Origin: a virus
Direction: 5' to 3' (one strand)
Virus record (IMG/VR): IMGVR_UViG_3300042355_000087
Span: 1-38,454 of that record
Length of the DNA: 38,454 nt
Positions 1 to 38,454 of this stretch are shown here, one piece after another; the first letter of the stretch is position 1; every line of letters begins with the position of its first letter. Position numbers and translations under genes: made by a program. The notes under the pieces are model-generated. The model searched no databases. It saw only the letters and a list, made by a program, of their open reading frames with translations, and was not told the DNA's origin.

Positions 1-211
1 CAGACTTATTGACACGCTCGACAACCTGACGGTCTGTAACGCGAGGGAGGATGCACAGTTTATGCTCCGCAAGGATGGGAGCCATTGCATTGTAAACATC
101 GTCAATACCGCGAAACTGGTATCTCTGCGCTTCGTTAGTTCTCTGTTTGGCAATCCCTGCTTTCGAGATCGCGCTCATCACCTTGCTTATTGCTTCGTAA
201 ACTTTCTGCAT
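1..211 (-). CDS. erf: Erf-family ssDNA-annealing protein, 5' part (second copy, cut by window start)
   Basis: This is the N-terminal part of an Erf-type single-strand annealing protein, read leftward from the ATG at 211-209 and cut off by the window start. Its 70 codons encode the same peptide as the start of the complete gene at 37812-38408. All nine nucleotide differences between the two copies inside the gene are silent: eight at third codon positions and one Arg AGA/CGA first-position change. I read it as the same gene seen at both ends of a circular genome, not as a second functional gene. Confidence 0.85.
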   Translation of the reverse strand, partial: MQKVYEAISKVMSAISKAGIAKQRTNEAQRYQFRGIDDVYNAMAPILAEHKLCILPRVTDRQVVERVNKS

Positions 212-257
212 ATCGTTTTATCCTGTAAAAACGTTCTATCTTATAAACAGGAACATC
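1..257. repeat. Left copy of 257-bp imperfect terminal repeat
   Basis: Bases 1-257 match 38198-38454 without gaps, with 11 mismatches (left coordinates 89, 92, 95, 124, 131, 140, 164, 173, 182, 245, 248). The repeat holds the 5' end of erf and its upstream region. The overlap implies a circular map; the mismatches imply that two alleles were joined. A true terminal repeat would normally be identical because it is copied at each replication cycle. Confidence 0.9.
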
Positions 258-377
258 ATCGTCCCATACAAAATCCCAAACACTATCGCCACTAACCAAT
301 CTATCAATAAGCTGATCTTCTTCTCTTTGCCTATCGTGTTCATATAGCATCCTGTCAAAATAATAATCTTCGTTCAT
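135..377 (-). CDS. Hypothetical acidic protein upstream of erf (80 aa)
   Basis: This is a leftward gene of unknown function. It has a strong Shine-Dalgarno sequence, GAGGTG about five bases before its ATG, which is the main reason to accept it. The protein is charged, with many Asp, Glu and Arg and several aromatic residues, and no membrane segment. Its 3' end overlaps the start of erf by 77 bases, more than usual, and erf-silent differences between the two genome ends change amino acids here (for example Gly/Ser at 182). The overlapped tail is therefore probably not under strong constraint. It would be the first gene of the leftward early operon. Confidence 0.6.
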   Translation of the reverse strand: MNEDYYFDRMLYEHDRQREEDQLIDRLVSGDSVWDFVWDDDVPVYKIERFYRIKRYAESLRSNKQGDERDLESRDCQTEN

Positions 378-454
378 ATTTCACCTCGTTTCACCACTAT
401 ATACGCCCTAAAACACAACGCTACAGCCAGCAGACGAAAGGTAGGTTTTACACG
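378..454. promoter_or_regulatory. Divergent early promoter region
   Basis: This 77-base gap separates the first leftward gene (start 377) from the first rightward gene (start 455), so early promoters for both blocks should lie here. On the minus strand there is a TATAGT element (plus 396-401), close to a sigma-70 -10 box, but no good -35 at 17 bases, and the resulting leader would be very short. I cannot assign promoters firmly. No operator-like inverted repeat stands out. Confidence 0.4.
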
Positions 455-769
455 ATGAGCGGCAAATCACCAACATCACGCAGCCTAGAGAAACTCAGGC
501 AAGACGGCTATCTCTGTCAGATCGTCGAGAAGTGGAACCCACATGCTCGCATCAGGCAGGACCTATTCGGAATTGGCGACATCTTAGCTATCAGGGACAC
601 GGAGACGCTGCTGGTGCAGACCACAAGCCGAGGGAATGTCAACGCAAGGATAAGGAAGATTGAGGAGTCGGAGCATCTGCCAGCGATCCTTAAGGCAGGA
701 TGGCGGATCGAGGTTCACGGATGGGGCAAGTTAAAAGCCGGGTGGACTTGCAAGGTGTTTGAATTCTGA
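455..769 (+). CDS. PD-(D/E)XK nuclease-like small protein (104 aa)
   Basis: This small protein resembles a family common in phages that looks like a minimal PD-(D/E)XK (restriction-endonuclease fold) domain. Visible pieces are an N-terminal helix, a conserved KWNPHARIRQDLFG stretch, GDILAI with Asp42, and a strand ending QTTS (residues 55-58) where the E-x-K half of the motif would normally sit. The change to Q-x-T/S may mean altered catalysis or an inactive DNA-binding fold. An AGGTAGG box precedes the ATG by about ten bases. It is the first gene of the rightward early block. The role is inferred: DNA processing or repair. Confidence 0.6.
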   Translation: MSGKSPTSRSLEKLRQDGYLCQIVEKWNPHARIRQDLFGIGDILAIRDTETLLVQTTSRGNVNARIRKIEESEHLPAILKAGWRIEVHGWGKLKAGWTCKVFEF

Positions 770-884
770 TTTAGACTCAAGATTGTTTTATCGCATCGGC
801 TAGGTTAGCTACCGAAAAGCAGACTCTTCACCTGCCTGCCGTTTGCACCTCATCAGTGAAGATGACTTTTTGAAGGAAAGTCTT

Positions 885-1502
885 ATGCAGATCAAGAACT
901 GGTCGAAGTTTCAGCATTTTCGCGACCGCAAACCACCGTGGATCAAGCTCTATCGTGACATTCTGGACGATAGGGAATGGCATAACCTTGAGCCAAAAGC
1001 AGCCAAAACGCTTGTCATGCTTTGGGTTATAGCTAGCGAGGACGATGGTCGTTTGCCCGACGAAGAAACCTTAGCTTTTAGGCTTAGATTGTCCATTCAG
1101 CAGCTGAGAAATGACATTTCAAGGCTAGATCATTGGCTGGTACGAGATGATATCGACTTGATATCAAGTGAATATCAACATGATGCTCTAGAGAGAGAGA
1201 CAGAGAAAGAGACAGAGAGAGAGGCAAACAAACTCCCCAAAGCTACGCGTCTCCCCGAAGATTGGATGCCGAGTGCAGACGATCTGGCTTTTATGGCAAA
1301 GGAAAGACCGGATCTGAATCCACAGCATGTCATTTTTAGTTTCAAAGCGTACTGGCTAGAGAAGAAAGGCCGAGATGCGGAGAAAAGGGATTGGTCACGA
1401 GCTTTCAAGAATTGGGTACTTAGAGAAAAGCGTGGCAATGCAGTTCAAGTTCAAGTAAGCAGCCCTTCAAACATGAACGATCTAAATCGGAGGGCAACGT
1501 AA
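885..1502 (+). CDS. Phage replication initiation / helicase-loader-like protein with DnaT-like C-terminus
   Basis: This is the likely replication initiator or helicase loader. The N-terminal half (residues about 1-85, WIKLYRDILDD onward) is a winged-helix-like domain of the type seen in phage replisome organisers. A charged linker rich in Glu-Arg-Glu-Thr follows. The C-terminal block (LPEDWMPSADD to AFKNWVLRE) resembles the ssDNA-binding domain of DnaT. I chose ATG 885, not the in-frame TTG at 843, because AAGGAAAG sits five bases before it; from there the protein is 205 residues. The helicase gene at 2921 completes a replication module. The linker DNA also contains iteron-like repeats. The 115 bases upstream hold only weak hairpins. 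Confidence 0.7.
   Translation: MQIKNWSKFQHFRDRKPPWIKLYRDILDDREWHNLEPKAAKTLVMLWVIASEDDGRLPDEETLAFRLRLSIQQLRNDISRLDHWLVRDDIDLISSEYQHDALERETEKETEREANKLPKATRLPEDWMPSADDLAFMAKERPDLNPQHVIFSFKAYWLEKKGRDAEKRDWSRAFKNWVLREKRGNAVQVQVSSPSNMNDLNRRAT
1149..1224. other. Candidate replication origin: 11-bp iterons plus homopurine tract
   Basis: Three near-copies of RATATCRA start at 1149, 1160 and 1171, exactly 11 bases apart, and the middle one lies in the palindrome TTGATATCAA. At 1190-1224 follows a 35-base tract of G and A broken by only two C residues (1201, 1213). An 11-base period is not a multiple of three, so the repeats do not come from a repeated peptide. The position inside the replication gene, between its two domains, parallels the origin in gene O of phage lambda. 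The origin role is inferred. Confidence 0.45.
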
Positions 1503-1789
1503 TGAAAGGCCACGACTTCGTCAACAACCTACAGCTTGCAGGCAAACCACCTAAAGCTGTTTTTATCGACTTTGTTGGAAAGCCAGACGATGACCCGGAG
1601 TATCCCGTTGTTGTCGTTGAGCCTAAAGACCGAGACTTTAGGTGGGTCAGAGGATTACGGGTGCATGTCAATGGAGGCGATCCTGACCACGTCCACTCTA
1701 TCTTGCAAGCTCTGAAAATATGTGCCCCGGCCCGCGTGATTGCTAACTACGGGCCCGGTCTGTATTGGGACTCGGAGGTGGACGCATGA
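1502..1789 (+). CDS. Hypothetical protein upstream of the DpdA-like gene (95 aa)
   Basis: I do not recognise this 95-residue soluble protein. It begins at an ATG overlapping the stop of the replication gene (TAATG) and ends four bases into the next gene, so it is translationally coupled on both sides. It has alternating hydrophobic stretches (VFIDFVG, PVVVVEP, LRVHVNG) suggesting a small alpha/beta fold, and no Cys pair or membrane segment. Tight coupling to the TGT-like gene suggests a shared function, but this rests only on position. Confidence 0.7.
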   Translation: MKGHDFVNNLQLAGKPPKAVFIDFVGKPDDDPEYPVVVVEPKDRDFRWVRGLRVHVNGGDPDHVHSILQALKICAPARVIANYGPGLYWDSEVDA

Positions 1790-2466
1790 TGCACTACCAC
1801 GGCACACCAATTACGCCGAGATCGGTGTTAGAAACGCTTGCTGGTGAGAACTTCTGTATTAGCTATGCAGAACCGAGAGACTTAAAAGTCTGTCTAAAAA
1901 TCGGTCAATCACTCATGTTAGATAACGGCGCTTTCTCTGCAAAAACACGGGGCATACCGTTTGATCCTAAAGGTTTTTATGATTGGCTAGATCCAATTTT
2001 GGGTCATCCGCATTGGGGTGTCGTTCCTGATGTCATTGACGGTAAAGAGGAAGAACAGAGACAACTAGTTAAAAGCTGGCCTTACCCCAAATCACTCGGC
2101 GTTCCTGTCTGGCATTTAGGTTTATCTCTCGACTATCTTTGCGAGCTTGTTGATAACTGGGGCAAGGTTTGCTTAGGTTCGTCTGGCGAATACTGGAATG
2201 TCGGTTCACAGAAATGGCAGTCTAGGATGGATGAGACTTTCAATCATTTGTCTAAAGTGTTTGGCAGATTGCCGTGGACTCACGGTATGCGAATGCTCGG
2301 TCAAGGTCTTGAGCGCTGGCCTTTATCAAGCGCTGATTCCACAAATCTTGCGCTCAATCACAAATCAATGAAAGAGTGTGCGTATTGCATCGCAAAGCGC
2401 ATTGACTCTGAAAACCCAACAACACAATGGTCGTTAAGACCTGTACAGGAGCATTTATGTTTTTAG
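1786..2466 (+). CDS. dpdA-like: TGT/DpdA-like 7-deazaguanine DNA transglycosylase (putative)
   Basis: This protein appears to be a compact TIM-barrel member of the tRNA-guanine transglycosylase superfamily, which swaps guanine for a 7-deazaguanine base; phage DpdA members act on DNA. Motifs occur in TGT order: LDNGAFS (like DSGGFQ), VPDVIDG, LGSSGEY (like GLAVGE), then MLGQG followed by ADSTN, where TGT has MGVG and the nucleophilic Asp. At about 226 residues it is much shorter than bacterial TGT (about 375) and lacks the C-terminal zinc site, which argues against tRNA use. ATG 1786 has GGAGG seven bases upstream. It overlaps a YhhQ-like transporter gene by ten bases, which supports the assignment. 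Homology is judged by eye only. Confidence 0.6.
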   Translation: MMHYHGTPITPRSVLETLAGENFCISYAEPRDLKVCLKIGQSLMLDNGAFSAKTRGIPFDPKGFYDWLDPILGHPHWGVVPDVIDGKEEEQRQLVKSWPYPKSLGVPVWHLGLSLDYLCELVDNWGKVCLGSSGEYWNVGSQKWQSRMDETFNHLSKVFGRLPWTHGMRMLGQGLERWPLSSADSTNLALNHKSMKECAYCIAKRIDSENPTTQWSLRPVQEHLCF

Positions 2467-2924
2467 CTATCGGTGTTTACGCATTTGCAATGACCGCAGC
2501 AAACTTAAGCGTAGCGGCATTTGGTCCAGCAATCAGTCCGCTTAATGCGTTTCTGTTTATAGGACTTGATCTTGTGCTCAGGGATTGGCTGCACGTTAAA
2601 TTAAAGCTGTGGCAGATGGGAGCTCTCATAGCATCTACAGGTTTTTTAACTTATTTGCTAAATCCTGCGTCAGGAAAGATTGCCATCGCATCTGCGGTTG
2701 CTTTTACAGCAGCGGCGATAGTTGATTGGTTTGTCTTTGCAAAGCTAAAAGGATCGTGGGTAAAGCGAGCGAACGGATCAAATGTAGCTGGTGCTGCGGT
2801 TGATTCCATCATCTTTCCGACTTTAGCTTTTGGTGTGCTGATGCCTCACATTGTCTTGTTACAGTTTGCCGCAAAGGTTTTTGGTGGATTTTTGTGGTCG
2901 ATGATTATTAGGAACAAAGCATGA
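2457..2924 (+). CDS. yhhQ-like: YhhQ/VUT-family queuosine-precursor transporter (short phage form)
   Basis: This is an integral membrane protein resembling the VUT/YhhQ family (COG1738), which imports preQ0 or preQ1. About five or six hydrophobic segments are visible (residues 2-22, 28-46, 52-70, 75-97, 112-127, 130-150). Family-like stretches are GLDLVLRDWLH near 36-46, IVDWFVFAKLKG near 88-99 and NVAGAAVDSIIF near 109-120. I chose ATG 2457 over the in-frame ATG 2427 because AGGAG lies five bases upstream and translation then starts directly in a membrane helix. It is 155 residues against about 220 for E. coli YhhQ. The ten-base overlap with the DpdA-like gene suggests joint production: the transporter would supply the base inserted into phage DNA. 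Confidence 0.75.
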   Translation: MFLAIGVYAFAMTAANLSVAAFGPAISPLNAFLFIGLDLVLRDWLHVKLKLWQMGALIASTGFLTYLLNPASGKIAIASAVAFTAAAIVDWFVFAKLKGSWVKRANGSNVAGAAVDSIIFPTLAFGVLMPHIVLLQFAAKVFGGFLWSMIIRNKA

Positions 2925-3838
2925 TCCTAGAAAACCTCGATTACAAGGCGTGGTACGAGCAGATGGAAGCATCTGTGAAAGTCAGGCCTGCCGCGGATTG
3001 TATGGACGACCTCATAGAAGAAATGAGGAACCCGTCCGAAGAGCCAAACATCGTCATGCCGTTTGAAAAACTCGCAGACAAGTTCACCTACCGCTTAGGT
3101 GAGGTCACTGTGCTTGCGGGGCAAAACGGATCTGGCAAAAGCCTTCTCGCGGGACAGATCGCTCTTCACCTGATCCATCAAAACCAAAAGGTAGTGATCG
3201 CTTCATTTGAGATGAAGCCCGTTCGGACACTCAAGCGGATGGTGAGGCAGTGGTCGCGGATGTCATTCCCGACATTACAGGCTCACGAGAAGTTCAAGGA
3301 ATGGGTTAAAGACAAACTTTGGTTCTACGATGTACAGGGAACTGTAAGTCCGCCTCAAGTCTTAGGAGTCGGGGTTTACTGCAAGACGATGTTGGGTTGC
3401 CAGCACTACTTCATTGACAGCCTAATGAAGTGCGTGAGAGGCGAGGACGATTACAACGCACAGAAAAATTTTACCGACGAGCTTTGCGGCCTTGCGAGAG
3501 ATCAGAATATTCACATTCATCTTGTCCACCATATCAGGAAACAGTCGGATGACAACAGAACACCCTCTAAAAACGATTTAAAGGGCTCTGGGAGCGTCGC
3601 AGATCAAGTGGACAACGTAATCCTCATGCACAGAAATAAATCGAAGGAGCGCGATTTTGAGGCCAATGGTGTAGTGGACCATTCCATCCCTGATGCCTTC
3701 CTATCTTTTGAGAAACAGAGGAACGGTGAATGGGAGGGCGTTGCGAAGCTCTGGTTCGACAGACAGAGCCAACAATACGTTCAAGAAGTTGGGGGATTGC
3801 CTACCGATTATCAGCTCAAATCAGCCGACCATCGGTAA
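2921..3838 (+). CDS. dnaB-like: DnaB-type replicative DNA helicase (RecA-like core only)
   Basis: This is a ring helicase core that would unwind phage DNA at the fork. Visible motifs are Walker A GQNGSGKS (residues 67-74), an EMKP stretch near 97, Walker B-like HYFIDSLMK, the HLVHHIRK motif, and GSGSVADQVDNVILMHR, the arginine-finger region of DnaB and T7 gp4. At 305 residues it lacks both the DnaB N-terminal domain and a primase domain, so priming probably depends on the host or on the DnaT-like protein at 885. The ATG overlaps the transporter stop (ATGA). Confidence 0.85.
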   Translation: MILENLDYKAWYEQMEASVKVRPAADCMDDLIEEMRNPSEEPNIVMPFEKLADKFTYRLGEVTVLAGQNGSGKSLLAGQIALHLIHQNQKVVIASFEMKPVRTLKRMVRQWSRMSFPTLQAHEKFKEWVKDKLWFYDVQGTVSPPQVLGVGVYCKTMLGCQHYFIDSLMKCVRGEDDYNAQKNFTDELCGLARDQNIHIHLVHHIRKQSDDNRTPSKNDLKGSGSVADQVDNVILMHRNKSKERDFEANGVVDHSIPDAFLSFEKQRNGEWEGVAKLWFDRQSQQYVQEVGGLPTDYQLKSADHR

Positions 3839-3890
3839 ATGCTTTATAGGAAAAAGCAGGCTTACGACAATCTGATTTTACGGAGGCGAT

Positions 3891-4025
3891 ATGGAACCAA
3901 CGAAAGAGTTAGCAAAACACCCTAACTGGCCGTTTCAGCAGACGTTAGTTAAAAGCAAGTGGGTTAAGAAAAAGAAAGTCACAAAGCGTGACATTTTGAA
4001 AACCATAGAGGAGTCACCATTTTGA
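3891..4025 (+). CDS. Small basic hypothetical protein (44 aa)
   Basis: This 44-residue gene has a strong GGAGG box four bases before its ATG. The protein is Lys-rich, with a run of Lys in its middle (KWVKKKKVTKR), and could bind nucleic acid. Its stop (TGA 4023-4025) overlaps the TTG start of the MazG-like gene, so the two are coupled. The function is unknown. It fills most of the gap between the helicase and the pyrophosphohydrolase. Confidence 0.6.
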   Translation: MEPTKELAKHPNWPFQQTLVKSKWVKKKKVTKRDILKTIEESPF

Positions 4026-4363
4026 ACCACACAGAATTAGTCACTGCACTTGCAAAACCCGGATGCGACATCCTTGACGATCTCAGCCCGGATCAAGCCT
4101 TTGTTCTTCACATGTCCATCGGAGTTTCTGGGGAAGCTGGAGAGCTTTTGGACGCAATCAAGAAGTGGGCGATTTATCAGAAACCCTTAGACATCGACAA
4201 CGTGATTGAGGAATTGGGCGACATTGAGTTCTATCTTGAGGGCATAAGACAGAAGCTCGGCCTCAACAGAAACAGAATCCTTGAGCACAATATCGAAAAA
4301 CTGAGAAGGCGCTACGGCACGAAATATACAAACGAAGCAGCGCAAAGGAGAGCAGATAAATGA
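4022..4363 (+). CDS. MazG-like nucleotide pyrophosphohydrolase
   Basis: This is an all-alpha NTP pyrophosphohydrolase of the MazG/dCTPase type, which hydrolyses (d)NTPs to monophosphates. The metal-binding pattern is visible as SGEAGE (Glu38, Glu41) and, after a spacer, EELGD (Glu64, Asp67). The 113-residue length fits a single-domain phage member. The start is a TTG with GAGGAG upstream, overlapping the previous stop. Its likely role is adjusting nucleotide pools, or lowering (p)ppGpp-type alarms as proposed for other phage MazG proteins; which substrate applies here cannot be told. Confidence 0.8.
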   Translation: MNHTELVTALAKPGCDILDDLSPDQAFVLHMSIGVSGEAGELLDAIKKWAIYQKPLDIDNVIEELGDIEFYLEGIRQKLGLNRNRILEHNIEKLRRRYGTKYTNEAAQRRADK

Positions 4364-4698
4364 GTCTTACAAGACTTCAGAAACAGGCAAAGATTGATCG
4401 AGGATTAGCCTGTCTTAAATACATGCAAAAGAGAATTGGCCCGGTGACAGTAAAAGAGCTGGCCGAAAAGCTGAAGATAAGCCCAAAGTTGATCCAAAAC
4501 GCGTTAATGCCTTTATTAGCTGAGGGCAAGATCACAAGGAGACTTCTTTCACATCAGTCATCGGTCGCTAAAAAGATTGGCAGGGCATACGGTTATAACG
4601 CAGTCGAAATCAAGTTACAAAACAGAAACAAACCTTTTCTATGGAATAACCCTTTTGGAATTCAACATGAAAAAACAGGAACCGAAACAAGAGCGTGA
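4360..4698 (+). CDS. Winged-helix DNA-binding protein
   Basis: This small putative regulator contains a helix-turn-helix region (residues about 28-62: VTVKELAEKLKISPKLIQNALMPLLAEGKITRR, described here by its ends) typical of winged-helix domains. The C-terminus is basic. The ATG overlaps the MazG-like stop (ATGA). It may control the early operon or host promoters. No ligand or dimerisation domain is visible. It resembles the wHTH protein at 6074 in type but not in sequence. Confidence 0.65.
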   Translation: MSLTRLQKQAKIDRGLACLKYMQKRIGPVTVKELAEKLKISPKLIQNALMPLLAEGKITRRLLSHQSSVAKKIGRAYGYNAVEIKLQNRNKPFLWNNPFGIQHEKTGTETRA

Positions 4699-4852
4699 TT
4701 GGGTCAAAGTGTATCTCTACGAGAAGATCACTATTGTTCCTCACTACGTCAAAAAGAACGTGTTTGTGCTTCCCGGTGAACGCGAGATCGACGAAGAAAC
4801 ATTAGTGGACGCTGGCGCATTTCAAGCAGCGACGTACTTATGGCCGAGATAA
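4667..4852 (+). CDS. Hypothetical protein (61 aa)
   Basis: I chose the ATG at 4667, which gives MKKQEPKQERDW; the frame is open further upstream, but that part lies inside the preceding gene. The protein is 61 residues, charged at its N-terminus, with a YVKKNVFVLPGER stretch. The ribosome site is weak (TTGGAAT). It overlaps the genes on both sides, by 32 bases and 13 bases. I do not recognise it. Confidence 0.55.
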   Translation: MKKQEPKQERDWVKVYLYEKITIVPHYVKKNVFVLPGEREIDEETLVDAGAFQAATYLWPR

Positions 4853-5100
4853 AAGCGTACATAACCGGATTCCGAGACGGGCATTGCTTCATACAGCCGA
4901 CTGATCCCGCTGTCGCGCTTCCAGTTGGCGCAGCTCTTTCTTACTCAAAAGAATGGGTCGGGCTTACTAACGATGACATTCACGACGCGTTTTGCCACGC
5001 TGAATACGATGCCAATCAGGACTGGAACGACGACCCTGAGGGCTGGTGCAAAGCGTTTGCTAACTATGTTGAAGCCAAATTAAAGGGAAATAATCAATGA
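4840..5100 (+). CDS. EWVGLTD-motif phage protein, copy 1 (86 aa)
   Basis: This is one of three proteins in the window with the stretch EWVGLT-(N/D)-(D/E)-(D/E) followed by an acidic segment and a C-terminal (V/I)-E-A-K-L-K helix. The motif is familiar from small early proteins of many Gram-negative phages; I know of no established function. Here the motif is at about residues 38-46, preceded by a beta-rich N-terminal part and followed by an Asp/Asn/Trp-rich region. It overlaps its neighbours at both ends. This is the most diverged of the three copies. Confidence 0.7.
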   Translation: MAEIKAYITGFRDGHCFIQPTDPAVALPVGAALSYSKEWVGLTNDDIHDAFCHAEYDANQDWNDDPEGWCKAFANYVEAKLKGNNQ

Positions 5101-5342
5101 GCAAACAAGAACCTGTAGCGCATGTTTATCGGATTGAAGCAAATGGTAGACCTTGTGTCGCATGGGATGACGCAAGTGAAATTAAGGTTGGCGCAAAACT
5201 TTACGCTGCACCGCGTGAATGGGTTGGGCTGACGGATGAGGAACACGACAGCATAAAACACAATTATCACAACCTGACGTGGACCCTTGAAATGTTCGCC
5301 AGAGCCATTGAACAAGCCTTGAAGGAGAAGAATCATGGATAG
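5097..5342 (+). CDS. EWVGLTD-motif phage protein, copy 2 (81 aa)
   Basis: This 81-residue protein has an N-terminal MSKQEPVAHVYRIEANG block and KLYAAP just before REWVGLTDEE, then ends in a helix with Ala-Leu-Lys-Glu-Lys. That order (EPVA..., LY-AP, EWVGLTD) is the full form of the family, so this is probably the parental copy. It shares a 26-base identical stretch (5214-5239) with copy 3. The start is coupled to the previous stop (ATGA). The function is unknown. Confidence 0.7.
   Translation: MSKQEPVAHVYRIEANGRPCVAWDDASEIKVGAKLYAAPREWVGLTDEEHDSIKHNYHNLTWTLEMFARAIEQALKEKNHG
5214..5239 (+). repeat. 26-bp direct repeat, copy A (codes RE WVGLTD region)
   Basis: Bases 5214-5239 are identical to 5965-5990. 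Both encode the REWVGLTDD/E core in neighbouring small genes. Identity at silent sites points to recent duplication or gene conversion, not only to protein-level constraint. Confidence 0.8.
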
Positions 5343-5586
5343 AGAAGAATACAACCGACTATTTCACAAACACAAACTCAATCTTGTAGCTTTTAAACCG
5401 TTGAATGATTGTGACGAAGAAGTTTTGAAGTTGGTAAACGCAGCGATTGAGGCTGAAAGAGAGGCGTGTGCGAAGGTGTGTGATGAGAAAGTGGACGCTG
5501 AATATGCGACAGGGAAGGTTGACCATAATGAAATGGCGTGGACGCAAGCATGTGCAATAGCCATCAGAGCAAGGGGTGAGCAATGA
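5335..5586 (+). CDS. Hypothetical helical protein (83 aa)
   Basis: This 83-residue protein has a central AAIEAEREACAKVCDE helix and ends IAIRARGEQ, a pattern shared by many small early phage proteins without known function. Three Cys residues are present but not in a clear metal-binding arrangement. It overlaps the previous gene by eight bases and the next by four. It is probably soluble and helical. Confidence 0.65.
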   Translation: MDREEYNRLFHKHKLNLVAFKPLNDCDEEVLKLVNAAIEAEREACAKVCDEKVDAEYATGKVDHNEMAWTQACAIAIRARGEQ

Positions 5587-5699
5587 TGTGGTGCGAACAC
5601 TGCGGTTACCGGATAGCTATGCGGTGGACATATTGGTGCAAGAAGTGTTTTGCCGAATTTATAAGTGATCGGAAGATCACGGCAAGGAGTGAGCAATGA
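5583..5699 (+). CDS. Small zinc-ribbon protein (38 aa)
   Basis: This short gene encodes a 38-residue protein with two Cys pairs, C4-x-x-C7 and C19-x-x-C22, a classic zinc-ribbon spacing. Two ATGs are possible (5583 and 5586). A purine-rich AGGGGTGAG box lies just upstream, and both ends overlap neighbours in ATGA fashion. A DNA-, RNA- or polymerase-binding role is possible but not shown. Confidence 0.6.
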   Translation: MMWCEHCGYRIAMRWTYWCKKCFAEFISDRKITARSEQ

Positions 5700-5896
5700 A
5701 AACCCCTAAACGCATCTGGGCGCGTGAGATCGCTCGCAAAGAAGCCGACTACTGGGACAGCACGAACAAGCTGCAACGCGAGCGAGGCGAGTCTGAATAC
5801 ACCCTTGAGTGGATGTTTACGTCACTTTGGCTAAAGGGCTTTGAAGCTGGCCGAAGAGATGCAGCTCAAAGGAAGAAAGCGGGTGGCGATGTATGA
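5696..5896 (+). CDS. Hypothetical basic protein (66 aa)
   Basis: This 66-residue protein is highly charged, with many Arg and Lys, and has a WMFTSLWLKGFEAGRRDAAQ helix that looks amphipathic. AAGGAGTGAG before the ATG is a good ribosome site. It is coupled to both neighbours by ATGA overlaps. I do not recognise a family. Confidence 0.65.
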   Translation: MKTPKRIWAREIARKEADYWDSTNKLQRERGESEYTLEWMFTSLWLKGFEAGRRDAAQRKKAGGDV

Positions 5897-6087
5897 GCAA
5901 ATTGAGACAAGCTGCGGAGCAAGAGCCTGTTGAATGTATGTGCGGCATTTGCAAGCTCGGCAAACGTGAATGGGTTGGGCTGACGGATGATGATTATGAG
6001 GAATTATTAAGGACTAGGGATTGGGGTGTTTATTTGATTGAAGCAGTCGAAGCCAAACTGAAGGAAAAGAATAATGAACGGCGCTGA
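5893..6087 (+). CDS. EWVGLTD-motif phage protein, copy 3 (64 aa)
   Basis: This is a shortened member of the EWVGLTD group: the N-terminal part is replaced by a Cys-containing MCGICKLG stretch, then REWVGLTDDD and a C-terminal VEAKLKEKN helix. The core is identical in DNA to copy 2 over 26 bases. It looks like a partial duplication that picked up a new start. The CMCGIC cluster could bind metal. The function is unknown. Confidence 0.65.
   Translation: MSKLRQAAEQEPVECMCGICKLGKREWVGLTDDDYEELLRTRDWGVYLIEAVEAKLKEKNNERR
5965..5990 (+). repeat. 26-bp direct repeat, copy B
   Basis: This is identical to 5214-5239 (see copy A) and lies 751 bases downstream in the third EWVGLTD gene. Confidence 0.8.
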
Positions 6088-6385
6088 AATCCAAAGAATG
6101 GCGCATAACCTCGGACTTGTTCACCACACCGATCAAGTCAAATGGCTAGTCAAACAGATTCTCCGCAAGCACAAACCGCTGACCAAAACTGAGAAGATCT
6201 ACCTTGCTCATCTTACCCAGCCTTACTCGCTCATCGAGTTGTCAAAGCACTTCGGCTGCACCACTGAAGGCGCAAGGAAGCACCTAAAAGCACTGATGGC
6301 AAAAGGTCTTGTCGATAGAGAGACTCGGTACAAATGGACGGAAGGCAGACACGGAGCGTGGGCGTGGTACTACTTCAAAAAATGA
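6074..6385 (+). CDS. Winged-helix transcriptional regulator-like protein
   Basis: This 103-residue protein has a winged helix in its second half: YSLIELSKHFGCTTEGARKH is the helix-turn-helix and LMAKGLVDRE leads into the wing. This matches MarR/ArsR-like small phage DNA-binding proteins. It overlaps the preceding gene by 14 bases and the next by four. Lying near the end of the early operon it could act in the early-to-late switch; that role is inferred. Confidence 0.65.
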   Translation: MNGAEIQRMAHNLGLVHHTDQVKWLVKQILRKHKPLTKTEKIYLAHLTQPYSLIELSKHFGCTTEGARKHLKALMAKGLVDRETRYKWTEGRHGAWAWYYFKK

Positions 6386-6564
6386 AAGACTACACCGCAG
6401 GGCATACCGTGTGGATGACGCCCAAAGACAAAACACCACCATTGGGTTCTAAGATGCTTTTACTGAATCCCGGTGGAGTCTGTGTAATCGGTCACTGGTC
6501 AGATTGGGCGGTAGCGTGGGCTCCATTGCCTAAAGTACCTGAGCATATAAAGGCGATGTTATGA
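6382..6564 (+). CDS. DUF551-like protein (60 aa)
   Basis: The protein resembles the DUF551 domain found in many phages: a TPP-(L)-GSKMLLL strand, a GHWSD turn and a closing WAPLPK. I start it at ATG 6382 (MKDYTAG), which overlaps the previous stop; the frame is open upstream only inside the preceding gene. The 60-residue length fits a single domain. No function is established for this domain. Confidence 0.65.
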   Translation: MKDYTAGHTVWMTPKDKTPPLGSKMLLLNPGGVCVIGHWSDWAVAWAPLPKVPEHIKAML

Positions 6565-6836
6565 ACGACCCAGTCAATCACCCCAAACACTACACCGAGC
6601 ACCCGTCTGGTGTGGAGTGCATCCAAATCACCGAGCACATGAGCTTCAACCTCGGCAACGCAGTTAAGTACATTTGGCGAGCGGATCTAAAAGGTAAGCA
6701 AGTCGAAGATCTCAAGAAAGCAGTGTGGTACATCAACCGAGAAATAGAAAGGATAAACAATGGATCTCAAAAAAGCAGCAAGGCAAGCGTATGTGAACAG
6801 TCTGACTCAGGATCTTACGGACTGGGACAAAATTGA
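6561..6836 (+). CDS. DUF3310 protein (T7 gp1.7-like family)
   Basis: The first 65 residues fit DUF3310: DPVNHPKHYT at the start, GVECIQITEHM, NAVKYIWRAD and DLKKAVWYINREIER. The family includes T7 gp1.7, reported as a nucleotide kinase; whether this copy is active is unknown. The last 25 residues are Ser-rich, do not look like the family, and overlap the next gene by 77 bases, so this tail is probably tolerated extra sequence. Confidence 0.8.
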   Translation: MNDPVNHPKHYTEHPSGVECIQITEHMSFNLGNAVKYIWRADLKGKQVEDLKKAVWYINREIERINNGSQKSSKASVCEQSDSGSYGLGQN

Positions 6837-6945
6837 ATTGCAATTTGAAGAGCTAGAAGAAATGTCTGCCGAGCTTGAGGAAAGAAGCAAGGCCCTACTA
6901 AAGTCTATAGAAGCATTCAAAAAGGATCTTGATTCCAAACACTGA
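6760..6945 (+). CDS. Small coiled-coil protein (61 aa)
   Basis: This 61-residue acidic protein is almost wholly helical, with heptad-like Leu/Glu spacing (LQFEELEEMSAELEERSKAL), so a coiled coil is likely. AAGGA lies about seven bases before its ATG. It overlaps the DUF3310 gene by 77 bases and is the last gene before the terminator at 6988. Confidence 0.6.
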   Translation: MDLKKAARQAYVNSLTQDLTDWDKIELQFEELEEMSAELEERSKALLKSIEAFKKDLDSKH

Positions 6946-6987
6946 CAGCCGTACAATGAATTTAGACCTCCTTCCCTCTGTTGGTTT

Positions 6988-7012
6988 GCCCTCGCAATGA
7001 GGGCTTTTTTTT
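6988..7012 (+). terminator. Rho-independent terminator of the early operon
   Basis: A perfect six-base stem GCCCTC/GAGGGC with a five-base loop (GCAAT) is followed directly by eight T residues. It lies 43 bases after the last early gene and just before the late genes, so it should end early transcription. Confidence 0.9.
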
Positions 7013-7022
7013 AGGTCTCGAC

Positions 7023-7424
7023 ATGAAAAAGCATTTTCTGGAAGCACTGCGATCAGAGAAGCCCGCTAAGTCCCCGGGCGAGTTCATTATGTGCTTGCTC
7101 CACGGTGTCACCAACGCACACATCCTGCATCTACAGTCTAAGTCTTACGCAGAGCACAAGGCTCTAGGACATTTCTACGATGACCTCGGTGATTTAGTGG
7201 ACACAGTCGTTGAGCAGTATCAAGGGCTAGAGGCTAAGATCCTTAACTACCCTGTCGAGTACCGAGCGCCAGAACAAACAGCGATAGCCGAGCTTGAGTA
7301 CATGCTGGAGTATGTGAGGGTTTACCGAAGCTCGATGGGTGATGACTCAGCCATCCAGAACAGTATTGACGAGATCGTTGCGCTCATGCAGTCAACACTT
7401 TACAAACTCAGATTCCTTAAGTAA
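7023..7424 (+). CDS. DUF5856-like, ferritin-fold phage protein
   Basis: This helical protein of 133 residues has a HILHLQSKSYAEHKALGHFY segment followed by VDTVVEQYQG, a pattern I associate with the phage DUF5856 family, whose four-helix shape recalls Dps/ferritin. Regular His and Glu residues (His52-type HLQSK, YAEHKAL) could bind metal, but this is not shown. I chose ATG 7023 because the longer TTG frame begins inside the terminator hairpin. The ribosome site is weak (TTAGGT). It is the first gene after the early terminator. Confidence 0.65.
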   Translation: MKKHFLEALRSEKPAKSPGEFIMCLLHGVTNAHILHLQSKSYAEHKALGHFYDDLGDLVDTVVEQYQGLEAKILNYPVEYRAPEQTAIAELEYMLEYVRVYRSSMGDDSAIQNSIDEIVALMQSTLYKLRFLK

Positions 7425-7807
7425 TGCCGAGAACCCCGAAGCAAACAACATGTCGAGAGCTCGGTTGTAATAATCCAAAGGTAAACGGATCAACGTTCTG
7501 CAATGACCACGGCGGCTCACTCACAGAAACCAGACGATCATTCAATAAGCTGTACAACACAAAGCAATGGAAGCAATTCAGACAGATCCAGCTGTCTAAG
7601 CACCCGATCTGCGCTCGATGTCAGTCAGTAGGAAAGATCGCACCAGCCCATCACGTTGACCACATCATCCCGCACAAGCAAGACAGGGACAAATGGATGG
7701 GCAATAGGTTCCAAAGCCTCTGCCACGAGTGCCACTCCATAAAAACAGGGCTTGAGAAGAAAGGCGAGGCTCACGATTATGTGAGGGGCGAAGTGATTGC
7801 TCTGTAG
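7424..7807 (+). CDS. HNH endonuclease near the terminase
   Basis: This is an HNH nuclease with structural zinc sites. Visible motifs are C63-x-x-C66, the HHVDHIIPH core (residues 76-84), Asn94, and C100-x-x-C103-H104, plus an N-terminal Cys/His cluster (C10, C15, C26, H29). Nucleases of this type beside terminase genes, such as HK97 gp74, assist packaging-site cutting, so a role in DNA packaging is likely. The start overlaps the previous stop (TAATG). The 79 bases after it contain an AGGGC/GCCCT hairpin without a T tract. Confidence 0.9.
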   Translation: MPRTPKQTTCRELGCNNPKVNGSTFCNDHGGSLTETRRSFNKLYNTKQWKQFRQIQLSKHPICARCQSVGKIAPAHHVDHIIPHKQDRDKWMGNRFQSLCHECHSIKTGLEKKGEAHDYVRGEVIAL

Positions 7808-7886
7808 AATTGGGAATAACTTAAAAAAAAGTGGCGATACTGAAGGGCAAGCGCGGCCCTAACTTTCTGCAAAAGGATAAAACAAG

Positions 7887-9065
7887 ATGGGTAGGACAAA
7901 AAAACAGGGAATTCCCTCAGTCGTCATGACTCGCGTGGGGGATCTCATCCCTTACGCAAGGAATTCCCGAACGCACTCAGACGAGCAAGTTGCGCAGATC
8001 GCTGCGTCGATAAAAGAGTTTGGTTGGACTAACCCGATCCTGATCGACGGCGAGAAAGGAATCATTGCTGGCCACGGAAGGCTGAAGGCTGCGATGCGGT
8101 TAGGCCTCGAGGAAATCCCGGCAATAGAACTGTCGCACCTAACCGAGATTCAAAAGAAAGCGCTCATCATTGCTGACAACAAGTTGGCTTTAAATGCCGA
8201 ATGGGATACGGAGCTTCTCAGTCTGGAGGTTGAGGAGTTGGAGCTTGAGGGATTAGACTTAAGTCTTACAGGCTTTGGCGAAGAGGAAATAAGCGCACTT
8301 AAACCAGAGGTTGTAAACGAGGGATTGACCGACGAGGATGCTGTCCCTGAGCCTCCACCGGAGCCTATTACAAAGCCCGGAGACATCTGGATACTAGGCA
8401 AGCACCGATTGATGTGCGGCGATAGCACGAGCGTGGATGCGGTTGATAAATTGTTAAATGGCGCGACTATAGATTTGATTCATACCGATCCTCCTTATGG
8501 CATAGGCTATGGAGGGTCTATGAAACTAGGGTCGGAAAAGTTTGGATGGAAACAGCATTCTGGAGGCTGGGATGAAGAAAGGCCTCCAAAAGAATTTTTT
8601 GATTTAGCTGAACTGCAATGCAAAGACAGGATTATTTGGGGCGGGAATTATTTTTCAGACTTGTTGCCTCCAACTATGGGATGGCTTGTTTGGGACAAAG
8701 GTCAAAGAGGATTTTCTTTAGCTGACGGTGAAATGGCGTGGACTTCTTTTAATAATGCGATGAGAATCAAAGAATATGCAAGGGCTAAGGCAAATCAAGA
8801 AGAAAAACATCACGCAACCCAAAAGCCTATTGAGGTCATAGAATGGGCTATAGGATACGCAGACAGGCATGCAAAAAAACAACCGCGACTCATACTTGAT
8901 TTTTTTGGTGGATCAGGTTCAACTTTAATTACTTGCGAAAAATTGGGTCGCATAAACTTTACGATGGAACTAGACCCAAAATACTGCGATGTCATTGTCA
9001 AGCGATGGGAAGAATTCACCGGACAGAAAGCGAGGCTAGAAAATGCAGCGGAAATATCCACCTGA
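7887..9065 (+). CDS. ParB-domain DNA methyltransferase fusion
   Basis: Residues about 10-90 form a ParB/sulfiredoxin-like domain (NSRTHSDEQ, IIAGHGRLKAA). After an acidic Pro-rich linker comes a beta-class N6-adenine or N4-cytosine DNA methyltransferase with DPPY (residues 201-204) before the SAM motif DFFGGSGST (about 338-346). Such fusions protect phage DNA from restriction or regulate packaging. AAAGGATAAA precedes the ATG. The methylase half from about 8450 to 8990 reads more AT-rich than the ParB half, suggesting separate origins. It overlaps TerS by 23 bases. Confidence 0.9.
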   Translation: MGRTKKQGIPSVVMTRVGDLIPYARNSRTHSDEQVAQIAASIKEFGWTNPILIDGEKGIIAGHGRLKAAMRLGLEEIPAIELSHLTEIQKKALIIADNKLALNAEWDTELLSLEVEELELEGLDLSLTGFGEEEISALKPEVVNEGLTDEDAVPEPPPEPITKPGDIWILGKHRLMCGDSTSVDAVDKLLNGATIDLIHTDPPYGIGYGGSMKLGSEKFGWKQHSGGWDEERPPKEFFDLAELQCKDRIIWGGNYFSDLLPPTMGWLVWDKGQRGFSLADGEMAWTSFNNAMRIKEYARAKANQEEKHHATQKPIEVIEWAIGYADRHAKKQPRLILDFFGGSGSTLITCEKLGRINFTMELDPKYCDVIVKRWEEFTGQKARLENAAEIST

Positions 9066-9516
9066 AGTTCACTTAGTACACGGCACAAAGGGAGAGAACA
9101 CGGGCATCCCATTGCCGGAGAAGGTAAAGATCAGAGTTCCGTTTGCCGAGTGGGCAGACAATCCGGCTTTATTTAACCGCGAGAGGTTTGTAAAAGAGAC
9201 CGCAGATTACTTGTTCGATGTCTACGGTATCGGTTCAGATCAGGACAGGCACACGCTGATGATGCTTGCCGACCAGCTACAGCTTTACATCGACGCAAGG
9301 AAAGAGCAGGCAAAGCATCCTTTAGTGGTTAAGACTAACGGTGGAAAGACTCACGCTCCCAATCCTTACATCAGTCTGGCAAACAAAGCGATGGAGAACT
9401 CCATCAAGCTGATGAACGAGATGGGGCTTACTCCGCGTTCTCGATTGGCGGCAAACAAACTTGAGGATGGCTCTAAGATGGGCGAATTCCTTGCGGGGCC
9501 TAAGTTCGGCACATGA
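9043..9516 (+). CDS. terS: Terminase small subunit (P27-like)
   Basis: This 157-residue protein fits the P27-type small terminase subunit in position and style: a helical core with DRHTLMMLADQLQLYIDARKE, a conserved PNPYISLANKAMENSIKLMNEMGLTP block and the closing SRL motif. It would recognise packaging sites and stimulate TerL. Its start lies within the methyltransferase gene and its stop overlaps the TerL start (ATGA). Confidence 0.85.
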   Translation: MQRKYPPEVHLVHGTKGENTGIPLPEKVKIRVPFAEWADNPALFNRERFVKETADYLFDVYGIGSDQDRHTLMMLADQLQLYIDARKEQAKHPLVVKTNGGKTHAPNPYISLANKAMENSIKLMNEMGLTPRSRLAANKLEDGSKMGEFLAGPKFGT

Positions 9517-11171
9517 GAATAGAAGATGGTATTGCTTACGCTGTCGGCATCGTAAAAGGCGAGATCGACGCTTGTCGAAATGTTCGCCTAGCCTGCCAGC
9601 GGTTCTTAAATCACATAGAAAACAAAGAGTGGGAATGGGTTTTTGATCCGAGTCCTGTCAATCACTTTCTACAGTTTGCAGGTCTATGCAGGCATGTCAA
9701 AGGACAGTGGGCGGGATACTCTGTAAGCCTTGAGCCCTTCCAGATCCTTATTGCCTGCGCGATCTACGGCTTTAGACACAAGAAAGACCGACGTAAACGG
9801 ATGGTGCAGGATGTCATTGTTTACATCCCTAGAAAGGCTGGTAAATCGACACTGACTGCTCTTATCGCACTTTATGAGCTGGCCTTCGGGGAAGCTGGTG
9901 CAGAGGTCTACACCCTCGCTACAAACAGAGATCAAGCCTCAATCGTGTTTACTACGGCTAAGGGCTTCGTCGAAACGTTGCCGCAGGAGATCTCGAGGCT
10001 CTTTATTCCCGGCAAGTTCACGATTGTGAAGAACGGCGACAGCCAGAGCATGATGAAAGCTCTCTCCAGAGACACTAAAAAGACTGGAGACGGGCTCAAC
10101 CCTTCTTGCGCGATCATTGACGAGGCGAGTCAGATCGTAGACAGGAATGCGATTGAGGTCTTGCATTCGGGGATGGTATCTCGACTCAATCCTCTTAGGC
10201 TATACATAACGACTGCTTCTTTCACCCGCGATACAAAGTTCTTCGAGGACTTTCAGGTGATGGAGCACATCCTCCATCAGGACGTACCTGATAACCCGCG
10301 ATGGTTTGGCCTTCTTTACTCGCTGGATGCCGGTGATGATTGGAGAGACGAAAAGGTATGGGCTAAAGCTAACCCGATGCACAATATCTCTGTGTCGCAC
10401 GATGCAATCGTTGCTCGATGCGAAGAAGCGAAGATTAAGCCCGCTGCGCTCAACGAGTTTCTCTGCAAGACGCTTAACGTTTATGTTTCAGCCGAGACTG
10501 CGTGGGTTGACCGTACACATTGGGATGAATCCGTAGGGCTAACAGAGAGAGAACCCGAAGCTGTATTTATCGGATTTGACCTAGCAGCAACACGAGATCT
10601 AAACGCGGTTTGTACGTTAAAGCGATTTGCCGAGGACGATTACGAAGCCGAGTGGAAGTTCTTTCTTCCCGAAGATGGCTTTGAATTACTACCCACTCAC
10701 TATCAAGACATCTTTAGACAAGCAATCAATTCGGGGATCTTGCACATCACCGAAGGTAACGTGATGGACGATAGAGAGATTTCGGCGTATATTATCGCGC
10801 AAAGCCAGAAATACGACATAAAAGAAGTAGGCTACGACGCATATAATGCTGCGGCTTTGGTAGCAAGGCTGTACGAAGTCGGAATGCCGGTAAAGAAAGT
10901 CGGTCAAGGAATGGCGGTGCTTTCTAACCCGTCTAAGCATGTCGAGCGACTTATCTTAGGCCACAAGATCAGACACGACGGAAACCCATTCTTAGGACAT
11001 CAACTGGGCAATTGCGAAGTGTTTACGGACGTTCAAGGAAACATTAAGGTCAAGAAAGCCGGTGTGGATAAGCACGCTAAGGTTGACGGCATAATTGCCT
11101 TGATTATTGCGATGCATTGCAGTCTGGACAACCCGATGCCTAATGAATCGTACGGATTCAGAGTCTTTTAG
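9513..11171 (+). CDS. terL: Terminase large subunit (HK97-like, Terminase_1)
   Basis: This is the packaging ATPase and nuclease, 552 residues. The Walker A-like site is RKAGKS (107-112), with Walker B SCAIIDEAS near 210. The RNase H-like nuclease begins at IGFDLAATRDLNA (about 353-365), continues with EVGYDAYNAA and ends near KVDGIIALIIAM, giving the expected acidic residues. Length and order match the HK97/Terminase_1 type. It is coupled to TerS and lies nine bases before the portal gene. Confidence 0.95.
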   Translation: MRIEDGIAYAVGIVKGEIDACRNVRLACQRFLNHIENKEWEWVFDPSPVNHFLQFAGLCRHVKGQWAGYSVSLEPFQILIACAIYGFRHKKDRRKRMVQDVIVYIPRKAGKSTLTALIALYELAFGEAGAEVYTLATNRDQASIVFTTAKGFVETLPQEISRLFIPGKFTIVKNGDSQSMMKALSRDTKKTGDGLNPSCAIIDEASQIVDRNAIEVLHSGMVSRLNPLRLYITTASFTRDTKFFEDFQVMEHILHQDVPDNPRWFGLLYSLDAGDDWRDEKVWAKANPMHNISVSHDAIVARCEEAKIKPAALNEFLCKTLNVYVSAETAWVDRTHWDESVGLTEREPEAVFIGFDLAATRDLNAVCTLKRFAEDDYEAEWKFFLPEDGFELLPTHYQDIFRQAINSGILHITEGNVMDDREISAYIIAQSQKYDIKEVGYDAYNAAALVARLYEVGMPVKKVGQGMAVLSNPSKHVERLILGHKIRHDGNPFLGHQLGNCEVFTDVQGNIKVKKAGVDKHAKVDGIIALIIAMHCSLDNPMPNESYGFRVF

Positions 11172-11179
11172 GGGTAAAA

Positions 11180-12577
11180 ATGGGCTTATTCGACGTATTC
11201 AAGCGTAAAACAGACAAAAAAGAGTCGAATTCGCTCTTTGGCAACACTGTTTTAGGCAACAACGTCATGCTCCGTGGCAAGGGGCAGGGCTACGGTTCTA
11301 ACCAATTACTCTACGTTACGACCTCTGCGGTTAACGAAGCAGGTCGAACTGTCGATATAACGACACTTGCTAGAAACTCGACTGTGATGGCTTGCGTAGG
11401 GGCGAAAGCACGTTCTCTTGCTCAACTGCCCGTCAAGATCATGTCTAAACAGCCTGACGGCACGTTTGTAGACACACAGACCGATCCTAGCGTTCCTGAG
11501 CGTGAAAAGAGCCGAGCAGCAAGCGTTCTTAACCTTCTTTCCAGTCCTAACAACTTCCAGAGTCAATATGAGTTCTGGTATCAGTTCACGATGTGGCATG
11601 AGCTGGCCGGTGAGACTTTCGTATTACTTTGGAGGAAAGACGCACAGGAACCGACGCAGATTCCGCTCGAGATGTACGTTCTTGACTCGACTTTGATCGT
11701 GCCGAGGATCTCAGAGACGCGTTATCCCTTCTACACGCTTACAAGTTCATCCTACGGCTTCAACAAAGACGAGCCACTAAAATACTTTCAGGTGATGCAC
11801 ACGAAGAGCGAGCCGTGGCAAGGCTCCAGTTCGTTTAACCGCTTGCAAGCTGTCGAGTTGGTTTCCTTAGATCAGGACATTGATCTTTACTCCAACTTCA
11901 TCATGTTGAACGGTGCTAAACCATCTGGTTTGTTCCGCACCGAGCAAGTCATCCCTGATTCAAAGTTCAAAGAGATTGCCAGCAGGCTAAAAGAAGCGTG
12001 GACAAACATGCTTAACAGCCAGCCCTCGGATCAGAGCAAGCCGGGGCAGTCTATGTTGTTGGATCAGGGCATGACCTACGAAGCCATCAAGCCTCTCACG
12101 CTTCAAGATGTGGATGCTAGAGAGCTTAAGAAACAAACGATGACGCGGATCTGCGGATTGTTTGGTGTACCTCCCGCGATGATCGGAGTCGGTGAGTCGA
12201 AGTACAACAACACGCAAACAATGCTGGACGAGTTCTATAAGTCAACGATGATGCCGTTTATCACGAACGTTGAGCAGCGGTTAAAATTGTCGCTGCTAAA
12301 AGGCTATCCAAATTTACACGTTCAGTTTCAGACACAAGACTTCCTGAAGGGCGCTCCGCTGGATCAAATGAACTATGTCGTTGCAGGAGTCAAGAATGGG
12401 ATTCTTACGCAGAATGAGGCCCGCGAATATCTGGGACTTAACTCTCTCGATGGTGCTGATGATCTGTTGCTTGCCGCTGGTGGCGATAGCGCTATTCCCG
12501 GCAGCTCTCCGCAAGACACTGGCGGCGGTGGAAACCTTAAAGTGGTGGGTAAAACAGGCAGAGCCGGAAATGCTTAA
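11180..12577 (+). CDS. Portal protein (HK97 family)
   Basis: This 465-residue protein is an HK97-type portal, the dodecameric ring through which DNA enters. Characteristic parts are ARNSTVMACVGAKARSLAQLP near residue 65, the SPNNFQSQYEFW stretch, MLNGAKPSGLFRTEQ, and RICGLFGVPPAMIG followed by NNTQTMLDEFYKSTMMPF. The C-terminus is Gly-rich. GGGGTAAAA precedes the ATG. Position between TerL and protease is standard. Confidence 0.95.
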   Translation: MGLFDVFKRKTDKKESNSLFGNTVLGNNVMLRGKGQGYGSNQLLYVTTSAVNEAGRTVDITTLARNSTVMACVGAKARSLAQLPVKIMSKQPDGTFVDTQTDPSVPEREKSRAASVLNLLSSPNNFQSQYEFWYQFTMWHELAGETFVLLWRKDAQEPTQIPLEMYVLDSTLIVPRISETRYPFYTLTSSSYGFNKDEPLKYFQVMHTKSEPWQGSSSFNRLQAVELVSLDQDIDLYSNFIMLNGAKPSGLFRTEQVIPDSKFKEIASRLKEAWTNMLNSQPSDQSKPGQSMLLDQGMTYEAIKPLTLQDVDARELKKQTMTRICGLFGVPPAMIGVGESKYNNTQTMLDEFYKSTMMPFITNVEQRLKLSLLKGYPNLHVQFQTQDFLKGAPLDQMNYVVAGVKNGILTQNEAREYLGLNSLDGADDLLLAAGGDSAIPGSSPQDTGGGGNLKVVGKTGRAGNA

Positions 12578-12674
12578 GGAACTGTTAGAGAAACTCAAGG
12601 CGGCGGCAGATAAGAGGAAGCCAAAGCCTAAGTTGGTAGATGGAATGGTTAAAAAGGAACCGATAAATGGCTAA
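12570..12674 (+). CDS. Small Lys-rich hypothetical protein (34 aa)
   Basis: This is a possible small gene overlapping the portal end by eight bases and the protease start by eight. The product begins MLKELLEKLKAAADKRK, a short amphipathic basic helix. No good ribosome site is seen, so translation would depend on coupling. The overlap pattern on both sides matches the rest of the genome, which is the main support. Confidence 0.45.
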   Translation: MLKELLEKLKAAADKRKPKPKLVDGMVKKEPING

Positions 12675-13425
12675 GCAAATCACCTTTTTCTACGAGGCTA
12701 AGGTCGAATTAGGCCGTAAAGCCGACGAGGCTTCAGGACCCACGGGTGAAATCGAAGCCACTCTTACGACGTGGGGCGCAAGAGAAGGCGCTGACGGTCG
12801 TCGGTTCTTTTACACGCCCGAGGCTTTTGAGGCGTGGCACGAGATGTGGATGGATGAAGGAAGGCCACTTCCGATGTACTTCCAGCACTCTTCCGACATG
12901 ATGCCTGTCGGTGAATGGTCAAAGTTCGACATTACCGAAGAAGGCATGACCGGCACAGGAAAGATCTTCCTGAACACCACTGCTGGCTCAGATCTGTACA
13001 CCATCATGAAGGAAAGCCCGAGAATGGTTGGCGGCGTGTCTGTTGGTGCTTATGCCGATGAGTACAGAATGGTGGATGAGAATGGCGAGCCTACAGACGA
13101 TCCCGACACTTTCTTTCAGATCGTCAAAGGTGGCCTAGCCGAGGTTTCTATCGTGATGCAGCCTAATAACCCAAAGGCTGAGATCAGTAGACTTGAGTAT
13201 TGGATGGGTACAAAACCCAATCCGAGAACGATTGAGAAGGCTTTGCGTGATGCAGGGCTATCTCGCCGGGATGCGACCGCCGCGTCCGGTGTGTTGAAAG
13301 CCATTTTGGAACAGCGTGATGCTGTAGGCGATCAACAAACTGCCACTCAGAGTGAGTCTGATGCGGCGGAGTTGCTGAAAGCGCTCGAATACCGCGAGTT
13401 GCTGAAAGCTATTTCAACCCGTTAG
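12667..13425 (+). CDS. Prohead serine protease (HK97 family, S78)
   Basis: This 252-residue maturation protease cleaves scaffold or capsid N-termini. His74 in MYFQHSSDMMPVG and Ser125 in GGVSVGAYADEY are the likely catalytic pair, and LAEVSIVMQPNNPKA is the conserved closing strand. The C-terminal part (IEKALRDAGLSRRDA) is a typical extension in phages of this type. A capsid gene with a coiled-coil delta-like domain follows 11 bases later, which fits its substrate. Confidence 0.9.
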   Translation: MAKQITFFYEAKVELGRKADEASGPTGEIEATLTTWGAREGADGRRFFYTPEAFEAWHEMWMDEGRPLPMYFQHSSDMMPVGEWSKFDITEEGMTGTGKIFLNTTAGSDLYTIMKESPRMVGGVSVGAYADEYRMVDENGEPTDDPDTFFQIVKGGLAEVSIVMQPNNPKAEISRLEYWMGTKPNPRTIEKALRDAGLSRRDATAASGVLKAILEQRDAVGDQQTATQSESDAAELLKALEYRELLKAISTR

Positions 13426-13436
13426 GAGATTTCAAA

Positions 13437-14786
13437 ATGTTGGAAAAAGTCATTGAAAAACTGGATGCAATCGAAGCATCTAGCGCTGCCAAATTGGCAG
13501 AAACCGCTCAGGCCGTCGAAGTAAAAGTTGCTGAGGCTGTCGAGGCGCTTAAGACCGAAACCGAAGCAAAGATTGCCGCATTAGAGGCAAAAGTTGCCGC
13601 TCCTTCGATCATCCGTCCTATTCACAAGACCGTGCGTGGCGAAGCAAATCGTCGCTTCAAAGACGTTCTTAAGGAGTACGTTAAGGCCGGTAACAACATC
13701 GAGCGCGAAGTCAAGATCTTTGAATCTGTGGATCAGTGCGAAGCGTACATCAAGGAAGCCTCAGCTCTTACGGCTTCGGGTTACGACGTAGGTGGCCGTA
13801 CCGCTTACGATCCCGTTTTCGCTGCAAAGCGTCTCGGAAACCCTTTGATGGATCTGTCGCGCATCGTTGCAACTGACGGCTCGGCTTATCAGTTCCGCGT
13901 CAAGACCGGTAATGCAGGTGCTCAGTGGGGCTACACCGTTCAGAACAACGGCACACCCACGACTGAAGCCACAAGCATTTGGCAGGTGATCCTTAAGGAC
14001 TTGAACGCGCAGTTCCCCATCCGTACCGCAGCACTTGATGACATCGACGGCCTTGAGGCTAACGTTGTTGACGATATGTTGATGGAGTTCCAGCAGGCAA
14101 TGGCAACCTCGATGATCCAGAACAACGATCAGTCGGGCACCGGAACCTCGGTAACGACGGGTGGCGCTGATGGTCTGCGCGGTTTGGATCAGTACGCTGG
14201 TGCAAACAGCACCTACACGGGCGGCTCTTGCTCAACAGCTTCGTTCGGCACTTCGGGAACTGCAACCACCAACGGTTTGCATAACCTTGCTACCTACGAT
14301 CAGCTTACGACCAACGCCAACACGGTTGCAGCTAACAATATCGTCTACAAAGATGTTGTTAACTTCATCTACAGCCTGCCACAGCAGTATTGGACTCCCA
14401 GCGCAGCGTTCATGATTAACCCGATCCTGCTTCAGGGCATCCGTGGTCTCGTGGACGATCAGAAGCGTCCGATCTACATCGACGGTCTGTCACGCACTGA
14501 TGGCATCGTTGGTGAGTTGCTCGGCTTCAAGGTTGCAGTCAACAAGTACCTTGACAACCCCAGCCAGCCCACCACCGGCGCAGCAGGAACTACGTCCTAC
14601 TATCCAATGTATTTCGGCGACTGGCAACAGTTCCACACCATCGTTATGCGTCTCTCGATGGTCCTCCGTCGCTACGACCAGACGCTCCCCGGTTCGATCA
14701 CGTTCTACGGCGAGACTCGTGCAGCTACTTCGGTGCGCGATCCTAATGCCGGTGTGCGTTATCGCTCGACTGGTACGGCTGCTTGA
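13437..14786 (+). CDS. Major capsid protein (HK97 fold)
   Basis: This is the main shell protein, 449 residues. Residues 1-60 form a Glu/Ala/Lys coiled coil, the expected delta (scaffold) domain to be removed by the protease. The HK97-fold body follows, with ASALTASGYDVGG at the start of the mature part, RTAALDDIDGLEANVVDD (spine-helix region) and a beta-rich C-terminus ending in VRDPNAGVRYR. AGGAG stands eight bases before the ATG. A related second capsid gene lies immediately downstream. Confidence 0.92.
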   Translation: MLEKVIEKLDAIEASSAAKLAETAQAVEVKVAEAVEALKTETEAKIAALEAKVAAPSIIRPIHKTVRGEANRRFKDVLKEYVKAGNNIEREVKIFESVDQCEAYIKEASALTASGYDVGGRTAYDPVFAAKRLGNPLMDLSRIVATDGSAYQFRVKTGNAGAQWGYTVQNNGTPTTEATSIWQVILKDLNAQFPIRTAALDDIDGLEANVVDDMLMEFQQAMATSMIQNNDQSGTGTSVTTGGADGLRGLDQYAGANSTYTGGSCSTASFGTSGTATTNGLHNLATYDQLTTNANTVAANNIVYKDVVNFIYSLPQQYWTPSAAFMINPILLQGIRGLVDDQKRPIYIDGLSRTDGIVGELLGFKVAVNKYLDNPSQPTTGAAGTTSYYPMYFGDWQQFHTIVMRLSMVLRRYDQTLPGSITFYGETRAATSVRDPNAGVRYRSTGTAA

Positions 14787-14790
14787 TAAA

Positions 14791-14815
14791 AGAGGGCGAA
14801 AGCCCTCTCCCTTTT
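14791..14815 (+). terminator. Hairpin between the two capsid genes (terminator or attenuator)
   Basis: A perfect seven-base stem AGAGGGC/GCCCTCT with a GAAA tetraloop begins four bases after the capsid stop and is followed by CCCTTTT. With only four T residues it is probably a partial terminator or mRNA 3'-end stabiliser that lowers expression of the downstream capsid paralogue. GGAGAG for the next gene lies directly after it. Confidence 0.75.
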
Positions 14816-14824
14816 GGAGAGATT

Positions 14825-15853
14825 ATGAAACAGGTTATTTTGGAAGGCTTGAAAAAGGCTCTCCACGAGGGCAAAAGCACTGTCAACCTCGCGGAAGCCT
14901 CGGCCCTAACCGGCTCAGGCAGCGGGGTTGGTGGTCGCGTTTATAACGAGGATGTGTTTGCATCGCTTCGTTACTGGAACCCATTTCGGGTTTATGCAAA
15001 TCAGACAATGACGGCAGACTCGGATATTCAGTTTGTTGTCAAAACAGGTAACGCTGCTAACTCCACAAACCCGTGGGGCTACACGGTTAACGCTAACTCA
15101 GGCTCACCCAACATCGCCACATCCATCTGGCAGCTTCCGATGCGTGTTATCTCCGCTCAGATGCCAATCAGGGCTGCGGCGATGGATGACATCAACGGAT
15201 TAGATGCGGCACTTGTCGAAGATCTCGCAATGGAATTCAGCCAGATCGAAGCCGCGTCAATGGCAATCAATAACGATCAGGCAGGCTCTACAACAACCTC
15301 CACAGGCGCTACAAACGGCCTTAGAGGCTTGAAGATGTACGCGGGTACTGCTGGATCATCCGCTGCTTACGGAACGTCAGGAACGGCCATTACAGCAGGC
15401 ATACACACCCTTAATACCGTGGGTTATACGCACTCAGGTGGTATTGAGTGGGAAAGCCTTGTAGACGTTGCCAGCGCTCTTCCCGGTCAGTTCTGGAGAA
15501 TGCCCGGAACCGCGTGGATGATGCACCCGACAGCTATTGCGACGCTTAGAGAATACGCTCACGGTGGTAATTCTTATGCACTTGTCGAGACAGGCGAGAA
15601 AGACGAAGGCCCCGGTGTAAATATTATGGGCTGGCCGGTAATTGCTAATCCTTATTTGGATGCTCCCGCAATCGGCGCTTCTCCGATCTATCTTGCAAAC
15701 TGGCCGCGGTTTATGTGGATCGTCGATCACTCGGAGATGACGCTTCAGAGAATGGAGCAGACCCAGCCGGGAACGATTACGATATATGCTGAGAAGCGGA
15801 TGGTCTCGACCGTTCGTGATGTAACTGCCGGTGTACGTTTGATCGGAACCTAA
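14825..15853 (+). CDS. Second major-capsid-like protein (paralogue without delta domain)
   Basis: This 342-residue protein is a clear paralogue of the capsid protein just upstream. Both share ASALT-(A/G)-SG, (F)-VKTGNA, WGYTV, ATSIWQ, A-(L/M)-DDI-(D/N)-GL, NNDQ, GLRGL--YAG and GTSGTA in the same order, and similar C-termini (TVRDVTAGVRLIGT). It lacks the N-terminal coiled coil and some loops. ATG 14825 with GGAGAG is preferred over the TTG at 14783, which lies upstream of the hairpin. It may form pentamers, as T4 gp24 does beside gp23, or an alternative shell subunit. Confidence 0.85.
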   Translation: MKQVILEGLKKALHEGKSTVNLAEASALTGSGSGVGGRVYNEDVFASLRYWNPFRVYANQTMTADSDIQFVVKTGNAANSTNPWGYTVNANSGSPNIATSIWQLPMRVISAQMPIRAAAMDDINGLDAALVEDLAMEFSQIEAASMAINNDQAGSTTTSTGATNGLRGLKMYAGTAGSSAAYGTSGTAITAGIHTLNTVGYTHSGGIEWESLVDVASALPGQFWRMPGTAWMMHPTAIATLREYAHGGNSYALVETGEKDEGPGVNIMGWPVIANPYLDAPAIGASPIYLANWPRFMWIVDHSEMTLQRMEQTQPGTITIYAEKRMVSTVRDVTAGVRLIGT

Positions 15854-15854
15854 G

Positions 15855-16499
15855 ATGCCATCCCAACTGCAAGGTAACTTCGGAGCGGGTTCTCGTAACC
15901 CGTTCAACTACTCGAAAGTGGTCGCGAGTAATCGAGATCCGATTACTCAATGGCTGACGTTTGAGGAAATAACCAACCAGTTGAATTTGTTTCAGGATGA
16001 ATCGCAGGACGATTACCTAAGTCAGTTAGAACTCGCTGCACGGATGGCGATTGAGGACTACTTAGGCACCCCGATCTTTAATGTGACTTATCAAGCCTCT
16101 TACATGATCTCAGGGCTTATGGCTGCACCCGTAAGTCTTGACCTTCCCGAAGTCTCGCAGAATGGTGTGACAATCAATTGGGTAAAGTATTACACCGACT
16201 TGAATCCGCCGACACTTACGACGATTACAAGCTCAAATTATTACTACGACCCGACTGGGAACAAAGTTGTTTTGTTTGAGGTTCCCAACAACATCAACAC
16301 CTACATGACTGCGCCGATGCTTTGCCAGTACACCCTACAGGGCTCGGTAATCGGTCAGTATCCCGTTGTCAAGCAAGCGGGTCTCATGCTTCTCACTCAC
16401 TTGTACAACAATCGCTCGGCTACATCTGCTGAGAATCTAAAGCAGATTCCTTTTGCAGTGGATCAGCTTCTTAGACCCTACAAGCCGTTGGTGATGTAA
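15855..16499 (+). CDS. Head-tail connector protein (gp6-like)
   Basis: This 214-residue protein sits where HK97 gp6-type adaptors lie. The region LAARMAIEDYLGTPIFNVTYQA is the typical start of these connectors, and the end (KQAGLMLLTHLYNNR...) is the usual terminal helix. It would bind the portal ring after packaging. It starts two bases after the second capsid gene and overlaps the next gene by one base. Confidence 0.8.
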   Translation: MPSQLQGNFGAGSRNPFNYSKVVASNRDPITQWLTFEEITNQLNLFQDESQDDYLSQLELAARMAIEDYLGTPIFNVTYQASYMISGLMAAPVSLDLPEVSQNGVTINWVKYYTDLNPPTLTTITSSNYYYDPTGNKVVLFEVPNNINTYMTAPMLCQYTLQGSVIGQYPVVKQAGLMLLTHLYNNRSATSAENLKQIPFAVDQLLRPYKPLVM

Positions 16500-16840
16500 T
16501 GGTCTTGCGCGTCGATGAGATAAGCATTAATAACCTGTCGTTTACGGTCACTAATTTGGGTGAGCAAACGACAGTCGAGACGCTGTGGTTCAAGACGCGA
16601 GCAAAGACTAAGTCGGTTCACAATCGGATTCGAACGCTAGAGAAGTTCAGGCAGTACGACAACATGATGGATTTCATCGTGAACTACACGCCCAACATGA
16701 GAACGATCTCGGACAATCAGGAAGATTACTCGGTCACATTTAGAGGAAACAGTTGGCGAATCGCAGAGGTTTTTGAGCACGATGACAGACAGTGGGTTTC
16801 GCTGATGTGCTATCGAAACGAACCTAGCGTGGCGGTCTAA
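16499..16840 (+). CDS. Head closure / head-tail joining protein
   Basis: This is a 113-residue beta-rich protein in the position of SPP1 gp16-type head closure proteins. Alternating strands (SFTVTNLGEQTTVETLWF, DYSVTFRGNSWRIAEVFE) suit the small barrel of that family. The start overlaps the connector stop (TAATG). Assignment rests on position, size and fold impression. Confidence 0.65.
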   Translation: MVLRVDEISINNLSFTVTNLGEQTTVETLWFKTRAKTKSVHNRIRTLEKFRQYDNMMDFIVNYTPNMRTISDNQEDYSVTFRGNSWRIAEVFEHDDRQWVSLMCYRNEPSVAV

Positions 16841-16841
16841 G

Positions 16842-17246
16842 ATGGGGCAAAATAGCGCGGTTGTTTATGCTCAAGCGATACAAGCTCAATTGGTCACGGT
16901 TTGTACGCCGACACCGGTTTATGCAGTGTTTAACCGAAACTTTGCAAGCGAACCGACCTTTATAACGTGGCAGCTTAGAGATGTTCATCAGCCGGTTTAC
17001 ACAGGTCCGCAGTCTGTGAAGGGTATAGATCGACCGGTGTTTCAGGCTACAGTGTTTGCTCAGTTGATGGCGAATTGTTTTAGTAAGGCGCAGCAGATTG
17101 TGGACGCGCTACACGGTTTTCAGGGCACTTTTGGTGGTCTCTTTTTTGTGTCAAAGGTCGATGTTGATTGGCTCTTTCACACATACGACAATGACAGCAA
17201 ATTAAATCAAATCGTTCTTGATTGCACTTTAGACATTCCTGCGTAG
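16842..17246 (+). CDS. Tail completion (terminator) protein
   Basis: This 134-residue protein is in the usual place for the tail terminator, just before the tail tube gene. The pattern of an N-terminal helix (YAQAIQAQLVTVC), mid strands (FITWQLRDVHQPVYTG) and a helix FSKAQQIVDALHGF is reminiscent of DUF3168/gpU-like proteins. It would cap the tail tube and join it to the head. Confidence 0.65.
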   Translation: MGQNSAVVYAQAIQAQLVTVCTPTPVYAVFNRNFASEPTFITWQLRDVHQPVYTGPQSVKGIDRPVFQATVFAQLMANCFSKAQQIVDALHGFQGTFGGLFFVSKVDVDWLFHTYDNDSKLNQIVLDCTLDIPA

Positions 17247-17255
17247 AGGTGAAAA

Positions 17256-17750
17256 ATGGCTCTTCCCAATAAAGTTTTACCCGGCTTTTCAGCCTCCTTG
17301 TATTGCCAGCCGGGGGCTACTCCAACCGTTTTAACAACGGCCAATCTTAGCGTTTACGCTTCGACTTCCGCGATTGCTGTCTCTGGCAATCTTGTTCCGG
17401 TTGAGGCAATTCCAGCATTTGGTCAAGACGATGCGGTTGCCAACTTTGCAGTTGCTGGCTCGCGTCAATCAGACAAGATTCCGGTTCAGTCTGCACCCAC
17501 CAGTATGACGGTTGTAGCGGCGTGGAACCCTGCCGACACAAACCTTCTTTTGCTTCGTGCGGATGCTTACAACGGCACAATTGACCGTACGTTCGTGATC
17601 TCAGCGACGGATGGCACTAACATTGTGAATTACGCTTTTAATGGTCGCGTATCGCAGTGGACGATTGATCCAGCTCCCGGCGCTGAAGCTCAAGTCACGT
17701 TCACCATTCATCCGAGGGGCAATCAATATGGCTGGTCAAACAACACTTGA
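17256..17750 (+). CDS. Major tail tube protein
   Basis: This 164-residue beta-rich protein has a good ribosome site (GAGGTGAAAA) and lies directly after the tail completion gene. It is rich in Ala, Thr, Val and Ser, with no Cys pair, as expected of tube subunits (FAVAGSRQSDKIPVQ, YAFNGRVSQWTIDPAPG). Identification is by position, size and style; no sequence signature is diagnostic. Confidence 0.75.
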   Translation: MALPNKVLPGFSASLYCQPGATPTVLTTANLSVYASTSAIAVSGNLVPVEAIPAFGQDDAVANFAVAGSRQSDKIPVQSAPTSMTVVAAWNPADTNLLLLRADAYNGTIDRTFVISATDGTNIVNYAFNGRVSQWTIDPAPGAEAQVTFTIHPRGNQYGWSNNT

Positions 17751-17910
17751 TGAATTAGTAGCGCTGATGGTGGAATTTAGGGGTGACCTTCATGCAATGG
17801 CAAAGGGGCATCCCTTTACCCTTCAAGAGGTGGATGCCGCCTTACAGGAAGCCGAAGCCGCTGAAGCTGTCTGTCTCAATGTGATGAGGCAATATGCAGC
17901 GAGCGAGTGA
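17728..17910 (+). CDS. Small helical protein after tail tube (60 aa)
   Basis: Translation from ATG 17728, with GAGGGG upstream, gives a 60-residue acidic helical protein (LQEVDAALQEAEAAEAV). It overlaps the tail tube gene by 23 bases and the next gene by 17. The function is unknown; a minor tail assembly role is possible from its place. Confidence 0.6.
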   Translation: MAGQTTLDELVALMVEFRGDLHAMAKGHPFTLQEVDAALQEAEAAEAVCLNVMRQYAASE

Positions 17911-18118
17911 CGATTTACTGAGCTATCTCATCACGCAGGCCCAGACTGGTGCTAAGAACTGGTTTGGGTACCCGCAACAGCGTCTCATCAACATTGCTCT
18001 ATGCCATCAGATCGCAGCTAATCATGCTGACTGCATGACACCTGATGAAGTCGTGGACTACGTCCTAAAGCTCAACGATCACATCTTCAAGCGGATCGTC
18101 ACTAGTGGGCAAAATTGA
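17894..18118 (+). CDS. Hypothetical helical protein (74 aa)
   Basis: This 74-residue mostly helical protein (DLLSYLITQAQTGAKNWFG, VVDYVLKLNDHIFKR) has GAGG shortly before its ATG. It overlaps both neighbours (17 and 14 bases). Not recognised. Together with the previous gene it sits between tail tube and the gp10-like gene, an unusual insertion in the standard order. Confidence 0.6.
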   Translation: MQRASDDLLSYLITQAQTGAKNWFGYPQQRLINIALCHQIAANHADCMTPDEVVDYVLKLNDHIFKRIVTSGQN

Positions 18119-18581
18119 AGTCAAGGGATTCAAAGAATTTGAGAACTCCCTACTACTTTTAGCCGAGGAATTTGGCACGACCAAAGCTCGTCGCTCTTTG
18201 CTTCCTGCGCTCAAATCTTCAATGGAGCCAGTGAAGGCGGCGGTTAAGAGTAGAGCTCCAGTTGACACAGGAAAGCTACAGCTCAAGATCCGCAACGGCG
18301 CAAAAGTCGCAACTCGTAAAGACAAAGCCAAAAAATATCTCAATAGAGACACAATCGCTTACGGATTTGTCGATGTTGGTGTCGGCTATCGAGATGAGAA
18401 GGGCGAATACAGGCCCGCAGCCGAAGCGATAGAATTTGGCACTGCTGAACAACCTGCAAGACCGTTTATACGAAACTCTTTTCAATCAATGGCATCATCT
18501 GCCCTAGATCGTCTGGGATCTCTTATGAGTGCTCATATGGATCTCTGGGCGGCAAAACAACGAGCAAAGGTTAGGAAATGA
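18105..18581 (+). CDS. HK97 gp10-like tail-assembly/head-tail protein
   Basis: This 158-residue protein carries the HK97 gp10 family signature: a basic VKAAVKSRAPVDTGKLQLKI stretch and later AIEFGTAEQPARPFIRNSF. The GTG start at 18105 is inside the previous gene. In HK97-like phages this gene normally lies before the tail tube gene; here it lies after it, so the order has been rearranged. It overlaps the next start by four bases. Confidence 0.85.
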   Translation: MGKIEVKGFKEFENSLLLLAEEFGTTKARRSLLPALKSSMEPVKAAVKSRAPVDTGKLQLKIRNGAKVATRKDKAKKYLNRDTIAYGFVDVGVGYRDEKGEYRPAAEAIEFGTAEQPARPFIRNSFQSMASSALDRLGSLMSAHMDLWAAKQRAKVRK

Positions 18582-19045
18582 AAATACAAGATAAATTCGG
18601 AAAGTCATTCCAACGACAGACCCACACAGACATTGAGTTTGCAGGACATCTTCTCAAAGTCTATCTTCCGACTCGAAAAGAAATGTTGAGGCTAGAGGAG
18701 AAAATTAAAAATCCTCCAGACGCTCTTATCTCAGAAGAGTACGAGAAGCTATACGCCACTTTCCAAAAGCTCTACAAGATTAATCAAAGTGTCGATGCTG
18801 AGTTTTTGGACGATGACGTTATTGTCGAGGGTCGAAGCCTAAGAGAGGCGGCGAAATTCAAAGCGCAGGAACTCATGCGAGAGATTGCGTTAGTTAATCT
18901 TGTCGGGTTTGAAGAAGGCGACGAAATGTTTGCGCTGTCTTACGAGGACATATCGGATACTTTCTCAGAGGCACAGATCAAACATTTAGTGAATCTGATT
19001 CAGAAAGCGGTTAACCCTGATTACGAGACAACGGAAAAAAACTAA
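18578..19045 (+). CDS. Tail assembly chaperone, short form (gpG-like)
   Basis: This 155-residue acidic helical protein lies just before the tape measure gene, the place of gpG-type tail chaperones. It ends in Glu-Lys-Asn-stop at the slippery heptamer A AAA AAC (19036-19042). A -1 shift there joins it to the downstream frame. The short form should be the abundant product. It would coat the tape measure protein and recruit tube subunits. Confidence 0.85.
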   Translation: MKIQDKFGKSFQRQTHTDIEFAGHLLKVYLPTRKEMLRLEEKIKNPPDALISEEYEKLYATFQKLYKINQSVDAEFLDDDVIVEGRSLREAAKFKAQELMREIALVNLVGFEEGDEMFALSYEDISDTFSEAQIKHLVNLIQKAVNPDYETTEKN

Positions 19046-19131
19046 AGAGGTCGCTATATCGACAAGTCAGGGCGGCGGCAATCTTTAACGGCCAAAGTCC
19101 TGAAGCATTCGATAGCCTTGATGTAGCGACC
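19036..19131 (+). promoter_or_regulatory. Programmed -1 ribosomal frameshift site with downstream stem
   Basis: The heptamer A AAA AAC sits in the zero frame (codons GAA AAA AAC, then TAA). Six bases downstream, 19049-19062 can pair with 19118-19131 in an unbroken 14-base stem containing two G-U pairs, enclosing 55 bases. The first eight pairs are perfect (GGTCGCTA with TAGCGACC). Spacing and stability fit a frameshift stimulator. The -1 frame is open for 117 codons. Confidence 0.88.
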
Positions 19132-19395
19132 GTCCGAGAGTTAGAATTGATGTACCGCGACGGCATGATTGGCGCGAGACATAACTTGATATTGATCTCG
19201 CATCTGATGACGATTGTTTATAACGCGTTATCTAAGAACCCGATCAAGAGTCGTGATTTCTTCCCGCATCTGGAGGAGTATTTTGTTCCTCCAAACTACA
19301 TGACAAAACAAGAGCGTGATTTTCTGGCGTTCACTTCGCTACCCGGATTCAAAGCGGAGTTTCTTGAGATATTAGGGGGAAATCGTGGCGGGTAA
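19042..19395 (+). CDS. Tail assembly chaperone, frameshift extension (gpT-like part)
   Basis: This is the -1 frame continuation, 117 codons to the TAA at 19393, with no good start codon or ribosome site of its own. It should be made only as a fusion of about 272 residues with the upstream protein, as lambda gpGT. The sequence is helical and hydrophobic in places (HNLILISHLMTIVYNAL) and ends in GGNRGG inside the tape measure start. The T part would contact tube subunits. Confidence 0.85.
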   Translation, partial: LKRSLYRQVRAAAIFNGQSPEAFDSLDVATVRELELMYRDGMIGARHNLILISHLMTIVYNALSKNPIKSRDFFPHLEEYFVPPNYMTKQERDFLAFTSLPGFKAEFLEILGGNRGG

Positions 19396-21118
19396 ACTCA
19401 TAGCAGCCCTACAAGTAGCTCTCGGCCTAGAGAGCGCTAAGTTCGTTCAAGAAGTCGACAGGGCAAAGCAAAAAACCCGTGAGCTAAAAGTATCCGTAGA
19501 CGTTCTGGGTACGGCTATGGGCGCACTACGAAGCCCAATGTTGTTAGCGGCTGGCGCTGCCACAGCCTTTGCCACTTCCTTTTTCAAAGCAGCCGATGCA
19601 GTCAATGATTTTGCCGAGGGATCTGGTCTAGCGATTGAGGAAGTCTTAGCCCTCCAAAGCGCGATGGTGCAAGCGGGCAAAGGCGCAGAAAACGCTGCTC
19701 AGATGTGGGACAGATTCTCTACGACGTTGGGCGGTGCTGCTGACGGGCAAAAAGAGCAAGCGGAGTTATTCAAGGAGCTCGGCGTAAACATCGCTGATGC
19801 TGGAGGAATGCTTCGCCCTGAGATTGACATCTTTAGAGACCTTACTTCTGTGCTTTCCCAGATGGGACCGGGCGCTGAACGAGCAAGGCTTCAGGTTCAG
19901 CTTTTCGGCAAGCAATTTGCCAACGTCGATATTTCTAAGATCGACCAACTCTCTAAGAACACCGATAAGTTCACGGGCGAAGCTAAGAAGGGTGTTGAGG
20001 CTATCGGTGAGATTGGCGACGCAATCGACCAGATGACGGAGAAAGCGAAGATAGGTTTTCTTAGTCTTGTCGGCAAGGCTCGTGATGCGTGGACGGGCGT
20101 TAAAAAGTTCTTAGGGTTTGGCGAAGAAGAAGCTCCTGCTGCTCCTGTAGTGAATGTTGCTAAAGGCGGCATTCAGTCAGGCACACGAGTTAAGGCAGTA
20201 AAAGATACCGAAGCAGAGTCACGAGCTAAGGCGTTAAAGGCTTACTTAGAAAGTCTTGACGCTCAGATTCTCAAACTGCGAGAAGGCGAGGAAGCTGCGC
20301 TAAGGTTTGAGGCTGCGAAACAAGGTGGCGCTTCTGGTCTAGAAAGGATGGAGGAAATCATCCGCCTTCGCAGGGAAGAAGCAGAGTTACAAGAACAAAT
20401 ACAACAGTATTCAAAAGAGGCATCGCAAGAATTAGCCGCGATGGAAGATCTGAGAAAGATGCGGCAGGATCAGATCATCAAGGACTATGAAAAACAAATA
20501 GAGATAGAAAAAGAAGCGCAGCAAGTCGCTTTAGACGCAATGTGGCAAGCAGAAATTGCTGCAAATAAGAAATTAGAAGAAATGGATCTCACGAAGAAAG
20601 AAAAGGACGAGCAATTAGAACTTCTTGAGGATCTTCGGGACGGTTATAAGTCTCTCGGCGCAACTATCGTAGAAGCCTTCATGCAGGGCAAGTCAGCTTC
20701 GCAGGCTTTCAAGTCTGCGCTCAGTTCTCTCTTACAGAAACTCGCGTCAAGAGCATTAGATAAGTTTCTTGATGCGATCTTCAAACCCAACATGACGGGT
20801 GCGCCTTCGTTGTTTGAGAACTTTATGTCGACGATTCCCGTTATCGGCGGGATCTTTGGCAAGCGAGCCGGAGGTGGCCCTGTCAACTCTGGAAGCCCTT
20901 ATATCGTGGGTGAAAGAGGGCCTGAGTTGTTTGTTCCTAGCATGTCCGGTCAGGTTGTTCCTAGCTACGCAACAAGCGGAGCAACAACTGTAAACAACTA
21001 CAACATACAAGCCATTGACGTTAAGTCTTTTGAGGATCGGATTATGGGCAGCAACCGAGCGGTATGGGCAGCTAATGCCTACGCTCAGAAATCACTCTCA
21101 CCGAGAGGCAGAGCATGA
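19385..21118 (+). CDS. Tail tape measure protein
   Basis: This 577-residue protein sets tail length. It starts at GTG 19385 with a GGGGG-type ribosome site. Features are a hydrophobic segment (about 43-66), long helical and coiled-coil stretches rich in Glu, Lys and Ala (about 285-420), and a C-terminal AGGGPVNSGSPYIVGERGPE block seen in many tape measures. At roughly 0.15 nm per residue it would imply a tail near 85-90 nm, an estimate only. It overlaps the frameshift extension by 11 bases. Confidence 0.92.
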   Translation: MAGKLIAALQVALGLESAKFVQEVDRAKQKTRELKVSVDVLGTAMGALRSPMLLAAGAATAFATSFFKAADAVNDFAEGSGLAIEEVLALQSAMVQAGKGAENAAQMWDRFSTTLGGAADGQKEQAELFKELGVNIADAGGMLRPEIDIFRDLTSVLSQMGPGAERARLQVQLFGKQFANVDISKIDQLSKNTDKFTGEAKKGVEAIGEIGDAIDQMTEKAKIGFLSLVGKARDAWTGVKKFLGFGEEEAPAAPVVNVAKGGIQSGTRVKAVKDTEAESRAKALKAYLESLDAQILKLREGEEAALRFEAAKQGGASGLERMEEIIRLRREEAELQEQIQQYSKEASQELAAMEDLRKMRQDQIIKDYEKQIEIEKEAQQVALDAMWQAEIAANKKLEEMDLTKKEKDEQLELLEDLRDGYKSLGATIVEAFMQGKSASQAFKSALSSLLQKLASRALDKFLDAIFKPNMTGAPSLFENFMSTIPVIGGIFGKRAGGGPVNSGSPYIVGERGPELFVPSMSGQVVPSYATSGATTVNNYNIQAIDVKSFEDRIMGSNRAVWAANAYAQKSLSPRGRA

Positions 21119-21762
21119 GCTTCCAAACCATCTTAAATATCTCCCAATCCATCACGGTTAATAACCGTCGAATGGTTGGTCAGCAATACTCACGCTCCGG
21201 GCAAGTCAGGACAGCGCAGTATGTGACTTCGGTTCCGTGGGTGTTCACGGTTCGCCCTCATGCTTATCTTTACTATCCACAGGTCAGAGACGTTATCCAG
21301 ACGATTGACAATCTAGATAGACAGACTGCGGCGACAATCACATTCAACACATCAAACCTTCAGTGGTTTACAGAGTACAAAGGTGGTCTTACATCTGGAC
21401 AGGCTGCTGCCCTTACCCTTGCAAGCGTTCCTGCGCCTAACGCGACAACGATTTCTGTCGGTAATCTTCCCGCTGTCTCAGCGCCTACAGTCGTCTTTGC
21501 TGCTGGCGACTTCCTCCAGATAGGCAACTATCCCTACAAAGTCACCACAGAGGTGCTGAGAGGCTCAGGATCGACCGTTAGTGTGACGTTACATCGTCCG
21601 GTGATAGGAACTCCCTCGACAGGCACATTAACGGCTGTAGGGGCTTCCTGCACGTTTTCTGTAGTCGCTGAGGTCTGCCCGACTTACACGCTAAGGCCGA
21701 TGACTAATGGTGCTTTTGTTGATTGGGACTCTGACTTTGTCTTTAGGGAGAATGTCCAGTGA
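21115..21762 (+). CDS. Distal/minor tail protein
   Basis: This 215-residue beta-rich protein follows the tape measure, the usual place for distal tail proteins. It is rich in Thr, Val and aromatic residues. The middle portion (ISVGNLPAVSAPTVVFAAGDFLQIGNY) looks like a small beta domain often inserted in tail-tip proteins. Coupled to both neighbours by ATGA and GTGA overlaps. Confidence 0.65.
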   Translation: MSFQTILNISQSITVNNRRMVGQQYSRSGQVRTAQYVTSVPWVFTVRPHAYLYYPQVRDVIQTIDNLDRQTAATITFNTSNLQWFTEYKGGLTSGQAAALTLASVPAPNATTISVGNLPAVSAPTVVFAAGDFLQIGNYPYKVTTEVLRGSGSTVSVTLHRPVIGTPSTGTLTAVGASCTFSVVAEVCPTYTLRPMTNGAFVDWDSDFVFRENVQ

Positions 21763-22433
21763 GTACGCCAATGACAGCGCTAAATAGCGCAAGCATTACT
21801 CACGGTGAATTTGTAAAACTTACGACATCGACAACAACTTACGCATTTTGTAACGCTGCTGCTCCTATTACGGTTAGCGGCACGACGTTCTCCAATCTGG
21901 GAAGTCTCTTGTCTGTTGGTGCAGTCAATCGAGAAATCAAGGCCACATCAATTGATATGGTGATCGGTCTTATAGGCATTGACCCGACAAACGTATCATT
22001 GGTCTTAGGATCAAACATCAAGGGCTCGACTGTTGAGATCTGGCGGGGATTCTTCGACTCTAACTACCAGATCATCACAAGCCCTAGCACACAGTTCTTC
22101 AAGCGTTATCAGGGGATTGTTTCCAACATCAGCCTGACTGAGGATTGGAACGAGCAATTAAGAAGCAGAACGGTTACAGCGTCGATCTCTTGCGCTTCTT
22201 TCCGGGCTATTTTGGAAAACAGGATCGCAGGCATTCGCACGAACGTAAATAGCTGGCAACAACAATACTCGGGCGACACAAGCATGAGTCGAGTGGCAGC
22301 GATTGCTGGGCAGTATTTTGACTTCGGCGCTCCACCGCAGTCTGGATCTCAATCAGCACCGGGGTCGGACGTTGTTGTTGGTGTAGAGACAGATATTCAG
22401 CGCAAATTAGATACGGAACTTATCGGACGATGA
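21759..22433 (+). CDS. Tail tip / baseplate hub-like protein
   Basis: This 224-residue protein begins at GTG 21759 overlapping the previous stop. The C-terminal segment (ASFRAILENRIAGIRTN followed by DTSMSRVAAIAG and FDFG) resembles a conserved family found next to the J-like protein in many siphoviruses of Gram-negative hosts. It would form part of the tail tip under the tape measure. The exact family was not confirmed. Confidence 0.65.
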   Translation: MSTPMTALNSASITHGEFVKLTTSTTTYAFCNAAAPITVSGTTFSNLGSLLSVGAVNREIKATSIDMVIGLIGIDPTNVSLVLGSNIKGSTVEIWRGFFDSNYQIITSPSTQFFKRYQGIVSNISLTEDWNEQLRSRTVTASISCASFRAILENRIAGIRTNVNSWQQQYSGDTSMSRVAAIAGQYFDFGAPPQSGSQSAPGSDVVVGVETDIQRKLDTELIGR

Positions 22434-22867
22434 GATACGCGACAAAATACGATCTGCCTCACTTCATTGAGATGATGAAGGCTTATGCAAAAGAAGCCGG
22501 TATCAAGGCGCTACAAGAAAATCAGAACATAGATCAGGTTAAAAATCTATTCGATCAAATGATTAACGGTCGAGGATTTGTTCTTGTTGATGACAATCTT
22601 CGCGGGTTTTTAGCGGCTTATGTTGGCAGGAACTTTTGGAACCGCCACATAAGAGAGCTTCACGAGGTGGCGTGGTGGGTCATGCCAGAGTACAGAAATA
22701 CAAGTATCGGCGGGAGATTGTGGTTAAGGTTTAATCAACTCGCTCAATACATGCTGGATCAAAAACGCGTGGACATTGTATGCACAAGCCTGATGCCATC
22801 TAGCCCGGAAATAGACTACACGAAATATAAATTCAAGCCCTTGCAAGCGACCTTCTTTCGAGAGTAG
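22430..22867 (+). CDS. GNAT-fold acetyltransferase in tail module
   Basis: This 145-residue protein looks like a GNAT acetyltransferase: an N-terminal helix pair, strands GFVLVDDNLRGFLAAYVG, and the acetyl-CoA-binding region WVMPEYRNTSIGGRLWLRF. Such genes are common between tail-tip genes, but their target is not established. It might modify a virion or host protein. It overlaps the previous gene by four bases and lies three bases before the J-like gene. Confidence 0.75.
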   Translation: MRYATKYDLPHFIEMMKAYAKEAGIKALQENQNIDQVKNLFDQMINGRGFVLVDDNLRGFLAAYVGRNFWNRHIRELHEVAWWVMPEYRNTSIGGRLWLRFNQLAQYMLDQKRVDIVCTSLMPSSPEIDYTKYKFKPLQATFFRE

Positions 22868-22870
22868 ATC

Positions 22871-25800
22871 ATGCCAGCATCAATTGTCTTAAGCGCAGTT
22901 TATGGATCAATGGCCGCTGCTGGAGCTGCATTAGGATCTATTGGTCTTGCAGCTGCGACCTTTGCAATCAACTTTGCGGTTTCATTTGTCGTTACGCGAG
23001 CTTTTGGTAACAAGCCATCGCAGGCTCAGGATATGGGCGCTAGGCAGCAAATGCCTCCTGCTAACAGTAATTCCATCCCTGTCGTTTATGGCAGTGCGTG
23101 GCTAGGCGGAACCTTTGTCGATGCGGTGCTGACGACCGATCAAAAGACGATGTATTACGTCATAGCCATAAGTTCTATATCGTCGGATGCGTCTGCAACC
23201 TTTACTTATGACACGCAAAAGTTTTACTACGGTGACCGCTTAATCACGTTTGATAATGTAGATCAGACTAAAGTAGTATCCCTGACCGATGGTGCAAGTA
23301 ATGTCGATGACAAGATCTCGGGCAATCTGTACATCAGTCTTTACACATCTACGAATGCTGGCGTTATTACTCCTGTAAACGGAACCGCGCCTAATGTAAC
23401 GATGGGCGGATCTGAGATCCCCGCGTCTCTTCGCTGGCCTGCATCTGGCCGTCAGATGAACGGATTAGCGTTTGCAATCGTCAAGCTGAATTACAACGCT
23501 GACGCAGGCACGACAGGCCTACAGCCCATAACGTTTTACTGCACACACCTTCCTAAAGGCGGATCTGTTTGTAAGCCCGGAGATGCGTGGTACGACTATA
23601 TGACAGACGAGCGTTACGGTGCAGGCATGACTGGTCTCGTGGACTCTGCAAGCGCGACAGCTCTTAATACTTACTCGGATCAGACCATTACCTATACGCC
23701 TTCTGGCGGCGGATCGGCCACACAAGCTCGCTACAGAATTAACGGGGTCATAGACACGGGAAGGCCAGTATTAGATAACGTTGAGAAGATGCTGGAGTGC
23801 TCTGATAGTTGGATGGCTTACAACGCCGCCTCGGGGCTGTGGTCGATCATTATCAACAAAGCCGATAGTTCTACATTCTCGTTCAATGACTCAAACTTGA
23901 TCGGTGAGGTCAGAGTCTCTGCAATCGACATCAATCAGCAGATCAATCAGATACAAATTGAATTCCCATCTAAAGACAATCGGGATCAGCCCGATATGGT
24001 GTTTCTTGAGACGCCTGCGGGCCTAAGGTATCCCAACGAACCTGATAACAGACAAACAACCAGCCTAGATTTTTGCAACAACTCTGTGCAAGCCCAGTAT
24101 CTCGGCAATAGAAGGCTAGAGCAGGCACGAGAAGATCTCATCGTCACCATTACCTCGACATATCCGGGCATACAAGTCGATGCCGGTGATGTGGTTGATA
24201 TTACAAACGCAGATTACGGATGGACAAACAAGCTCTTTCGAGTCATGAAGGTATCCGAGGCTACGGTAGATGACGGGAACTTAGGAGCCACATTAGAACT
24301 ATCCGAGTACAACGCTGACGTTTATAACGACTCAAGCATTACAGCGTTTGCTCCTGCGCCTAACTCCAGCCTGCCGTCTCCGACTTACTTCTCGAGTCTG
24401 AATGCTCCGGTCTTAGGCGATCTCGCACCTTCTGCTGCGCCTCCGACATTCTCGGCTACTTGCACGATGCCAACTGTAGGTCGAGTCACTACTGTTACAT
24501 TGTTCTATACGAGTTCTGCGACTCCTGCTGCAACAGATTGGAAAGTCATTAGCTCTCAAATCTTGAGTAACGGATCGACGTTTGCAAACTCAAGTACGGT
24601 TAAGTTTCAGAATCTACAGATAGCCGGTGGAACGTGGTACTTCGCTTTTTCTGTTTCTAACGAGTCAGCTAAGAGCGCACTGTCGGCTACGAGCGCAGCA
24701 TTTGTGTGGTCGCCTACAGGAATGGCGGGACCTACTGGCGCACAGGGACCTACAGGAAGTCAGGGACCGCAAGGAGATCCGGGGCCACAGGGACCTACGG
24801 GAGGTTCTGGCCCGACAGGCGGATCTGGCCTTATAGGCATCGCCTTTATTAATGCTTATCTTGTTCAGTCACAGACCGCATCAACACCTTCTTTCTCAAC
24901 ACCGACATCTGGATCTGCGGTTCCTGCCGGTTGGTCGTCTACGGTTCCCGGTATTTCTATCGGTCAGGTGCTTTGGTATCTACAGGGAAGATACAACGCC
25001 AACGCAGTAACGGTAGATGGAGTGCCTGCTAATTCAACAGCGTGGACAGGGCCTATAGCTGCTTCTGTGTTTCAGAGCATCCTTTCTGACAACTACAACG
25101 GCACCATTCCTCCGACCTCTTCCAGTTATGGAACGGCAGGTTGGTATCTCGATAAGACCTCTGGCGGTCTATATGCTTCTGCTGCATATCTCAGGGGAGA
25201 GATTGCCTCTGGCACCGGAGCAAACCGTATCACGATCAACAACTCCAACAATTTAGAGATTCAGGGCTACACGACTTACGGCGGCACGACTCCGTGGTTC
25301 TCTCTCGGTGTATCTGGTTACGACACAAAGATCCTGAGTGTCAATGCCGTTAATTATCCTTATTCGGATTGTGCGGTTCAGTTCTTAGGGGGTGCCTCTG
25401 GTCAATTCACACTCAAGGTTCCCAATGGCGCAGGTTCTCCGTTAGTTAAAGGCGCTTACTTCAGTGCATTTGCAGCAGAGGCGCTTGTCGTTGAAAGAAC
25501 CTCTCCCCTAACGAACGGAAATGCCTCTACGTTTTCTAATGCCAACGGTTATGCAATCAGGGCTTTGACTGGCGGTATTGCTTCTAATGTTTATTACTTC
25601 CCGGATACCTCAGCAGGCTTCACGCAGATCCAAAACATCCCCAACAACACGACGACCTTTTTAAGGGGCGACGGTTCGTGGGCTTCAGGCGTTGCCGGGC
25701 CTACGGGGCCAACGGGCCCGCAAGGCATTCAGGGCGATCAAGGGATACAAGGAAATCCCGGACCCACTGGCCCGCAGGGCAATACGGGCCCAACGGGCGC

Positions 25801-26365
25801 AGCGTCTACCGTTCCGGGGCCAACAGGCCCGCAGGGAGCAACAGGCCCTACGGGAGCCACGCCTTCGCTGCCTGATCCGTGGACAAACTCCATCGCTCTC
25901 GCTTCTGGTAAGACCGCGTCACTGAGAGGAACATCCTTTGCAGACAACTCGTGGGTCTTTACGAATAGCACCGGTTCCTATGCAACTGGATCTAACATCG
26001 TTCTTTACACGAGCGGTGCTGCACAGACGTGGACATTCAACAGTAACGGCAATGCGTATGCTGATGCTGGTTCGTGGGTTAACTCTTCAGACAAAAACGT
26101 CAAAGAGAACATCCAGAACTACAGTGGTGGACTTCAGAAGATCCTTGCTTTGCAACCCGTGAAATTCAATTACATCGGTCAGGCGGATCCTCACTTAGGC
26201 TTTATCGCTCAGGATGTTGAGTCGATCATTCCTGAAGTGGTTTCGTCTGTTGACACGCCTAAAGGTCAGCGTCTAGGCCTTGCGATGACTGAGATGATCG
26301 CTGTGTTAACTAACGCGGTGAAAGAACTAGAGGCAAGGATTGCATCGCTAGAGCAAAAGCCGTAG
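22871..26365 (+). CDS. J-like tail-tip protein fused to collagen repeats and S74 self-cleaving chaperone
   Basis: This 1164-residue tail-tip and fibre protein begins with a hydrophobic helical hairpin (about 5-45) as in J-like proteins, followed by the receptor-tip body with the conserved [14 protein letters not shown] and [11 protein letters not shown] regions. Collagen-like Gly-Pro-Thr/Gln repeats lie at about 616-652 and 942-998, flanking a beta-rich domain. The C-terminus is an S74 intramolecular chaperone: [10 protein letters not shown] with Ser1073 and Lys1078 spaced as the cleavage dyad, then [15 protein letters not shown] and a terminal coiled coil. Self-cleavage would release about 92 residues after trimer folding. 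Joining a tail-tip hub to a fibre in one chain is notable. Confidence 0.88.
24717..24828 (+). repeat. Collagen-like GPT/GPQ repeat block 1 in tail-tip gene
   Basis: Tandem nine-base units encode Gly-Pro-Thr, Gly-Pro-Gln and Gly-X-X triplets. The units vary at silent positions, so the repeat is held at protein level. They would form a triple-helical stalk in the trimer. Confidence 0.85.
25697..25865 (+). repeat. Collagen-like repeat block 2 in tail-tip gene
   Basis: Further Gly-Pro-Thr and Gly-Ile-Gln triplets with one non-collagen interruption, [10 protein letters not shown]. The same interruption occurs three more times in the fibre gene at 27401, so these blocks can recombine. Confidence 0.85.
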
Positions 26366-26439
26366 AATCAAGAAAAGACAAGACAGCCATCGTTCTGCTG
26401 GGAGTGCCTAGCGAACGTTAGTTTACCGAGTGAGGGAAT

Positions 26440-26448
26440 ATGGCTATT
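26440..26448 (+). repeat. Left border of endonuclease insertion (ATGGCTATT)
   Basis: ATGGCTATT here and ATAGCTATT at 26922-26930 match at eight of nine bases and bracket the endonuclease gene. Removing the 482 bases between them restores a perfect start for the downstream gene. Confidence 0.65.
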
Positions 26449-26925
26449 CTTTACTGGCTTCATCGTCACGATGAGCTAAATATGTTTGAAAGTGGTTACA
26501 TAGGCGTAACCAAAGATCTTGCTGCGAGAATGCGTTCTCATAAGCATAAATTCAAGAAAATATGGGAGCAACTTAAGCTAACCATTCTTGTGATCGGATC
26601 TTCTGATTACTTATTTGACCTCGAAAAAAAATTACGACCACAAAAAAGAATTGGCCTGAATTTGGCTAGAGGCGGCTTCGGAAACAATCAAATGATTGGC
26701 GAAGAAAATCCAAATTGGGGCAAGAAAGGAAAATTAGCTCCTCGTTTTCAAGGATGGTATATAACGCCGCTCGGTAGATTTGAGTCGCCAGAAGAAGCCG
26801 CAAAAATTCATGGCGTTAATAAAACAACTATCAGTAGAAGATGTAGGGGTCGAATCGTTAACGGCGTAAAATTGCAGCCTCATGCCGGATACGCATTTGA
26901 GCGGAAAGGCTGGGTAAAAGCATAG
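26440..26925 (+). CDS. GIY-YIG homing endonuclease with NUMOD3-like tail
   Basis: This free-standing homing endonuclease has 161 residues. The GIY-YIG domain shows LYWL in place of GIY, then GYIGVTKDLAARMRSH (Tyr20, Ile21, Gly22, Arg30, His34), Glu62 as the likely metal ligand and NLARGG at 74-79. GEENPNWGKKG (87-97) is a NUMOD3-type DNA-binding motif, and residues 117-139 form a helix-turn-helix (SPEEAAKIHGVNKTTISRR). The gene uses GAGGGAAT and the ATG that appear to belong to the next gene. The coding sequence is more AT-rich than its neighbours. The preceding 74 bases hold no gene. Confidence 0.88.
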   Translation: MAILYWLHRHDELNMFESGYIGVTKDLAARMRSHKHKFKKIWEQLKLTILVIGSSDYLFDLEKKLRPQKRIGLNLARGGFGNNQMIGEENPNWGKKGKLAPRFQGWYITPLGRFESPEEAAKIHGVNKTTISRRCRGRIVNGVKLQPHAGYAFERKGWVKA

Positions 26926-26930
26926 CTATT
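26922..26930 (+). repeat. Right border of endonuclease insertion (ATAGCTATT)
   Basis: This is the partner of 26440-26448. The single mismatch changes what would have been the ATG start into ATA and creates the endonuclease's TAG stop. Confidence 0.65.
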
Positions 26931-27404
26931 TTTAATCGCAATACGCTGACACAGGTCAGCGGCTTTAACAATCAGATTATTGCTGGTGAGCTGGTATACA
27001 ACCAGAAAACTTACTGGAATCTGACGCTCAACAATGAATCGGGTTCGCCATTCAACCTCACGGGCGCGACCATCACAAGTCAGATCATCCGTAGACAACT
27101 CTCAAACGTCAGAGACTCCAGATACGGCCTGACATTCGACATTTCCGATTACACGCCAGCTCCCACTCCAGTAAATCTCACGATCACGAATCAGAATCTG
27201 TCTGGTGGATCGTTTACTCTCGTCATAGATGAGGCTGCGTGGTCGGTGCTGTCAACAGATGTACAACTAGACATTAACGCTAACAACCCTGTCGGTTTTT
27301 CTGGGAACATCACGATAGCAATTCCTGCTAGCGGATCTACACCTGCTCAAGACCTGATTGTCTTTTTGTTGTTCCTTGTCAGATCCAACGGGGTGACAAA
27401 TTGA
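26922..27404 (+). CDS. Virion structural protein left without a standard start codon
   Basis: A continuous frame of 160 codons runs from ATA 26922 to the TGA at 27402, with no ATG, GTG or TTG in its first hundred or so codons. The product ([18 protein letters not shown]..., [19 protein letters not shown]...) is beta-rich and resembles N-terminal domains of baseplate or fibre-linker proteins (the LTGAT stretch). Its ATA overlaps the endonuclease stop as ATAG. It could use AUA by coupled reinitiation, be rescued in endonuclease-free genomes, or be dead; absence of internal stops or frameshifts argues for recent insertion or continued use. Confidence 0.7.
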
Positions 27405-29647
27405 GCGACGTTAACCTTACTATCACTGGCGGCACACAGGTAACACTGATTGTCGATCAGGGCGTTATCGGCCCGACAGGCCCTGCGGGTGCAGGAGCGG
27501 ACATTCCTGTCTCCAATGCTGGCACACAGATCACGTCAGGACTCACATCTCTTAACATCACAGGCCCCGGTGCTACAGCGACAGCAGTCGGTGGTGATGT
27601 CACAGTCACGATTATTGGCGGCGGAGCTACGGGCCCCACCGGTGCTCAAGGCCCCACAGGCAGTCAAGGACCCACGGGTCAACCCGGGCCTACCGGTGCC
27701 GCCTCTACAGTTCCCGGACCTACGGGCAGTCAAGGACCGACTGGAAACCCCGGGCCAACAGGCCCCGCATCAACTGTTCCCGGACCCACCGGCAGTCAAG
27801 GCCCTACTGGAAGTCAGGGACCAACCGGTGAGGCGGGCCCAACTGGCAGTCAAGGAAGTATTGGCCCAACGGGAAGCTCCGGACCCACTGGAGGCCTCGG
27901 CCCGACCGGTGCTCAAGGAAGTACCGGAGCCACTGGGAGTGTTGGCCCTACGGGCCCCACAGGGCCTGCGGGGGGTGGCGGAAGTGCTATCTCGGTATCA
28001 GATGAAGGCACTCAGCTAACAGCGAGCGTCACATCCTTTAACTTCACGGGCTCTGGTGTCACGGCTACCGCTGCTGGTAATGCGGTTACAGTAAACGTCT
28101 CCGCGGGGGTTGGGCCAACCGGTCCTACGGGCGGCGGCGGTGCTCTCGGTTACTGGGGTTCTTTCTACTCCGATACAACACAGACGATTGCATCTACAAC
28201 CACCGCTTACGCGATCACGCTTAATAACACTGATCCTAATAGCTCTGGTGTAAGTATCGTCTCCGGCTCAAGGCTGACGTTTGCTTATGCGGGTGTTTAC
28301 AACATCCAGTTTTCCGCGCAGATTGATAGAACGTCTGGATCTGGGACGGACACTGTAGAGATCTGGTTTGCAAAGAATGGCGTAAACATTTCCGAATCGT
28401 CGACGAAAGTAACGATCACTGGAAGTGCGGCGCAAGCAAAAGAAGTAGCGGCGTGGAACTACATGCTTCAGGTCGCGGCTAACGATTATGTTGAGCTGTA
28501 CTGGCAAGCAACAAATGTAAATATTGCACTCTTAGCCGAGCCGGGACAAATTAACCCTGTACGTCCTGCTGTGCCATCAGTCATTCTGACGGCTCAACAA
28601 GTGATGTTTACGCAGCTCGGCCCGACCGGTGCGACGGGCGCTCAAGGCGCACAGGGCATTCAGGGAGTGACCGGCCCAACCGGCAGTCAGGGAAATATCG
28701 GCCCCACCGGAGTGCAGGGCCCCACCGGCGCACAAGGCCCGACGGGTGTGGCTGGCCCGACTGGCAGTCAGGGACCCACGGGAGAAGTCGGCCCAACCGG
28801 GGCGCAGGGAAATATTGGACCCACAGGTAGTCAGGGAGCGACCGGCCCGCAAGGCGAGATAGGCCCAACCGGAAGTCAGGGCCCGACTGGCGCTCAGGGC
28901 AATACGGGCCCCACTGGTGCTCAGGGCGATATTGGACCCACCGGAAGTCCCGGGCCAACGGGCAGTCAAGGACCCACCGGCGTACAGGGACCTACTGGAG
29001 CACAGGGCCCTACTGGCAGTCAAGGCCCGACCGGGGAAATTGGCCCCACGGGTGTACAGGGCCCCACGGGCGCGGCTTCTACAGTACCGGGACCTACGGG
29101 GGCCACGGGCCCGACAGGTCCCTCTGGCACAGGCACTAATATCTCGGTCTCAGATGATGGCACCCTACTAACGTCTGGTGTAACTTCTTTTGACTTTGTT
29201 GGTGCTGGCGTAACGGCAACCGCAGTAGGAACGGCAGTCACGGTAACGATCAGCGGAGGTGGTGGTGGAGGCGGTACAAGCTATGCCACTTATACTTACA
29301 CGGGCAACGGCTCCACGACGACCTTCGCAGTAACGAGTGGCATTACGGTTAATAACGTCCTCGTGATGGAAAATGGGGTCGTACAAGAGCCTACGCAGGA
29401 TTACACCGTCTCTGGCTCTAATGTGGTCTTTACGACTGCACCTGCTAGCGGGGTTGAGATTCAGATCCGCGTACTCGGCGGAGGCGGCGGCGGTGGATCT
29501 GGTGTTATTGCAGAGAATCAGCAAACGATTTCAAGCAATTATTCGGTAACTTCGGCATATAACGGCATGAGCGTTGGCCCTGTCACGATCAACACAGGGG
29601 TTGCTGTAACGGTAGGAACAGACCAGCGTTGGTTGATTTTTAGCTAA
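27401..29647 (+). CDS. Collagen-like tail fibre protein
   Basis: This 748-residue fibre alternates collagen-like blocks (about 76-193 and 406-578, almost all Gly-Pro-Thr or Gly-X-Gln) with globular parts. A 35-residue beta module of the type SVSD(E/D)GT-LT-VTSF-F-G-GVTATA-G-AVTV recurs three times (about 36-74, 197-234, 590-628). Residues 245-400 form a C1q/TNF-like beta domain, and the last 100 residues include the [13 protein letters not shown] repeat domain seen in phage fibres. The start is TTG 27401 overlapping the previous TGA, with GGGGTGA upstream. It probably forms a trimer on the tail tip. Confidence 0.88.
27629..27972 (+). repeat. Collagen-like repeat block 3
   Basis: Nine- and eighteen-base units encode Gly-Pro-Thr-Gly-Ser-Gln and variants, with two [10 protein letters not shown] interruptions. 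Silent variation between units is high. Confidence 0.85.
28617..29130 (+). repeat. Collagen-like repeat block 4
   Basis: The longest collagen block (about 57 triplets) alternates Gly-Pro-Thr with Gly-(Ser/Ala/Val)-Gln, Gly-Asn-Ile and Gly-Glu-Ile triplets, ending in one [10 protein letters not shown] interruption. Confidence 0.85.
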
Positions 29648-29656
29648 GGATTAGAC

Positions 29657-30094
29657 ATGAGCAACTTAAAAGTTCAGGGTAACGCCTCTGGCGCTGGTAC
29701 GCAGACCCTGCAAAGCGCAAATACATCTAGCAGTGTTACGGCAACGCTTCCAGATCTGTCTAGCAACTTTTCGTTAGGGTTTCTAAACGTACCGGTAAGC
29801 TCAACGACGACAACACTTGTTGTTGCTGATGTCGGCAAAGTAGTTTCGTTATCTGCCGGAATTACGATCCCCAACTCGACGTTCGCGGCTGGTGATGTTG
29901 TCTCGCTTTACAACAACACCAGCGGCAATCTGACGATCACGACGTTAAATCAAATTGCAACTGCGTATGTAGCAGGCACGAATACGAACAGAGGCGGCGC
30001 TTCCGGATCAAACCTAACGCTTGCAACTCGCGGCGTGGCGACTGTCTTGTTCATCAGCGCCACTGAGTGCGTCATCACCGGAAACGTGAGCTAA
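29657..30094 (+). CDS. Small virion/fibre-associated beta protein (145 aa)
   Basis: This 145-residue Thr- and Ser-rich protein has VADVGKVVSLSAGITIPNSTFAAGDVVSLYNNTSGNLTIT in its middle (longer than quoted motifs; residues about 56-95) and LATRGVATVLFISATECVITGN at the end, a fibre-associated domain frequent in aquatic phages. It lies nine bases after the collagen fibre and four before the glycine-rich protein, so it likely belongs to the adhesion apparatus. Confidence 0.65.
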   Translation: MSNLKVQGNASGAGTQTLQSANTSSSVTATLPDLSSNFSLGFLNVPVSSTTTTLVVADVGKVVSLSAGITIPNSTFAAGDVVSLYNNTSGNLTITTLNQIATAYVAGTNTNRGGASGSNLTLATRGVATVLFISATECVITGNVS

Positions 30095-30097
30095 GCC

Positions 30098-31006
30098 ATG
30101 ACCGGGATCATGTTGAATTTGTTGGGCGGCAGAAAGCCATCCATTACCGCGCATTTTCTTGTTGTGGCTGGCGGTGGAGGTGGTGCAAGCGGAAGCTCTG
30201 GTGGTGGCGGTGGTGCCGGGGGTCTTAGGACATCGTGGGGTTCTACATCCGGCGGAGGCGCTAGCGCAGAGAGCGCGTTAAATCTTGCCTTAAATACTGC
30301 TCACACGCTAACGGTTGGAGCTGCTGGTTCAGGCGGATCAAGCAGCAACGGAGGAACTGGCGGCAACTCGGTTTTTGCGACCGTTACTTCATTGGGTGGC
30401 GGGGGTGGCGGTGTTGCTGCTGGTTCTTTTACCGGCCCTGGAGATCCCGGCGGTTCTGGAGGAGGTGCGTGGCCCGGAGCGAATGGTGGTAATGGAACGG
30501 CAAATCAAGGTTACAACGGAGGAAATGGGATTATCCCATTTGCAAGCCCTTACCCATCTGGCGGCGGCGGCGGCGCGGGGAGCGTTGGAGTTGCCGCTTC
30601 CGGAAGTCAATGCGGAAATGGTGGAAATGCTTTAGCCGTCGATATAACCGGGTCGTCTTTAGCCTATGCCGGTGGTGGTGGGGGCGGGGCAAATACTGTT
30701 TATGGCGGAAGCCCCGGTGCTGGTGGTGCCGCAGGCGGATCTACGATCGGCGGCAATGGAATGGCTTCAAACCAAAGCGGCATGACCGCTGGAGTTACAA
30801 ATAGAGGCGGCGGTGGTGGTGCGTCTGCCGTTACCGGGGGGGCCGGTGGTGCCGCTGGTGGTTCTGGCGTGGTAATTATTCGCATCCCGTCCACAAGAAC
30901 CGCTACGTTTTCAGCCGGTGTTACGCAAACATCTGCAGTTGTGGGAAGTGACCGGGTCTATACGGTCACCGCAGCAGGTGTCTCTGACACCGTTACATTT
31001 AGTTGA
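30098..31006 (+). CDS. Glycine-rich adhesin, cassette 1
   Basis: This 302-residue protein is mostly poly-glycine loops between short hydrophobic strands (FLVVAGGGGG, NSVFATVTSLGGGGGG, LAYAGGGGGGAN). This is the glycine-rich domain of phage receptor-binding tips, recalling T-even gp38 adhesins. The C-terminus is a distinct beta tail (SGVVIIRIPSTRTATFS). The N-terminus is very short before the glycine-rich part, so it probably attaches to another fibre. It is followed by a small partner gene. Confidence 0.75.
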   Translation: MTGIMLNLLGGRKPSITAHFLVVAGGGGGASGSSGGGGGAGGLRTSWGSTSGGGASAESALNLALNTAHTLTVGAAGSGGSSSNGGTGGNSVFATVTSLGGGGGGVAAGSFTGPGDPGGSGGGAWPGANGGNGTANQGYNGGNGIIPFASPYPSGGGGGAGSVGVAASGSQCGNGGNALAVDITGSSLAYAGGGGGGANTVYGGSPGAGGAAGGSTIGGNGMASNQSGMTAGVTNRGGGGGASAVTGGAGGAAGGSGVVIIRIPSTRTATFSAGVTQTSAVVGSDRVYTVTAAGVSDTVTFS

Positions 31007-31014
31007 GGTACAGC

Positions 31015-31329
31015 ATGGCTCATTACGCAATGCTTGATGAGAACAACGTGGTCGTACAGGTCATCGTTGGCAAAAACGAAGATGAGACATGGAATGGTCA
31101 GCCGATGGATTGGGAAACGTATTACGGTGGCAAACGCACAAGCTACAACACCGTTGGCGGTGTGCATCTGAACGGCGGCGTTCCATTCCGAAAAAACTAC
31201 GCCACGATTGGCGGTACATACGACCCAGTGCGGGATGCGTTTATTCCACCAAAGCCTAGTGATGATGCAACGCTTGATGAAGCGACATGTCAGTGGGTTG
31301 TGCCGAGCATAGGCGCTGATTCCGTTTAA
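31015..31329 (+). CDS. Adhesin partner protein, cassette 1 (104 aa)
   Basis: I start this at ATG 31015 (MAHYAMLDENN), with GAGG six bases upstream. The family, common in cyanophages and other aquatic phages, shows LDENNVV, TSYNT, GGVPFRKNYA-IG-TYD and RDAFIPPKP, then ATCQWVVP. A paralogue lies at 32641. Its place after each glycine-rich gene suggests an assembly partner or capping protein; function is not established. Confidence 0.7.
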   Translation: MAHYAMLDENNVVVQVIVGKNEDETWNGQPMDWETYYGGKRTSYNTVGGVHLNGGVPFRKNYATIGGTYDPVRDAFIPPKPSDDATLDEATCQWVVPSIGADSV

Positions 31330-31339
31330 GGATTAAGTC

Positions 31340-32632
31340 ATGACCACAAAGATCACGAATGCCAACATTACAAACACTGGAGTCACTGCCGGTTCGTATA
31401 CCAACGCCAACATCACGGTAAACGCACAGGGTCAGCTTACTTCAGCCAGTAGTGGCTCTAGTGGTGTCTCGTGGCAGGCAGTACAGACAACAGGATTTAC
31501 TGCCGTTTCTGGGCGGGGATACCCTTGTAATACGACCTCAGCAGCCTTTACCGTGACCTTACCTGCAAGCCCTAGCGCGGGTGATCTGATTACGCTTGTG
31601 GACTATGCGGGAACGTGGGATACGAATAACCTGACGATTAGTCCTAATGGAAATAAGCTGAATGGACGGGTTGCAAACGGGACGCTTTCAACGGAAAGAG
31701 GCGCAGTAAATCTTGTTTATGTGGACTCCACGCAAGGTTGGGTGTCTTATGCGTCTAATCTTGCGACATCTATCGCCCAAACTTTCACAATTCAATATCT
31801 CGTCATTGCTGGCGGCGGTGGTGGTGGCGGTTGTCAACTTAATGATGCAAACCCAGAAGGCGCTGGTGGCGGAGCTGGTGGTTATCGCTCAAGCATATCG
31901 GGTGAATCATCTGGCGGCGGCGCAAGCGCAGAGTCAGCGATAAATGGAGTCTTAGGAACTCCTTATACGGTAACAGTTGGGGCTGGCGGTACAGGATCAT
32001 CAGACCGTTTTATTCGCGGAGCAAGCGGAGCTAATTCTGTTTTTTCCACCATTACATCAACAGGCGGTGGTGGTGGCGCATCACGGTATCAAGCTGCTGC
32101 CACTGGGGGTTCTGGCGGAGGCGGCGCTTCGTATACGGAAGCAAGTAGCACTGGAGCGGCCGGGACCGCGAATCAAGGTTACGCAGGAGGCAACGGCAAT
32201 TCAAGCTATCAAAGCGGTGGTGGTGGTGGTGGTGCTGGTGGTGCCGGAACCAATGCTTCTGCATCTGGAACGGGTGGTAATGGTGGCTCTGGCGTTGCCA
32301 GTTCGGTTACGGGGTCGTCGATTACAAGAGCAGGTGGCGGTGGTGCGGCTGGAGGAACTGCGTCCGGTGGTGGCGGTGCGGGTGGCGTAAACAGCGGATC
32401 AAATGCTGTCAGTGGAACCGCTAATTATGGCGGCGGTGGTGGCGGTGCAGGACGATATAACAGTGCCGGAGGTGGTAATGGCGGTTCTGGTGTTGTGATT
32501 TTGAAAGTTCCTGATGGATACAACGCCACATTTTCTGGTGGCGTTACGCAAACATCCACGGTTGTTGGCGGGTTTACAATTTACACCATCACTGCAACTT
32601 CAACGACCTCAGAAACGGTCACATTTAGCTGA
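31340..32632 (+). CDS. Glycine-rich adhesin, cassette 2
   Basis: This 430-residue protein has an N-terminal fibre part (ITNTGVTAGSYTNANITVNAQGQLTSA, a repeat type of fibre shafts) and a beta domain to about 145, then a glycine-rich region similar to cassette 1. The C-terminus (SGVVILKVPDGYNATFSGGVTQTSTVVG) aligns with that of cassette 1. The extra N-terminal shaft could let it attach independently, so the two adhesins may offer alternative receptor binding. Confidence 0.78.
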   Translation: MTTKITNANITNTGVTAGSYTNANITVNAQGQLTSASSGSSGVSWQAVQTTGFTAVSGRGYPCNTTSAAFTVTLPASPSAGDLITLVDYAGTWDTNNLTISPNGNKLNGRVANGTLSTERGAVNLVYVDSTQGWVSYASNLATSIAQTFTIQYLVIAGGGGGGGCQLNDANPEGAGGGAGGYRSSISGESSGGGASAESAINGVLGTPYTVTVGAGGTGSSDRFIRGASGANSVFSTITSTGGGGGASRYQAAATGGSGGGGASYTEASSTGAAGTANQGYAGGNGNSSYQSGGGGGGAGGAGTNASASGTGGNGGSGVASSVTGSSITRAGGGGAAGGTASGGGGAGGVNSGSNAVSGTANYGGGGGGAGRYNSAGGGNGGSGVVILKVPDGYNATFSGGVTQTSTVVGGFTIYTITATSTTSETVTFS

Positions 32633-32640
32633 GGCTTTAT

Positions 32641-32964
32641 ATGGCTCACTTTGCAAAACTTGATCAAAACAATGTGGTGGTCTTTGTCACTGTTGGCCGC
32701 GATGAAGATCACGAAGATGAACTAACGGCTCGTACAGGCGACGTTTACAAGCAAACAAGCTACAACACTAGATGCGGCGTCCATTTGGTCGGCGGAACGC
32801 CGTTTCGCAAAAACTACGCAGGCATCGGTTACACCTACGATTCCCAACGGGACGCGTTTATTCCACCCAAACCAACACCAGACGCAGTATTAGACGAAGC
32901 AACTTGCCAGTGGATTGTTCCTAGCATGACTAGCGCGGATTCTGTAGGCGCAGATTCTATATAA
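32641..32964 (+). CDS. Adhesin partner protein, cassette 2 (107 aa)
   Basis: This is a paralogue of the protein at 31015: MAHFAKLDQNNVV, TSYNTRCGVH, GGTPFRKNYAGIGYTYD, RDAFIPPKPTPDA, LDEATCQWIVPS. Differences cluster in residues 18-40, where the charged segment DEDHEDELTARTGD replaces the Trp-rich one. It repeats the gene order adhesin then partner. Confidence 0.7.
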   Translation: MAHFAKLDQNNVVVFVTVGRDEDHEDELTARTGDVYKQTSYNTRCGVHLVGGTPFRKNYAGIGYTYDSQRDAFIPPKPTPDAVLDEATCQWIVPSMTSADSVGADSI

Positions 32965-32979
32965 AACAATGGATACGAC

Positions 32980-34041
32980 ATGAAAATATGTGTTAACGCA
33001 ATATCAAAAAACGAAGCTCAGTTTGTAAAGCGTTTTTACGAGTCGGCCAAAGATGCCGACTTAATCATTCTTGCTGACACAGGCTCAACAGATGGAACCG
33101 CTGATCTTGCTAGAGAGTGCGGTATTACTGTTTACGACATCTCAATCATCCCGTGGCGTTTTGACCTAGCAAGAAATGCTGCTCTAGCTTTAGTGCCTGC
33201 CGACGTTGATGTAATCGTCTCCTTAGATCTTGATGAGGTTCTTGAGCCCGGATGGCGCGAGGAAATAGAAAGGGTCTGGACTCCAGAGACTACAAGACTT
33301 AGATATAAATTTGACTGGGGTCAAGGCATTTGCTTTTACTACGAAAAGATTTTCGCAAAGAAGGGCTACAGGTTCCACCATAGTATTCATGAATACCCTA
33401 GACCCGACCTCCGCATCAAAGAAGTCTATGCCCAAACAGACATGCTTCTCGTGTCTCACCATCCCGATCCCACTAAGTCACGAGGGCAGTATCTCGACCT
33501 TCTAAGAATGGCCGTCAAAGAGGATCCTAGATGCCCTAGAAACGCTTTTTACTTCGCCCGTGAGCTTACCTTCTACCATCTCTGGGATGAGGCTATAGAC
33601 GCTCTAAAGACGTATCTGAACATGCCAGAAGCAACGTGGCCGAATGAGCGCTGTTATGCGATGCGCCTTTTAGGGAAGGCTTACGATCACAAACTCAACG
33701 GTTGGGAAGCTCTCAAGTGGTTTCGGATGTCCATAGCCGAGGCTCCGGGAACTCGAGAGCCGTGGGTGGATGCTGCGATGTCCTACTACACGAAGTCGAT
33801 GTGGAGAGAGTGTTATCACGCAGCGACGATGGCTTTAGAAATAAAAGATAAAGAGCTTGTCTATACTTGTGACCCTGAAGTTTGGGGATTTAAGCCACAT
33901 GACTTAGCAGCGATTTCTGCTTACAATTTAGGCTACACAGACGAAGCCATACGACACGGGACCGAGGCAGTCAGACTGTCTCCTAATGATGAACGGCTGA
34001 TTAGGAATCTCGACTACTATGGAAAGTCAAAATCTGATTAA
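32980..34041 (+). CDS. Family 2-like glycosyltransferase with TPR-like C-terminus
   Basis: This 353-residue protein has a GT-A nucleotide-sugar domain: MKICVNAISKNE at the start, ADTGSTDGT (32-40), DLDEVL (83-88, the metal-binding DxD) and HEYPRPD near 137. The C-terminal half (about 180-345) has TPR-like helical pairs (AIDALKTYLNMPEA, EALKWFRMSIAEAPGT, AIRHGTEAVRLSPNDE). It could glycosylate virion fibres or host surface sugars; its place after the adhesins favours virion modification. Substrate unknown. Confidence 0.85.
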   Translation: MKICVNAISKNEAQFVKRFYESAKDADLIILADTGSTDGTADLARECGITVYDISIIPWRFDLARNAALALVPADVDVIVSLDLDEVLEPGWREEIERVWTPETTRLRYKFDWGQGICFYYEKIFAKKGYRFHHSIHEYPRPDLRIKEVYAQTDMLLVSHHPDPTKSRGQYLDLLRMAVKEDPRCPRNAFYFARELTFYHLWDEAIDALKTYLNMPEATWPNERCYAMRLLGKAYDHKLNGWEALKWFRMSIAEAPGTREPWVDAAMSYYTKSMWRECYHAATMALEIKDKELVYTCDPEVWGFKPHDLAAISAYNLGYTDEAIRHGTEAVRLSPNDERLIRNLDYYGKSKSD

Positions 34042-34252
34042 CGGCCTCTTCGGTGTTTTATGTGCCGTAGCCGGTTGGTTCTTCCGTGTTCTGTGGGAAG
34101 CCCAGAAAGATCTGCAAAAGGATCTAGGTGAGTTGGAGAAGGGTCTACCCCATACTTATGTATTAAAGTCTGATTATCAGCAAGACATTACCGAGATCAA
34201 GATCATGTTAAGCAGGATCTTTGACAAGCTCGATGCCAAAGTTGATAAATAA
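34019..34252 (+). CDS. Small membrane protein with coiled coil (lysis cassette)
   Basis: This 77-residue protein has one N-terminal membrane segment (LINGLFGVLCAVAGWFFRVLW) followed by a charged helical region (EAQKDLQKDLGELEKG, IKIMLSRIFDKLDAKVDK). It overlaps the glycosyltransferase by 23 bases and ends at the start of the next gene. Its topology fits a spanin-like or accessory holin protein; no lipobox is seen. Confidence 0.6.
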   Translation: MESQNLINGLFGVLCAVAGWFFRVLWEAQKDLQKDLGELEKGLPHTYVLKSDYQQDITEIKIMLSRIFDKLDAKVDK

Positions 34253-34524
34253 TGGCGTGGTCAGACGTTCTCAAGGCTGTCATCCCTATCGTAGTGGCTG
34301 CGCTTGCGTGGCTGCTCGGTCAGGTTGCATCTTTCTCTGAACGTCTTACAAAGATTGAAGGCCAGATGCCCGCGTTGATTACCAAAGAAGGTACGCCAAC
34401 GGATTCACCGATCAGTGCCGAGCGTAGACAGATTCAGAAAGAACAGATCATGCAGCACATCAACGAACTGCAAGTCAAAGTAAGGCTTCTTGAGGAACGG
34501 GAGCGTCTAAAAGGGAGTAAATAG
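34252..34524 (+). CDS. Small membrane protein, possible inner-spanin or holin accessory
   Basis: This 90-residue protein has one N-terminal membrane segment (VIPIVVAALAWLLGQVASF) and a long charged C-terminal helix (QHINELQVKVRLLEERERL), which is the shape of i-spanins and of some small holins. Overlap with neighbours at both ends places it firmly in the lysis operon. Which lysis step it serves is not clear. Confidence 0.6.
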   Translation: MAWSDVLKAVIPIVVAALAWLLGQVASFSERLTKIEGQMPALITKEGTPTDSPISAERRQIQKEQIMQHINELQVKVRLLEERERLKGSK

Positions 34525-35024
34525 TGCTATCTCTACTTTCCACTCTCGGCGGTCTTTTAATCTCCGGCCTCCCCAAACTTCTCGACTACTTTCAAAACAA
34601 AGCCGATCAAGCGCATGAGCTTGAGCTTGCAAGAGTTCAGTCCGAGCGTGAGTTAGCCTTAGCGAAAGAAGGTTTTTTAGCTCAACAGAGAATCGAGGAA
34701 ATAAGAACTGATCAGATAGCAATGCAGACTGATGCACAAATGACCGTGGCTGCGCTAGATCATGACAAACAGATTATTGAGAAATCGAGTAAGTGGGTCG
34801 TAAATTACATTGGCACAGTCAGACCTAACGTCACTTATCTGCTGATTCTTGAGCTGATCGCGGTGAATGCGGTTCTTGCTTACTATGTCTGGAATCATCC
34901 CCATTTAGTTCAGTCGATGGAGGATCTCATCAAGGTTGCGGAGATCATCTTTAGTGACGATGAAATGGCAATGCTCGGCGGCATCATCGGCTTTTGGTTC
35001 GGGTCGCGCAGCTGGAAGAAATGA
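34524..35024 (+). CDS. Holin of the GTA/3TM-like type
   Basis: This 166-residue protein begins at GTG 34524. It has an N-terminal hydrophobic stretch, a charged helix (about 25-75), a central membrane helix (YLLILELIAVNAVLAYYVW) and a C-terminal one (MLGGIIGFWFGSR). The KWVVNYIGTVRPNVTYLL and FWFGSR features resemble the 3TM holins found in gene transfer agents and many siphoviruses. It would permeabilise the inner membrane. Its stop overlaps the endolysin start (ATGA). Confidence 0.75.
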   Translation: MLSLLSTLGGLLISGLPKLLDYFQNKADQAHELELARVQSERELALAKEGFLAQQRIEEIRTDQIAMQTDAQMTVAALDHDKQIIEKSSKWVVNYIGTVRPNVTYLLILELIAVNAVLAYYVWNHPHLVQSMEDLIKVAEIIFSDDEMAMLGGIIGFWFGSRSWKK

Positions 35025-35527
35025 AAACAGGGCAGGCTGGCATCGACTTAATGCACAGGTTTGAGGGATGCCGTCTAAAGCCTTATTTGTGCCCTGCAAG
35101 CCTCTGGACGGTGGGGTATGGTCATGTCCTATATCAGGATCAGATAAGGCTCCCCAATGAGCGTAAAAACGGCTACACAGGCATTCTTAGGAAGGAATAC
35201 GCACTTAGCCCCGGCGATAGTAGAGACTGGTCGAAAGCGGAGGTCGATAGCCTTTTTGAGAGCGATCTCCAATATTTTGAACGCGGTGTTCTTAGAATGT
35301 CTCCTAATCTGGCTAGCAGTCAGTCACGCTTTGACGCTGTGGTCAGTTTTGCTTACAACGCTGGATTAGGAAATTACCAGCGGTCTACGATCAGAATGAA
35401 GAATGATCGCGGTGATTGCGAGGGAGCGGCTAAGGCTTTTATGATGTGGACAAAGGGAGGCGGAAAAGTCCTTCCCGGTCTTGTTAAGCGTCGCGTCGCT
35501 GAATCTTCTCTTTATGCAAGCGGGTGA
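35021..35527 (+). CDS. Endolysin, lysozyme GH24 with Cys in the catalytic triad
   Basis: This muramidase has 168 residues from ATG 35021 (MKTGQAG), which overlaps the holin stop; the longer reading from 34994 would run through the holin end. The T4/P1-type triad is visible as Glu15, Cys24, Thr30 (E-x8-C-x5-T in HRFEGCRLKPYLCPASLWTVGYGH, described by its ends), with Cys in the place of Asp as in phage P1 Lyz. No signal peptide or SAR segment is present, so release needs the holin. The conserved FDAVVSFAYNAGLGN lies near 105-120. It overlaps the converging gene by 44 bases. Confidence 0.92.
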   Translation: MKTGQAGIDLMHRFEGCRLKPYLCPASLWTVGYGHVLYQDQIRLPNERKNGYTGILRKEYALSPGDSRDWSKAEVDSLFESDLQYFERGVLRMSPNLASSQSRFDAVVSFAYNAGLGNYQRSTIRMKNDRGDCEGAAKAFMMWTKGGGKVLPGLVKRRVAESSLYASG

Positions 35528-35852
35528 GGGCTTCTTTCACCATCTCACCCACTGCCTCCCCGTGGTGTCTCGCAATCTTTTCTATCAGCGGTAACCGAGC
35601 CGCACGAGGCTTCGATAAAAGCCAGTGAGCCCAATCTTGTACGACATACGGCATAGCAGCCTCATAAGCCTGCGTAATCTCCGATCTGTCACTGGACTTC
35701 ACCGCTTTGATGATCTCCAGCCAGTGCCCACGCTCTAAAGGCCCGGTGCTTTTCAATAGTGTCTGGGCACTCTGTGGAGGGTGGTCTCCAGCCGTGTTCT
35801 CGCCAGATCTCCTCAACAGGTCTGAAGGTTCGTGGGGATCGTTGGCTTTCAA
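35484..35852 (-). CDS. Hypothetical protein at the end of the leftward operon (122 aa)
   Basis: The C-terminal part (RGHWLEIIKAVKSSDR to MVKEALTRLHKE, about residues 42-117) reads like a true helical protein. The start is uncertain: TTG 35852 gives 122 residues and has AAGGAA upstream; an internal TTG at 35756 is another option. It overlaps the 60-residue gene at 35689-35871 in another frame by 164 bases, and the endolysin 3' end by 44 bases. A frameshift linking the two leftward frames is possible. Confidence 0.55.
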   Translation of the reverse strand: MKANDPHEPSDLLRRSGENTAGDHPPQSAQTLLKSTGPLERGHWLEIIKAVKSSDRSEITQAYEAAMPYVVQDWAHWLLSKPRAARLPLIEKIARHHGEAVGEMVKEALTRLHKEKIQRRDA

Positions 35853-35871
35853 TGAGTTCCTTCCAGTTCAT
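35689..35871 (-). CDS. Small hypothetical protein after exonuclease (60 aa)
   Basis: ATG 35871 overlaps the exonuclease stop (ATGA) and has GGAGAAG just upstream, so translation here is well supported. The product begins MNWKELIESQRSPRTFRPVEE and has an EEIWREHGWRPP stretch; the last 20 residues overlap the better-looking frame of the 35484-35852 gene. It may be the true N-terminal part of that protein, joined by frameshift, or a separate small gene. Confidence 0.55.
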   Translation of the reverse strand: MNWKELIESQRSPRTFRPVEEIWREHGWRPPSTECPDTIEKHRAFRAWALAGDHQSGEVQ

Positions 35872-36452
35872 AGCTTCTCCATTAAATTATCCACTTCGTT
35901 CAGAAAATTAACAACGTCCGTTTCAAGACTTTTAATATCCTCATCAGACGGCTCAAAACGCACCACAAAGAGCTGTAGTCTCTCGGGCAGTCTAGGATCA
36001 AAGGAAACGAAATCGACCCATCTACGGCCCGTACAAGCCATCTGAGCCAGCATTTGATTCTTGTAGGTTGTAGGCACTTCGCCCGCAGTCAGATAAGAGA
36101 TGTGCGTCGAGGTCTTAGGACACTTTATTTCGATGAGCCCGTCACCAACAAGACCATCAGGCGACGCTGCAAAGTTATGGATCGTCGGATGATCCACAAT
36201 AGCAACCTGCTCCACCCACCTTTCGGTTCGTATCTGATACGCAGCTCTTGCAAGTGGCTCATTCAGTGTCCCCCACTCCATATAACTGTTTGTAAATGTC
36301 TCGGCTACCGTTCCTGTCAGTCGTTCCGCGATGATGTCTGCAATGTAATTCGATCTAGTAGCCGTACCCTTTTTAGCTCGCGCATCTGAGACACGGGAAG
36401 CTGTCACCTTCCCTAGTCTTGCAAGCCTCCACTCCTCTGTTCCTTGTTCCAT
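35868..36452 (-). CDS. YqaJ/lambda-Exo family recombination exonuclease
   Basis: This 194-residue 5'-3' exonuclease has the PD-(D/E)XK fold: Glu64 in WGTLNEP, Asp99 in AASPDGLV, and Glu108 and Lys110 in IEIKCPK, in the same order as lambda Exo. It would resect dsDNA ends to make 3' overhangs for the Erf annealing protein at 37812, forming a Red-like recombination pair. It overlaps ssb by one base. Confidence 0.9.
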   Translation of the reverse strand: MEQGTEEWRLARLGKVTASRVSDARAKKGTATRSNYIADIIAERLTGTVAETFTNSYMEWGTLNEPLARAAYQIRTERWVEQVAIVDHPTIHNFAASPDGLVGDGLIEIKCPKTSTHISYLTAGEVPTTYKNQMLAQMACTGRRWVDFVSFDPRLPERLQLFVVRFEPSDEDIKSLETDVVNFLNEVDNLMEKL

Positions 36453-36808
36453 CAGAATGCGGGCTCTTCAGACTTATTTTTCTGCCCGAGCATCTGCATG
36501 ATGTCCGCAACGACTTCAGTCGTGTATCGGTCGATGCCTTGTTTGTCTGTCCACTTCCGAGTCTGGAGTCGGCCCTCTATGTAGATGGGCTTTCCCTTAT
36601 CAATGTACTTCTCGATGATCTCTGCCAGCTTCCCGTAGGCGACAACACGATGCCATTCTGTTTCTTCTTGCTGCTCGCCTTGTTTGTTCTTCCAGCGGTT
36701 TGTGGTTGCCAGACTTAAAGTCGCTACGGCTGAACCTGACTCTGTGTAACGGCACTCAGGGTCTTTGCCTACGTTACCAATCAACATAACTTTATTTAGT
36801 GATGACAT
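36452..36808 (-). CDS. ssb: Single-stranded DNA-binding protein
   Basis: This 118-residue OB-fold protein starts [17 protein letters not shown], a hallmark of SSB, with [13 protein letters not shown] and the [14 protein letters not shown] segment following. It ends KSEEPAF, a short acidic tail with terminal Phe like the host-partner-binding tip of bacterial SSB. It would coat ssDNA made by helicase and exonuclease. It overlaps its upstream neighbour by 17 bases. Confidence 0.95.
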
Positions 36809-37085
36809 CTAAGATTCCTCGTTCAAATAACAATCCAATCGTCTTTCTGTGTGCTTCTTCCCACGCAAGTCTTTTCTCTTCTTTGCCTGCACCTCCTTGA
36901 TCTATTTGCATGTGACACCGATAACATAAAGCCGCGACCCGAAAGTCATGTGCCTTGATGCCGGTTCCTTTACCGTCTTTTTGTTGATTAGAGTGAGCGG
37001 CGACAACTGTTCCATCCTCGACACCACAAAGCCCGCAGGGAAGTTCTCTGCAAGCCTCTAGGAGTTTCTTAGACCGCCAGTTCAT
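36792..37085 (-). CDS. YbcO-like HNH-type nuclease (DUF1364)
   Basis: This 97-residue protein resembles YbcO/DUF1364 prophage nucleases. C17-x-x-C20, His31 in [17 protein letters not shown] and C54-x-x-C57-H58 with Asp62 form the zinc and catalytic pattern. It probably acts in recombination or repair at branched DNA, in the same operon as SSB, exonuclease and Erf. It overlaps both neighbours by ATGA or longer overlaps. Confidence 0.8.
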
Positions 37086-37405
37086 TGCGTGTTCCTAATG
37101 TCGGCTCGCATGTTTGCCTGCTCAGACCTCCAGATCTCGATCCTTGCTTGCGCTGCAATCAGATCCCACCGTAACTTCTCTTCGATCTGCACAGCAGCCT
37201 CTAATGCTTTTAAGAGCTCCAGATACTCCGGGTGAGCGTAAGCATCCCTTTCCTGAGCCCCTAAAGCGTTTTCAAGACTAGCCTTCATCAAGATAGCCTT
37301 CTTAGACTTCCTAAACTCCTCGAGATAAACACGTTGGGCTTTAGCATCAGCAAACTGTCGAGCATGTTTAAGAATGTAATCAACGGCTTTGTGCGGGTCT
37401 TTCAT
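37082..37405 (-). CDS. Conserved helical phage protein (107 aa)
   Basis: Start ATG 37405 overlaps the previous stop (ATGA) and gives MKDPHKAVDYILKHA. The protein is helical, with VYLEEFRKSKKAILMKASLE and a later AAVQIEEKLRWDLIAAQARIEIWRS; the family recurs in recombination operons of aquatic siphoviruses, without known function. A longer frame reaches 37441 but would lie inside the upstream gene. Confidence 0.75.
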   Translation of the reverse strand: MKDPHKAVDYILKHARQFADAKAQRVYLEEFRKSKKAILMKASLENALGAQERDAYAHPEYLELLKALEAAVQIEEKLRWDLIAAQARIEIWRSEQANMRADIRNTQ

Positions 37406-37815
37406 ACGGCTATGAATTGATGAATAGGAATATGAACACAAGGAACAACATCATCGGGATCTCCTCTGTCTGTGCGGCCTCCGGGCTTAATTGTGTAACC
37501 GGGGCGAAACGTCCAATACTTCATCGTGTCTGACCACTGGACGACTAAGAGCGCCAGTCGTTGAGAGGCGTTTTGTATGTTGATGCCAGCCTCAAACTTC
37601 GCAAAGTCCAACATGTAGGTGTTGTAGTCCGTTGACTTACAAGTTCTCGTTTTGACTTCGATCCATCTCACGAGCTGACCGTTCTGGTAAGCAGCAAAGT
37701 CCATTTCGTAGAATTTGGGAAGTCGATAAATGTCGTAGTGAAAGCGATCAGCAAATGCTTGTGCAGCAGCTAGCTCTCGCTTTCTATCAAGTTCTGTTTC
37801 GTAAACAGGTCTCAC
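37402..37815 (-). CDS. PD-(D/E)XK nuclease-like protein (137 aa)
   Basis: Residues Asp39 (MDFAAY), Glu53 and Lys55 (WIEVKTRT) form the D-x(n)-E-x-K pattern of restriction-like nucleases such as Holliday-junction resolvases. The start is GTG 37815, overlapping the Erf stop (GTGA). The C-terminus is Pro/Gly/His-rich. A role in resolving or trimming recombination intermediates is inferred from motif and operon. Confidence 0.72.
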   Translation of the reverse strand: MRPVYETELDRKRELAAAQAFADRFHYDIYRLPKFYEMDFAAYQNGQLVRWIEVKTRTCKSTDYNTYMLDFAKFEAGINIQNASQRLALLVVQWSDTMKYWTFRPGYTIKPGGRTDRGDPDDVVPCVHIPIHQFIAV

Positions 37816-38408
37816 AGTCCTAACTCCTTCTTGCGTTTGTCTTTGGCTGCTTCAATTTGTTTTACAAGGTCAGGCGATTTCTTGTGCTTGATAAAAACTT
37901 CCTCATAAACCTTTCTGAGATCTTCTTTCTTAGCACTCGCGATCTTCTCAAGATCCTTGTCAAAGTTGGATTCAGACATTACTTCGTGAGTCTGATTCTC
38001 ACTGTCGTTATCGCCCTCTGTTGGGATGCAAAAGGCCTGCATGAGAGCGTACTTGTAAGCCGCTGACATTGCTTTATTAGTTGCCTTATCACCTGAGTCC
38101 ATAGCCTCGCCAATCGTCGATATAACGTGGCTAGAGCCATCTTCGCCGGAGACTAAAGCAAACTCCATTGAGACGGTGACATAGAACAAAGCAGTCCCAG
38201 ACTTATTGACACGCTCGACAACCTGACGGTCTGTAACGCGAGGGAGGATGCACAGTTTATGCTCCGCAAGGATGGGAGCCATTGCGTTATAGACATCGTC
38301 AATACCGCGAAACTGGTATCGCTGCGCCTCGTTAGTCCTCTGTTTGGCAATCCCTGCTTTGGAGATCGCACTCATCACTTTGCTTATTGCTTCGTAAACT
38401 TTCTGCAT
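37812..38408 (-). CDS. erf: Erf-family single-strand annealing recombinase
   Basis: This 198-residue protein is an Erf-type annealing recombinase. Family features are the N-terminal YEAISKVMSAISKAGIAK, YQFRGIDDVYNAMAPILAEH, and GEAMDSGDKATNKAMSAAYKYALMQAFCIPTE (about residues 103-134), including the Gly-rich and Ala-Tyr-Lys-Tyr-Ala motifs. The C-terminal tail is Lys-rich and probably binds DNA. It pairs with the exonuclease at 35868 and SSB. AGGA precedes the ATG by nine bases. A partial second copy lies at 1-211. Confidence 0.9.
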   Translation of the reverse strand: MQKVYEAISKVMSAISKAGIAKQRTNEAQRYQFRGIDDVYNAMAPILAEHKLCILPRVTDRQVVERVNKSGTALFYVTVSMEFALVSGEDGSSHVISTIGEAMDSGDKATNKAMSAAYKYALMQAFCIPTEGDNDSENQTHEVMSESNFDKDLEKIASAKKEDLRKVYEEVFIKHKKSPDLVKQIEAAKDKRKKELGL

Positions 38409-38454
38409 ATCGTTTTATCCTGTAAAAACGTTCTATCTTATGAAGAGGAACATC
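38198..38454. repeat. Right copy of 257-bp imperfect terminal repeat
   Basis: This matches 1-257 with 11 mismatches. It continues past the erf start into the upstream region and stops at the window end, in line with a circular genome of about 38.2 kb opened inside erf. Confidence 0.9.

Follow-up and report, generated by a model that had tools for sequence, protein, structure and literature searches.

Our analysis indicates that the two ends of the window, by which we mean the entire 38,454-base viral record, are very probably one stretch of the genome read twice, once from each of two related strains in a community, and that the phage has a circular map of about 38,197 bases that was opened inside the erf gene. 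The record would comprise one full turn of this circularly mapping genome, opened by the assembler within erf, and its first and last 257 bases would represent the same genome place in two strains of the community. The end repeat itself most likely arose in assembly and does not reflect a repeat in the viral genome. Once imperfect end overlaps of this kind are recognised, a record that lacks an exact end repeat can be treated as a near-complete circular map, and the overlaps provide a quick hint of strain mixture. Here, they yield a genome of about 38.2 kb and remove a false second start of erf. For a phage biologist, the candidate cos site and the gene-swap site described below are more useful than the repeat.

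Copy A of the overlap, at the record start (1..257), and copy B, at the record end (38198..38454), are identical at 246 of 257 positions and align without gaps. The 11 mismatches lie at window positions 89, 92, 95, 124, 131, 140, 164, 173, 182, 245 and 248. This match had been described in the original prediction and was borne out: when the outer 1500 bases of each end were compared by blastn (E=4e-119), it was never longer than 257 bases, and it touches the record's first and last bases. It ranks first by E-value among the internal matches of the window, followed by a 323-base match of 65% within 27.8–29.2 kb, in a tail-fibre gene. The longest exact run common to both ends is 88 bases. In a passage of their report, the CheckV authors state that end repeats of k-mer length mark circular templates, and they use a repeat of at least 20 bp at the start and end (PMC8116208). 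No exact end repeat of at least 20 bp was present in the window, where the last of the 11 mismatches lies 10 bases from the end. The window is thus not a standard DTR contig, although one of its relatives (G001) is. Like the DTR contigs of that passage, it has one genome stretch at both contig ends and a circular map, but its repeat is imperfect and longer than a k-mer, and the overlap joins two alleles instead of repeating one. A separate 29-base direct repeat with one mismatch was observed at 5214–5242 and 5965–5993.

The complete erf gene is located on the minus strand at 37812..38408, on the side of copy B, and encodes a 198-residue single-strand annealing protein (phrog_155, E=4e-35; Pfam ERF PF04404, E=8e-23). 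Its product scores 81.5 bits, above the cut-off of 25, and belongs to the Pfam ERF family. On the side of copy A, the gene is cut by the record start, leaving 70 residues on the minus strand at 2..211. Nine of the 11 differing sites are inside erf and all nine are synonymous, as had been predicted; for nine changes drawn at random with this transition/transversion mix, the probability that all are silent in erf is about 9e-6. This pattern bears on the possibility that a single strain was assembled and that sequencing or consensus errors, where coverage is low near the ends, produced the 11 differences. Contig ends are indeed prone to errors, but the uniformly silent changes in erf argue against such an origin, as does the finding that, among 32 relatives, every one of the 22 site states is carried by two relatives or more. 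We therefore consider errors a highly improbable source of the differences.

The differences are, nevertheless, not silent in every frame. An 80-residue ORF without a family match, on the minus strand at 135..377, lies upstream of erf and overlaps its first 77 bases (135–211) in a different frame. Four sites that are silent in erf, 140, 164, 173 and 182, alter the product of this ORF (N/D, E/Q, R/C and G/S, respectively). The original prediction that sites 245 and 248 change this product holds, but they are not the sole altering sites, and its heading that all coding differences are silent was wrong, since six of the 11 sites alter the product. The window and 27 relatives make up 28 rows, 25 of which retain the full 80-residue frame. 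In pairwise counts, which are not independent, 42% of the single-base codon differences in the ORF outside the overlap are synonymous, against 17% by chance, whereas inside the overlap the value is 8% against an expected 18%. Given the intact frame and the synonymous excess outside the overlap, the ORF probably represents a true gene, and the pattern of changes indicates that the erf frame rules inside the overlap.

The allele tables comprised 32 relatives, two of them over 222 bases only; L015, with 77% erf identity, was left out, and the diverged contig 3300047275_000618, without an erf anchor, was left out of both the allele and the swap-site counts. Both the A and the B base were found at all 11 sites among these relatives, each of them in two contigs or more. 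Together with the silent pattern in erf, this upholds the original view of two natural alleles and not sequencing error. Neither allele was found whole in any of the 32 relatives, the nearest of which differ by 8 bases from A and by 4 bases from B. All four base combinations occur at 19 of the 55 site pairs, which would fit recombination or repeated change.

Contigs that share an IMG metagenome number, which by the naming convention we take to come from one sample, provide a measure of the variation within a community. Six such pairs, from four metagenomes, show 11/257, 12/257, 20/257, 14/257, 15/257 and 10/222 differences, and the 11/257 between A and B are similar to these values (10–20 of 222–257 bases). 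The median difference over all 496 pairs of relatives is 5%, and pairs from one sample differ about as much as the rest. Copies A and B would accordingly fit two neighbours of one community. The originally proposed co-occurrence of two strains gains support from the similar differences within metagenomes, and the presence of both strains in this very sample is the part that we infer.

The joint between the two ends was examined in related contigs. An erf-protein scan of viral contigs gave at least 80 loci, of which L003–L022 were aligned to the window; L003–L016 are the closest among the matches listed. Thirteen of these 14 closest relatives cross the joint, from the start side beyond 257 to the end side before 38198, and carry a single erf; the exception, L006, stops within the 257-base segment. 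In whole-record searches, the segment was matched once in each of 34 relative records (14/14 and 20/20), most of which are fragments, so that some say little (the match covers only 21 bases in G033, and is 75% over 172 bases in G013). The 37,643-base record of L003 contains the segment once as well, and was opened elsewhere, at about window 5.5 kb. This record has a perfect 127-base terminal repeat, giving a circle of 37,516 bases, and since it closes at a different place, the phage map is, judging from these sequences, circular, and here about 38.2 kb. The originally predicted circular closure with a genome of about 38,197 bases is therefore well supported by the crossing contigs, the single match per record and the circular relative. 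The named phages do not decide on the joint, since megablast with window 1–25000 found none, and a distant search with window 37800–38454 gave only matches of 71–76% inside erf, in three records.

Another possibility would be a real diverged direct repeat, either as imperfect 257-base terminal repeats of linear virion DNA or as a duplicated start of erf. Both copies are indeed contained in a single record. However, the relatives, most of them fragments, have one match each and cross the joint with one copy, the copies stop exactly at both record ends, and the recurrent contig termini are located elsewhere, at 7847/7858. Terminal repeats that are copied from each other at replication are, moreover, expected to be identical. 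A real repeat is consequently very unlikely, and one genome stretch read from two strains remains the preferred reading.

For such a two-strain overlap, the failure of the circle to close may be explained by the length of exact identity: the longest exact match of the ends, 88 bases, is shorter than the 127-base overlap that closed a relative, and an assembler that needed 127 bases would leave such a circle open. The position of the break may reflect a difference among strains of the community in a swap site, located 121–197 bases beyond the end. A contig end was observed within 140 bases upstream of erf in four of 13 relatives with a complete erf, compared with 0.16 expected (P=1.2e-5), the 140-base distance having been chosen after the ends were known. 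Both ends of the window fall within strain-specific sequence, and to explain the exact end points would therefore take more than a single branching of the assembly graph. The window could also be a mosaic of several strains throughout, which becomes visible only at the ends. Contigs that differ by 4–8% in the 257-base segment co-occur in four metagenomes, and microdiversity has been reported to break up short-read assemblies (PMC6487183), in line with such a mosaic. Against it, the window is collinear with its relatives over the aligned parts, which is nevertheless compatible with a mosaic. We regard a mosaic throughout as rather unlikely, and it overlaps with the two-strain explanation.

The swap site (378..454) lies between a divergent gene on the plus strand at 455–769 and ORF 135–377 on the minus strand. 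It was scored in 27 relatives (L003, L005, L007 and L009 are examples), five contigs that end before the site being left unscored. The window and 10 relatives have an empty site of 77 bases, in which GAGGT, resembling a ribosome site, precedes the ATG, and the site is filled in the other 17 relatives. All 17 filled sites contain one small ORF and a common leader, which is present in none of the 10 empty ones. In the filled sites, a T-run directly precedes the ATG of ORF 135–377, and in 16 of the 17 a short hairpin precedes the T-run. The swap ORFs are of five kinds, found in 7, 5, 2, 2 and 1 contigs, with no mutual similarity better than E=0.1 in BLASTP among the five kinds and no Pfam match above the cut-off. 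One kind matches phrog_18717, of unknown function (E=7e-5), and has 19 further relatives with 31–57% identity in other viral contigs; among these 21 loci, erf is present in the available flanks only in the two that belong to this phage group. The diverged contig 3300047275_000618 also carries one of the swap genes.

Three of the four metagenomes represented by several contigs contain contigs that differ at the swap site. Filled and empty sites occur together in 3300042881 and 3300044626, and two different genes in 3300035681. Variable islands, like microdiversity, are reported to interrupt assemblies made from short reads (PMC6487183). We tentatively propose, giving the idea a little less than an even chance, that phages of this group maintain a site beside erf for the exchange of one gene at a time, occupied by any of five or more unrelated small genes (58–88 aa) or by none, that coexisting strains hold different genes, and that the contig break occurs here for this reason. 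Phage morons are cassettes of one gene that carry control signals of their own. The swap site resembles them in holding one unrelated small ORF at a time, with a common leader and a terminator-like end. If the proposal is correct, a swap locus beside recombination genes could serve quickly exchanged factors against the host or in competition between phages. Within a limited literature search, based on parts of the sources, no description of an exchange site upstream of erf was found, which does not imply that none exists.

A tie between allele B and a filled swap site was also considered and dropped. In the relatives that could be read first, position 245 distinguished the empty from the filled sites, but this separation was lost with more contigs, and the only readable contig with the C/C of allele B at 248/245 has an empty site. 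G/T at these positions is found in five of 10 empty sites compared with one of 17 filled ones (Fisher P=0.015, with relatedness ignored).

The contig ends near erf might instead be the physical ends of the packaged DNA, since the contigs of four of the 13 relatives also stop within 140 bases upstream of the gene. Those four stops are scattered, however, at window positions 222, 302, 313 and 350, and in the 27 relatives that are readable there the contig continues past the swap site. In addition, the base-exact common contig ends are at 7847/7858, beside the HNH and terminase genes. With contigs running through erf and exact ends elsewhere, we rejected this explanation as having hardly any probability.

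The ends at 7847/7858 delimit a candidate cos site of 10 bases, CAAGCGCGGC, at 7848..7857. Four contigs of relatives, with two sequence backgrounds, end exactly at 7847 and one ends exactly at 7858, while a sixth ends near the site on both sides, at 7840 and 7877. Overall, 14 of 23 records match 7424–8300: six end at 7840–7877, three read through the site (G032, G001 and G013), four enter other sequence and one ends earlier. The site adjoins an HNH endonuclease gene on the plus strand at 7424..7807 (phrog_144, E=5e-26). The genes of the terminase small subunit (9043–9516; phrog_83, E=1.5e-13) and large subunit (9513–11171; phrog_9, E=9e-131) follow on the plus strand. Between the candidate cos site and the small subunit gene, 7887–9065 encodes a 392-residue ParB/methyltransferase product, which is ParB-like in its first part and has DNA methyltransferase matches over most of its length.

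The cos overhangs are 10 nt in HK97 and 12 nt in lambda. If a 10-nt 3' overhang was trimmed when the libraries were made, a 10-base gap such as the one observed would result. A passage of one report describes, for HK97, cos packaging, the stimulation of cos cutting by an HNH protein and 3' overhangs of 12 nt (PMC9410871), its sentence being the reverse of the lengths given above. As in the HK97-type phages of that passage, the HNH gene was found beside the terminase genes, with the recurrent contig ends and both terminase subunits in one neighbourhood, and the 10-base gap would fit trimmed 3' overhangs; the window differs in having the ParB/methyltransferase gene between the candidate cos site and the small subunit gene. 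These features suggest that packaging probably leaves the genome with cos ends near 7848–7857, in which case it would be linear in the virion, so that "circular" probably refers to the intracellular or assembly map. A branch in the assembly graph could also stop contigs at 7847, given that the sequences just before it form two backgrounds. Moreover, some of the contigs ending at 7847/7858 may come from linked samples, and two of them are identical in their counts over the 257-base segment. Since the window crosses 7848–7857, the reads behind it would have come in part from circular or concatemeric DNA, or from annealed ends.

Annotation was partial: of the 187 ORFs, PHROGs searches covered 30 proteins and Pfam searches 10. 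Relatives of the terminase large subunit, with 68–70% identity, were found in three MAG contigs, out of 26 candidate stretches, labelled Alphaproteobacteria, Gammaproteobacteria and Holosporales. No host is claimed on this basis, as these labels disagree and may be binning errors. A 233-residue product encoded at 1765–2466 matches queuine tRNA-ribosyltransferase (phrog_887, E=1e-42), and its gene adjoins replication genes. In L014, positions 357–3434 contain an inverted duplication that matches window 6073–7732 in both orientations and is perhaps an assembly artefact. The adjacent genes at 13437–14786 and 14783–15853 both match phrog_10, the major head protein, and are possibly two capsid paralogues side by side.
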